From Atriophallophorus winterbourni (taxonomy: Eukaryota; Platyhelminthes; Trematoda; Plagiorchiida; Microphallidae): a stretch of 64,000 nucleotides of DNA. Positions 1 to 64,000 of this stretch are shown here, piece after piece. The notes under the pieces were generated by a model. It saw nothing but the letters and a program-made list of their open reading frames with translations. It searched no databases and was not told the origin of the DNA. The stretch lies in the NCBI GenBank assembly GCA_013407085.1, contig JACCGJ010002734.1:1-64000 (forward strand). The letters run 5' to 3'. Made by a program: the position numbers and the translations under genes. How positions within the stretch are numbered: position 1 is the stretch's first letter; each line of letters opens with the position of its first letter.

Positions 1-2450
1 AAAATCAGAGAAGATGAATATTCATAGTCCTGTGTTTTCCAACACATTCCTCTACTGGTTTGTGGTATTTGCACTCCAGTTAGGGCTGCATGAAGATAGT
101 TTATTTTCTTGCATTCGTAGAGTGATGATATATAAAGATTGAATTTTGTGGCACATACATCCCGATTGTAATGTAGACGATTTTATTATCGCCCAGATCA
201 GATCTCAAATTTATCTTTCACTACATGCCCAATTCAAATTTTCGAAAGCAAAAAAGTGAAAATATCCCATCCACAAAAGATTTATATCGTCCAGTTGGTT
301 TGCGAAGAACTTGGGCCACCACAACAGAAAATTAACCTTTTCAGGAATTCATGTCACGCTGCCGTAAAAGGCTGTATGTTTGAATAGGTCGTCAAGATGT
401 TATTACTTTCTTACTTTCACATCTGGCTGCTATGCATTCAACTGTTTTAAAGCTAAATGTAATCGCAGATATAGTTGTCACAGCAGCATGATGTGTTTAC
501 TTTGAATGCGAAAATTGTATATTCTGAAAATGCTTCCCGGCCAAATTAAAGTTTATTTATATTTATATGGACGAATCATGAAGCTGAAATTTGTACCGGT
601 ATTGTTGTTAACGGTTTATCTCTTTTTGTCGTATGCCTCAAAGTCTCTATTTACTTATAATCTGATATATGCGCTAACATGAATGGCATGCACACTTCCA
701 GATTAGTTGCATTCGAATCATTAAATCTACCACAATTTTCGAACATTCGCGAGGCCAAATCTGTAGCACTAGAACCAGTAAAACAATCCCCAGCCTAGGA
801 CTATCTTGAAAGTGTACAATTTCGTCAAAGCTATCGAATTAATCGCGAGAACTTTAATACTAACTCAAAATAAAATCCGCGATCGACCCCAGGATATGAT
901 CAGAATTTTAGTGAAACATCAACCAATAGCAACATGAGCATAGTGAACTAATCTTGATACGACAAATTTTCAATACTTAAATCGAGAAAGGTCAATGTCA
1001 CGCTCTTCGTAGATAAACAAATCAAATTCGTTCGATTGCAGTTGTCGTTTATTATAATCCAGATGGAAAACATGTACAGACACGGGAATACACTCAACAA
1101 GAATTTACGCTAAATTTGCCACTTATCCCCTTTTCTTATGCATCGTTCTATTACTCTTTCCTTGTCAATTCAAGTCGCGGCAGAATTTACCCTCAATTTT
1201 TCGAGGCCGTTAAAGTGATAAATGAGGAGTAACAGCATAAATAAACAGCTTACATAACTGCCGAATAAAACAAGATAAATCTTTGAATTTGTTCGATATT
1301 GAAGTACGCATCAATGTCTTCTCAGAAGATGTCTTATTGGTGGGATATTGTTGTCATTGATCTGCATCAGCCGACGTCAACCATAGATATACATCACTGT
1401 TTTATGTTCCACAACGTTTCACATGAATAAATGGTAGAATATTAAACCGGCTATTACAACCCTGAACCCGAAACAGAATACACAATGTGTTGCGCCATAT
1501 GGAAACGTGGATTCTGACACGTGATAAATTTGAAATTTCGAGGCTGTGCAACTTGGACTATTATTCGTCACAAACTTCACCGTGACATCTAAATAGGTTG
1601 AGCTTAGCACGCCACTATAATCATGTGTATAGATTTAATTGTATCACACCTTTTGATAAACCATTTATTCTGCCCATTATACTAATTGGAATGAACTTTT
1701 AACATGAACACTAAATAGAAACCTATATCTGCAGTTGATAATTTTCCTCCGGTGGTTATATGAGATTTCTTTTTAAAAATAAATATAAAATATTGTAAGC
1801 GCACCCAGCATTAATTGTGGTCTGATGTTGTCGATATAGCTTTGAGAAATGAAGCTTAGCTGCTCATATATTTAGACAAATCATTAAAGGGAAATCATTC
1901 TACGCATGTAGAATATTAATGTTTTCTTGATATCGAATTCAAGCGCTACTAATATTTTTAGTATATTTTAATTAAAATTGATATGAATTGTAATGAATAA
2001 TTGCACTACAAATAATGTGATATAAACAATCGTTACCAATAACGTGGTAATTAATCATACGGTAATCAACTAATAGATTTTGACTCGGACTTTCAGAATG
2101 AAATGCATTGCTGATCTACCAATGCGTTGATATCATTTATTCTGATTGTGTAGAAATATGTCGAAGGGAGACTAAATTTAACGTTTGCATTCCTAATAGT
2201 TTTTTCATGTTCTACTTTTTAAAATCTATTAGAAATTTAAAAAATGCTTGAAATTTTAATTTATTTTAATTTATTGTCTTTGCCACAGTTATTATTATAA
2301 CACATTATTTTTATTTTTCTTATTCTTATTCTTATTTTTATTTTTATTATCAAAGATCCACGCAAAATTAGGCATGAATTATCTATGAACCAAATAATAT
2401 TTAATATCTCATCGTCATAAACTCGTGTGAAAATTTTGAATTAAAATAAT
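1..2450. other. Non-coding flank, no gene seen
   Basis: No ORF of convincing coding character and no recognisable mobile-element protein in this AT-rich stretch. Positions 2283-2350 are a low-complexity T-rich tract built from TTATT and CTTATT units. It could be upstream flank or regulatory DNA of the protocadherin gene, but nothing in the sequence proves that. Confidence 0.5.
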
Positions 2451-2510
2451 TTTAACAACGGGGTCCGGTGCATCGACTGGACTTCAAGTTAATCGACGGT
2501 ACTCAAGCGA

Positions 2511-2749
2511 ATGAGGGAAAGAACAGTTCGCGCACCGTTTCATAATTTACGCCCCAATAACCGAACCGACGGTTCGTTAAGTCAACGTGACGAAATGATG
2601 CATTTTGAGGATTCAATGCAGTTCGTTTATCGTTGCTTCGTCCAAAGATTCATAACGATCGAAATACTAATACTGGGATTCTGGTTACTTGACCCTTCAA
2701 TAAGTTGTCGCATTGCAGACGAAACGAGACACGAAATAAACCAGCTGAC
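2511..2749 (+). CDS. Candidate upstream exon of the protocadherin gene (weak)
   Basis: An open frame of about 80 codons in a locally GC-richer patch. A second in-frame Met near 2616 starts a peptide with a hydrophobic stretch (ITIEILILGFWLL) resembling a signal anchor or signal peptide. The frame can end at a GT (2750-2751, sequence GTGATT), leaving two bases of a codon. A pyrimidine-rich acceptor at 6427-6428 (TTATTCTTAG) would complete that codon and join in frame to the protocadherin reading frame. Phase agreement alone has a one-in-three chance, the donor is not a strong consensus, and the protocadherin has its own good start and signal peptide at 6403. No homology is recognised. It may be a chance ORF or an alternative first exon. 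Confidence 0.22.
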
Positions 2750-3227
2750 GTGATTTTCCTTTCTGGTCACAAGGGATTCGGGGTTGCGTGACATTTCTGT
2801 TAATTATGTAAGCAATACGATTAGGCAGACCGAAGTTTGTCTCGCTTTGTTGAGGTTGTGCAGGGGTAAATAAACCGGATGACGAACATATGTTGATATT
2901 ATTCCCTGGCTAATAAATTTCGATTACCAATGTCGCCTGTGGATTTATCCATGACATTCGGCATCGGTTTGCTGGTCGATGGAGAAGTTGAATTAATTTC
3001 TGAGTGTAATTAAATAATTTAGACAGTAGTTTTTTAAACTCGTTTGCATACATTTACACAGCAGATGATCTAGCTTTGAAATAGTGAATTTGTAACCATT
3101 TGAATGGTATGTGCGACATTGTCGGTTTTTCTGTTGCAGTCCGCGGAATGGATAGTTCATGTTTCACCAAAAAGATTGCTAAAATATCGAAGTTTAGCAA
3201 GCTATTAGAAGAATTATTCCCATACCA

Positions 3228-3450
3228 AAGTAATGTGTTGCTCACATCCCCACCCCTTACACACCACTACCATTTCCATACCACTTGTATCACAGAACGG
3301 CCTTTTGCCCCAACTAATAGCAAGCAGCTTTGACTGTTGTAAACGAGATTTGATTACTATACTACCAGTTGTCGCCACTAACAAAAACGGTATTAGTTTT
3401 TTCTTCATAGCTTTTGTAAACATCATTGCACATGAGTTCACCGAATACGC
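3228..3450. repeat. Single end of a short inverted-repeat element (tentative)
   Basis: The 16-base word at about 3228-3243 (TAATGTGTTGCTCACA) equals the reverse complement of the right end of the small inverted-repeat element at 20244-20331. No second end is visible nearby, so this is at most a truncated copy. The open frames here overlap on both strands and show no family resemblance. Confidence 0.3.
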
Positions 3451-3849
3451 CTAGTGATCAGATTTTAGGAAAATTGTAATTCTGGAAGTGGTGAGTGATA
3501 CGTATGCAGTTTCTTGCCAACCGTATTTTGAGGCATCGCATGAATTACATGGAGCCTCCCATTTTCTCTTTGATGTAATTAACGGTGTTTGTAGCGAAAA
3601 AACACACATAAAAAACATGTTACACAAATTTTAAACATTTCTGCAAATAAGGATTTGAGCAAAATAGGTGTTTTGAAATGGGTTCAAATTATCGTAAATA
3701 TTTTGTTGAATGAAAGCTAAGTTTTGATGAATTCGTGCTAATACTGGAAGCAGAACATACTAATCCAATGAAGATGAATCAAAGCTAAAATAATTCGAAA
3801 TTTATACTCTCAAAAATTTCACAACATTAATGTTGCACTGAAAATGTTA

Positions 3850-3935
3850 ATAGGTAATAATATAATTTATATGAAAATAATATAATAAATAATAATAACA
3901 TATTTATTAATAATAATATATTATTTTAATTCGAG
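3850..3935. repeat. TAA/TTA-rich low-complexity tract
   Basis: A run of TAATAA, ATAATAT and TTATTAATA units. It is a simple-sequence tract in the flank upstream of the protocadherin exon 1 and has no coding potential. Confidence 0.75.
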
Positions 3936-4328
3936 AAAGATGAAGAATGAAGAAATGAAGAAATCGAATATTTTAAAAATCTAAACAGCTCTTTGATTGG
4001 GAACAGTATCAGCACAATTGATGAAACTTCTCTTTATCCTCAACCTATTATCAATTCTATATGCATAAGAGCATGGAAGAACAATGTATTTATCATAAAC
4101 TTGCTGTTGATATAACAGCTTCATTAGAACAAAAGCAGTAAAGCAAAATGTTTTCGAAATTAGTTATTAGTTTTAAACCCATTTCTCGGTGATCTTTTAT
4201 TAAACAGGTCATCCTAGACGCTAGAATTGCTGACAGAGGTATGCGTGATCAAGTAAAACATTAGCTCATATTCAACGAAAATATAATATTAACTGACGCA
4301 TTATTGCTGTCTGATGCTCGAAATTTAG

Positions 4329-4405
4329 GCATGCGGATCCTGTGCATACTGTCCCTATCTATGAGTGCAAACATCACGCTGAATAAAAATGGAAATGAGC
4401 ATTTT
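4329..4405 (+). mobile_element. Degenerate retrozyme-like repeat copy
   Basis: Contains the family landmark word ATGCGGATCCTG (4331-4342), the ACTGTCCCTA segment that forms the 5' strand of ribozyme stem I, and a GAGTGCAAACA remnant of stem II. The tail GGAAATGAGCATTTT matches the family. The catalytic box is damaged (CTATGAG in place of CTGATGAG) and the GAAA box is replaced, so this copy cannot encode an active hammerhead. Confidence 0.6.
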
Positions 4406-4619
4406 ATGTTGTTATCATTTAAACTTGTACATTAATATAAAGAAAATCATACAATTCAAAAATTTACGAAAATCTGTTTAACCCTTAAAGTCTATCAATA
4501 TAAGATTGATTCTACTTGAGAGCCACCTAGGTATCGGCCACTCAGAACAAAATATTTCAACTTGTGCAAAAAGGTTAGCTTGGAAAATGTTATTGATAAC
4601 ATTTAAGCCTTTAGAATGA

Positions 4620-5225
4620 ATCAGGTACCGAAACATTTGCCTCATGATCTTTGCCAATCTCTTCCTTGAACTGCCACAGGCAATTCGTCAACGACTGAAT
4701 AAGAAATGTGATGTGACTGTACATGACAGCATAAAAGAGAGTATGTTCACTCTACGACGACAGTGCCGCCTGCGGTGGCTTGGTCACGTCTACAGAATGG
4801 AAAATGGTCGTATTCCGAAAGATCTACTCTAAGGTGAGTTGCAATCAAGAAGTCGACCATTAGACAGACCGCACTTGTGGTACAAATACGTTTACAAAAG
4901 AGATATGAAAGCTTTTGGCATTGACCCCGCGAGCTAGGAAGAACTTGCTCTTAACCGCTCACATCGGAGGCACTGTGTAAAGCGTCGTCCGCAAGCCAAG
5001 GAGGAGCAGATACGGCTTCTAATTGCTGGACACAGATCATGCCGCCGGCGTGCAACTGACGCCCATCGACCGAGTTCTGCCCATCATTGCAAGCGCTGTG
5101 GGAGAGATTGTTCCTCCCGAATCGGTCTGATTAGTCATTAGAAAAGCTGTAGAACATGACAAATATCATGCGATTGTGATGTACATTCATGGTCGACATC
5201 GACCGGAGGAGGCCATCACTAACAA
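4620..5225 (+). mobile_element. RTE-like LINE, C-terminal pol end and 3' end (pseudogenised)
   Basis: The frame at 4644-4832 encodes a peptide ending in LRWLGHVYRMENGRIPKDLL, the conserved C-terminal signature of RTE-like non-LTR retrotransposon polyproteins. After an in-frame stop the same family continues at 4836-5150 in shifted frames: a (G)RPHLWYKDV-type segment, an IDPAS.EELA segment, and a terminal zinc-knuckle-like segment with CKRCGRDC and IGLISH. RT and endonuclease domains are absent, so this is a 5'-truncated dead copy. Related pieces lie at 9188-9325 (minus), 24965-25150 (minus) and 53185-53650 (plus), and all share the 3' end with the GGTCGACATCGACCG word. Confidence 0.8.
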
Positions 5226-5239
5226 ATACAAGATCCTAT

Positions 5240-5920
5240 GAATTCAAAACTGTTGTTTAGATGTTTATCGAGCTATAATTTAGCTGAACGCAACATAAAC
5301 CGTTGGGCCCGTATCACAATTATTTAAAATGCTTGAGCGGACAGCTACTCGCATTGCTTAAAAGTTACTTTACCGAGAGCAAGGTAATTTTGCAAAACAA
5401 ACCTCGATTGATGCTACTAGTGGTTTATCGCAAGGTTCCTTGCTCTAACCATGAACAACTATCCAAAGATGCTCTCATACAATTTAAATCTCCTTGCCGA
5501 CAATATTAAAATTCGGATGCGGTAAGAATGTACTTCGTAGTGCTTACAACTGCAAAATGATTTAGATGCTCTACATAAATGGTTGGTATGGAAAGTACTA
5601 CCGTTCAACGTTCAAAACTGCAAAGTGCTGCACATTGGTAAGCCATTCTAATACACACATCACATTGGACAGATAATTTTGAGCAGGAATGACCTGGAAA
5701 TGGATATTGGAGTCTGGCTATGCGGCAGTATAAAGAACAGCATGTATTATGAGGCCATTTAAAACTCTGCTTTCGTGCATGCTGCGACTGATTTTCTAAA
5801 CTTTCTCACCTGGAACTTTGCCTTCAATCATGGAAACTTAGAGAATTCTGACTATAGAGCATGCATCGGAAGCTTGGAATCCCTGATTCGAAAATGATGT
5901 ACTATTACCTAATATAATTT
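5240..5920 (+). mobile_element. CR1-like LINE fragment, RT C-terminal region (pseudogenised)
   Basis: Translation in mixed frames gives pieces typical of the region after the RT catalytic box in CR1-like elements: a QNDLDALHKWL segment, a NVQNCKVLHIGKP segment, a MDIGVWLCG segment (compare KDLGV) and a following helical region. Stops and frameshifts break it everywhere, so it is a relic. It lies directly downstream of the RTE fragment, between it and protocadherin exon 1. Confidence 0.55.
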
Positions 5921-6402
5921 ACCATTGTGCAACCAAACACGTAAATAGCTTCTGATGGCTTAAATGAATAGATATTTTTGTTTTACTACTTCCCACCATA
6001 TAGACTGAAGCAAGTGCGAAAAAATAGTATATTTAAACAATTCTGTCAGAACATAGCAAAAATATCTGAACACAAATAAAAAAAATTCAAATCGAGATGA
6101 AATAATAAAGCAATAATAAAACTGCGATCAGTTTAGTGTATGATAAAAATACTTTTTTCATTTATGTCGCAATTTACTCGTAGAATAAATATATCGATAT
6201 AACACAAAATTGTAATTGCACATCTCATCTGCAAAATGTGGTGATTCACAACATTATTATTTGATTGGACGAAATACCCTTGACGCTGATTGGTCAACAT
6301 CGTAGAAATTATCAACCGAAAATATAAACCTTCCCATTAGATTTGTTTCTATTCTCCACTTGAGTATGTTCAAGTCATTCAAACAATGCGTACAACAAAT
6401 AA

Positions 6403-8736
6403 ATGATCCAGTTTGGCTTTATTCTTAGATTAATTTCATCCGTTCTCTTCGTCCCACCTACCAACGCCCTGGAGGATTCTAACAGTAAAAGGTTTATAAG
6501 AAGTGAAATATTAGAAGAATCGACCGCAGATACAATTGTACATGATATTCTAAAAACGTTGACCCAATATGCCAAGGAAAATGTAACTTATAGCAATTTC
6601 AAAATCATCGCTCATAGCCAGATGATTCAAAATCTGTTTCATATTGAAGAAAAAAGTGGGTTATTGAAGACGCGGCAACAGATTGATCGAGATAATTTGT
6701 GCAAAGATCGACGCTTATGCTGTGAATCCGGTGATGTGAACAAATTTTTCTCAGGCATTGAACTACCAACGACCATGCGAAAGCGAACGGCTGAGCACTG
6801 TGAATTGACTATGCGTATTATTTTTGAAAAGAGTGAACGGGATTTTTCGGAAAACAGCACTTTACAGCGAGCTGGCGTTGACTATGTGACAGTTTCCGTA
6901 AAAATAATCGATATAAATGATAATACACCAAGGTTCATTATTTCACGTCAAAAGCAATATGTTGATAAAAGTAGCAATCTTGTCTCCGTGAAAAACGAAT
7001 TGTTACCTGTCTATGAATTAGAGCTTGAAGAGCATATTTCTGATGGGAATTGCTTTCAGTTACCCGAGGCGGTCGATGAGGACTCAAAGATAAACGGGAT
7101 AAGTCAATTCATCTTAGAAAAACTGAGTGAACAAGAGCATTTCGCACTATCTCGCTACTACCAACCACATGTTGAATATCGGCCAATAAGTAACTGGCCC
7201 TTTGAATTATCTTCCAAATCCTGTCATTCATCCTATCCTCAGCGATATGAATTCTCAAATTCAGAATTCGAACTTTCCCAGCCATTCCTGAAAGTGGTTG
7301 GAACGATCGACAGAGAAGTTATTGAAGATTACTGGATGAAGCTACTTGCAATAGATGCTGGACTGCCTGAAAATTTAGTTTCCAAATCAATTTCGTCCAA
7401 CTTTCCCAAATCTTTACGACATACTGGAAGCGTGCTTATACACATTCGCGTGCGGGATATCAATGATCACATCCCCGATGTTCCAAGTAATCTTAATCTT
7501 GAGGTGAAAGAGGACGCACATCTTGGACAAATAGTTGGTACATTACAAGGCACTGACAAAGACAATGGAGAGAACGGTAATCTGCATTACTCATCTGACG
7601 AGAGTGCGCTGGGTTATCACATTCTCCCTTTTCGCATAAAAGCTGATACGGGTAAAATTATTGTTAGTCAAAAATTGGAAGCAGATAACGGTTTTAATGG
7701 AAAAGAGTTCAGCTTCGATATCATCACGAGTGATTCGGGCAAGCCCACTCCGAAAAGGGCCATAACACATGTCACGGTAAGAGTGATAAATGTTAATGAT
7801 GAGACGCCTGAAGTAAAAGTTGTTGATTTACAAAGTCGAAATAATCCGCCGCTTCCAAGTGTGATGGAAAACAAACCACCTGGTGAGTTAGTTGCATTTG
7901 TCACTGCGAGTGACGCCGATTCGGGAGATTACGGTGTGTTCCATTGCCGGACGGACAATTCTAAATTTGAACTGATCTCGTTGACATCACCCTCTACCTC
8001 GAATGTCGAACAACTCGAAAACTCACCGATTTTGAAACACGTTGCAACTGTCGTAGATTACAAATTAGTCACTGCAACTGTGTTAGATAGAGAAGCCTCT
8101 CCAACTGAACATGTAAAGATAATATGTGCTGATCACGCATCCATTCAAAACGAAATTCGAACCGGGAGCGCTGATTTCACGGTGACAATTCTCGACGAAA
8201 ATGATAATTATCCAACATTTTCAGCTGAAAAATTTGAGTTGAAAATATACGAAAACGAACCAATAGAGCAAATTATAACTGTATTCAACGTCACTGATTC
8301 GGATCAAGACTTAACATTTGACAATGTGAACCGGTTTTACCATAAGAGCCCCCGGTTTCCCAGTGATTTTAATAACAAGATTAGTCAAGCAATGCCAATT
8401 ACGCTGACACTCGATGCGATCGGTCAAAATTACTTTCGATTAGGTGCAACTGGTGGTGCTTTGTACACAACGAAACAATTAGACCGCGAAAAAACGCCCC
8501 AGATCGAATTCAACGTAACCGCAATCGATGCTGGAGATCCACCAAAATCTGCCACTGCTTCTGTCATTGTGACTGTCCTGGACAAAAATGATAATGCGCC
8601 ACGCTTTCAACCAGAATTATTGCAATTGGAAATCCTTGAGAATGTTTCTATGAACAGTTTTATGTTCAGTGCCGTGGCAACGGATGACGACGTTGGGATT
8701 AATTCAATGGTTACTTATTTCATGGAAGATTCACAG
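6403..8736 (+). CDS. Protocadherin, exon 1 (signal peptide, EC1 to part of EC6)
   Basis: This exon encodes the N-terminal 778 residues of a calcium-dependent cell-adhesion receptor at the plasma membrane. The ATG at 6403 is followed by a hydrophobic signal peptide (about residues 1-22, cleavage after PPTNA). Five cadherin repeats end in clear calcium-binding linkers: DINDNTPRF (about 170-178), DINDHIP (352-358), VNVNDETP-type (461-469), DENDNYPTF (598-606) and DKNDNAPRF (727-735). LDRE-type motifs recur between them. A sixth repeat starts before the end of the exon. The frame would run to a stop at 8827-8829, but a donor at 8737 (CAG|GTAAAA) splits it in phase 0, and the residues after 8736 lose all cadherin character. 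EC1 is cysteine-rich (KDRRLCCE). The large single exon for the ectodomain is typical of protocadherins. Confidence 0.93.
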
Positions 8737-9187
8737 GTAAAAAGCATTTGTTTCCGAATATGTTGCATGTCAAGATTGTATTTTTTATTTGATAGTGACA
8801 TGACTACTAAACATGACTGTCGAAAATGAGACTTGATACCTATGCTAAATGGACAGTTAGAAAGTATGACAGATATTTTAAAATGTCAAACGAAGGAATT
8901 TCAATGGGAAGGGCGATGAGGGCGATGACATATTTCAGATACTATTGGTTCCATTAGTTCGCATAATTTAATCGCAGCTCAAGGTCGCAATCACCCAATC
9001 TCACCCATGTACATTGAAAAGCGAATGGCGCTTGCAGAGGTTTCACTGTGTCAATCTATCCTGTCATTGGCCTAAAATTCTAACCTCATTTGTATTTTCT
9101 ACTTTAAGTATCTCTCAGTATCAATAACTGAAAATTCAACCATAGGCCGTTGAAGTGAAGCATGTAGGTGTTGTTTATTTCTGGTAG

Positions 9188-9325
9188 CATTTTTATCTTT
9201 TTTACCATTTGTATTGTATTGCTGGCCTCTTTCGGTCGATGTCGACCGTGGATGTACATCACAATCGCATGAATTTTCAAGTTCTACAGCTTTTTGAATG
9301 ACTAAGCAGTCCGATTTTTACAATT
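9188..9325 (-). mobile_element. RTE-like LINE 3' end fragment
   Basis: Read on the minus strand this matches the 3' end of the RTE copy at 4620-5225: AATCGGACTG, then a GTCATT..AAAGCTGTAGAAC block, TGCGATTGTGATGTACAT and CGGTCGACATCGACCG, followed by an AT-rich tail. It is a severely 5'-truncated insertion inside protocadherin intron 1, with no coding capacity. Confidence 0.7.
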
Positions 9326-11739
9326 ACCTCAGTAATAATGACTGAAAAACGCTACTTTGTCAAATATCTCTAAGTATTTTTGATCTTACCAAAACGGTTT
9401 CTTACTATTCTAATTTAGCTGTTGTCACTAGGAACTTGTGGAATATTAAGGTGGTCATAATTCATGTAAATTTAACCTGGTTTTAGATGAAAATTGTTCG
9501 GACCCAATAAAATCATTGGTGTTTGTTTGACCATAAAATCGCAACACTACCGCCCGGACTAGTCTGTTTTTGCATCGGTTTTTGACAAGACACCCATACA
9601 ATACCCACAAACTACGGTTGATATTGTTTCGCGTCACAAGTCACTGACACTGATCATTCGCAACGATAAACGCTTTCACTTCTCGGTGTGTGTTGACAGC
9701 CGCCACTTCCGTGACGGTGAATTGTGGTGAGCTGAGTTGAAATTTCTGGATAGGGATTGCTGCGTCGGTCAGCGGCAGACACATTCAAAACCCCACCGCA
9801 GTCCATGTGTGCTTAAACAAGCGAATTATTTTGCGGTATGAAATGATCTTAAGTACTTCAACTGTAGATTAAACGGATATAATTTAAAAGTTGTTAATGC
9901 CATGTAGATCCAGTTGGTATCTGGGTGTCCAGCTAACAAATTAAAGTATTACCCAACTCAAAGAATGTAACAAGATTATACGTTTCACGATCTCATCATA
10001 TAGCAGCATTAGATGGCTTCAAATTTCTATTACATTTTATGCTTAGTTTTCATGACCTTTGGTAAATTTTGTTATATGTCTCCACACCAATATCCCAAAT
10101 AGATTTGGGAGTTGCATCTTGGTGAATTTTGATAACATACAAGGTAATACCGATTCGCGGGAATGTGTTCCATTACGAACCAACTCGGAAACTGTGAATG
10201 TAATATGCACATACGAATTCAGAGGGCAAGATAATGCTTGTACGCAGCTTATTTTAAACGTTCTCTTTGGTACCGACTGAGATGTGGATGTTTGGTTGCT
10301 TGATTAAACGTTGAAAGTTCTAACCGGTGTGATGTAGCGACCACCACTAACATATAAAAAATTACACTGGATTAATAAAGGGGAAGACACGTAATAGCGA
10401 AGTACGGCCATTAATGTAACCTGTGCACATTCAAGCAAAATAGAGCTTTATTGATCAGAGGAAACGATATGATGTTTAGGTAGGAACCGGATAATGTTAA
10501 AACCACGCAGTCCGAAAACTTCATAAAACCTAGATCATAACTGTTTGCTGAAGAGCTTGTTGCGATGAACGTGAAAACGAGCGCGTTATTTAAGCAACTT
10601 AGTACCGATAGCAAAAACGTTGAAGAGCGTTGATTGTTCAGAAATAATGCATTGCACATTAACAAGATTATATATAAGAAATATTAGAGTTATTGTGGAC
10701 TTAAGGTCGCAGAATTCGTGCAGCATCGTTCTCTCCATGTGCGACCCGACCATATGTATTTGAATTTCGGTTTTAGACAGTGAAAGCTGAAATTTATTGT
10801 TTTGTGATACAGAATGCAAATATATCAATAGGATCTCATTAGCACTAATTGTGAAAATATTTAGAAGTTTTACGAAGAGTCCATCATAAAGTCAATCGCT
10901 ACTAGAAATTTCACAACAATTACGAGCATTTCTTTCCAGTATGTAACTATCTGGAAACTATTTATAACGGATAATTTTGCCTATTAGAGCATTTATAAAA
11001 ATGTAAATAATATTATTTCAAACAAGCTAGAATTCTTCTAATCAATAAACTAAGTCCAGTGAATGAAAAAATGCTTCATCTTTGTTTACAGATCACGGAT
11101 TTTGACACGGTTCTAAATGTAGGTCAAACATCGACAAAACTTAAAGAAACAAAAATATTATTTTCAGAATGATTTCCTGATTTGAGAAAAAAGCTGTTAA
11201 GGTTTACTGGGAACAAAATTCACGGTGTGTGATCCCTGTATTTTGACAGACTCTCAATTTCATTTTGAAATTAACTGAATTTACTTGTTGAGAATTCCAT
11301 TCACGTTGGTGCATGTTCAATTGCATCGGAGAACAAACGTGTAATTATGTATAACTGTTTTGAGATGCACGATTCTAAGGAAATATAGGAAACTGGTTTC
11401 AAGTTGATTAAAATACATTAAGATAAATCTGGATACATGCTTTATGCCTAAAATTAAATAATTTTCACTTTTTTACAAAATACCTGACATTTTTCTGAGC
11501 ATTCGCAAATCTGAACCGTTTACGTTAGAAAGGGCAAACAGCTCAACAAAAACGATAAGATGACTGTTATTTTGCTTAGCTACGAAATTAATCCATAGAG
11601 AATGGTATAAAATATGCTTAAAATTGAAAATGTTTTAGCATTGTTGTTCTCACAACGTTGAAGCAGTAGCTGTGAGAGTAAAATAACGGATATTATGCAG
11701 CTTTTGATCTGAAAGGACATAAACATAAATTTCCAAAAA

Positions 11740-11925
11740 GTTGTACTTGTATGCCACCTTTGGTTAAGGACGGTAAGAACAACCTGTTCAATCACATGAG
11801 CCCACACTCATGTAGACAGGGTTTAAACCCATGACCATGAACGAAAAAGCTCATTTGCATGTATTTCCTTCACACACAAACCCCACGACCTGTTTCAGGC
11901 TGCTTGCACTCGTCATGTGAACAGG
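11740..11925 (-). mobile_element. Retrozyme-like repeat copy, minus strand, left arm of an inverted pair
   Basis: On the minus strand it reads from a decayed hammerhead (ATGACGA in place of CTGATGA, then GAAACAGGTCGTGGGG) through the family body: GTGTGTG, GGAAATACATGCAAATGAG, TTCATGGTCATGGGTTTAA, GTGATTGAACAGGTTG, then GGTGGCATACAAG. The first core nucleotide (C3) and stem II are mutated, so this ribozyme is predicted dead. The copy abuts a plus-strand copy at 11926, forming a foldback. Confidence 0.78.
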
Positions 11926-12130
11926 TTGCACTCATGTGATTGAACATGTTGGTCGTACCAGCCTTATCCAACAGTGGCATACAAGCACAACTTGCTTACC
12001 ATTCTTCCACTATTTCAAGCGCATGCGGATCCTGATCCGACTGTCCATATCTGATGAGTGCTAACAGCACGAAACCGGTCGTGGGATGTGTGTGAGTGTG
12101 ATGGAGATACATGCAAATGAGGATTTTCGA
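11926..12130 (+). mobile_element. Retrozyme-like repeat copy with intact hammerhead core, right arm of an inverted pair
   Basis: Runs from GTGATTGAACATGTTGGTCG through GGCATACAAGCACAACTT, CCATTCTTCCACT and GCATGCGGATCCTGATCC to the hammerhead, then GTGTGTGAGTGTGATGGAGA and ATGCAAATGAGGA. It is the best-preserved copy for the ribozyme. No ORF is present, so the repeat would be non-autonomous. It lies in sense orientation within protocadherin intron 1, and its ribozyme is listed separately. Confidence 0.85.
12043..12088 (+). ncRNA. Type I hammerhead self-cleaving ribozyme, all core nucleotides present
   Basis: CTGATGA occupies 12051-12057. A perfect 4-bp stem II follows (GTGC 12058-12061, loop TAACA, GCAC 12067-12070), then GAAA at 12071-12074. 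Stem III is minimal: A12074-C-C pairs with G-G-U12079 with almost no loop. The cleavage site is GTC, with scission predicted after C12080. Stem I is open-ended and partly formed by 12044-12050 and 12081-12087, weaker than the family consensus (CCCTAC against GTGGGG). Type I hammerheads with such a short stem III are known from Penelope-like elements and animal retrozymes, where cleavage is favoured in dimers. Activity is inferred, not shown. Confidence 0.8.
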
Positions 12131-12299
12131 TAATTTTTCAAAGTTATCAAAATATTACAATAATTTGACAGATTGAAAAACAATTTGTATTTTTGCGTAA
12201 TTTTGGTAAACTTCGAAGGTTTAATTTCCGATGGATTATTTGGATCACGCAGCAATCTATTTAATCAAAAGATGTAACATTTAAATATTATTTAGACAT

Positions 12300-12446
12300 T
12301 TTACGTGATTCCTAAACTGATCAGTAGGCAAACAAATCCCGTTTTACTACCTATGTTATTGGTAATTAGTATATTATTCTGTGGTTTTTGTAAAGCTATG
12401 TGCTTTTTGGACCATTAAATTGAATTGAGTTGAATTGAATTGAATT
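12300..12446 (+). mobile_element. Solo CR1-like LINE 3' end with GAATT-type pentamer tail
   Basis: Matches, in opposite orientation, the 3' end of the CR1-like element at 51155-52300: ACGTGATTCCTAAACTGATC, AGTAGGCAAACAAA, CCTATGTTATT, ATTCTGTGGTTTTT and AAAGCTATGTGCTTTTTGGAC, ending in repeated TTGAATTGA units. CR1-like elements characteristically end in short tandem repeats rather than poly(A). Only the 3' untranslated end was inserted here. Confidence 0.8.
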
Positions 12447-13129
12447 TTGCAATACGATTTTGTTCAGAATTTTTCATTAGAAAGTAAATTTTATTGCGTA
12501 TATTGTGGCCAATTCATTAGAAGCGTATTTAACGAAAAGCATTCCGATTTACATTGGTTATAATTACATTAATAGGCAGCGTCGGTTAAATACAATATAA
12601 ATCTATTTTAATCCTTACGATTCCGTATTTGAACGCCATTTAAAAATATACTGCTTATTCCGTGCCTCCTGACGACCAGATGTCCGAGGATTGAACTCTT
12701 CACCTTCCTGACGCAATTATTACGCAACCAATATAGGTGTTTTCAAACATTCAATTTTCTTTGAAATAGTATTGAAAACCAATAGCTCAGGTACGAGATT
12801 GTAGGTCATAGCGTTGCGGGTGGGGTTAGAGAGAAACCGGAAATCATTGCGTTAGGTCATTTCAGGTCAACGAGTGACTAATTATCACATTTCGTTCCAA
12901 CATTTACCACGTTACACTCTCGTTGCACGCCCGCACATTGATTATGTCTCGATTCATTCCTGAGGTCAACCTGTCCAACGCAAATCACGTTCTCCCACGA
13001 ATCCCACAACACAAGAGAGGCCGATTGGTTAAAGGCGTTTATTATGCACAAGACAAATAACAAAACACAAGCTTATCTTATATATGCAAACAAACAATCA
13101 CATCGGTGATGCTCAACTTGTCTCTCCCG

Positions 13130-13440
13130 GTTGTCAATTCGATCTGATTTGTCAGTCGATTTCATGCTAACCAGGACAATTCAATCCCACTCTCTAGGCA
13201 GGGCTCGTTTGACCGCATATCGCTCGACTGCGGATGACGCTGTCCATCTTCTCATACTTCGAAGATGTCGCTCGAACCGTTCGAAAGCAATCAATCCGAA
13301 CCCCGAAATGTTACGAGTTCGCAATTGTCGTCGTCGAACTTTTCGGCGCTTCTAGCTCTTGTGTTGTGTCGGATGGTAGAGTTATGCATATCATTCGAAA
13401 TCTCGTAATTAGTGCTCATCGATAATGCACTTAGCACATG
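13130..13440 (-). repeat. Dispersed repeat shared with 48240-48490, possibly PLE-associated
   Basis: Shares ATCTGATTTGTCA, GATTTC, TTATGCATATCATTCGAAA and TCGTAATTAGTGCTCATCG blocks with 48240-48490, with drift between them. It lies just downstream (minus strand) of the PLE endonuclease remnant at 13635-13856. It may therefore be part of that element's 3' region, but the second copy has no recognised PLE protein next to it. Orientation is given to match the PLE. Confidence 0.5.
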
Positions 13441-13634
13441 CACACTCACTCCCCATCAAAAAGTTACATCAGGGGTGCTAAGCAGCTCGTTCATGGCTAT
13501 TCACGCATTTTATTTGCAAGATCGATAAATGGGATTGTCCACGAAAAAATGTCCGTTTACCACAGATTCTTTGTTTGCTCACGGTCCCAATTTTGCCGGT
13601 GAAGGTTAAAGAGAGGCGTTAGCTCGTTTTAATA

Positions 13635-13856
13635 CTAGTTCTTCGAGCTGGTATGTTTGATTTCGGACGTTTCGTCACCAAACTGGTTGACATCAATAGG
13701 TTTTCTCGTCGTACGGTTAATGTCCTGTTCACCACAGGAGCATGTGAACTGGTAGATGCACATTGAGTTTAGTTGACAAGGTAGCCGGTGTATAATCTGT
13801 TTTCGGATTACACGTGTGTTATTTAACCTTATTTTTCTTATTTTCCTTAATGCCAC
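13635..13856 (-). pseudogene. Penelope-like element, GIY-YIG endonuclease remnant
   Basis: A 73-codon minus-strand frame contains CIYQFTCSCG followed by INRTTRK. Penelope-like retroelements end in a GIY-YIG endonuclease whose core reads roughly Y.F.C.CG..YIGRT. Here the cysteine pair, the CG and the RT remain, but the YIG triplet is replaced (DIN), so catalysis is unlikely. The frame stops before the rest of the nuclease. A matching RT relic lies upstream on the same strand at 14560-14930, with a retrozyme-like dimer between them. The element lies antisense in protocadherin intron 1. Confidence 0.62.
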
Positions 13857-14039
13857 TACAACTATATTTTCATGCCTTTGTTTAAAATATTCGCCAGAGG
13901 CGCATTTTTAAATTAGAATTGTAGTTACAAATTTCACTTTGCTATTGCTTTGATGGATAGGTTTATCGGCAATGTTCACAGACATCTTTCGATGAAGCAT
14001 GATGGATAACCGTTTTTTACCAGGACAAGTTATTATCAG

Positions 14040-14415
14040 CGCAAAATAGATCATTTGCATGCATTTCCATCACACACAAACACTACACGAATGGTTTCTT
14101 TCTGATTGCACTCATCAGGTAAGGGCTATAGGATCTGGATCTGCATGCGCGCGAAACAGTAGAAGAATGGTAAATACGTTGCGCTGTATTCCATTGTTGT
14201 ATAAGGTTGGTACGACCTACATGTTCAATCACACCAGCCAAAACACATCTAGAATGGCGTTAAAACCATAATCATGAACAAAAATGATCATTTGCATGCA
14301 TTTCCAGCACACACAGCACGACCGGTTTCGTGCTGTTTGCACTCATCATGTAGGGAGAGTACGATGAGGATCAGTATGTGCTTGAAACAGTGGAAGAATG
14401 GTAAACAAGTTGCGC
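14040..14415 (-). mobile_element. Head-to-tail retrozyme-like dimer (period 237 bp)
   Basis: The block CATTTGCATGCATTTCC begins at 14052 and again at 14289, and each is followed by a hammerhead in the same (minus) orientation, giving a 237-bp repeat. Upstream unit (minus strand): stem II and III are perfect (GTGC-AAACA-GCAC, GAAACCGGTC), but the first box is ATGATGA at 14349-14343, lacking C3. Downstream unit: the box is intact CTGATGA (14118-14112), but stem II is lost (AATCAGAAA) and the cleavage side is changed. Thus each ribozyme is broken at a different place. Tandem units with one ribozyme per unit are what a rolling or multimeric retrozyme locus looks like. Confidence 0.85.
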
Positions 14416-14559
14416 GTCAGTCATTTAACTTCTATTTGGTTCAAATTTGAGTTGCTCGCATGAAATAAGTTCCGATTTAATTCTCTTCGTTGGGATTGCG
14501 CTTATGAAATGTGTAAAATTTTGTTATACATGATGACATCTCCAAGTTCCCTCCGCTCT

Positions 14560-14930
14560 TCCTACTATCAAATCTTATTGAAAGCTAATAGTCTGTTATT
14601 TACCAGCTTGAATGGGAAAGAGACGTTTCCATAGGCCTTATCAAAATCTTTATCTACCTCCACGTTGAGAATGAGAAACATATCATTCATATACTGCGTA
14701 AATATGTAGTTTCTCAATTACCGATTTCAACGGTCTTCGTTCGAGCTTTCTCGCTAAAAACTTCCACCAGTAAAAGTCCCTGAGGTGAACACACTTTTTT
14801 CAACAAAATAATCATTTGTTAGCCTTTCATCGACTGGCGTGATTTACTGAGTCTATTCCTTAAACATAAATTTAATACTACTCCTAGAGTAATGCTATAG
14901 TTAACTTGAAATGATCGCCTCACAACGAAA
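14560..14930 (-). pseudogene. Penelope-like element, reverse transcriptase remnant
   Basis: Minus-strand translation in mixed frames gives pieces in the order of a PLE RT: LGVVLNLCLRNRLS, then CSPQGLLLVEVFSEK (compare the GSPL..LLA.VF motif 4 region), then YMNDMFLIL, which aligns with the YxDD catalytic box with the first Asp changed to Asn, followed by DKDFDKAYGNVSFPFK. Frameshifts separate the pieces, so it is non-functional. With the GIY-YIG relic at 13635-13856 it forms one decayed element, interrupted by the dimer at 14040-14415. Confidence 0.55.
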
Positions 14931-17900
14931 TCATATGGCACTCATATAATTATAATACTATTTCAAATGCGATTAAGTATGCGATCATTCCAAGTTGTGC
15001 TTGAACGAGATGATTTTGAATATTGCTGGTTTGTTTAGGTGATAGTCCTCGTTTGTCTCACAAGTTAGGCAAAATGAACAAAACGCAGAAATCTTAAAAT
15101 TGTTAAGAAAAGCATTAACGCAAATCGAAATGTCTGCGAAGCCTTCTAGATACAACCAGATTAGATTCGATGAGCGTTAAAAATATCAAATGAGCAAGAC
15201 AATTTTAGATAGATTATTATGCATTTTGATGCACATATAACAAATGTTATTTTAACGTTTTAAGAAAGTAATACCTAACGGTATTTTTCCCCAAAAGTCG
15301 CTAATCTTTCTTCAAAAATCAGTTTTATTTCAATTGAAACTTTTTTTAATTCGATTTTTGTGACAGCATTATGTTGGCGTGAAGTAGAGCTATAATTTTA
15401 CAGGATTCAGATAAATTAAAGGATTTCAAAACGTCTTTCATTCAGCAGGATTCTGATATTTTGTTAAAGTACAAATCTTGATAAGCAGCCAGGAAATCGG
15501 TAAGTGGAATACTTCAAAAAATCGAAGATCCGAACTAGAAGTTGCTATCTTAAGCAATTGATCTAATACAAGCAATCCAAGCTTTGGCGAAATCAAAGTG
15601 CTCGCGGCGCCGATACATACTGAAATTTAATCAAATCCGACATTGGGTACAGTCTTGGCGGTTAAAATAGTAAGTAACATTAGTAGCTATTCGCGCAAAT
15701 AAAGAAGATTATTTTTATGTTTGGAAAATATTAGATCATTATTCATTTAGCATACGCCGACACATACCTGATAAGCAACAATTAACTCCGGTATTTCATT
15801 CTATTTATTACAAAAACGTCACGATTAAGTGCATTTATACATCAAAATTATCGTTTATCGTAAAGCAGTAGTTTCTAAATAATTCGCATTGTTGTCAGCT
15901 TCTCATTAGCAATAGGGACAAATTTTCTCGCATCAATCCAGTGATATACTGCAATAAATATTTCTGTGACAATATTCGGTTTAACTTAACATAATTTTAA
16001 CCAACGATCAACAATGTTTACGCTGAATCCAAAAAAATTATTATCTCGCTCCTGTTTAAGGTTCAGACGAATTAATCACAGAAAGAGTTAAATATCACAA
16101 AGAATTCTATAAAATAAGATTTTTGTTAATCCATGATGATTAATTTTTTGAAAAATCCGAGATTGGTGATGGTCGAAACAATTCACAAATTATCATATTT
16201 TGGTGTTTTTAATTGAAATTTTGAAGATTTCAAGAAAAAAATAATAGCGATATAATTTTATCCATAGTTTATCGTTATTAATTATCTTCTATGGAAATAG
16301 ATTTCAAAAGAAGTGTAAAACATACTCATTGTTTGTACGGAAAATATTATCATAATCCGCATTGAATAAAAGCTATAAATGGGAAGAGAATTCGGTTTAT
16401 TATAAAAGGGTATTCAGCTGGTACTGAAACAACGATCTGTTTTAGAATTGAATTATTCTTTACTTATATCTGAATAGAAGAGCATAAATTCCTTATTTGC
16501 TTACTAGCAGGTATTTGGTTAATAGAGCTGCCGTGTGATTAACAATTTAGATCAAATAATTGTCCGTTCGCTCCGAAGAAACAATATACTTTCAGTACTG
16601 CTGTAACCTTGTCTTAATTTTTCACCGCTAACAGTTCGATTTTGTCTTATTCTTTTTGAGGCTACGGAAAACAGTTTTATTTTTGTTTGCTTTCCCGGCG
16701 TCTTAAGGTAATCTAGGACAAAGTATTTTGTTGCAAACACGCAAAAGCACTCCATGATATGTTTCCATTAGTTAGCCGTCATCATGTAAATACATAATGA
16801 TTAGATTTGGCAAGACTTAATGATTTGAATCGTGATGAAAATTTACATAGTTGTCTCACAAATAGCTACGATTTTCAAATGAGAAATCTGAGAGTGATTA
16901 CTGATCAGTTGCTTAAGACGCTCAAGCAGACAGAAACCAGTTGTTGACTATAAGTCCGGGAATTCTGAGCAGATTAATAATTGAATCATTTTTAGACTTC
17001 CTGTTTCGTTGACACTGAAGAACTGTATTCTGTTCTGTTCTGTATTTGATTGCTGTAGTTCGTTTTAACCTCTTGTCGATAAACATCAGGCAATCTGTTT
17101 ACTGTGAGCATCTTTTTTCCGATGCGATTTCGATGCTGTAAATGCGTGGTATCCGGTTCTATCTTCATTTGTTCAGGCAGAATTACGTGAGTCACGAATA
17201 ACAATTGGCTGCAGAACACTGGATTTGGAAACAATTGCTTGCTTTCGTTCATTCTTATCTCGGTTTTTATACCCACTGCATATCGAAAAAGATTCCACTC
17301 ATGTTCTAGAGCCGGAACAGGTTGTGTTTAGATTCAGTGGAATATTTTCGCATGTCGAAACTTATATATACACCCAATTATCAATGATATATGTGAATCT
17401 CATTTGAACAAATCTGTCAACAACAATTTGGCCAAGGTAATGCTAAGGTGATCAAACTTGTTGTATACTATTTTGTAGGAGGACATGACTCATTTGATCA
17501 GTAAGTATAGTCCACAATCTTCGGCGTACACAGTGTATGCATGGGTTTATTGACTAAAAATTCAACAAACGGTCGGTCATAGAGACAAGTGCGCACGAAC
17601 GTTACACACTCATCTTATGGATGATCCACTGATTCGAGTTGTCTCAAAATATGTCGCCCAAAAGACTGACCGAAAGAGACAGTTTGAGAAATAAATGTGA
17701 AATGGGCTTGCTCAAATATCAATACATGCGTATAGAAATTCAAAAATGGCGCCAAGCGAAAAACACAAATGCCGACTTGGGAGGAGATTTTGTCAAGACG
17801 TCAGAAAGATTGGAAAATTGAAAAAAATTATATCATTCAATGACAGATTTTGTTATGAAAATTTGTCAAAATCCGCACTCGAAAAAATATTGTTTTGGTG

Positions 17901-19785
17901 CCAGCCCTAATGAAATTGATCTTAAGGTGAAGTAGATAATATTTCAGTTCGGCCAGCATAATATTAGCTGTTTTGTTATTAGTTACAGAAATCCAGGGAT
18001 TTTCATTCGCAGTTTCTCAACCTGCAATGGAATTTACAAATTATTAATAAATGAAAACTGTTCACAAGTGCAAAACACTTTGCATGCCCTTGGGCATTGA
18101 GTAAAATAGATTGTTTTCATTCAGACAACATAATTATATATATTAATACAATAAACAAAACATATACCACAATTGCTTCATTCTCGTTCTTTCCATAGTC
18201 AGCCTTATTCTGATGATATAATTAGACCAAGTAAATATCGTAACGGAACACGATATTGATTACAAATCAAATTGTTACAACGATTATCTATCATACACCG
18301 AGTTAAACTTCTGGCGCCAAAGCTGAATTTAAATATAAAAAATTTTGTTGACTGTAGATATTGGGGTTATATTGAATAAATGACCATTAAGCTAACCTTA
18401 GTTGAATTATCATGCGAAAACTTCTTCATCAGATGTCATAGTTACAACAATAATCGTTTTCGTTATTTGAATTATTATGAAAGAAATCACAAATTGTTTG
18501 TCAAATGTGCAAAAAAATTGCACCGATATTCAAAAATAACCAGTCTCACTTCAGTATGATTGTGATCTTCATCCCCAAATATGTTCTTTCCCCAGCATAT
18601 TTGAAAATATAATTGCCAAAAAATTCCTGATATAACGCATTTTATCTGAAAATATAATTATTCGGAAACTTGTTAGTAAAAGAGACTTAAACAACCTTCT
18701 TCTTCTTCCCACGAAACATTTCTACCCAAAGAAATTACTACTTCAGCTCAAGTGTTTTTTGTTGCGCCCGCGTAATTATCTAATATTTGTTCCAATACTT
18801 TTGGCAGTTGTGTGAGCTAATTTGATACAATTTCGTTACGCCCCTCCCACTTAATCAATCAAAATATGTAACAAATTCTGATTAAATAACCGATTGTCAT
18901 ATAACAATAATACCATCAGGTTAGAACACCCTTTGTATTTACCGACAGATTTTTTTTGTAATCCTGAATTAATAATTTGATGGGAAATGCATAGAGAATT
19001 GTCCTTCTAAACCACAAGGTCGAAATAACCATTGTGCATTTCAACAATCTTTACCGTAAAAAGATTTCGGTGATTTTCTTGAACTAACTGTGTAAGTATG
19101 GGCTACAGAATGCTAACTTCGTCATCACTTGTTAAGTAATTATTCATGATACGTAAAGTGAAACTTATTAGGTGCGGAAACTATTCAGTAGCAGACGCTG
19201 AACGTACTATCTTGCGCTCAACAAGTTCAAATGTTTGTCTGCATGTTCGATCATGTTCAAAGTTGCTTCACCAAAACACTGTATATCTTACAGTGAACGA
19301 CATAACCTGTAGGCTTAAAGCAAAAAGAGTTGTACCAAATGGTCGATATGAGTTTCTAAATACATAAGTATGCCCAGTAACAAATAAATTAGTATAAAAC
19401 TGGTTCAAAACATTTATCGTTTAGGATTACCTAGAATTAAATTGTGACAACCCTTATGTAATATTTTATGCATAATTATTTTCGAAATATTACTACCTGA
19501 AATTTAAATCGTTTCAGGAAGCAAGTCAAAATTATGATGAATAAATTTTTTGATGCGATTGATATCAGTCGATTCGGCAATATCCGCCCAGAAATAATAA
19601 TTTGAGAGGATTAAACAAAAATTGAAAGTTCATATCCGATAATATTCTCGCATGAAATAATACTGAAATTTATTCGGAACGCATTCTGCTTTGATGAAAC
19701 AATACCCGAAATTATATTATCGATTTCAAACTAAAAACATTCAACGTATTTGCGGATGACATTCATGCCTTCTTGATTATAACAG

Positions 19786-19884
19786 GGTTTGGCAGAACGA
19801 TTTTTTCGCGTGAACGGTAAAAATGGTTCAGTTCATATTCGTGCTCCTCTTGATCGCGAAAAGCATGAGAAATTCGATTTCAAG
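19786..19884 (+). CDS. Protocadherin, exon 2 (EC6 middle)
   Basis: A 99-nt exon of 33 codons, phase 0 at both ends. The acceptor is TATAACAG and the donor AAG|GTATGT. The peptide has a FFRVNGKNGSVHI segment and LDREKHEKFDFK, the canonical cadherin pattern of a turn (NG.V) followed by LDRE before the D.A.DxG strand. It continues directly from exon 1 (..MEDSQ) and into exon 3 (IVATDHGVP), completing EC6. It gives residues 779-811. Confidence 0.9.
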
Positions 19885-20243
19885 GTATGTGAATTTTTTC
19901 TAGTGTGAAATGGCCTATTTATGGTTATATATGTGTGAATTATCAAGCAATTTAACACATTTATCGGTTTTATTTTGGAAAATTATGTGATAAAAGATTT
20001 TCTGCTACATGCTGTTTACCTAAAGATAGTTGGATCACATTCTTTAACTTCGTTTGTGCTAGCATTATCCTACTGAGTTCAGCCCAAGTCGCATTTACAA
20101 ATTCTGCATATTGTATTTGTGTCTAATTCTCTATACTAACCTGGTTAACAATGTAACCCAACAGCATTCTGCAAAATCACTGTCATGTTCTCGCATCTTT
20201 TCAAACTAATTGAAAAATTTATCAACTGTATTGCTTCGTAGTT

Positions 20244-20331
20244 TAATGCGTTGCTCACATCTCCAGCTCCAATCTCTTGAGAAAGGAATCGGCTGTGGAA
20301 TGTAGATGCTGAACTTGTGAGCAACACATTA
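20244..20331. mobile_element. Small MITE-like element with 16-bp inverted ends
   Basis: TAATGCGTTGCTCACA at 20244-20259 and TGTGAGCAACACATTA at 20316-20331 are inverted repeats with one mismatch, enclosing 56 bases. Single related ends lie at about 3228 and about 20549-20565 (TGTGAGCAGCACATTA). No coding sequence. The transposon superfamily is not identifiable from this alone. Confidence 0.5.
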
Positions 20332-21001
20332 CATTGTTCATCCATAAACGCCTTGAGAATTTGATCGGGAATCAATCTGTGATTCTGTGCTTGCGCATCG
20401 TGATGCGTGTGATTCGTTACCAGGGGTTACAATGCCTGAATTTGTTAACCTCTGTTAAACTGTTGCCTGGATGACTCAACACTATCTTACTTTTTCTAGC
20501 AGTTGATGATAAGCAGCCAGTATTCGGTTGTATAGCAAGTGCGGTATATGTGAGCAGCACATTACGATGGCCATTCGTGGACGTCTCAAGTGCTTCTGTT
20601 TCGGGAGTGCATCAAAGGCTTTATTCACTAGAGTTAATAGCTTACGTTAAATGTTAGTGCGTGAGTTATTAAGAATAGTTCGTTTGCGTTAGCTGAATTA
20701 AACGAGTTTGAAAACAATCTATGTACTACACTCAAATACTGTAAAAAAAATTATACGGAATCCAATCAAATGATGAGTTCAATAAATCACAATCAGTAGT
20801 GGTTGTTAGCTCGTGGGAATTAGACAACCAAAACGTGTAATTTTACTTCCGTTTGTAAAATTTATATTCAGTTACAGTTCAAATCGCCTAAAATTATTCC
20901 AAGTTTAGTTGACCACCAACAAGAAATCCGGTTTGAATCTTTCTCATTATAGGTTACTTCAAAATATCATTTTCTTTAGACAATGAAAGTACTTTCTTCT
21001 A

Positions 21002-21112
21002 CATTCTTCCACTGTTTCCTGATCCTACTCTCCTTACCAGATGAGTGCAAACAGCACGAAACCGGTCGTGGGTTGTGTGTGTGTGACAGAGATGCATGCA
21101 GATGAGCTTTTA
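21002..21112 (+). mobile_element. Retrozyme-like repeat, truncated copy with near-complete hammerhead
   Basis: Carries CATTCTTCCACTGTTTC, then skips the GCATGCGGA part to TCCTGATCCTACT, then the hammerhead with perfect stem II (GTGC-AAACA-GCAC) and GAAACCGGTCGTGGG, then GATGCATGCAGATGAGC. The first box reads CAGATGA (21039-21045), so the invariant U4 is lost and cleavage is predicted to fail. It ends less than 100 bases before the protocadherin exon 3 acceptor, in sense orientation. Confidence 0.8.
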
Positions 21113-21200
21113 TGTTTTAATTATGTTGAATAACTCTATAACCTATAATGTACTAACACTTTTTTCATTATTGCTAACGTTTATCAACCTCTTTTTGTAG

Positions 21201-21347
21201 ATAGTTGCAACAGATCACGGTGTCCCAAGACTCAGCGCTCAGTGTCGCGTTCAGATACGAATTTTGGATGTGAATGACAACGCACCGAAATTTATCTATC
21301 CGAATCACTCCAACCATACAATTCAAGCATCGGTTCATACCAGTTTG
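21201..21347 (+). CDS. Protocadherin, exon 3 (end of EC6, start of EC7)
   Basis: A 147-nt exon of 49 codons, phase 0 at both ends, with acceptor TTTTTGTAG and donor TTG|GTAAAA. It reads IVATDHGVPRLSA (the DxG strand) and ILDVNDNAPKF, the calcium-binding linker ending EC6 (about residues 832-842). It then starts EC7, including a potential N-glycosylation site (NHT). It gives residues 812-860. Confidence 0.92.
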
Positions 21348-22469
21348 GTAAAAACATTTTTCTGATGTGTTCAATGATTGTTAATGCGTTTTATGTGATT
21401 GACCGTTTGAGCTTGAAGCCTGCTCCTCTTGGTGCTTTGAAGGTCAAAATATTTATTAAATAGTAAACAACAGATTACCCAGATTCGGAACACCAGCATT
21501 TAATGTAATAAAGCGAATCGTTGATGGCAGTATGTAATCCGGATGACATTTTATTATGTGAAAATCTCACGGAGAGTAATAAATCATATCTAGGCCCGGT
21601 AGGGTTTGGAAAAATAACATTTCCACCGGGGTAGGGGCTGACATTTAAACTGCTGCTATTAGGATGAGAAATGAAAAAAGATATAATTCTGCTAGTCATG
21701 TTCACTGTTATTTTTCCGCGTAATGACATGACAATAGTCGGACAGTGATCGTGTGACTAATTCATCATAGCCCGACCACATTGTGAAGAATATCATATTG
21801 TTTTACCGTTGGAAATGTTAACAATGTATAAGAAATTGCTATGCTGCAAAAACCACATTGCACTCCCAAAGTACTGTACAATCGGTTTCTGAAATCATAG
21901 CTAACATTTGCTCTGTTTAGCATGTTTAGCACGTTTTGCAAGTAAATAATTTGCACTTGACAGAAACCATTGAGAAACATATTTTGGTTCAGAATTAGAG
22001 ATTTGATTAAAAAATCACACTTTGTTAGCGGACTCGTTAAATTTGATGATACTATCGTTGCTTAAATCGGTTAAAAATTAGTTTGAGAGATTTGTGGCAG
22101 AAAACTCTCGACATGGTTTTTGCTGGAAAGGCGTTTCCTTCACTCATAAAAAAATATGATTTGTTCAAGGAAATATAGCAGGTTTATCAGTTTATTGATT
22201 TAATGCTTATTATGTTTATAACAGTTGTTTAGACAATCCTAACTACTAATTTGAAATAAAAAATAAGAAAATGACTTTATTCCTGTACACGATTTTTGAT
22301 CAATTAAATTAATTTCTCCACAAAAATAAGAAAAAGTGACATGTGTAAAATCATACAAGCCTGATCCAGGCAAAGTGTCGCGCAATAAATACTGTATGTG
22401 GGCCAAAATACTATCTGGTTACTAAGGTCTAAACAGACAGGCGAATGTAATAAGAAAATGAAGTTAGAA

Positions 22470-23500
22470 AATTTATTGAGGAGATCTCAACATCAATTGT
22501 AAAATTGGCAGGCGCATCTTCAACTCGGAATCAGCTATTGATTGATTAGCCATGTATCGAGCCAGGTAAGGAACAAACGAGTTTCTGAATTTAATAGTTC
22601 TTGAATAGGGAATAAAATCTTGACTATAAACAACAAGGGTCGTGCTCAGTGGATGTAAACTATCACAAGAAATGATTTCGTTGCATTTGTGAGGTTCAAA
22701 GATAAACCATAAGTGGATTACCATTGAACAATGCTTGTAATCATTTTTTCTAAAGCATGTTAGTCGACTCGAATATTGTGGTTTAATGCAACGGCAACAT
22801 CGGCGTATTTAATAGTAAGTGATGAAGGGTTACAAGAAAGATCATAAATATAAAAAGAAAATAAAAATAGGGACAGTATTGCACCCTGCAAGACACCATG
22901 CGGAATCCTTTTCGCACGACCTTTTAATTAGGATGCAATCATATTAAGAATGCTTGATGGAAAACCAAATTCAGATAGTTTTTCGGGTAAGGAACTTTGT
23001 ACAATACGTATAATCCAGAAAACAAAGTTTTACAGGTTTCGATTTACTGTCAATAGAACGTAAAATAAGATTCGAAAAAAACAAAGCGACATCATCTACT
23101 GTCGAACGATTTTTACCGTAGGCAAAATGATAAGTATCATGTACCTGACAACTAGAAGTAATTCATCGTAACACAATGCTTTCAAGTACTTTAAGCAACT
23201 GCGACGTGCACGCGATCGGGCTGTATTTACGAGCATCTTTCTTTGGAATCGAGGATATACAGATACATTTCCAACAGTCAGGCATGATTGCTGTTGCCAT
23301 GCAACGAGTGTAAATGAATGTGTTAGGTACCGAAAGTAAACTAGCACATTCCTTTATTACAAAGGTTGAGAATTTATCTGGTCCTGCAGCTTTAGAGTGT
23401 GAGACAACTACATGTGCAAAAAGGAGATACGTTAGTGATAGATGAATTGGAAAAAGAAAATGCGTACAGAAAGAAATTCTGTTGACTGTCATTATCAGCT
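22470..23500 (-). mobile_element. LINE reverse transcriptase relic, same family as 37985-39890
   Basis: Minus-strand frame 23492-23163 reads SKAAGPDKFSTFVIKECA, then IMPDCWK, then PKKDARKYSPIACTSQLLKVLESIVLR, the conserved N-terminal half of a CR1/Jockey-type RT. The same segments occur at 38360-38590 in the plus-strand element. Towards 22830 the frame breaks but HFAYGKNRSTVDD and LDSKSKPVKLCFLDYT-like pieces remain, and 22724-22473 carries a divergent post-catalytic region. The YADD box is not readable. It is a dead copy, antisense to the protocadherin. Confidence 0.75.
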
Positions 23501-23668
23501 AGTTTGGGCACGAAAGATACATTCAAGGAATTGATATCGGAAATAGATGGAGATTTCTCATTGTATTTTCCACAAATTTGCTTAGGCGCACGCCATAAGT
23601 GAGCACGGACTTTAGTGAAAAGAAGCGTATTTGAAACACCTACTCAGGTTAAATTGACTGGAAAAATT

Positions 23669-23840
23669 TCGTCGTACCAGCCTTGTCCAGCACTGGCATA
23701 CAAGCACAACTTTGTTTACCATTCCTCCACTGTTTCAAGCGCATGCGGATCCTGATCTTACTGTCCCTAACTGTTGAGTGCAAACAGTACGAAAACGGTC
23801 GTGGGGTGTGTGTGATAGAAATGCATGCAAAGGAATATTT
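23669..23840 (+). mobile_element. Retrozyme-like repeat copy with mutated hammerhead
   Basis: Runs GTCGTACCAGCCTTGTCCAG, GGCATACAAGCACAACTTTG, CATTCCTCCACTGTTTCAAG, GCATGCGGATCCTGATC, then the hammerhead and TGCATGCAAAGGAAT. The box at 23771-23777 is CTGTTGA, so the invariant A6 is lost. Stem II is GTGC-AAACA-GTAC (one G-U pair), GAAA is present, stem III has one change and the cleavage-site triplet is GTC with GTGGGG after it. The stem I strand CCCTAA/GTGGGG is slightly weakened. Predicted inactive. Confidence 0.82.
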
Positions 23841-24964
23841 TGGTGTGTATCAAAATTTGTCCTACATTGATAAGAAAAAAAGAGATAGCTTTAGAATTTA
23901 CTAAAAAATGACATCCAATAATGTGGAGAAATTAATGTGGTGCTAGGCCAATTTGAAGGCCCCGTGTAATAGCAGCTCCTCTGCATGAACTCAAACGGGA
24001 AAAGGGTGGTTATTCTTGGTCCACTGCATAGATATTAAAGGCAGACTGCAGATCTCCAGCAAGCATAAGATATCAAATATGTTTTCAAATTATATTATGC
24101 CTGAATTTAGTCCGGTACAATTTGTATCTATTGTGTATCCATTTTCGAAAAATACTGCTTTTATGTTGCCCAATTCTTACGAATTAATGTAAATTAAACT
24201 TCAACATTTTCGAGCGATAATAATACTGAAACACTTGAGATGTGCACCGTTTACTTAAACTCAAATCACGTTGTCGCGCAAAACACACTCCCTCCAAATA
24301 CGTGATGACTTCATTGAAACAAACTGTAATAAAAATCACGTAGATCGTTTTTACGAAATAGTGCATCCGTTTATGTTCTAAGCAACTCAAACGATTTAGC
24401 TGATAGATGTATATTCGCATTATTGTTGGCTTATTTTTTTAAACAATTAACTAAAATTTCGTTATGATCGAAATTTAGGGTGCTCACATATGATTATTCA
24501 GACTTCTTTAAATTTGTTTCTTCATCATCTTTTTTAAATTTCATTTTCTCTCAAAACGTGATTTTCTTAAATTAAAATTAAAAAAATTTATTTACAATAT
24601 TGTGAATATTTGTGAACTCTTTCTCACCCGAGATTATGTTCCGCCTCTCACGTTTAAAAACATAATTTGCATGATGTCTTTGAATTCAAGCATGCGTCGG
24701 AATGATTCCGCGATAAGCGTTTCATGAACATGGACCACTAAAGCTGAGTGATATTTAAAAAAATTTGTTGAGTGTGATTCTTATGATTGTCGCGAAAAAT
24801 AATTGGTTGAAAAATCCAGTTCTTTTCAAGCTACCGTGATCATTTAACAAATTATTCGACTCGATGCTGATCCACCGCAGTGGCACAGGACCTTCGACTC
24901 TCAATCATACGATCCAGTTTTACATCCCGCTAGTACTGCACAATTTAAGAAATGTGATTATACT

Positions 24965-25150
24965 ACGGTTGATGTCGAACGTGGATATACATCGCAAACG
25001 CACAGTGTTTCGAATGACTATACACTCCGACTCTTTAGGATCAATCACTCCCGTAGCGTTCGAAGCGATTGGCAGAACTCGGTCGATCAATATAATTTGC
25101 AACAAAGAACAGTATCTGTTTTCTTTAAAATTACCAGACATGAAACGGAA
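24965..25150 (-). mobile_element. RTE-like LINE 3' end fragment
   Basis: On the minus strand this aligns with the end of the RTE copy at 5060-5215: a GGGAGTGATTGATCC zinc-knuckle region, GTCATTCGAAACACTGTG, GCGATGTATATCCACG and the TCGACATCAACCG end. It has diverged more than the other copies. It is a 5'-truncated insertion in protocadherin intron 3. Confidence 0.6.
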
Positions 25151-25668
25151 ACTAACAATATTTTGATAAATTAAGCTGCAAGATCATAGCACCCTGTTCG
25201 TTGTGGAAATCATATCACCTGTACAGCTTGATGCCTATGAAATATCAAGTAAGCACAGGCCTAATTGAACCCAGCACACTCACAGGGAATAAAGAAATAC
25301 AAACGCCCGCATGCGTTTATGCAATTCTGAGTCTACGGATGAGCATTGTGAACAGCGTTCTGGCTGTCATCAGACGGTACACAAGAAAATCATCACTGTG
25401 TTAGTTGACAATGTTCGACCGCGAAACAATTGTTTTAAATTTTAACAGAATTTTAGCAAAAATATCTTTCCAATGGAGAAACAACTATTATTACGTTTGT
25501 ATCAAGAATAAAAAATAAGAAATGACAATTTGCTTCACAGAACCGATAATTGTCTCGAAATGGTTTCATGTTTTACAGCTAAACGAGTGATGTTACCTTT
25601 GGCAGAATTACAGGATAGTATATTCCAGTACAACCGACTGCTAATGATTCCGTTTCCGTTGCATTTAG

Positions 25669-25857
25669 AATCTACCATTAGTGAAATTGACTGCCACCGA
25701 TGAAGATGAAGGTCTCAATGCACAACTCGAGTTTCATTTAGAAGGTCCATCGACGGAGCACGAACTGTTCTATTTGGACAAAAACACCGGGGAACTGAGT
25801 TTGGCGCTTACCGCCGATGTGAATAGCGTGATTGGTCTGCACGAACTAAAGTTCCGG
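25669..25857 (+). CDS. Protocadherin, exon 4 (most of EC7)
   Basis: A 189-nt exon of 63 codons, phase 0 at both ends, with acceptor TTGCATTTAG and a consensus donor CGG|GTGAGT. The peptide contains VKLTATDEDEGLNAQ (the A.D.D.G.NA calcium motif of a cadherin repeat), FYLDKNTGELSLA and LHELKFR. It joins in frame to exon 5 (VKDKGDPP), completing EC7. Without the splice the frame would stop at 25933-25935. It gives residues 861-923. Confidence 0.92.
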
Positions 25858-27099
25858 GTGAGTGGCGTTGATGGAATTTCGTGTGACAAATTTATCCGAT
25901 ACGCTTTTCTCTACGCTGTACCTATAAACTTTTGATGTAAGACATTTAAACGTTCGTGGACGTAACTGAATATATTGGTGTGAATATATGATCAGACTTA
26001 CTCTTTCAATGGTCATTCTTTACATTTAATTTTAACGAAGCGTTCACCATTGAATTTGGGAAGGATAGTTAAGATAGCATCGTGTTGTGAACGGAGTATT
26101 TTCCGATACACAGCGCGGAAGTGCAATGAATCGTAACATCGTTTTTACCTTACGAATATAATGGAGTTCTGTACTCTAAAATGTCTTGAAATTTCGCGTT
26201 CGTTAACGGGGTAATCCCCGTTAAAAATTATTTTGAATGTCCGTTTAATGGTATTTCAAACAATCGTAAGGCGAATTATCGATCTTTCTTATTTTATGAT
26301 GGTTCAAATAGAGGACAAAAAACTACAGCCAATCAAGGTGAAGTATATTAATTCGAAAAAAATAATTGCAAAACGAATGGAGCAGTCGACAAGCAAAATA
26401 AATTGACTTGCTCAAAAAGTTAGAACTTTAAAGCCACTATTGGATCAATATGGAACAAGCAACCCGTTAATTCACATGTAGATGCAAAAAGAAATATTAT
26501 GTATTTTCATGAAAAGATCTGACACGTTGAGTAGATGCTTATCGTTGGTTTTATAAACGGGAAACGCTAGATGAGAAATTATTTTACACACAGGAAAAAT
26601 TGTTAGTGTACCCTCATTTATTTGACTGGCAATTTTCTGTAACTTTTTATATTTGAGAAATCTAGGGAAATAGTGTAAATCATTTTAGAAAATTTACGAT
26701 AGCCATAGCGTGTTCAACACAAATCTCCTTCATGAATGTTAGCCACTATATTGCCGCCAATATCGTAATTAAGAATAGTGGAATTTCGATAAATTACACA
26801 TACTATGCTTGAATATTTACCGGATTGATAAAAATCATAGCAATCACCACATTCAGTCTGAGGTGATCAAGGCTTGGGCTTTAAAGACACTCATACATAA
26901 GATTGGTTCAATCATCCGTACGCTTAATACGTATCGGGTGCAGTTATAGCTTGAGCTTGACAAAGTAATTACAAGAGTTTCTATTTCAGAAATCTTACGA
27001 GCGAGTCAGGCTCAAGCTTTTAGGTGCATCTGCATGCTCATTGGGTGCACGAGCGATGTAACAATGGTGTCAAAGTTCAAACGTCGTTTACGAATCACC

Positions 27100-27345
27100 A
27101 CTATTATGAGTCATGCGGATCCTGATCATACTGTCCGTGCTAGACAATTACAAACAACACAATTTTCCGTTATTTGTGATGTAAATGCAAGCAAATAAGA
27201 ATTTTTATTCCAGCCCATCGTTTGACTCATCAAAATGAGTGTATGCACGTGGATGTAAACGTTGGTCGTGTCAATCTTATCCAGCCATATTTTCAAACTT
27301 CAAACTTGTTTTTACCATTCCTGCACTGTTTCAAAGTATAGGGCT
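27100..27345 (+). mobile_element. Two decayed retrozyme-like fragments in tandem order
   Basis: 27108-27215 carries ATGCGGATCCTGATCATACT, GTCC and a badly decayed hammerhead (GTGCTAGACAATTACAAACA), then GTAAATGCAAGCAAATAAGA. 27261-27345 carries GTTGGTCGTGTCAATCTTATC, then TTTTTACCATTCCTGCACT and GTTTCAAAG. The order (ribozyme, body, next unit's body) fits the remains of more than one tandem unit. No functional ribozyme core is left. Confidence 0.6.
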
Positions 27346-27539
27346 TCTAATCCTACCATGGCGTCTAGGTTACGTTGAAAATTCCATAACAGGATGCACA
27401 GGTTTCTGACATGAAACTCTGGAATATCCTTTTAGGTAGACGCAATGTACGGCAACCATTATTATACACTGCGTAGCAATGTTGTCCCGGCTTGAGTTAA
27501 TATGACAATTAGATACCTAGAAATTTTCTGTGGTCGTCT

Positions 27540-29870
27540 AAACGAGATCTTGCATGCCAACATAATACGTAGGGTGCATAGATTCGCCAACCCGCCGCAT
27601 TTTACTTATCAATGAATTAAAGGGCAACTCATTTCTATGGAGTCAAACGGTATACGATTCACATATCCCGCGTAATGCCAAACAGTCTTCAATTGGCCTA
27701 ACACGCTTCCATATTTCAAGTGACACGATAACCTCCGCTAAATCATCCATATACACCAAGAACAGATTATGTCCAAGCACCGCGTCTTGCATAACTCCAA
27801 TTTTGACGTCGATTCTTCTGGAAAAAGTGCTGCCAACGCCACATTGAACGTGCCTATCAGTAAGATAGTCCCTTATCCAATCCAACGGCATTCCTGTTAT
27901 CCATATGGCCTTCGAGCTATTTTATTTAAAGGTCATGGTTGACTTGATTGAAGGCTTTAGAATTATCGATGTCGCAAGCTGTACAGCATCAACGCCATCT
28001 ATTGCCTTGGTCACATCACCAGAATTAGTAAGAATTTTAGATAGACGGAAACGATTTATTCGAAAACCGCTTCGTGCTGCGATCAAAACATTTTGGTTTT
28101 ATAAATAATCTCGCATGTGCCCAGTCACAATGCGCTCCATCAATTTAAAAATTACAGGAATTAGCGTTACCGGTCTAGAGTCTGTTGTATCTGAACGGCT
28201 ACCACCTTTATAAGTAGGATTAATCATCCATGCTTTTTATTGCGGTGGTATTTTTTCTTTATGCAAGCTGAGATTGAACCGGAGAGAGGAGTCGTAAAAA
28301 ATACGACACCTGTGAAGAATGTTCGTAGTAATTTTGTCTGCGCCAGGGAAATTCATTTCGCTCAGTTTACAATCTTCTCGCCCAACCATGTATTCATTGA
28401 CGGTTATTTCACTTAATATATCCAAATGTGGCGAATATGGTAAAACGTTGATACCCTACCTTAGGCTTAGGATTGAATACACGTTACTAAATCGTTGTTA
28501 TAGCATCGGAGTTCTCAGTGAATGAATGGAGCAATAACTTTTGGGTTGTACAAAGAAGACGCCCGGTATCACGCTTGATCGCTCATTTATTATCTTGTAG
28601 AGAACCTTGTATTTTTTCCAAGTTCGTGAGCAAGTTCCTTCGTTACTGCGTGTGATAATCTCTTAAAAGGGACATGACGTGATTCAGTATATTGAGAATC
28701 GCTTCAAATTTTCTTCCGTGTCAGGATTCTTATGAGTGGCCCAGGACTCTATCTTTTTAGATGATCTTTTCTTAGTTTTACTCCAAATAACAAACCTGTA
28801 ATTACAGTAGCATTTGCGTGGAATAGAATTCATATTTTCGGCTATTTTCGAGTTAAAAGCATTTGGAATGTATTGTGTCATGGGGCAGGATGCATGCAAT
28901 CAAAATATGGAATGTGTACATCACGTAGACTAACATTTAAAGATTAATGTTAGATTATGAGACATCTTTGTGCTCAGTCGTTCAGCACTACATACGTAAT
29001 CGAAGAAAACAATTGCGTGGTCAGTCGCTCTCAGATGTGCCCGGTATTTATGGATGGATTTAGACGTTGAAAAATTTTCGATGGTTGATCAAGGCCCCGT
29101 CTGCAAGTTGGCTGATGAAAGTGATTGTGTAGTGAAACGAGTTCCAGAAACTCCTAGAATTTATATTCAAACGAGTGCAGGAAGGGTTTTTTTTGATACA
29201 GGCCCGGGATTTTAAAATTACCCATGATCAACAATTGAGAGTCTGACGGTGTGAGTTTCATTTTAAGGATTTCATGGTGGTACCTTGATGGTAACTTTTA
29301 TAAACGATTGAGAGCTAGGCTTTCTGTGATTCGAATAATGTATCATTGAACGAGTTCTGAATGATGGTGAAATGTAAGTGACGTCGTGTGCACATTCATT
29401 GCCATTTAGTGGGTTCATCAAACACCACATCGTATCAAGAATGCTGATTTCAGGATGATTGCTTTTGTTAAACTGTACTTAATGCTCATTAGAGTAGAAT
29501 GCAACACCACCGAATCATTTCGGGCGATCGCTACGGAGTAGTGAGATGTTCCGAATCGAAAGCTTAGAACAAGTCATGCAGGAATGAAACCAGGTTTCTC
29601 GCAAAGCTCGACCTCTCACTGCGTAACATTAATAAGATCAAGCGCACATATAAATCTTCAGAGAGACCAAGGTGTATTATACTTTGTAAAGTAGATTTGT
29701 CCCGTCAATTGGATTTACTCTTTCTTTCCCATCAGGGTATGTCGGCTTCAACTAGACAGGTCGAATCATGACAAGCTCTGAATAGATATGCGTTGAAAAT
29801 GACTCCCTCTAGGCCCTCTTCAGTTCACAAGGTCAACCTTAATAGGCTTACCTTACCTTACCTTAATATG
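27540..29870 (-). mobile_element. CR1-like LINE relic (endonuclease and RT pieces)
   Basis: Read on the minus strand. Near 29520-29280 lies an endonuclease piece: GGVAFYSNEH, then TMWCLMNPL and YISPSFRTRSMI (compare the GGVA and Y.PP motifs of CR1 AP-endonucleases). At 28330-28070 are RT N-terminal pieces (RPVTLIPVIFKLMERIV, NQNVLIAARSGF). At 27990-27640 are a D.SKAFNQVNH piece, LDWIRDYLTDRHVQ and GVMQDAVLGHNLFLVYMDDL (compare GVPQGSVLGPLLF). Frames shift many times and catalytic residues are lost. The 5' side at 29838-29860 is a TTACC pentamer run. Confidence 0.68.
29838..29862. repeat. TTACC/CTTAA pentamer microsatellite
   Basis: Short run of TTACC units (ACCTTACCTTACCTTA). It is next to the presumed 5' side of the CR1-like relic, so it may be the tail of an adjacent truncated element or plain microsatellite. 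Confidence 0.7.
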
Positions 29871-30942
29871 CTTACAGGCCATAGTCCATTCCTTGAGCTC
29901 GTGTGCATGTCTCGCTGAAAAGAGGTGTACCTGTCGACTCTGGCACACTTGTATTGATTATACGGTGAGCGGCATCGGGCTTATTTGAATGAATGGCAAT
30001 GTTTGGTTTTGGGGTTTTATGGAACAGACAGCTAGGTACAGGGGTTTCCTGACTGTAGAGTTCATCTTTTTATCTGATGAGGACCACGGTAATCAAGGTA
30101 CACAAGATCCATTGTTAATACACCTGGAAAATCGTTACAACACTCAGTTACTGCAGCAGTTTTCAGTGTAGAATTCTGAAGATTTTCGCCGTCTCCAGCT
30201 CTATCTATATCCGATAGAGTTGTTTTGTCATAAGCGTTTTAAGCGACTACTAAATTTTCCAAACATTCTTTTCGAAGTTCCAGCTTCACCTCTTAAAACG
30301 TATTTTGTGGTAGTCTCACTAAGTAGTTTACCTGGACGTGCACTGCTTACACAGCAAGTGCCGGAAAATCAACGAAATTAATAATCGAAACCACTTCGGG
30401 CGTGTAAGCAATATCACAGTTGACATGTACTTCAGCCAGGCAGCCAAAACTTCTAACCCCGTGGGATCTACATCTCACACCTTGTGGCATATTTGACGCA
30501 TCACGTGCATTTTTCTTTGTCTGGGACATTGAGGTCATCATTCGGGGCATTGGTAAAATCCAGTAAGTGTGATAATTCAGTGCACTTGGCGACGGGGTTT
30601 TTTTATCGATCGGTAGCTATCGGTGGAGTGAATGCGTTTGATCGAACTGATGCGATCCAAGAGGTGAAAGGCGAACTCGTTAAGTTAAAAGTGATGCGAG
30701 TTTTGATCTCACAACATTCAAAGAACTTTCAATCGATTCAAAATGATGTGATCTTCTCAACAGTATTTGAACAAAAACGATATTCTTAATTGCCAGCGAT
30801 AATACATCCAATGAAACTCGAATTACAAACTGGCATATTCCTGACGAGCGTACTTCGTGCATATTGCATAGTTTATGATGTATTATGCATAATCATTTCA
30901 TTACACAGAGACAACTCATTAAATCCGTTCTTTACTTTTCAT

Positions 30943-31160
30943 GTAATTATTACACGGTCAAAACTGAGATGCCTATCTTTGACTTCCGCGAAAATGTACT
31001 ACACTTGTTTTCACTAGCCTGCGTGGTGAACGTCGCGAAGCATACTTTTCAGTAATTATTACACGGTCAGAACTGAGATGCCTATCTTTGACTTCCGCGA
31101 AAATGTACTAAACTTGTTTTCACTAGCCTGCGTGGTGAACGTCGCGAAGCATTTTCCAGT
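30943..31160 (+). repeat. Tandem direct duplication, unit 109 bp
   Basis: GTAATTATTACACGGTCA begins at 30943 and recurs at 31052. The two units (through TGAACGTCGCGAAGCAT) differ at only a few positions, so the duplication is younger than the element it lies in. The second half of each unit aligns with the post-catalytic region of the LINE at 37985-39890 (compare CGTCAAAAATGCAAAGAGGT at 39121). Confidence 0.9.
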
Positions 31161-31870
31161 AATCTTTCTTTATCTAAAAATAAGTCCAGATACCTGATTA
31201 GAGGGAATCATGTCAAGCATCTAGGCGCCATCATTTCCGACAACCTAACTTAGACCCATCATCTTATTTCACTAGAATTTGTTGGCTTCTTTTTTACTCT
31301 TTTTGTCTGCATTACCTTGGCATCAAATGTAAGCTGATTTCTCACTTCATATTATGTTGTATGTTATCTTAATTTCTGTACTGTTCATCGGCTGTTTTCC
31401 AGGCAATTCCTTCAAAAGAATTTGTGTTGCTCAAACGTTGTATCAGGATTGTTTCACGTACAATCTCTGCTGCTAAAAAAGACATTCCTGGAAAGATCTT
31501 GAAGCAACATTTTTCCATTTGTGATTGACTTATAAATATTATGCTGTAAGGTAATTCTCACCCGCTTCATCGCGATCTTTTTTAAAAGTCAAGCTTCATT
31601 GAAGACTCGATCGAAACACAGGATACTGCCTTCTAGATAGACTTAATATCGGAGGTCATTGAACCCATTTGCATCAATAAACATTTGCGAAAAAACCTGT
31701 CGATTGAACCTTTAGTGTCCATTTTTCTATTCCATATCATGTGCACACATTTGTAAATATTTGTTTATGTGTAATTTGTAGAAAATTCTTTGTTCCTAAC
31801 ATTAGTCTGAAATTGAAGATTCTAACGTTTCCGAATAAAGCTTTGTTCTTCCTTATTAATAATGAAAACC
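31052..31870 (+). mobile_element. LINE 3' portion, same family as 37985-39890
   Basis: After the duplicated segment the frame gives NHVKHLGAIISDNL, a conserved post-RT motif of CR1/Jockey-type LINEs, followed by a degraded C-terminal region (LTRFIAIFFKS near 31550, LNIGGH near 31650). It ends in CCGAATAAAGC..TTCTTCC, like the 3' end near 39860-39885 (CGAATAAAGCC..TTCTTC). It is 5'-truncated and dead, in protocadherin intron 4, sense orientation. Confidence 0.7.
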
Positions 31871-31996
31871 TGTTTTTGTCACTCTTTTTCAGTTAAGTTT
31901 ACAAATCCATAATTTTAAACAAAATTTCTCTCAAATTAACCACCAATTTTTTTACCTAAATTCATTCGCAGTAAAATTCTCTGTTTTTCTTTAAAG

Positions 31997-32668
31997 GTAA
32001 AAGACAAAGGTGACCCACCGCATTCTGCTTTCACTAGTCTGAGAATACAATTGACTGGAGGTGAATTGGCACATGATCTTAGCGCTACTAATACGAAAGT
32101 GCACGCAGATTTGTCGAATTTTGCTGAGGCTAAAACGAACAAACTTCGAGAAACATTCAATCAAAACATCCACCGCACACATATTGCGGGTTCACAAAAG
32201 CAATATTTTGAAAAGGGGACAACACTAACTGAAGCGGATGATCAATATTTTAATCAACGATTCGTGTATCACCTTACCCCTGAAAAAGCTTTGATTATTG
32301 TGATTTCTCTAGTGACTGTATCAGCAATAATTGCCCTGCTATTGCTCATTGCTCTTGGGATTATCCGACGAAAACAGACAAACTATTTGCGTGCTCCCGC
32401 TGTCGAAAAACGATGTGCAATTCAGACAAAGCAAATTCAGATAGACGGCAGGTTGGACAATCGTTTAGAAGGTCATCATTCACACATCTATCCAACAATT
32501 AACACTGTTGACCAGAAAGAAATGACCAGGAATGGTAGAATTTATTCCCCGAAATCATTGTATAATACGATGCAAACTGTTTCAAGAAAGGAACGTCTAT
32601 TCGGTAACCCAGAAGGCCTAAAGCATGATTTTTTGCCGATGGACGAGTATTCAAATAAACCCGAGAAC
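31997..32668 (+). CDS. Protocadherin, exon 5 (end of EC7, membrane span, proximal tail)
   Basis: A 672-nt exon of 224 codons, phase 0 at both ends, with acceptor TTTCTTTAAAG and donor AAC|GTGAGT. It opens with VKDKGDPPHSAFTSLRIQL, the last strands of EC7. About 75 juxtamembrane residues follow, then one transmembrane helix at 32288-32366 (IIVISLVTVSAIIALLLLIA, about residues 1021-1046) with a basic stop-transfer RRK. The cytoplasmic part includes a cysteine (KRC) and a Tyr-containing PKSLYNTM segment. Unspliced, the frame stops at 32732-32734. It gives residues 924-1147. Confidence 0.92.
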
Positions 32669-32779
32669 GTGAGTTTCAACATTCACATACTCGAAATCTT
32701 GAAAAAATCATATTTATGGAGAACGGAAAATTAAAAATATAAAATTATTTTGATCAACGAATAAAACTTGGAAATGCAG

Positions 32780-32870
32780 TTTGACATCAGTGAAGCAACG
32801 CTAGAGTGTGAGCATAAACTTCAAGTGCCACGTGCATATTTCGGAACTCTTGCATCTTATTCTGACTCAC
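32780..32870 (+). CDS. Protocadherin, exon 6 (cytoplasmic tail, probable)
   Basis: An open frame in phase 0 follows an acceptor GAAATGCAG after a 111-bp intron. Peptide starts FDISEATLECEH and includes PRAYFGTLASYSDS. Exon 5 ends in phase 0 while exon 7 opens in phase 1, so an exon that changes phase is required. A donor at 32871 (CAC|GTAGGA) gives 91 nt and exactly that shift. The donor is weaker than the others. If it is not used, the frame reads on 30 more codons to a TAA at 32960-32962, giving a shorter tail ending in HVTHFVER. Either way the exon seems real. Confidence 0.62.
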
Positions 32871-34978
32871 GTAGGAAGGGCATCAAACTAAAAAAGAACG
32901 AAATATATACTATCATCGATTCTTACGGGAATGCACATGTCACACATTTTGTAGAGCGATAACCACAATAGCTCAATGATGTATACCTTATTGATGGACC
33001 GACAAACGTTAAGACTTAAAGAACTCTCGAGTGTTGAGGATTCAAATTAAATTAAATTAACTCCGAATGTAAGGCCTCAAATTATCCAGTTTACGGATCG
33101 CATTATAACGTAAAACAACTGAGCAATCGATGAAAATTAGGATTTGGTTCGATTACGTGTAGTTGGGTAGCAGTTTGTGGAGAATTATTTTGTTAAATTC
33201 ATCATACGTACAAAATTGCTGTTTTGGGAAGTCGGTATATGTTTTCAAGATAAAAATCTTGCGCGTGAAAATATTTTATACACCCTTTGGTAATCACAGT
33301 TATATATAATAATTTCAGGAATACTGGTCAGTTCATTGTTCCAAAGATAAGGCAAGGTACACGAAAATGTCGGCTGAGAAATCATACAGGCCCTAATCGG
33401 ATGTTTCAAACGAAATGGTTGGAAAGAAAGCTTACTAACTGAGTATTCATAATATTGAGCTTATGAGTCAATTTCCTTCTTACAGAAGTCTGTTGACTTC
33501 TATCTAGAACCAACAGACGTTTCTGGATAAATTGGCAATTCTTACTGCTTTCTAATCATTGGAATGATAACCGGTCACCGGTTGAATATCGAGGTTATCG
33601 TTTGCGATCTTTACCCATCATTGGTGACCAATCTGTATCGAAAAGAGTGAAACGTAATAGAACGTATTTATTCATCTAATCTTCAACTCCAGAATGCTCA
33701 ACGCTTCTTTGCTTATATTTGAGGATGAATATCACTCGGCCACGTGTTCAAAATTTCACGATAAGCCAATGAAAATTTATTAACCCGAATTTCCTCAACA
33801 TCCTTGGGCTTAAAAGGAAAACGACATACGGGAAAACATCGAAAAGAAAGATTATTCAATGCAAGATAGCACATCACACAGCATGAGTAATTCTGCTACT
33901 ACTGAATCGGTCATCATTTCCGATAAATTGGGACAATCACCTTTCGTTTCATCCGCAAAATGCAGCTCGGAAATTTGTCATGGTCAGAAGCTCGATTAGT
34001 TGGCTAACATCAAACAAAGTTTTTGTCATCAAATAGCGCACAATTCATGATTTATGCAATATGACATAGCGTTTTATGAGTGAAAATTTATATGTACACT
34101 TTGAATGACTCAATGATTTAAGTTCTATTGCCTATTTTAAACATATTTGATTCCCGTTGAAAACTAATCAACATATAGGGGAAATCCAACCGAACGAATA
34201 CAGATGGGGAAAATAAAGCATCGGCCATGAGAGACAAACGATGCTTGCCGATTTTCAGCAGTTACACGCACGGAACATTTTGCGGCTTATACCACGGCGT
34301 TACCACAGTGTTACGTGTGTTTATCTGACAGAACCGAGATTTGTTATGAGAATATTTTACACCAGATAATAGTTCCAAGGCTGACAGTCGAAATGCTTGT
34401 GTCAATAAGCTCATATTTTCCGAATGGCGAGTATCTCATCTGTATTGTGACATCGAAGTCAGTTACCGGCGAATGTGGAACAGTAAAATGATTTCTGTTG
34501 AAAGGGGAATAGACTAGAACGATGATTGCTGCCTCAATAATTATATGCTACGACACTTTAGCTCGTAAGCAATCCGCGCAGAAGCAAAGAAAACCGTTTT
34601 TTCTATAGCTATACCTGATTTTATATCTAAATAAAATTACAAGTTTTTAAAGATTTTATCTCGGTGAAAAATCCGAAGCAAGAATCACATTAGGCAGTTC
34701 GAATAAGCATTCAACTTCGATCTAGCAACTCTTACAATTACATTGTTGTCCAAATATACAGCCTATCATATCATGTGGTTTCTCCACCGTCATGGATATT
34801 GTTGAATGAATGAATACTACAGAGTCTGTGAAGTAAACGATACGTTATGCTCCCGATAACATTATTGGTTGATGCTTTATCGATATTTCATTCACTGATA
34901 ATACTACACTTGGCTCAATAAATTCGACAAATCTTTTAATTTCACTTTCGGTATTTCCATTCACGTTATTTTATAAAG

Positions 34979-35290
34979 TGGATGCAAATCCTTCCTTGGT
35001 AATTTCTTATCAGGAATTAAAATGCAAAACGATTGACCGCACAGCATTATGCTCGTTCAAGTTGAAACCGGAATCCAATTTCCCGATAGAACTACCCTCT
35101 CCCCAGTTTAGAACGTATTCATGTCGTGATGCTCCCAGGGACGAATCCCAGGATGGCACAAGAGAATCTCGAAACATTTATACCAAACTTGGGCAGCATA
35201 GTACGACAGATGGCGCCGCTTATCAGGTGATTGACGAAGTGCGTGGAAAGAGAAGCCATGCTGACACGAACGATCTGCAGTTTGCTTCGA
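34979..35290 (+). CDS. Protocadherin, exon 7 (cytoplasmic tail)
   Basis: A 312-nt exon, phase 1 in and phase 1 out, with acceptor TTTTATAAAG and a consensus donor CGA|GTGAGT. The peptide runs from DANPSLVISYQELK through a Ser/Pro-rich segment (ESNFPIELPSPQF) to YQVIDEVRGKRSHAD. It is hydrophilic with several Tyr and no recognisable domain, as expected for a protocadherin tail. Coding character is judged from the long open frame in AT-rich DNA and from phase agreement with both neighbours. The preceding intron (32871-34978) holds nothing recognisable. Confidence 0.65.
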
Positions 35291-36843
35291 GTGAGTTTCT
35301 ACAATAAAAATGAATTCACGATATTAAACAATTTGGTATGTTTTGTGTATCTCAGATTCAGTTGTTTTCACTTGGCGTCCCAATGGACGCAAATGATTCA
35401 GAAATCCTACATCTAAGTATCATTCGCTTTGACCCGCAAAAATTACCCGGAAACGTCATTGTACAAAATTTTCTGTTGAATTTGAAGAAGTTATCTCAAC
35501 AGCAGCGTCAAATTGCGCACCATAACTGGAGTACCTATTGATATCATAGCATATCTTGGATTTATTATGCAACTAGAGCTTGGGTTCCGAAAAATTGAAG
35601 CGATATTATTAGACGAAATGATTTTCGAATGTTGTGCCATATGTGCACAAAGCAACTTTAAAAAGCAGATGATAAAGAGACGGATGGCTTTACACACATT
35701 TCATGTTTTTTCTAGTATTATGACATTCATGAAAAATTTAGATGGTATTTTCGTGGTATTTTTTTGATGGGAATGCTTGTATATACGGATTAGATTGTAT
35801 TTTATGTGAAAAGGTTCATATAATCTCAGTGTGTTGCACTTTAAAGAAACGTCAATGAAAATAAGCCTAGCATCGTTTATCAAGCATAAATATAAGAATA
35901 ATGTTTGATTAAGACTTGTTGTATATATTTTAAATCTGAATATTTCTTTAATTGTGATTTACTCGTACTCATATTTGTTGCGTATCTTGTAAGTTGGAGT
36001 GGGATAATAGAATCTGAATCTCATATGTTTCGAACCATTCGAAATTAGGTATCCCTGTAATTCAGCCAACATCGCATTCGTAATCACATGACTAATTTTT
36101 CTTTACTCCCCGAAATTTTTGAAGTTTACACACTGTCAATGATTCCAGTCCCACCAGCTATATTTCTTGTCGTTCCGCTTCTCGGCGTATGTGGTTAAGT
36201 GACACTCCACTGGAACAACTTTCCATCAACTGTCAAATTTACAGACACATTTTGATTATTGAGATGGTTGCAATTCAAGTACCTGTCCTTTTAATTGGTG
36301 TTGGATGAACGCAGTCAGACATACCCATCAGATTAATTAAAGGCGCCGGTTGCATCGTGAAAAAGATCAGAACAGACGTTCCCGATAAATGTCTAGAAGG
36401 TGCAAAATTGCAAAACGAGAGAAATCAATACTACATGGATGCATATGAGCCAGGGCACGTTGAGTGCTTTGCTTGATACGGTTGCAATGTAAAACGACAA
36501 GAGAATAGTCACTGTAGGGTCTATATGCTTCTAAGTTTGCTGTGTGCACGAAAATATTGTCCTAAAACGGCGTTTGTTATTCTACTGTTTAAGTTTGTAA
36601 CAGACACTTTTCGAAAATACAGTAATAGCTGTAATAATTGACGGATACCGTTTTCTGTGCCATAGATACAAAATAAGACGACAAAGTAGAAAATGGTGAT
36701 TTATTTAATCGTGCTTGTAACACTATTGCGAACATCCACATGTATCGTGCATGACTATGGTCAATTCCACCTAACAGATATAATAATAATATTTTTATTA
36801 GAAATTAACAATGAGAATGAATGTTTTGTGTCACTTTTTCCAG
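35291..36843 (+). other. Protocadherin intron 7 with an alternative short terminal exon
   Basis: An acceptor CTCAG at 35355 could start an alternative last exon 35356-35396, in phase 1, reading SVVFTWRPNGRK then TGA. A longer frame (35338-35541) exists in another phase but cannot be joined to exon 7. The rest of the interval shows no gene or element. Confidence 0.4.
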
Positions 36844-37049
36844 AATCGACGCATTCGATAATACGCGATGTGAGATTTGACGAGAGCGCTGCGAATTTCA
36901 TTCCGGAATTCCATTGTGATTGTTCAATGGCAGGTCACGATGAGCAGAATGAAGCAACCTCGGTCGCTACTGTTTCAGAAATGGAGCCGGATAAATCTTT
37001 AATACCTTCACCCTGTTTTTGTAAAAAGGATGTTTCAATGTATTTATAA
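36844..37049 (+). CDS. Protocadherin, exon 8 (C-terminus, probable)
   Basis: A strong acceptor (TGTCACTTTTTCCAG) at 36843 precedes a frame that accepts phase 1 from exon 7 and runs 67 codons to TAA at 37047-37049. The peptide starts STHSIIRDVRFDESA and is acidic and cysteine-bearing (FHCDCSM, SPCFCKKD). With this exon the eight pieces total 4050 nt, exactly 1350 codons with the stop. The alternative exon at 35356 joins in the same phase but ends after 13 codons. No C-terminal motif is recognised. The nearest AATAAA downstream is at 37673-37678. Confidence 0.6.
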
Positions 37050-37379
37050 CTTTGAAAATATATGAATTCATCATCAGTTGTTTGATATGAATACTGTGCC
37101 TTTTTATCGGAGCGTTGCAGCTGTAAAAGATGTACATGCTTGAAAGATTGAGACGTAGCTCATCAGAATTGATGATTCGTTTAAATATTATATTCATACA
37201 TTCTTCAAGTAATTTTGTAAACTGATTCGAAAGGATTAATTCCTCGAATAAGCTCCCTACGAAACGATCGTGTAGCCAACAATGTTATACTTGAATGTCA
37301 CTGTTAATAAGATTTGCACAACCAAACACTCGATCTAAGCCAACCAATCAATCATTGAAAATGACCAGTTTTGGTGTGC

Positions 37380-37530
37380 GCACATCCCTGCACTTACACA
37401 CCACAACCGGTTTCTGACTGTATGCAGTAATCAGGTGAAGATAATGAGATAAATTCAGTGAGCATTGCAAAAGTGGAGCAGGGATAATCAAAGTAAAACT
37501 TTGAAACCAGTGTTATATAAGATCCAATAT
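37380..37530 (-). mobile_element. Decayed retrozyme-like repeat copy
   Basis: On the minus strand: CTTCACCTGATTACTGCATACAG and GAAACCGGTTGTGGTGTGTAAG. The box is CTGATTA (G8 lost), stem II is broken, but GAAACCGG and the T of the cleavage site remain. The rest of the body to 37530 is only faintly similar. Not functional. Confidence 0.6.
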
Positions 37531-37984
37531 TTGGTGTTGCTCGCTTTTCACATTCACTTGCAAACAAACAGAAACCCTTTGTTTTGTGTAAGTGCAAGGG
37601 ATGGGTGCACTCCCAAAACCGATCATTTACATTGATTTGATTAGTTGAGGTCAAACCACTGTGGATCGATCAAATAAATGTTGGCTGAACCAATCTGATT
37701 AGCAACCAATCTGCGCCCATTGGAAATTCTGCTCACTGTGTGATCTAAATACTCCCTAAAAATCTACGAAACTATGGGGCATAGTTACATGACTCGCAGA
37801 ATCGGGCGAAAAGTGACCAGTAGAGCCTGCGAAACTGACAATATTTCAGCGCTGAGGACAATGCTAAGCGTCACTGACTTCCGTATTTTTAACAAACCGG
37901 ACGTTTCCCTTGAATGTGACGTTTTTACATTATATCTCAACATTTGCTTCGATATACGCTGTCCACAGGAAACTATTTTTCTTC

Positions 37985-39890
37985 GACCTGATTGTTTTTA
38001 TTTCCAATAAATTGAAGCGCCTCTGGAGACTGAAGGAAAAGGCTTTCAAAAATCTCGATCGTCACGCTGTCTCCCAGCTGTCTTTATCAATCAAGCTTGA
38101 GATTCAACGCATGCGAGATATATATTTGAAATCAATTTTGAGAACGAATAACAATCGTCAATTATGGAATGCGCTCAAAGGTTTGTGTGGCAAAGACAGG
38201 AAGGTACTTCCCTTTATCCATGATAATAATTCATTAAATGAATCTTTTTCATCTTCTCCTGATTGAACCCAAGAAATCACTGACTTTGTTTCACCCCCAT
38301 CCTCTTTTTCAACTCCAACTTTTACAAGCTCAGTGGAAGTTATACAGTCACTTTTCGCTGTATCTGGCTCAAACGCTGCAGGCCCTGATAATCTTTCCCC
38401 TCTTTTGCTGAAAGAATGCGCACAAGAACTTTCTTCGCCGATCTCATCTATCTTCAACAGATGCATTGAGAAAAGTATTTTTCCTGACTGTTGGAAGCCG
38501 GAACGTATTACACCAATCCCCAAAAATGATCCAGGGAAGTACCGCCCCATTGCGTATACGTCGCAGCTACTCAAAGTACTGAAACGTATAGTGCTACGAC
38601 GACTTGTTTGGAATTGTCAGGTAGAAGATTCGCATCAGTTCGCGTACCGCAAAAATCGTTCGACAGTAGACGCACTAGAGTTGCTAACTGACCATGTATC
38701 CCGGTCATTGGATTCGAAATCAAAAGCGGTGCAGGTTTGTTTTCTTGATTACACCAACGCTTTTAATAGTGTTATCAGAAGTTCTTTGCTCAAAAAACTT
38801 CATGATTGTGGTGTACCCCTGAACCTAGTTCACTGGATAGCGTCATATTTTACGGACCGCGTGCAGTATACTGCCACGAATATTAAAGTCTCCAATTCTG
38901 TAGCGATTTCTCGCGGTGTTCTACAAGGCGCAATACTTTCCCCTTCTTCTTTTCTATCTACATGTCTGATCTTCCTTGCTTTCATTCCACTATTATTCTA
39001 AAATATGCAGATGATGTTACTGTTGTTTTTGACCACCATAGACGTGCTGACTCTCGTACATCTGAATTCACTATCAATAACATTGGCCAGTGGTCATCCT
39101 CACTCGGCTTATCGTTAAATCGTCAAAAATGCAAAGAGGTAATATTTTCAAACTTTGCTGGTCAGCGTCGTCAAACTCTGCCTTCAAGGAATTCCCACGA
39201 TTTCCTTCCATGTCTCGAACTTCAGCAGAAGCGCACTATTCAAGTATCTTAGCGTCATTTTATCACAGAGTCTCAAATGGACCGATCATGTGACTGCACA
39301 GTACTTGAAGGTTAGAAGGTTATCATTTTACGCCTTACGTCTGCGTTCTTTAGCTGTTCCGCCTGATCTAGTTAGATGTTTTTTCCCTGCATTGTTCCCA
39401 TTTTAATCTACGCATCCCCTATAATTTTTCCTGGTCTTTTTGAAAAGGATGATCAGAAGAGGAATCAAATTAATTTCAAGATTGAGCTTTTCCTGTACCG
39501 AGTCAATTCGTGATATGATCGTCGAACGCCACTTTCGTGAATGTGACAGATTGGTCAGAGTCATATCGTCTGATAATGCACACTGACTGCATGAGGTTCT
39601 TATGGCTTGCAGATGGTTCCCTGTTACGCGTAGTCAACATATCGTCCCGTATGCAAGAACTGAGAAATCCAAAATTCTTTTATTCGTTACCTGGCTCGAT
39701 ATTTGGTTGATCATACAAAAGTTATTCTCGATTTGAGGAAGGAACTGACAGTATAATAACTGAAGTGGGATCATCCTTATTTGACATGTCTATTTTTAAA
39801 AATGTGCATTTTATTTCGTGTGATCGAATTAATAGTATCGCTGAAAATTCGTGTACTCGAATAAAGCCATTTTTCTTCTTCATTCAAGTA
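37985..39890 (+). mobile_element. LINE (CR1/Jockey-type) pol region, nearly full RT, pseudogenised
   Basis: Frames follow in order: 37985-38266 a linker region (LWNALKGLCGKDRKV), 38333-38970 the RT N-terminal part (AAGPDNLSPLLLKECAQ, DCWKPERITPIPKNDPGKYRP, HQFAYRKNRSTVDA, CFLDYTNAFNSV, SRGVLQGAILSP), then after a frameshift near 38965 the catalytic YADDVTVVFD (39004 onwards), and SLNRQKCKE. A third frame has LKWTDHV and LAVPPDLVRCFF. The catalytic residues are mostly present, but at least one stop (38264) and two frameshifts kill it. The 3' end is near 39885 (CGAATAAAGCC). No endonuclease is seen. Confidence 0.85.
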
Positions 39891-42800
39891 TAATTTTGTT
39901 CACTCCTCTACTGTTTCAAGGCTCTATTGAAAAACGCTTAATGTCTCAACCGCTATAACAGCAAACGGTCAGAAGGTGATTTCGGTGTTCAAGTGCAGTG
40001 GATGTTAGCTCTTCAAAATCGGATCATGTAGCATTAAAATATATTTGTTCTCACAAAGATGAATGAACAAATGTAAATCACAACAGCTCAGAAAATCTTA
40101 CAACTAGGAAAAAATCGGAAATATCAACCCTCGTGTTGATATGTACACCTATTTCTAGGTTTCGTTTAGTGTATTTTTAATATAAATTATTATTTCAAAT
40201 GTTTCGATTACGACAGGGCCTCCAGAATAATTTTCATAAATAATCGTGTATGTTCACAAACAATCAGGATTCAATAACTGTGGCGCAACCAACAATTGTC
40301 GCTATAATATACTGAGGTTTTTATATTAATCGCTTTGGTCAACACATCGTTCAAAGTGGAGAGCATTAGAGAAAAATTACAGAACTTCACAGACCTTGCT
40401 TTTACAAAGTTTTTGAAATTCATTGTTACATTTGCAATCCATTTTATCATGGTAGCTACTTTATTGATAGAATTTTGTGTACAGAAATTAATATTATCTT
40501 CTCTAATAAACAGGTATAATTGATGAGTAATAACCACTTAATTCACTAATCAATGTTAATTGCAACGATAAATATTTACTTTTAACCAAAGAATCGATCA
40601 AATCAACCGGGTCATGCGTAACCAACAGTGGAAAATAGAAACGAAATTGGCGCTTTGCGAAAGATAATATCCTATCCAGATTTTCGAGATATAACTTCGG
40701 ACAATAGCATATATTGTCAACAGTACTCATATAAAATGAAATCCAGTTGTTATTGAAGTCCTATTTTCCCTCTTTTAAATTAAGAAAATTTGCTTCACAA
40801 AATCGTGCACTCACTTAATTGCTGAAGTAATTGAGTTTAGGCTTTGCTTATAAAATGAAATTAGCTCACTCCAAATTATTGACAAGCAGACTTTGCGCAA
40901 AATTATTATTAAATTAAATTACTCATTAATATTATTAAAAACCATGTCGAATGTGCTCGATTATAAAAGTAACTGAAAAATGTGACGCAGTTTGTGTGTT
41001 GAATAGTTAATGAAAGTTACGTTAATATACCTCATTTTTCAATGTTTTTTTTACAATATGAGCAATGTTAATTTCTATCTGAGCAGCTTTCTTCTCCGTT
41101 CATTCATCCGAACATTTTTGTTTAGTAAGTGGTCAGTTTGTGAAGGAAATAACCGTTGACAACCACTGCTTAACAACTTAGCACCAGACGGAATTCTTAC
41201 TTACCATTAAAGCTTAATACCTCAAAACTGAACGCGTGTTTAAACATAAATTGCTTCCAAATTCATCTCATTTTCGTCCTTCAATGAGATCGCTGTTGTT
41301 TACATCCGAAGGTACAAAAAAATTTAATTTTTTCATAGAACCGAATTTCAACTGTCCATACACATTTCATCTAACAGGTTATTGCAGATGAACGCTGATG
41401 GAATGTGATGAATTTTTCGCTCGGATGATTCAAATTGTTACACTACCCTAGTGTCCAGCCGTTTGTCTCTCACCCAACGAAGGGGATGAGCGTTTTATGC
41501 CACTATATTGGAGCACAAGGTCTGCGTTACAGATGTAACGTTTAATGCTCTGCGAATAACGAAACCCGCATTGTGGATTCACAACACAAATGTACCCTAT
41601 GTGTGAGTAATTGAATTAAGCGCTAAAAACAGAGCGCCCATACGATACAAATTTTTTCAACGAATTTAGTGCTCCATATAAAAAAATAGTTTATGGAAAT
41701 TTAGTTAACATATGCTATCCTCAAGTTGATATGCTGATTTATCGGTCAAGTGGGAAAATCGAGTTTTCAAAATGTGATGAGTTTTTGTTGTTATCAGACC
41801 ACTGAGTCCCCGTTTCAATCGCACAAATAGCTACATGCTGTGAGAATTCATCTACTAAATCGGAAGTTCAAATATCGTAGTTATTTTTCGACTATTGTTG
41901 CGAACCATTTTAAACTGTGGTATTGTGAGGTATTTCTGTTAACACAGTGTCCCTAAAGGCGCAACCTCACGGATCCAATTTTCAATCTCTTTGAAGACGA
42001 GCGTGATAATTACCCTACAACCCATAATGATATACATTTCCATTTAATAAAACTTTTGTGTAATCAAAATCGATGCAGGTTAACTAACAGAATGTCCATT
42101 TGAAAGCCATCTATATAATACTTGTAGTCAAGATGCATTAAGTTGTATGGGAAAAGGTCCGAAGACTATACCAAAAACTCAACATATTGTTCTCGTGAGT
42201 ACGACGAAATATCTCTTGGCCTCAGTAACTGGAGAACATATACTTAAAAATCAAATGCTTTTTCTTATTGTGAAATAGCTGGTATTAATGAATCACGAAT
42301 TTGGGGCACACTTTCTGAAAATGAAAACGGAAATCAAATACGCCTGATACTGTGTGTTGTAATATTAAATCAGTCAAGGTAAACTAATTTTAACACACGA
42401 ATCTCGGCAATTCATTCTTGACTGCTACATTATTCAAATGAGTAAAGGATTTAAAATTGATTAGGCATCAAAACTGCGCAACCCAAATGACTCATTGAAT
42501 GAATATAATCCGGAGGCGAATGTAAATGTTCAGTATAAACAGTAAGAAAAGCATCACCAAGAATGAATTATTGAATGTGTTCAAAATATCGGAGCCTTTG
42601 AGTAACGAATCATGGAATTCAGTCGCCCTTTTTATATAATTTGGTAAATTTGTTAATCCTTGCGTGGTTTTGACAGGAGCAGATTAATTGAAGTTGGTTT
42701 GGCTATGATAGTAAACTAACCTAAGAAATGCACCCGATTGATTCACGATACAAGATAAAACATTTATGGTTGAACAAGTATTCGGGTATCTAATGTTAAC

Positions 42801-42970
42801 TGGGCCGGACTATAGATGAATAATATACACCAATAAATAATATGATTTGGTTCTCGTGAATGGGGTAACGAAGAGAAATGTTTTGTCAATAGGTGGCGAA
42901 AATAGAAGGGATTGTTTCCAAAAATATTACGAATTAAATGAAGCTAAACTATATTATTATTATTATTTAC
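39890..42970. other. No gene or element recognised
   Basis: AT-rich sequence with short opposing ORFs (for example around 40271-40730) of biased, low-complexity composition. 39905-39930 has a faint match to the CTCTACTGTTTCAAG word of the retrozyme-like family, not enough to call a copy. Confidence 0.5.
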
Positions 42971-42974
42971 TATT

Positions 42975-43140
42975 ATTTGTAAGAACCTTATATAATAGTG
43001 GCATACAAGTGCACCTTTGTTTACCAGTTTTCCACTGTTTTAGAGCTCAGTGAACTCAAACCTACTGCATTTACCTGATGACGGAAAACAGACAGAAAAC
43101 GGTTGTGGTTTGCAAATTAAGGGGATATGAGTATAACACT
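42975..43140 (+). mobile_element. Retrozyme-like repeat copy, stem II lost
   Basis: Reads AGTGGCATACAAGTGCACC, TTTACCAGTTTTCCACTGTTT and TACTGCATTTACCTGATGA. The box CTGATGA (43075-43081) is intact and GAAA survives at 43094-43097, followed by ACGGTTGTGG. The segment between them (CGGAAAACAGACA) can no longer form stem II, so the ribozyme is dead. The downstream ATGCAAATGAG tail is not recognisable. Confidence 0.65.
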
Positions 43141-43369
43141 GCATTGCTAAACTAGCGACGTTTATCAAATTGCCAGATAGCGAATTCAAAATAAGATGCA
43201 CAAGCAACATGGAGAATCAAGATTCAAGATTTAAGATTTATGGTTTAAAAAGCTATTAACTTTTCAATAACCATTGAGTCGAACTATAGGTATAAATATG
43301 TATAAATAAAACAAAAAATTGTTTATTAATAGTTTGGGGGAAAATTTGGATTAGCTCACATATAATCGT

Positions 43370-44860
43370 CAAGTTTCGAGTTAAATATAGATAAACTGTT
43401 TGAGCTTACCAATTCGGCAGGTAGGAAATTCCAAACAAAGCAAACACACACCGAATAAAAATACATTCGTCAGTTCGTTTGGAGTGTGGTATTTCCAACT
43501 TGCTGGAAGTTTGAAGGTGAAATAATATGTCCATGGGGTGGGAAACAGTAGTAAGTATTTTTTATACGCGGATGAGATCACCTCGCATTCTACTTTGTGC
43601 AAGTGCCCCAGCTCCATTTGTCTGAGACGCTCGGCGAATGGTGTATTTTCGAGTCCATTAAAAAGCTTAGAAGCTCCCTGATATATGCGATCCAGAAGTA
43701 CAATATCTTTATGGAGGCATGGTGTCCAGGCCTGTGCAGCATAGTCTAGACCTGGGTGTATACATGTGTTCATCGTGACAGGAAAGCACCCCGTGGAAAA
43801 ACGTCCAAATATCAATCGTAGCATACCGAGCAGTCGAGATGCGCTTTTGTAAACGGCTTCGTATTGTAGACCATTTTACAAACTACCGCAAATCCAGACA
43901 CCCAGGTCCTTTTCTTCCAATGTTTACTCAAGGATTTAGTCGCCGATCTTGTATGGATAGGAAAAACCAAGGTCACGACCGATCTGAATGATATTCGACT
44001 TTTGCATATTCAATGGCAGTTTATTTTTTGATGATCAGTTGTGCAATACATTCAAATCGTTTTGTATCAAAATACAATCATCAGCATTGCTGATTCGCCT
44101 CCATACTTTCATATCGTCAGAAAACAGAACCATCTTTCCATCATTTGGCAAGTAGTTTCTATAGATCAGGAACAATATTGGTCCAAGCACTGATCCTTGT
44201 GGAACACCGCTAGTTGCATCGATTTTCTTCGATAATAGGCCGTCCACACGAACTCTGATGTGTTTGTTTCTGAGGTAATCACTTATCAATTCATAGAGTT
44301 TTCCAACAATACCGTGTTTCTTTAGCTTGTTCAAGAGTAAATTATGATCAACTCAGACCAAAGCTTTAGAAATTTTCATGTAGCACGCATGAATACACCC
44401 CCGCATCTACAACCCTCATCACATATGTTACCTATGTCAGCAATTTATAATAAATAAAAACCCAGCGTATTCTTTCGAAATCCTTTTAAGGGCAACTTCC
44501 CCGAAGTTTGGTTCGTTCGTTTCCAGATGTCGCACTATTTCAGCGGTTATTATTCGCTCAAAAACTTTTGATACCGAAGACAGCAAGGTCACAGGCCTGT
44601 AATTTTTAACTTCAGAAAGGCAACTTCCTTTGTAAATGGGTATTATTTGTCACAGTTTCCAGTCTTTTGGTGTCACGCCAGCTTGGAGCAAATTATTAAA
44701 CATACAGGATAGATTTTCAGATAGCTGCACATGACAGGTTTTGAGCTTGAGTTATCTCGTCAAGTCCTGGAGAATTCTTTACGTTTAATTTTCGTAAGTG
44801 CTGCGCTACCACAATCGGAATAATCAATACTTTACTCAAGGTCGGTCGGTCAAGTCGAAT
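43370..44860 (-). mobile_element. CR1-like LINE, RT and C-terminal region (pseudogenised)
   Basis: Minus strand, in order: 44850-44450 RT N-terminal pieces including a YRPVTLLSSVSKVFERI segment, 44334-44035 with HGIVGKLYELISDYLRNK and SGVPQGSVLGPILFLIY, then MVLFSDDMKVWRRI where the usual F/YADD has become FSDD. After a break, 43824-43381 encodes the C-terminal domain: HPGLDYAAQAWTPCLHKDI, LLDRIYQGASKLFNGL, ERLRQMELGHL. It is the same class as 51155-52300, with stops and frameshifts. The 5' part is missing. Confidence 0.85.
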
Positions 44861-44869
44861 GATTGGTTT

Positions 44870-45900
44870 CTGATCAAGCGGGTGCTATTACGAGTTTTTT
44901 AATTGAATTTATTTATTCTCGGTAGCTTTGAATTGCGTTTATCAACTTTCATAATTGAAGGGCAAGCCAAACAGGAAATCCATTATCAACCATGTGGATT
45001 TTAATACATGAATTATTTGGATTGTATCGTTCTTGATTTGAAAAGCTTCTCGCTGTCACGGTGGTAATGCTGTCAGTTTACATCACGGTGAATGATGGCT
45101 GATTGATTGTCAACTCAACATTGTAAATGCCTGAGCACACACCACAGAACAATACAACAATTATCGACGGTTTAGCAAGCTGAATCTACAGATTTGTAGG
45201 AATTATTCTCAATTAAAATAATTCCTTTATAATTCCAAAAGTAAGTTTATTTCCATAAAGTTTTTCCATCATGATGCCGTGTGCCGTTTGTTTAAATCAA
45301 CTGAACACACACTTGCGATTCCTACCGCATGAACGTCTGGTAACTTACGTGGTGCCGAACCACTATTTAATTGTTTCAGATTACTGACCCAGCATATTTC
45401 TTCCCTTTTCGGTTATTCACTGCTTGTTTCATCTACGACGAGCAATTATCCCACTGAAGAAATAACCCGGGTCAAATATATTGTTAGCAATTATCCGAGT
45501 GGACCACACAAGAATTACGTAAGTCTGTTGTTGATACTCAGTCTTATTATCTTACATAAATATAATTATATATATTTAAACATAATTTCACACACTTATA
45601 ATAATTTACAACACTTAGATTAATTCTTATTCACGTAACGCTCGGCTTATCCGCTCCAGATTACACTTCTGCTATGTTTGGCTATTTTGCACTCCTAATC
45701 AATTTCCGCTTTATATGATCAAATTATTCATGAATTTCCTTTCCAGTTTAAAATATCCGAGAGGTTTATTAACGTATTGTGAAATGTTAGAATCGTATAT
45801 TTTCCTACCGTTTGGCTTTTCGAATGCATAGGGAGAATGTACATGAAAAGCCAATTTCACGGTTAAAAAGTTGCTATTTTTCTTAGATTTATCGTGATTA
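44870..45900. other. No gene recognised
   Basis: AT-rich interval. It includes some moderately GC-richer sequence at 45250-45530 without a readable protein or paired repeat. I cannot assign it. Confidence 0.5.
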
Positions 45901-45914
45901 TTTTCCTCCAAGCA

Positions 45915-46075
45915 TATCGCAATATCGGACTATAAGGCACACATAAAAACACTAATTTGTACGAAAAATCGGTAGTGAGCCTTATATTCCGGTGCGCATT
46001 ATATATGAAAACAGATCGTTCACTGATACTGCGTCTTATAATCCGGTGCGCCGTATAGTCCGAAAAATACGGTAT
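45915..46075. mobile_element. DNA-transposon remnant or MITE with GGACTATA ends
   Basis: The left end has CGGACTATAAGGCACAC (starting about 45928) and the right end, on the minus strand, reads CGGACTATACGGCGCACCGG. Internal pieces TTATATTCCGGTGCGC and TTATAATCCGGTGCGCC repeat the same unit, so each end contains subterminal copies of a GGACTATAAGGCGCACC-like motif. This arrangement is typical of transposon termini with subterminal transposase-binding repeats. No transposase is seen. Confidence 0.62.
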
Positions 46076-46768
46076 TTAAATATCAACCTTAAAAGGCGCA
46101 TCTCAGACATACCGAGATGAAGAGCACTGTACTATTTTCAATGCCGACAAAATTGATCCACCGCTGAAATCGAAACAGCCTGATTAATTGAATGCCACTT
46201 CACAGCAGGAACTTGTGGTAACACGATTACTTCTCGGGAGAGAAGATGCATATGGAAGAAGATAGAAAAGCACGTACGGTTTCTCGGCATGGGGTCTCAG
46301 GTACGGTAACCTTCCATGTTTCGAATTTCTGGACGTAAGATTTTGATAAAATCCAAAAATTACATTGAAATATGTCTGGTTTTTGAAAAAAACATCAGTA
46401 ACTTACCATGTTGGGATGAGTTAAGACGTATGGCTTTTCACACCGTAAGGTTTCACCTGGCGAACTATCATTATATACTAAACCGTGGTAACCACTGATG
46501 ATTTACTATGAGGTGTGCACAGATTCATTGAACGCAAATTTTGCAACATCCCTAGAAATAAAACTGAAAATATGAAAAGTGGCCTAGTTCTAAAGTGTAA
46601 GATTCAATACTACAATTGAAAAGTGAAAGGATTTAACCTTTATTCGGCCAAGCGTAAATGAAAGAATTGGAATTGTCTGATGAAATTCACTGTGATAGCA
46701 AGATAATGATTTCAATGATGAAACTTTTCAGCGAGTATAAGTCAAAATGAAAAATATCAATCATGGTT

Positions 46769-47081
46769 TGTGCTTGTATGCCACTGTTGGTTAAGGTAGG
46801 TACGATCAACCTGTTCATTCGTATGTGCAAAAACATTTGTAGACGGAGTCAAACCCATGCTTATGAATGAAAATACTCATTTGTATGCATTTCCATCACA
46901 CATACCCAACGACAGGTTTCGTGCTGTTTGCAATCATCACGTAGTTATAGTAAGTTCAGAATCCGAATGCCTTGAGACAGTGAAAAAATGATAAACAAGT
47001 TGTGTTTGTATGCTACTGTTGGATAAGGTTCGTACGACTAACCTGTTCAATCACGTGTACAAACACATGCAGATGGGGTTT
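46769..47081 (-). mobile_element. Retrozyme-like repeat, more than one unit, left arm of an inverted pair
   Basis: On the minus strand: from 47081, a partial body (CATCTGCATGTGTTTGTACA, GTGATTGAACAGGTTAG, CCTTATCCAACAGTAGCATA), then CATTTTTTCACTGTCTCAAG and a hammerhead at about 46950-46905. Its box is GTGATGA (C3 lost), but stem II is TTGC-AAACA-GCAC and GAAACCTGTCGTTGGG follows. The body then repeats (GTGATGGAAATGCATACAAATGAG..) down to 46769. This is about 1.3 tandem units. Confidence 0.8.
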
Positions 47082-47190
47082 CAAAGCATACGAATCCTGT
47101 TCGTACTGCCCCTACCTGCTGAGTGCAAACGGTACGAAACCTGTAGTAGGGGGTGTGTGTGTGTGATGGAACTACATGCAAATAGATAAT
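47082..47190 (+). mobile_element. Retrozyme-like repeat, right arm of an inverted pair, strong stem I
   Basis: Starts GCATACGAATCCTGTTCGTA and reaches a hammerhead whose stem I is a perfect 7-bp helix: CCCCTAC (47109-47115) against GTAGGGG (47146-47152). The box 47116-47122 is CTGCTGA (A6 lost). Stem II is GTGC/GGTAC with a G-U pair, then GAAA 47136-47139, with predicted cleavage after A47145 (GTA, an allowed NUH triplet). The tail GTGTGTGTGTGATGGAACTACATGCAAATAG follows. Predicted inactive because of A6. Confidence 0.82.
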
Positions 47191-48239
47191 GCAATCAGGA
47201 AATAATGTCTATACTCTAGACCACTAGACACCCTTGAAGAACATTCATTACTTTTTAACTAGTATCCATTACTAAATTACAGGCATTGTGTATAACCACT
47301 TGATTCCGAATTTGTTTGCTTAAGATCGATCTCAACCATCTTTTAACAGATTAAATTGATTGTAGTTCGCATTTGAACCGCTGCTAATAAGTATTCGCGT
47401 GGCCCATTGAAAATGGTGTAGATTGCACAGGCGGAGAGTGTGAATGAAAATTATTTCTGACGATATGCAAAACACCACCCTCCCCGCACAATGTAAAAAG
47501 GGAGTCGGCAAAACTTTTAACAACATCAATCTCAAACCAGCAATAAATGGGGTATCGGAAGAATTGCATGAATACATAAATGAATGAAAATCTGTCCTGA
47601 AACAGGAGCAGATATGAAACATGATCAGCTATTGAAACATTTGAATAGTCAGGGTCGGGTTAACGAGCTAAGGGTTCGAATTAAACCGAAATATACGAAA
47701 TCACATGAGAAATTAGATCAAAATGACAACCATTGCAGTCAGATTCATGGTATCCGTAGTAATTTGTTAATTGTAATTCGCTAGGCCCTATCGACTATAA
47801 TTAAAAAACTTCACGATTTCATTTTGAATTACATTATTAATCGTTGGTGCAAGTAGTTGTTTCTTTGCATTTCAGAAGGGTAAATCGATTGGGAGGGATT
47901 ACATCACATCCATCTAGGCTAAATCGCGTTAACTGTCTGAATGTCTAATACATAGTTCACACAGGACACTAGATGCAATGTCAACCACATCACTATCTGC
48001 TTTTTGCGCCTACTTATCGATTGCATCCCAGTTCCAATGTAAATGTCGTTCACAATTGAGTCACTCAACACAAGCGAATATCAATTATTAAAACACATTT
48101 ATGACACACACGGTGAAGAGCAAATCTAGACACAATGCAAACAGATTTGAGTACACGCGGTTAGAGTAGGCTTAAGGTAAGCTATAAACATTCATCTTAT
48201 ATAGCCAAATCACGGTACTACAACTCTGTAACGATTATC

Positions 48240-48490
48240 ACTTAGATCTGATTTGTCAATTGATTTCGTGACAATCGTTCCCATTCAAACCTTTACCACA
48301 TTGGGCTACTTTACCCGACATTGATGAATTGAATATCGATCGATAGCGGCTGGTGTTGATCACCTCAACATCGCAATTTTTGTCGTATGTCGTTTCGGCA
48401 CTCCCTGCTATGGTGTTTTGCCGGAGGGTAAAGTTTTGCATATCATTCAAAAGCTCGTGATTAGCACTCATCGCTGATGAACTTTACACC
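48240..48490 (-). repeat. Second copy of the dispersed repeat seen at 13130-13440
   Basis: Shares ATCTGATTTGTCA, GATTTCGTG, TTTTGCATATCATTCAAAA and TCGTGATTAGCACTCATCG with the first copy. A minus-strand frame of 71 codons (48471-48256) is open here, and the first copy retains recognisable similarity at the peptide level near its start (NDMQNFT compared with NDMHNST). That may mean a decayed coding segment. Function unknown. Confidence 0.5.
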
Positions 48491-49010
48491 TCCATAACAT
48501 GAAGCATCAACCAGTTGTTTCGAAGCTCAGTTATTAGGTTTACTTAAATATACTCAATGTTTCTTTCTGGATAATACACAATAGTTCTACCTAAAAGTCT
48601 GCCAACTTATGATACCTAAACGGGAATTTTACACACCCATATTTACTTGTTTAGTTAATATGTGTTAATTAATTAAATTCTGTCAAATGTTATAATGACT
48701 ACTGCGAAAAATGGTAACATTATACACAGGATGATTGCAATAATGTTTTGATTATCAAAAAAATGATTTCCAAAGCTTAATTTTTAAAAACTTCATTTGG
48801 CACAAATCCGCTTTAATACAAGAAATGTTGAACCTTATCCAACAATCATTCTATGAATCCGATTTGCCGAACTGTGAAAACATTTATCCAAAAAAATTCA
48901 TTGAATTAACCATAATTCTGCCAGATTTCCAGACAACAGCGATTTTTATGTGTATCTGATCGACCACCCTTGGCAATATTAAGGGAATTGATAGACAAAT
49001 CGCAAAGAGT

Positions 49011-49346
49011 ATGCGGCAATTTATAAATGGAAATAAATGTCCATCATTTCGCAAAGATTACGATACGGGTGATTTTCGTATTTCACGTGCATCTATACCT
49101 GTCATTTGCAATGCTAATCTGCCTCGTAATCCCACCCATTTCGTTAAGCAATGTGAATATATTTTGAGCAAAAATCTATGGCTGTTCGTAGATTCTCCAC
49201 TCACTGTCATGGCGAAGAGTCGACAGAATCTGGCGTCTTTTGCATTAGGTTCTTACACAGATCTCTCGAAGTTTGACATTTGTTCGCTTCAGATGCATAA
49301 TTATAGGACGATGGATTTTAGAAGTTTCAATTGCCGGTCAAAATGA
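49011..49346 (+). CDS. Unassigned ORF of 111 codons
   Basis: The frame is open for some 20 codons upstream of the ATG as well (TTLGNIKGIDRQIAKS), so it could be an exon or a mobile-element relic rather than a gene start. The composition is mixed, with Cys and aromatic residues (RKDYDTGDFRISRAS, HFVKQCEYILSKNLW) and a less AT-biased codon usage than neighbours. I recognise no domain, signal peptide or membrane span. No homologous copy is seen elsewhere in the window. Confidence 0.3.
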   Translation: MRQFINGNKCPSFRKDYDTGDFRISRASIPVICNANLPRNPTHFVKQCEYILSKNLWLFVDSPLTVMAKSRQNLASFALGSYTDLSKFDICSLQMHNYRTMDFRSFNCRSK

Positions 49347-50349
49347 GACAAATTTAGATGTACAGCCGGGCACGATGTAGTTTCGATTGGTCAGCGATAT
49401 TATCAATGTGTTACAAAAATTTTGGAATGAATTCGTTAAATGAAGAAGCGCAATATAATTTAACCTATCGATAGGACATTTATTCATATACGAAATAAAA
49501 TGTGTTGTGGGTATTTCATAGAAAACAATCAAACATTTTTGTTACCGAAAAAGATGGTTTCAAAATTATTCGTCATATGTAGGGTTTTGCTTAGAAAAAG
49601 TTTGCATAGATTGAACTAATGTACGACGACGTAGATTATGTCTTCGATCTAGCAATTTCTTTCTTATTTGCTCATTTTTATGAAATGGCTATCATCTTTG
49701 CGTCGAAATAGCAACGGAAATTGATCTGTCTATAGAAAACCATGTAAATTGTTCTTATTCACCGCACATATTATTTGCGATTAGCTTGTTAAAATTTACC
49801 TTGCTCTATGATACTTGAACACGAAAGAAATTAAACATCAGTCTTATAAAATAACCGTCGCTATTATGTATTTATTGTCAAGTTACACCGAATTAAATTG
49901 ATTGTTCGTTTACAATAATAGCCACACTGACTAGCATAATTGGATCGTGTTTAAATGTTGATGGTTTTGAAGTCATTCACCGCGATCTCTGCGAAAGGTG
50001 GACGGTATTAAAATGTTTTTGTTCAATTTTCTTGCACATTAGATATCGATATATCAATTTGAATGTCGAAAGCCGAATGCATGTGCCAGCTTAATTTCAT
50101 CTTTAAACCAGGATAAAAGATTACAAGTGATTGATATAAAAAATTTGGTATCACCGTATTGATGGTAATTCTTTTCAGTTAGACGATTGTATGAGTTTGT
50201 TTGATAAAATAGTATCTCGATAGTATCTCGTTAGAGCCATATATATTTGAAAATCTATCAAGAATTCTATTGAAAAGCAGATGCATGGCCATTTTACGAA
50301 AAGTACTTTATTGAATAACTTTTGTAAAAAGAAACTAGAATCCGTATTT

Positions 50350-50545
50350 GCATGCGTTTCCATTGCACACACCACGAATGAGTCTGCGCGGTTTACAGGT
50401 AAGGTCAGTACGACCAGGATACGCATAACTTTCAACAGGATAAGCATGGTAAACACTCTTTACCATTGTATACCACTGTCTGATTGCATGGCACGACCAA
50501 CCTGTTCAATCAAATGTGTACCCGTACATGTGGATTGGTTGTATC
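50350..50545 (-). mobile_element. Decayed retrozyme-like repeat copy
   Basis: On the plus strand the landmarks are ATTTGCATGCGTTTCCATTG, CACACACCACGA, then TTTACAGGTAAGG in place of the hammerhead, then GTAAACACTCTTTACCATTG, TATACCACTGTCTGATTGCA, ACGACCAACCTGTTCAATCA and a TACATGTGGATTGG end. The body is well kept but the ribozyme core is destroyed. Confidence 0.7.
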
Positions 50546-51154
50546 CATGAGCTGGAAACATAAAATCTTTAGTTACCTGTATTTATATCAAGAACATCCA
50601 ATGGAGTCAGACCCATTCATGTATTTGTGAGACCATGTGAATTACAAGTGTGATCGTGTCAAAATCATACAACAATGTCTTGAGATTGTAACATCGTTTT
50701 GTCAAAGAGAGTTTTAATGTAGTTTATTGTTCTTCCGTATTTTGCATCAGACAGGGAATGATATCAAAACCAAATTTATACTGGAAATTATAACATGCTA
50801 CTTAAGATTTATTTTATGAAAACCTGGTGATGAAAATTTTAGCGTACAAAATCAACACCCAAAAATCAATCTGTTCAACATTCGTGTTCTCCAATCATAT
50901 ATGAATTATCGATCTAAAACAAGCTGGTTCATCCTGTTACACAAAAATCACCAAAATTCTGTCTTCAAAAATAACAAGGTAGCAGATCATTTGAATACTT
51001 TCCGTACAGCTACCCGTGCATCATGAACACAATCAAATGATTTATAATACGATGCCTTTTAATTCACGTCAAAAATGGCAATCAACTTTATATATGAAAT
51101 ACACGGTCACATGTACTGTAATTGTTTGGGCATGCTAAACACGACTGGAAATGA

Positions 51155-52300
51155 TTCAATTCAATTTAATTCAATTTAATGGTCTAAAAAGCACATAGCT
51201 TTATAAAAACCACAGAATAATATGCGAATTACAAATAACATAGGTAGTAAAACGGGGTTTGTTTGCCTACTGATTAGTTCAGGAATCACGTAAAAATACA
51301 TAGAGCAGAAATTGTTTTCAACCGGTTTGATAGGGTAAATATGTATAGTTTACTTGGATGCATTGGTTCAAAGCTTTATGATGCAGAATATATTGTTTCA
51401 ATGTTTGGATTGGTCGACATGAAGTTGTCCAAGTTCGATTTGAATATATCCAAGTTGGGTGAATGTGCAACGTTACGGGGTAGGGAGTTCCAAGTAAAAC
51501 ATACACGTACAGAATAAAATACCTTCGACAGTTCAGCCTCGAGTCGGGAATAAGTACTGTATAGTTATGACTCCGGCTTGTTCGTGGTGGTAGTCGTGTG
51601 AATAGTTGATTCAGGGGATGGTTGTGGGTATGCAGTATATTGAACATAAGAATCAAGTCGCCTCTAAGACGGCGGTAGCGAGAGTCGAAGAGATTGAGGC
51701 TTGTAATCCGATCTTCGTATTGTTTATGTTTTAAACCACGTACGAGCTTGGTGGTCCGATGATATATTCTCTGCAAGAGGCTGATGTCCTTCTGTAGCCA
51801 GGGTGACCAAGCCTGAACCGCATACTCCATGGTTGGCCTCAAGTACGTATTAATTATTCGATGAACAGTTTGCTTCGTGAAACTCCCGAACACGCGTTTA
51901 AGAAGAAGCAGTACTCGCGACGTCTTTTCATAGACAGCTGTGGCGTTATGCGACGGTTTCAACGTGCTGCTTACCCACACACCCAAGTCCTTCTCCTTGT
52001 CAGTGCTTTCAAGAATATGGGAACCAAGGGTGTAAGAGAACTCAAAATGTCTTCCAACAGTCAATACCTTGCAAGACCTTTGACTACACCATCAATAATT
52101 TGCCGCATCTGTTGTAAGTGAGGACGAAACATGGGGATTATTGGACATGAGGGTGGTGAGAGATGCTTCATTTAATGCAGTCTTTAATAGTTCAAAAGAT
52201 ATAACCTGATCAGCATTCATTTTAAGTTGACACTTAGTTCCGCGTGACAAATCATTCAACGGTTGAGAGACGTTAGCGCAATTCGGAATAAATATTCAAT
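51155..52300 (-). mobile_element. CR1-like LINE, post-RT region and 3' end with pentamer tail
   Basis: Minus-strand frame 52064-51318 is open for 248 codons: KEKDLGVWVSSTLKPS, VFGSFTKQTVHRIINTYLRP, MEYAVQAWSPWLQKDI, LLQRIYHRTTKLVRGL, RYRRLRGDLILMFNIL and SRLNCRRYF, all standard for the C-terminal domain of CR1-like pol. It is the longest intact LINE frame in the window. RT pieces upstream (52070-52300) are broken. The 3' end at 51155-51182 is a TTGAATTGAA-type repeat, identical in type to the solo end at 12300-12446. Confidence 0.9.
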
Positions 52301-52319
52301 TATTATTTACTGAACATAG

Positions 52320-52960
52320 AAATCTAAATTTTTTTTCTAATAAATGATGTTTTATCGGGTAAGGGGCGAATTTTGTCTCGATTGACAAGATGTTTTAAAA
52401 TTTCGAGGGAACGGACATCAAAGTGGCATTTATCACTGTTAACCACAACACCATATTTTGGAGTTCACTGATGGACTCGGTGCAGATATTCTGCATTTTA
52501 CACATCAGAAGAACTTGATATGAGTGAATCGGTAATGTATACATGAACGAAAGCTAATTATTAGAAAACCCTTTCACGAGGCATTGTAATTGGCAAAAGG
52601 CATTTTGAGACATTTGTATAGACCAAATGGTGCAGTGATAAGAGTTTCCGAGATATCTTCCTCGGCAACAGGTATCTAGTGATAAGCGTGAACCAGATTC
52701 AGTATAAATAACACTGTCTTTCTGTGAAAGTGCGAATTCGTGCATACGGAGAATGGGGTACTGATCTCGTATAGTAAATCTGTTAAAAACACAATATTCT
52801 CCACACGGACGCCATGCGTCATCTTTATTCTTCTTCAGATGAGGAAACACATTTTTATGGACATATTGTTAACGTATACAAAACAACTATGAAAGCTATC
52901 AGACAGAGTTACCGCGATTTCTGCCTGGATTAGCGATTATCATGGCTTTATTGCACAAAT
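52320..52960 (-). mobile_element. Gypsy-like LTR retrotransposon, RT fragment (pseudogenised)
   Basis: Minus strand: KNKDDAWRPCGEYCVFNRFT and RDQYPILRMHEFA match the WRPCGDYR.LN and D.YP.P.. motifs of Ty3/Gypsy RT. TTIWSIQMSQNAFCQ-like and downstream pieces (52550-52320: ISSSSDV, KYGVVVNSDKCHF, PLPDKTSF) match the region after the YIDD box. The catalytic YIDD is altered and frames shift. No LTRs, integrase or env are seen. It is squeezed between CR1 and RTE relics. Confidence 0.72.
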
Positions 52961-53184
52961 TGTGGATCGTGTGTGTGGTCCATATTTACGAGAATTAATA
53001 CAAGATCATGCTATTTTCTATAATTGCGGGGATAAGTTCTGGAATATCGAAGTCAACTTCTTGAAATCTCTTAGCATAAGCATAATAAAACAATTGAGAA
53101 TCGCGTTTTTTTACGTGAAATCATGTTGCATTCAGAGATATCATGTGATTCGTCATTTCTTATGGGAACTGATTTTATTGCCTA

Positions 53185-53650
53185 ATTTGGTTAGGACTGC
53201 GCCGCCTACTGTGGATTGGCCACGTCTACCGAATGTAAAATGGTTTTATTCCGAAAGATCTACTCTATGGTGAGTTGCAATCAGGAAGTCGACCGTTAGG
53301 CAGACCGCACTTGTGGTACAAAGACGTTTGCAAAAGAGATAAAAGCTCTTGGCATTGACCCCGCGAGTTGGAATAAACTTGCTCTTGACCTATCACATTG
53401 GAGGCATTGTGTGAATTGTCGTCTGCAATCTGAGGAGGAGCAGATACAGCTCTTGACTGCTGAATAAAGATCACGCCGCCGGTGTACAACTGACGCTTTA
53501 CGAACGACTTCTGACTATCGTTGCAAGCGCTGCGGGAGAGATTGCTCCTCCCGAATCGGACTGTTTAATCTTTCGGAAAGCTGGGGAACATGAAAAAATT
53601 CATGCAATTGCAATGGACATTCATGGTTGACATTGACCGAAGGCTACAAT
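53185..53650 (+). mobile_element. RTE-like LINE 3' end, second long copy
   Basis: Closely parallels 4760-5215: CCTACTGTGGATTGGCCACG, CGAAAGATCTACTCTATGGT, AAGTCGACCGTTAGGCAGAC, GCACTTGTGGTACAAAGACG, TTGGCATTGACCCCGCGAG and the GCAAGCGCTGCGGGAGAGAT zinc-knuckle region, ending with TTGACATTGACCG. Point mutations and indels prevent expression. It is the same family and orientation as the copy upstream of the protocadherin. Confidence 0.82.
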
Positions 53651-54429
53651 TTTGCGAGTGTCTGCTTTTATATTATACTGCCATAACCCTTTAATGATTT
53701 ATCATGTGTTTGTTTGTTTCATTGCAACTGCAGCATGTGTCATAGGTGCAGCGATGGTATATGTTCAACTTATATCACACCGGACAATTGCTTACACAGG
53801 ATTTTCTAATCAGCAAACGAAGTACGTGACATCATGTCATCTTTAAGAGCATTTTAGAGATTAACAGCAGGCGTATGTAGCACCATCTTCGGCGACCCAC
53901 GGCGGAAACATGGCAACAAAATTATTATATTGTGAACGTTAATTTAGATCACGTTTAGACTCAAAAAAATCATTGTATTTGGAGGAACAAGAGGAGAGGG
54001 AAGTTTGTACCGAATGATAACAGGCTAAAAATGTGTAATAATTCACGTAGAAATATTTTCAGAGGGTGATTTAGAAAATGCTGATAGAATATCTATTTAG
54101 TAAATGAAAAAATATGGGACAGAAAATCAAAATAGATAATGAGTATATGGTATGAACGAAAACTTCAAAAAGTTTCCAAACCTTTCCCATTTGAACCGTT
54201 TGATCTTAGTGAGCTATCAGCGCTAAAAACGAAAGCATTCTGATCATTGCACCCAATAAATCGGCACACATTTCTCAACTCAACAGGATATACTAATTAA
54301 ACGTGGTTACACATAATAGATTTGTCCCAAAACAAAACAAGTGAACGGCATGAATGAGAGTGATGAAAAGGAGTAGGAGGTTCGTACAACAGTCTGTCAA
54401 CTATAATAAATGACATACCAAAGAGGGAC

Positions 54430-56050
54430 ATTTTCATTGTAATGTGTGAATCCAAAGCCAAGATTGACAGTGACAGCCAAGTTCACGAAATGTTCGTGGG
54501 GCAGCAAGTGCTGAGCGTGATGAATGACAACGTGGAGAGATTCGCCGACCTATGCACCGCAAACAATCTCGTCAAAAAAGGAAATGTTTTCCATTGCAGA
54601 ATGATACACCAGACGTGTTTGGTGTCAACAGATCTGTCGACTGAAAACCAGATCGACAAGGTGTGTATCGGGAAAAGGTCTCGACGACCTTTCGAAAAGT
54701 GTGCGTTCACCGAATAACTGACTTTTCTTCCGACAATCATCTGCTTGTCGCTAAGTAGATGCGGAAGTTGGAGAAAAACTGGATAGAGGCGTTTAGCCAA
54801 CGATAGTGCTACAAAACCACTATAATAAAACACAGTAGGAATGAAAAAGAGTTTAAGAGGAGAGGGTAGACCAATAGTAGCAGAAACGAGAAACAAGCCG
54901 TGATCTAAATATGTAAACAAAACATACATGCACATGGAATGAATGAAGAGAAAATAAAGCAATGGTGAACAACAACTGAACGAAAGTATCAAAGTCAAAG
55001 CACGAATGGATATACAGAAGCAAATAGAATTTCCAAGCGGAACGTCAGAGCAGACAAGCGAAACTAAATAGAGACACTGGTCATAAAAGCAGAATAAAAA
55101 CGCATCAGAACGACACCAATGCCATATGTTTCACCATTAAGAAATTATCCCGATCGTTAGCCAAACCAGAAAGGCCAGTTATAAACAGAGATGGAGAGGC
55201 GATAGCATGTTAAAAAGGACAGGGAATTGTGGATCGAGCACTTTCAGGAGTTACTCAACAGACAAGCTCATTCAAACACGCCGGAGATACTGCCAGCTGG
55301 ATGCGATTTGCCTATCAGGAACTTTGCAGCCACAAAGGAAGAGGTCCGCACCACCATTAGGCAATTAGAGAGCGGCAACGCTACAGGACGTGACAGCATC
55401 CCGGTAGAAGCGCTGAAAGCAGACGTCAAGATTAGTGTGGAGCTACTCCACCCACTTGACTGTAAGATCAGGCAAGAAGATGTACCAGTTGAGTGGGAAA
55501 AAGGCAACCTCATCAAACTCTTCGAGAAAGAATATCTCAGATTCTGTTCCAACTACCGATTGATAACGCAGATGTCCGTCCCACGGAAGGTGATTCATCG
55601 CATTATTCTGAACACAAAGAGGCTTTCGACCCCATGTTTGTGACCAACAAACCGGATTCCGAAATAAGAGATCATACACTGACCATGTCGCAACCTTGCG
55701 CGTCATTTTAAAGGAGTCTCTGGTATGAAACTCGTTTCTCTACGTCAACTTCATCAACTATGAGATGGCATTTGACAGCGTCGACAAACTGACCCCCTGG
55801 GACTACTGAGACATTAGGAGTAGCAGAAAAGATCGCCAACATTATCAGAAAGTCATATAAGTGGATAACATGCGGAATAGTACATGACTGACAACTCATT
55901 GACACATTCGAAGTAAGAACCAGATTGAGGAATTGCTGTGTACTCTCTTCGTCACTGCTATTGACTTGGTATTGTCCACTTAGCTAGAAGCCGTTAGGTA
56001 TTTAAAATACCTATTACCGCTCGGCAAAATAGATAACGTAATGAAAAGCT
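54430..56050 (+). mobile_element. RTE-like LINE with endonuclease and RT N-terminal pieces (pseudogenised)
   Basis: 54442-54717 encodes an endonuclease end: NDNVERFADLCTANNLV, FHCRMIHQTCLV and STENQIDKVCIGKR, close to the conserved DFNA..IGSD..R..L-..TENQIDH region of RTE-like AP-endonucleases. 55227-55643 encodes the RT N-terminus: WIEHFQELLNRQ, ATKEEVRTTIRQLESGNATG, PVEALKADVKISVELLHPL and FCSNYRLITQMSVPRKVIHR. Pieces of the F.DYE.AFDSVDR and EKIANIIR region continue to about 55870 in other frames, but no YADD is readable. This is the SjR2/SR2-like type known from trematodes. Confidence 0.85.
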
Positions 56051-56149
56051 TCAAAGCGGTACTGCGTTTTTTCACAAACCTCTGGCTCGTCCTAGTCACA
56101 ATTAAGGTCATGTAGACTGTCAGATGGACCTGAAGACCTGAAAATCTTC

Positions 56150-57300
56150 CCGTTAGTTATCTAGCGATTACAATGTTAGTAAAAACTTGGATAGAATTTT
56201 CAAGTATGTAAAAAAGTTACAAGACAATAACGCTCTGCTTCAGTGCATGAGAAAGAATCAAAGGCAGCAGTGTTGGGCTCCTGAAGTCCGTAGGTCTATC
56301 CGTAAATGGTATAGCCAATGACGGTAAAATAAGATATACCTAACTTCTGGTTCTTGTGGCCGTTAAAGCCGCTCGGAAGCCCGTGTTAAATTACAGCGTT
56401 TGCTCAAATACGATTTGATATATCTTCAGCTAGGGATGCTAAATTTAATTCGAAAGGTTTTACAGCTGAGCACAATCAAGGGGAAAACGAGGGAAAGCTT
56501 GGAGATTTGATACTATAGAACGGAAATGTTGCTGATAACGATCTGTTTAAGGCGATTGCCTTCTGAGGAGCTGTCAGTAGCTTTCGACGCTGAAAAAAAT
56601 CTTTAAATGTACCCTCTGGTCTGCAAAGACTGCAACCTGATGCTTATGCACTAGATGTGATAGCATCCAATGAGTCTCAGGTACATGACTCACTTAACCA
56701 TGTTCACACCAACACAGCTGAGAAACCGGATGGTACCAACTCAATTATGCTAAGGAATCATACCCATGTGCTTACCAAAAATTCTCTAATTGTTAATGTC
56801 GCACAATGTGTACAGGGTTTGTAAGTACTGGTTATGGATGACTTCAAATGGGAGGATCAATATGCCGCTGCAGCTCAACAAGAAATCAAGGTACTTTTTC
56901 TGCTACAATCAGTGTTATCTTGCGAAAACCTCATGTATTCCTGCCAATTATATGGCAAAAGTTCGGCCGCATCTAAAATATTGTGTTCAGGCGTGGTGCC
57001 CTCACTACAATAAAGAGATCGCTCGACTGGTATGCGAACAGCGGCTTGCAGATCGTATGATTTTAGGTCAGCGATGGAAACCCTACGCTACAAGCCTAAA
57101 GCCTGAAGATGTTTTCTTCCTTATGTGCCATCGTTTAAAATGTGACTTAGTTGAAACCTTTAAGATATTGATGGGGTTAAGTGGTGTTCTAATGAAAGAT
57201 TGCTTCACCTTACGTCTTAGCTTGAAACCGTGTGTTATTAACCTAAAATTAATAAAAAGCGATGTCAACTAGACTGCAGTAAACCCAATTCAGTCTCAGA
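56150..57300 (+). mobile_element. CR1-like LINE with internal deletion (pseudogenised)
   Basis: 56180-56480 has linker-region pieces (LQDNNALLQCMRKN, SIRKWYSQ), 56640-56790 an RT N-terminal piece (KPDGTNSIMLRNHTHVLTK), and 56890-57272 the C-terminal domain (VRPHLKYCVQAWCPHYNKEI, RLKCDLVETFKILMGLSGV). The RT catalytic core between them is missing, so a deletion joined N- and C-terminal parts. It lies directly behind the RTE relic in the same orientation. Confidence 0.75.
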
Positions 57301-57479
57301 TAGTTCAATTTAAATGAATAAATAAATAGTTTTATTCTTGGATATCCAAGGCATGCTTATCATGATCAATATTTGCAAAAATGTTTGTGCACTCAAATTG
57401 TGGCATGTACAATCGCGAATACATTTTTATGATCACTTCTGCAATGGAATTTAACGTTCACTGAAAATAATATTTCCCT

Positions 57480-57720
57480 TCAGTTCATTTTCAGTTCAAT
57501 TCAGTTGCACAAGACCGTAAGTGGCTAACGAGTCAATCTAGCGTCCAGAATTTCTTTGGGTGGAAAGCTGCAGAGAAGCAACCACCACTACCAGAGCACA
57601 GGACTGCAAATGGCTAATAATCCAATCGAGCCTCGGTGAAAACTTTCAATGGAGCTCCCACCACTGCCAAAGTTGGTTCATTGTTCTTTGGTAAAAAGAA
57701 GAAGAAGAAAAGATTAATAT
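57480..57720. repeat. Imperfect tandem repeat of about 90 bp, A-rich end
   Basis: Two related blocks: GACCGTAAGTGGCTAACGAG..ACCACTACCA and GGACTGCAAATGGCTAATAA..CCACCACTGCCA. They are followed by GTAAAAAGAAGAAGAAGAAA at about 57690. It looks like the end of a non-LTR or SINE-type insertion, but I cannot name it. Confidence 0.4.
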
Positions 57721-58022
57721 GAGAAATGACATCGTATATAAGATTGATATATAAAATAAACAGTAAGGGCCCTTACTTAGTTTGCTTACAGACTTCATTA
57801 ATGTCACTCAGATTTATGCATAAAATTTGCAATTCACTGGGTGTGAGCCATATTCGAGTGATACCTTTATAGATGGGATTATTGTATATAATATTACAAT
57901 ATGAAAGAAATTCTTCGCAAATAGTATTTCTGTTTCCGCGGAATTGAAAATTTGATTGTTAATAATGAGATCAACGTTGCTGGTTAAGTTTATTAATCGT
58001 GATTTGAATAATCATATCATGT

Positions 58023-58046
58023 GCGAACTGAACTGAACTGAACTGA
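58023..58046. repeat. AACTG pentamer microsatellite
   Basis: GAACTGAACTGAACTGAACTGA. Pentamer tails like this end CR1-like elements, so it may mark a truncated CR1 3' end, but the preceding sequence is not one I can align. Confidence 0.7.
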
Positions 58047-58279
58047 CAGTATAAGCGGCCCAACTGAGGACGAACAAATCGTCTTGCCAAATTCTGAACC
58101 GATTCAAAAAATGCTCAAACGTTTATTCGAATAACATGGCATCTATCCCAATCAGTACATCAGAGATTTTATTGAGCAAATAGGATGACAAAAGAATTCG
58201 GTGCGTATCATTATCAACATGTGCCAGGGTTTACAAAATCATTTCTTGATAGATTTTGATAGTTTTCATTGTAGTGGAC

Positions 58280-59480
58280 CAAAAATATAAGTCTAGCCCT
58301 ACACACAATAAGGCAGAAATGGAAAGAACTCACTTAGAGACCAAAGGAGCAAATGTCAAAAGAAAGATCCCGGAAGTCCAACGATAGCGAGATAATCTAC
58401 ACAGGAAAAGCTCAAGAGATGATGGAATCCAAGGTGCAGAAAGCGCAATAATGTTGGAGGATACGTTAATCACAATTCCGGCCTGCGGCGACCCACGCAA
58501 ACTCCACAACCACTGAAGAAGACAAAGTCAGAGTTCCAAATTGTATTAACCGCCAAAAAGTGTATTGTGCAAGCGTTGATACAAATGAAATGTACATGGC
58601 CGAAAAAGGAATAATCATACAAGGGAAAAATTGTATGCACAAAAATGAAGATACAAAGTGAATGCAGTTCGCTACATACTCCTCCACCAGAGCGTTAGTT
58701 ATCCATGAAGTATCCACCAATTATGTAGTGGATAGTGCAAAAAATAACAGGAAATTGTTATAGTAAAAATGGACAAAAGAACGAACTCACGGAGAGTGAA
58801 AATTCAATGTCTAATGCAAATATACACACACAAATATTCCAGCTCCAAACTCCGGTGCGTCGCGTTGATCGGCAATGGTTATTAGCGAAGCTGAAAAATG
58901 TGGCGACACGACAACCTTACCGTTAATCGTCGTGATTCACAAACACGCAGCAATACAGCACCAGCGAACCAAGCAGAAGACGAACGTGCGCGGAGAAAGT
59001 ATATTATTATTTAGGATTATTCACAGAATGCGATACAAAGAATGAGTAACAACAAGTGATTTAACGAACCCAAGATCAATGGTCTATGAGTGATGAGGAC
59101 AAGAAGAAATCGATAGATCGATATGGCAATATCGATCATCGGAACAAAACGATAATTTCCAAGTCAATGAATGAAAATGGTACAAAGATAAGTATGTAAA
59201 AATCGTTGATTAAAGCAAGCATCGATGGAAATGGAAATACATTTGAAACGAGAGTGAAAATACAAGTTGGTGCAATATAAACAACTCGGATTTTTGTAGA
59301 ATCGAAATGTCGAAAAAATCGAAAGAATTTTATTCTAGATATGAAGTACAAACATTAAAATTTTCAAAATAGCTTATATACAAAAAATGAATAAGTGTCT
59401 TTCGTACCCCAGAAATGCGATATTTCATCATTATGTGCAGCAGCAGCAAATATGATTTTTCAAGGTTGTTGATTTTATGC
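58280..59480. other. Unassigned purine-rich interval
   Basis: The plus strand is notably A/G-rich (AAAGGAGC, AGAAAGATCC and similar runs), like the 5' halves of the RTE relics nearby. No protein family is readable. Short ORFs here look like chance. Confidence 0.4.
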
Positions 59481-59494
59481 TGGAGGATATAATA

Positions 59495-59537
59495 TTCATT
59501 CATTCATTCATTCTTCTTCTTGTTCTTCTTCTTCATA
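59495..59537. repeat. ATTC and TTC simple repeats
   Basis: Consecutive TTCATTCATTCATTC then TTCTTCTTGTTCTTCTTCTTC. Low-complexity tract between unassigned sequence and the tandem duplication at 59818. Confidence 0.85.
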
Positions 59538-59817
59538 GACTACAGAGGGTTAAGCCTTGTAAGACGCATCTCTTTCTATCAGCGACATAGTCCATTTAAT
59601 TCCTATCTTTCCTGTCAAACCCTATTTTATTTTTGTTAATATTCTCAAACAACCAATTTTAGTAATATCGATATAGAATTAATTAAATTTAACTGGTCCT
59701 TTTCTCATCTAAACACTGAGCAGTGAACTTGTGGTCATTTACTCAATCTAGATATGCATCAATGCAGGATGGATTTCAGGAAGATTTTCTCTAGCCCCTT
59801 TTCAGCCTAGCCAAAAT

Positions 59818-60153
59818 TGGTAGTGGAGATAACGTTTACCGCAGTAGACTGACCACGACAATAATGTCCCCAACAATGTTGGAGAAAAGGCACAGGAGAT
59901 GGAAGATTTATCGCGGTAGCCAAGAGGTGCACAAAAGTACAGCGGAAGCAATCACGTAACACGAATCAACGGGTAGTATGTCAATTGGTAGTGGAGATAA
60001 CGTTTACCGTAGTAGACTGACCACTACAATAATGTCCCCAAGAATGTTGGAGAAAAGGCACAGGAGATGAAAGATTTATCGCGGTAGCCAAGAGGTGCAC
60101 AAAGGTAAAGCGGAAGCAATCACGTAACATGAATCAACGGGAAGTATGTCAAT
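59818..60153. repeat. Tandem direct duplication, unit 168 bp
   Basis: TAGTGGAGATAACGTTTACC starts at 59821 and again at 59989. The two units run through GACTGACCAC, AATGTCCCCAA, ATGTTGGAGAAAAGGCACAG, ATTTATCGCGGTAGCCAAGA, GCGGAAGCAATCACGTAACA to GGGTAGTATGTCAAT and differ at only about a dozen sites. No ORF is conserved across both. Confidence 0.92.
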
Positions 60154-60480
60154 AGTCAATAGTTTATTGTGGTAAAAATAGCTTCAAGCTCAAAAATAAC
60201 CACAGGATCTTATACATAAAGAGTCGAAATTAAAAGTGATTGTTATGGACTGGGATAACGGGTTCGTTCTTGGACAGTTAAAAGGTTGGGGTTCAAGCCG
60301 AAAGCTTGTAGGGTAACCACACGACAATGTTCAAAATATGGGTCCGTGGAAGTTTGGGCAGTTTCGAAGGAATGTGAACGCGAATATACGTTGGAAAGAA
60401 AAGAAGGGTGCAGTATCAATGAGTACAAATATGAATGAAGTTGAAAATTGCGCAGTGTATCGAAAAAGTGGAGATCAAGG

Positions 60481-60640
60481 CATCATCATCATCATCACAG
60501 ACACCACTAAACCGGTAGCACGAACCGAATGCTTAACTGCCATACTACCATGAAAAAGTAAAATCCTAAAAGATGGGGAATAGTGGGACTTAAATAGCTA
60601 CGGATTTGATAGAAGAGTAAACACAAACAAACTGGGAAGG
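60481..60640. repeat. Left direct repeat flanking a minus-strand LINE
   Basis: CATCATCATC, then CCGGTAGCACGAACCGAATG, CTTAACTGCCATACTACCAT, GAAAAAGTAAAATCCTAAAA, GATGGGGAATAGTGGGACTT and AGTAAACACAAACAAACTGG. A copy in the same orientation lies at 63121-63282, on the other side of the LINE at 60660-63060. Confidence 0.88.
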
Positions 60641-60659
60641 GGTGCCTACATCTCGAATG

Positions 60660-63060
60660 GAACATGCATTCAAACAAGTTGCGTGAACGAGTAGAGCGAC
60701 ATCAGTATGGCACCTTCCTTGCGGCTTTCACTGTCATGCATCACAACAAGCTTTTCTCGCCACTGCGCTTGACGCATGCAAGGTTAAGCAAACACCAAGA
60801 AGATGCTTAGTACAAGACCGCCATTGAAAACTGTTTCGGGACATATCCTGAAGCGTAACTAGCCATTGCGATATCTGATCGCGGTGACACCAGTCAGAAA
60901 GACGCGCTGCGCTAACTCTGGAAAGGTTAATAGTAAGGGTTTTTAACTGCCTATGCCATGTGACGGTTTGGCCGCCCCGAGATTTACGCCAATCAGAATG
61001 TGGCATTGCAAAAAGAATCCATTTCGGAAGTCGGTGGTCCGGCATCCGTAAAACGTCATCCAACCAGCTTAACCTATGCAGGTTGATCTGCTTCTCTATA
61101 TCAATATTACTACCGAACAACTTATTTCTGAGAGCATCGGTACGTTTGCGATTATAACAGCTAACTCCTAAAATGTTGCGGAGACATCGGTTGTCAAATA
61201 CTTGGTGACGCTGGATGTGTTCTTTACGTACGGTCCAGGTTTCGCACCCATACAGTAACACAGCCCGAACTGTCGCTTTATAGACTCTACCCTTGAGTAA
61301 CAGAGACAGTCCTTTCTGGCGCCAGAGGTGACCTGGGTTGCGGAATGTTATGGTAGCTTTAGAAATGCGTGCCGAGACCTCTCCGTCAAACGATGCAGAA
61401 TTATTGATACAGCTACCGGAATACGTAAAACGATCTACAATTTCAAGCGCCTTATTGTCAAGTAATAAAGTGCTGTTTGATAAGTCGATGTCCTGCAGCA
61501 GAACACTGCACTTAGAGGGTGGAAAACGAATTCCAAATAGGGGCACAATACTAGCTACCTTGTTCAGTATCGCCTGTGCATCTGTGTACTAGTCGAAGAG
61601 CAGAACTATATCATCAGCATAGTCCAAGTCAAGAAGCTTGCCGCCTGGCATTATGTGAACTCCGAAGGCTGGTCCTCCTTCGTTGCATAATTCCATGATG
61701 GCATCAATTGCAAAATTGAACAAAAACGGATAAATCGGACATCCTTGTCGGACGCCACTTGTGGTGTGGAATTTGGGTGAGAGTTCGTTGTAAACCTTAA
61801 CACATCCAGATGCATGAGCATAAAGTGAACGTAGTATGTTGACATGCTTTTCCGGAACGCCTTTGCACAGCAAAGTTTTAAACAGGACATTTCCATCGAC
61901 TGAATTGAATGCTCTTTTGAAGTCTAAAAAGATGGCTATTGTCGGGTGTCGATAAGTGTACCGCAGTTCTAAGATCCGTCGAAGAGTAAAAATGTGGTCG
62001 ACACAGCCTCTTATTATTATATATTTATTATATTTGCACAATCTGATACAGATATAGTGCCGTTCAACATAAACAATGAGATGTACAAAGCAAGAAGGGG
62101 GGACGAAGCGTTGTCATCGGCATCGTTGAACGTAGGCATGATACTACCCGGTTGCCTACACCGCCGACACAGCCTCTGCCAGGCCGGAAGCTAGCTTGCT
62201 GCTCTCGGATCTGTGATTCCCTATGCGATGTTGATCTTCGAAGATATGTGGACGCTAATAATCTCGTAATGATGGGAGTGAGACTTATCCCACGGTGGTT
62301 AGAGCATGAGCTTCACATACCTTTTTTTAAATATAGGTATGATAACCAATTCGCCCCAACAGATTCTGACAAACACACTTCACGGAAGAGATCGCCTAAT
62401 GTGCTGATTAGGACTTGGCCAACTTTTGAACAAAACAGGCGTTATGTCATCGGGGCCAGCAGCTTTGCATCGTTTCATGGATTCGATACATGCGTTAATT
62501 TCTAAATCATTAAGGGGATCTAAGCTAACAGACCAAGGGTCACACTGCTGCAAATGAGGGAATGATTCTGTTGCAGGCGAGCAGCTGAATTGTTCTTCGA
62601 AATGTTCGGCCCAGCGTGAAAGGCGGCGATTCTTATCAGTGATAAGAGTACCGTCTATTTCAGCGATAGTCTCACTCACTCCTTTTTTCGTAGGCCCCGT
62701 CGACCGAATAAGTTGGAAGAGTTTGCTATTTCCATTTGCTCGACCTTATTTAGCCACCACTTTTCTCTGCCTAGTCTTAAGCTCCGTTTAAGTTCATTCC
62801 TCACGCGTCTACGCTCTGTATTGTGTCCTGGACCATGAAGTATTTGGCGTCGCTGGTGAAGAATTTCTATAGAGCCCTGTGAAATCCAATGCGACTTTTG
62901 GGTTGCTTGTGTAGTCTCACAGGCTGTTATTGCGGGGGCTCGCTCAATCTCTGCTATTTTGTTCCACCTTTCGTTGGCAGTTGCACAATGAGCAACTGGG
63001 AGTGAGTTACTCAAGGTAGTCCGACAAATGTCTTGAACTGCAGGCTGAAAAATTTTTTCG
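60660..63060 (-). mobile_element. RTE-like LINE, nearly complete RT and C-terminal pol (pseudogenised)
   Basis: Minus strand, in order: 63014-62676 a pre-RT region (KSHWISQGSIEILHQRRQIL), 62679-62380 (RRLSRWAEHFEEQFSCS, KRCKAAGPDDITPVLFK), a broken stretch, RT core 61996-61592 (RRILELRYTYRHPTIAIFLD, FKRAFNSVDG, SGVRQGCPIYPFLFNF, LDLDYADDIVLLFD), and C-terminus 61546-60734 (GCETWTVRKEHIQRHQVFDN, INLHRLSWLDDVLRMPDHRL, WRKSRGGQTVTWHRQLK). The catalytic YADD is intact. A stop after 61589, a frameshift near 62380 and an insertion at 62012-62164 disable it. No endonuclease is seen. Confidence 0.88.
62012..62164 (-). mobile_element. SINE-like insertion with 13-bp target-site duplication, inside the LINE RT
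   Basis: The 13-mer CGACACAGCCTCT occurs at 61999-62011 and again at 62165-62177, directly flanking about 153 bp that interrupts an RT frame that is otherwise continuous across the 13-mer. Read on the minus strand the insert begins GCGGTGTAGGCAACCGGGTA and ends in an A/T-rich tail (AATAAATATATAATAATAA), the layout of a short retroposed element. I see no tRNA-like A and B boxes with certainty. Confidence 0.75.
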
Positions 63061-63120
63061 ACTGTAATGCGTTTCCCATTTGAAGGCTTCGTACCGGAGA
63101 ACTTTAACGAGAACCTACAT

Positions 63121-63282
63121 CGTACATCATCATCATCAAGGACAGCAATACACCGGTAGCACGTACCGAATGCTTAACTGCCATACAACCATGAAAAAGT
63201 AAAATCCTAAAAGATGGGGAAGGGTGGGACTTAAATTGCTACGGCTTCTATAGAACAGTAAGCACAAACAAACTGGAAAGAG
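63121..63282. repeat. Right direct repeat flanking a minus-strand LINE
   Basis: Matches 60481-60640 at roughly nine in ten positions: ACCGGTAGCACGTACCGAAT, GCTTAACTGCCATACAACCA, TGAAAAAGTAAAATCCTAAA and AGATGGGGAAGGGTGGGACT. It lies between the N-terminal side of the LINE at 60660-63060 and the RT fragment at 63366-63690. Confidence 0.88.
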
Positions 63283-63365
63283 ACATCGTACAAGAGCATG
63301 ATCTGAATCTATGCAGGTATTCCAAAAGGAGCGGCAGTCCTCATTACAACCTTTCTAGCGAGCAC

Positions 63366-63690
63366 TTATGGCGATATGGTCGATTTGGGCCGAAGGTTGT
63401 CTTCCATCCGGCGAGCGCCATGTGGCACATTGAAATCTTCTATGTCAAAATGAAATGCTGCTAATGAATTGCGCACAAGTTTGTCCGGTTTACCATCCAC
63501 CAGCATCACACTCCACAGCGAATCTCGGTCGACGGAGTCGAAGGCGGCTTCGAAGTCGATGAAACAAGCTGTTGTTGCCTGCTGATAACGGTAACGATGT
63601 TCCAGAATCCGACGCAATGTGAACAGCTGGTCGACGCAGCCCCGACCTCGACGAAAACCGCCTTGGTTGACTCATTTACGTATACCCCTC
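63366..63690 (-). mobile_element. RTE-like LINE RT fragment, second element
   Basis: Minus frame 63617-63366 reads MRRILEHRYRYQQATTACFI then DFEAAFDSVDRDSLW, the motif preceding the RT catalytic box. Upstream (63690-63618) FRRGRGCVDQLFTLRRI-type sequence is readable in an adjoining frame. It is related to but distinct from the RT at 61589-62041 (RRILELRYTYRHPTIAIFLD). The fragment ends abruptly near 63366 without YADD. Confidence 0.82.
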
Positions 63691-63694
63691 CCCT

Positions 63695-64000
63695 CCTCCT
63701 CCTCGGTTCCAAGGTTGTCGGGTTCCAAGGCCGGGGGCGGCAGTGGGGATGAGCTCCCACTGTCTATAAAATGCTCCCATATGGCGTGCGTCTCAAACAG
63801 CCTCTGACAACCAAAGCCCAGCTCCTGGCCTGCACGTGGCGGAACTGCTTCTACTGACAGAAGAAGGGGCGAAGGCGGATGACTGGCGCCTCAAAACCAG
63901 TTTGCTCCGGGTAGATGGAGCTCGTCAGCCTGGGAGGGCAGTCCATCTAAGGGAAGGAAAACCCTTATTTCAAACCTCCGCTGCCTTCTGGCATACCCGA
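63695..64000 (+). mobile_element. GC-rich probable 5' leader of an RTE-like LINE, cut by the window end
   Basis: Strikingly GC-rich compared with the rest of the window and free of long ORFs. It contains GATGACTGGCGCCTCAAAAC, GGTAGATGGAGCTCGTCAGC and CTGGGAGGGCAGTCCATCTA. A perfect 7-bp inverted repeat (AGATGGA 63913-63919, TCCATCT 63942-63948) predicts a hairpin. From memory this resembles the leader of SjR2/SR2-type trematode LINEs, which precedes the endonuclease ORF. The coding part would lie beyond 64000. Confidence 0.45.

Follow-up and report, generated by a model that had tools for sequence, protein, structure and literature searches.

Does the short sequence at 12051–12080 of the window belong to a ribozyme, and if it does, how did the repeat that carries it multiply? 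By the window we mean the whole stretch of DNA that was analysed, 64 kb in length. Our preferred reading, to which we assign a probability of about 0.7, is that the repeat is a retrozyme with a dimer-type hammerhead, and that a reverse transcriptase (RT) of the kind found in Penelope-like elements (PLEs) initiates at two sites, X and Y, copying onto one or both strands of the target.

The hammerhead copy in the window

On the plus strand, a hammerhead core with all its parts in the type I arrangement, CTGATGA-GTGC-TAACA-GCAC-GAAACCGGTC, occupies positions 12051–12080 (Table 1). Cleavage is predicted after C12080, which makes 12081 the new 5′ end and agrees with the position given in the first-pass annotation. 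The sequence was scanned with a descriptor that asked for CTGANGA and GAAA, four or more base pairs in stem II, a short stem III and no fewer than 4 of the 6 stem I pairs. The site at 12051 was its sole match in the window, and none of 60 random sequences of window length, generated with a first-order Markov model, gave a match.

The core had been called intact, and this holds for the core itself but not for stem I, where CCAUAU/GUGGGA retains 4 of the 6 pairs formed by the consensus CCCUAC/GUGGGG (2 are lost). The energy of the hammerhead fold is +4.7 kcal/mol for the window copy vs −6.7 kcal/mol for the consensus, and both have a better non-hammerhead fold as monomers, at about −15 kcal/mol. 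When 12030–12100 was folded alone, no hammerhead appeared and the stability was ordinary (z −0.58); a monomer is not expected to hold the structure. No Rfam family reached its gathering score over the window, and the copy itself obtained 15.4 bits from Hammerhead_HH9 only, the gathering score of which is 52. With stem I damaged, this copy is probably a weak ribozyme. A clear target duplication was not seen around it.

Table 1. Positions of the hammerhead elements and of the family copies in the window
Feature	Position	Strand	Basis
Hammerhead ribozyme core (CUGAUGA, stem II GUGC/GCAC, GAAA, ACCGGU, C17)	12051..12080	+	Sequence, descriptor scan, family alignment, Rfam HH9 below cut-off
Stem I, 5′ strand CCAUAU (consensus CCCUAC), damaged, 4/6 pairs with 12081–12086	12045..12050	+	
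Stem I, 3′ strand, first bases 3′ of the predicted cleavage site	12081..12086	+	
Plus arm of composite copy, unit positions 89 to 45 via the ribozyme, outer end X	11931..12127	+	
Minus arm of the same head-to-head copy, outer end Y (unit position 154)	11735..11918	−	Inverted repeats, family matches
Tandem family copy, more than one unit, ribozymes decayed	14043..14415	−	
Short family copy with ribozyme region (CAGATGA), end at X	21017..21111	+	
Family copy, end at X, core CTGTTGA	23668..23842	+	
Second head-to-head copy, minus arm, outer end Y (148)	46768..47057	−	
Second head-to-head copy, plus arm, outer end X (36)	47078..47183	+	
Diverged family copy (75%)	42984..43108	+	
Diverged family copy (70%)	50346..50538	−	
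Diverged family copy (68%)	27112..27356	+	
Diverged ribozyme region of the family	37389..37445	−	
Family fragment, ribozyme side	4329..4378	+	

About a dozen sites with the same ribozyme position had been reported for the window. The family unit matches ten sites, which makes this a fair estimate, but the descriptor accepts only that at 12051, and in the other window copies the ribozyme region is decayed or partly missing. Elsewhere in the window, at 6403–8829, there is an 808-codon open frame of protocadherin type, for which the matches listed (vertebrates and some flatworms) are 23–30% identical.

The repeat family and its consensus ribozyme

The 537-Mb assembly contains 14,698 matches to the core consensus of the family when up to 3 mismatches are allowed (0 for a reversed-pattern control), and 3,450 exact ones; no exact core was found in IMG/VR. 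A genome search that included the flank returned at least 72 places, the best 40 of 3,950 candidates being scored. For further analysis, loci were taken around flank matches (39) and around exact cores (30, with 4 dropped as overlaps), and another 20 as well as 16 held-out loci were added. L002–L008 (the same as L041–L047) and L053, L064, L065 and L073, which overlap their neighbours, were dropped before unit mapping. The duplicate loci L010, L028, L031, L038 and L039 were removed from the end-class and motif counts only.

The unit is non-coding and measures 233–238 nt, close to the 237 nt estimated at first. Cutting between successive ribozymes gave 76 complete units (66 of them 230–240 nt long), and two main variants can be told apart, mostly by differences at unit positions 10–95. 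Copies stand singly, form short tandems or build long arrays such as L078, with 25 recognisable cores spaced 230–235 nt apart or at roughly multiples of this distance. The family had been described as AT-rich, which is contradicted by the G+C content of its two consensuses (0.475 and 0.455 vs 0.374 for the window). That it is dispersed, non-coding, retrozyme-like and equipped with a hammerhead is supported, and no frame of at least 100 aa crosses the window copy at 11735–12127.

The ribozyme region was matched 100 times in 40 sources (39 loci and the window), which yielded 85 distinct regions that span the core. A simple pattern recognised the complete core in 44 of them; 75 were aligned, the other ten being omitted by eye as broken or shifted. 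The resulting consensus is CUGUCCCUAC-CUGAUGA-GUGC-AAACA-GCAC-GAAACCGGUC-GUGGGG, in which stem I has six pairs and stem II has four, and the palindrome ACCGGU takes the place of stem III. Because a loop of zero bases cannot close, stem III within one molecule amounts to a single A-U pair and a CCGG loop. Between two ribozymes, six pairs form, and the computed energy of this duplex is −8.3 kcal/mol. The conserved core CUGANGA...GAAA...UH and the three type I helices are present in the window copy and in the consensus, helix III only as the dimer palindrome. A near-loopless stem III, noted from the beginning, is indeed seen, but its earlier designation as a minimal monomer form fits less well: the palindrome appears better read as a dimer-forming helix III, like that of newts and the axolotl, than as part of a working minimal monomer.

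A search with the Rfam hammerhead model had been proposed as a check. It gave nothing at the gathering score in the window, and in the loci the best copies scored just below the cut-off. With Hammerhead_1, copies in 4 of 6 loci reached 32.9 bits (E 8.5e-5), and those in the other two 29.0 and 28.6 bits. No copy in the six loci attained the curated cut-off of RF00163 (34 bits), so annotation at this cut-off would have missed all copies examined there.

These results bear on whether the resemblance to a hammerhead at 12051 might be accidental and the repeat unrelated to it. The damaged stem I and the sub-threshold Rfam score of the window copy speak for an accident, but the 60 random sequences without a match, the six stem I pairs of the family consensus and the E-value of the relatives make it highly improbable.

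Of 975 cells in the designed ribozyme stems, 87.7% are paired vs 30–53% for slid controls. Compensatory change in these stems shows no excess (4 cells vs 4.4 in shuffles), which is expected if copies decay after insertion, yet lends no positive support. Two hairpins outside the ribozyme are paired in 91.4% of cells in 47 units (chosen from 72 units of at least 222 nt, with duplicate loci and most L078 units left out). They carry 23 double-sided changes vs 8.7 in shuffles, a number that 0 of 500 shuffles reach. It has to be kept in mind that 16 of the 23 cells are a single UA/AU swap, largely inherited within a subfamily and not 16 events, and that kinship alone can push related sequences above such shuffles without any structure. 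Taken with this caution, the outer hairpins suggest that the whole unit acts as RNA.

RNAalifold gave 13 pairs only for the 47 whole units and no strong common structure. Folded as circles, units exceeded random sequences moderately in stability (z −2.1 to −2.5), and the opposite strand did so to the same degree. Polymerase III boxes were sought by eye, and internal T-runs speak against them. A long hairpin at L012:1509–1750 was matched to archaeal SRP RNA (62 bits) and a microRNA family (42), both below the cut-off; it is probably just an inverted repeat.

Copy ends and head-to-head pairs

We mapped 126 family clusters in unit coordinates that start at the predicted cleavage site. The 3′ ends of 89 direct copies (duplicate loci excluded) fall mostly at site X, at unit positions of about 36–58 (53 copies), with 6 at site Y (about 146–162), 20 at a GT tract, where alignments break and ends are fuzzy, and 10 elsewhere. 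In the held-out set of 16 loci, 10 of 11 direct copies end at X by our by-eye reading. The 5′ ends scatter, with clusters at 1–18 (22/89) and 160–190 (24/89). Starts at 1–18 could be taken as starts on cleaved RNA; given the fuzzy GT tract and the 24 copies that start at 160–190, we do not rely on them.

Identical words of at least 8 nt stand at both ends of 29 of 92 direct copies (duplicates included) vs 4.5% for re-paired flanks, although at least six of the 29 are repeat-internal by eye (four L078 pieces, L021 and L056). With words of at least 10 nt, the numbers are 19 of 92 vs 1.3%. There were 34 clusters with end words of at least 9 nt, six of them internal by eye. Target duplications are seen in many copies and vary between 8 and 15 bp; together with fixed 3′ and variable 5′ ends, they are marks of target-primed reverse transcription. 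Copies of about 110 bp in L049, L054, L058, L061, L076 and L089 start at 163–180, end at X and have clean duplications.

Both sites follow a common motif: GCATGCAA stands before X and GCATACAA before Y, and each unit consensus has exactly two occurrences of GCATRCAA. It is carried by 33 of the 68 outer ends of 34 clusters, and 30 of the 33 lie 8–16 nt past it; at the 5′ ends of direct copies it is not expected. The motif and word counts also took in 5 held-out loci out of 16, selected because their ends were clear, and 4 passed. As the motif is part of both X and Y, its presence at 33 ends amounts to a single coincidence between two sites, not to 33 of them. The chance that two sites without any relation have such a motif in common at a similar offset is, as a rough estimate, 1–4%, which is suggestive only.

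Both orientations were found within 32 clusters. All of these are minus-plus, that is head-to-head, and none is plus-minus. Among the 30 that remain without duplicate loci, 17 have one end at X and the other at Y (XY), one is YY, none is XX and in 12 at least one end lies elsewhere; some of these 12 break at the GT tract and others are unexplained. When the ends of the 18 clusters with both ends in X or Y were re-paired, the observed 17 XY had a permutation p of 0.00026. Two opposite-sense pieces in L108, 460 bp apart, were counted as two copies. The held-out loci contained four inverted clusters, all minus-plus, of which three were read by eye as XY and one has an end at 118. Both inverted copies in the window, 11735–12127 and 46768–47183, are of the XY type.

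Copying from two RNAs should yield XX and YY copies as well. Their near absence suggests that a single RNA served for both arms, with a separate site for each. The arms cross the cleavage junction, and the template RNA would therefore have been a circle or an uncleaved multimer. Arms that run through the ribozyme junction are no proof of circles, as an uncleaved multimer would give the same sequence.

Could the family have been amplified as DNA, as a satellite or as a DNA element of the foldback or Helentron-like kind that merely inherited a passive hammerhead? Long tandem arrays (L078), head-to-head pairs reminiscent of foldback elements and ribozyme stems without covariation would all agree with this. 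On the other hand, duplications of a variable 8–15 bp and the combination of fixed 3′ with scattered 5′ ends are in keeping with target-primed reverse transcription, the hammerhead of the consensus is complete, with its core present 3,450 times in exact form, and hairpins outside the ribozyme covary. We consider amplification at the DNA level improbable.

Candidate partner enzymes and known retrozymes

According to the reading that we prefer, multimeric transcripts would be cut by the type I hammerhead into units of 233–238 nt. As helix III needs two ACCGGU sequences paired with each other, the ribozyme would work as a dimer. The units would be ligated into circles and copied by an RT that belongs to an autonomous element, most probably a PLE. 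This enzyme would start internally at X, at Y or at both, each time after GCATRCAA, primed by cut target DNA. Extension of a single primer would yield direct copies that range from part of a unit to several units, and extension of both target strands on one RNA would yield a head-to-head copy with one X and one Y end. XY head-to-head copies require that both strands be extended. More specifically, a PLE-type enzyme might dock on one RNA circle at the two GCATRCAA motifs, so that both cut strands prime, at X and Y, and give the head-to-head pairs; we put this forward tentatively, at somewhat less than even odds.

A purified PLE protein was found to initiate at two internal RNA sites and to extend both target strands in vitro, and the ribozyme of the anole PLE was dispensable for insertion in vitro (PMC11167929). 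PLEs were proposed in 2020 as strong candidate partners of animal retrozymes (PMC7229834). A review of the same year describes the repeats of animal retrozymes as lacking a conserved motif that would point to an autonomous partner (PMC7761336).

The genome has at least 17 matches to GIY-YIG domains, the endonuclease type of PLEs, above the Pfam cut-off (the best 150 of 1,370 candidates were scored). In L115 and L116, a GIY-YIG frame is followed by other retroelement-like sequence (confirmed by Pfam in L115). Downstream of a further GIY-YIG domain, in L117, we found by pattern and by eye a hammerhead-like sequence with the palindrome ACGU; likeness to other copies stops there 0–45 nt past the presumed cleavage site. 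Rfam reported no hammerhead in L115–L117 at E up to 5. GCATRCAA is absent, on either strand, from 5.3 kb around these three GIY-YIG places, so the link to PLEs rests on mechanism and not on a shared tail.

Two observations were made at these loci in passing. L117:236–269 and L047 (reverse strand, 1171 of the reverse complement) hold PLE-like minimal hammerheads unlike that of the retrozyme, with a stem II beginning GUCAUC and, in L117, the palindrome ACGU as stem III and then an AC-rich stretch. L115:1446–2099 and L116:1427–2101, both on the minus strand, have a common GIY-YIG frame and then, in the same orientation, sequence that looks Gypsy-type by eye; this seems to be a chimera that has been copied.

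An RT of the LINE type (CR1 or RTE kind) might instead have moved the family by ordinary target-primed reverse transcription, with the head-to-head copies as products of classical twin priming. Target duplications of 8–15 bp would suit such an enzyme, and the window itself has RT frames that are LINE-type by eye, one matching Pfam RVT_1 (38267–38998) and one RT-related (60737–61588); relatives of the latter include proteins of Opisthorchis and Clonorchis. Twin priming by LINE-1 yields inverted 5′ parts. Its second site, however, would be expected to vary, whereas most ends here lie at the same two sites after the same motif, and we know of no LINE tail in common with X or Y. We regard a LINE-type partner as rather unlikely, though it is the less remote of the two alternative modes of amplification.

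A repeat with 93% identity between its copies lies at 12299–12440 and 51154–51295 (−) of the window. It has a (TTGAA)n-like tail and adjoins an RT-like frame at 51318–52091, which had no Pfam match. Perhaps this is the 3′ end of a LINE just downstream of the retrozyme copy.

As a class, such elements are known, and by its sequence the family appears to fit the animal non-LTR retrozymes. These are described as non-coding tandem repeats of 150–450 bp with a type I hammerhead, a G+C content below 50% and target duplications of more than 4 bp, occurring as dimers to long multimers in thousands of copies, and platyhelminths are among the hosts named (PMC7229834). Here, too, we find tandem repeats within 150–450 bp, G+C below 50% without coding sequence and duplications longer than 4 bp, and we noticed no LTR, primer binding site or polypurine tract. 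The loopless palindromic helix III differs from the stable helix III of most invertebrate retrozymes in that account, the available text of which neither describes fixed X and Y ends with head-to-head XY copies for animal retrozymes nor names a fluke lineage other than schistosomes (PMC7229834).

The closest parallel for the ribozyme is HHR_Amex1 of newts and the axolotl, in which helix III consists of one pair and a self-complementary tetraloop and becomes stable only when two ribozymes pair; as dimers, the repeats of the axolotl cleave much better (PMC7229834). The family differs from it in its tetraloop (CCGG) and the rest of its sequence, in unit length (233–238 nt vs about 330) and in its flatworm host. 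Stem III is palindromic in newts, and the same has been suggested for other animals, e.g. Aedes (PMC3088659). Going by their descriptions, the Sm-alpha and Sj-alpha elements of schistosomes are similar in being type I hammerhead repeats of flukes that are SINE-like, non-autonomous retrotransposons (PMC8490949, PMC6155905), and very high cleavage rates are reported for the Sm-alpha ribozyme (PMC6155905).

PLEs with minimal hammerheads, such as PAc of Anolis, resemble the family in the minimal stem III, the tandem arrangement and the short tail, as well as in two internal initiation sites and extension of both target strands, which are read here from copy ends (PMC11167929). In contrast, PLEs encode an RT and a GIY-YIG endonuclease and the unit codes for nothing, the PAc initiation sites are adjacent and X and Y are about 110 nt apart (PMC11167929). 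Stems II and III of the unit also differ from the PLE-like hammerhead of the same genome (L117).

As for the host, contig C6618, which at 33 kb is long for a mitochondrial genome, carries a COX1 gene whose sole interruptions are TGA codons and which is open in the flatworm mitochondrial code. This gene is 80% identical to that of Prosthogonimus cuneatus, at most 72% to those of other named digeneans and 67–70% to those of schistosomes. Together with the fluke relatives of the RT frame, these identities make the host a non-schistosome digenean, provided that C6618 is the host's. Further COX1 matches (C4859, C4746, C8922, C10138, C15234, C11485 and C4773) are mostly broken by TAA or TAG and are probably mitochondrial DNA copied into the nucleus (or else foreign sequence).

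In the open-licence literature, we found no report that connects retrozymes with twin priming, none of a hammerhead in Trichobilharzia and, in a limited search, no described retrozyme in non-schistosome digenean flukes. The first-pass suggestion of an undescribed retrozyme family in this lineage stands to that extent: the family is retrozyme-like and no description of it in such flukes turned up in that search, but its class is known. What is new within the literature searched is, most of all, the pattern of two-site head-to-head integration; the host lineage and the presence of a dimer-type ribozyme without a loop in a retrozyme of flatworms are new as well.

The family provides a large set of hammerheads, the best examined copies of which fall about 1 bit below the Rfam cut-off, with a newt-like and probably dimeric ribozyme in a flatworm. 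As regards the enzyme that moves animal retrozymes, two fixed ends, a common motif and XY copies make a directly testable prediction. If the proposed two-site mechanism is true and general, retrozymes would parasitise Penelope-like elements, and their integration would be distinct from LINE twin priming.
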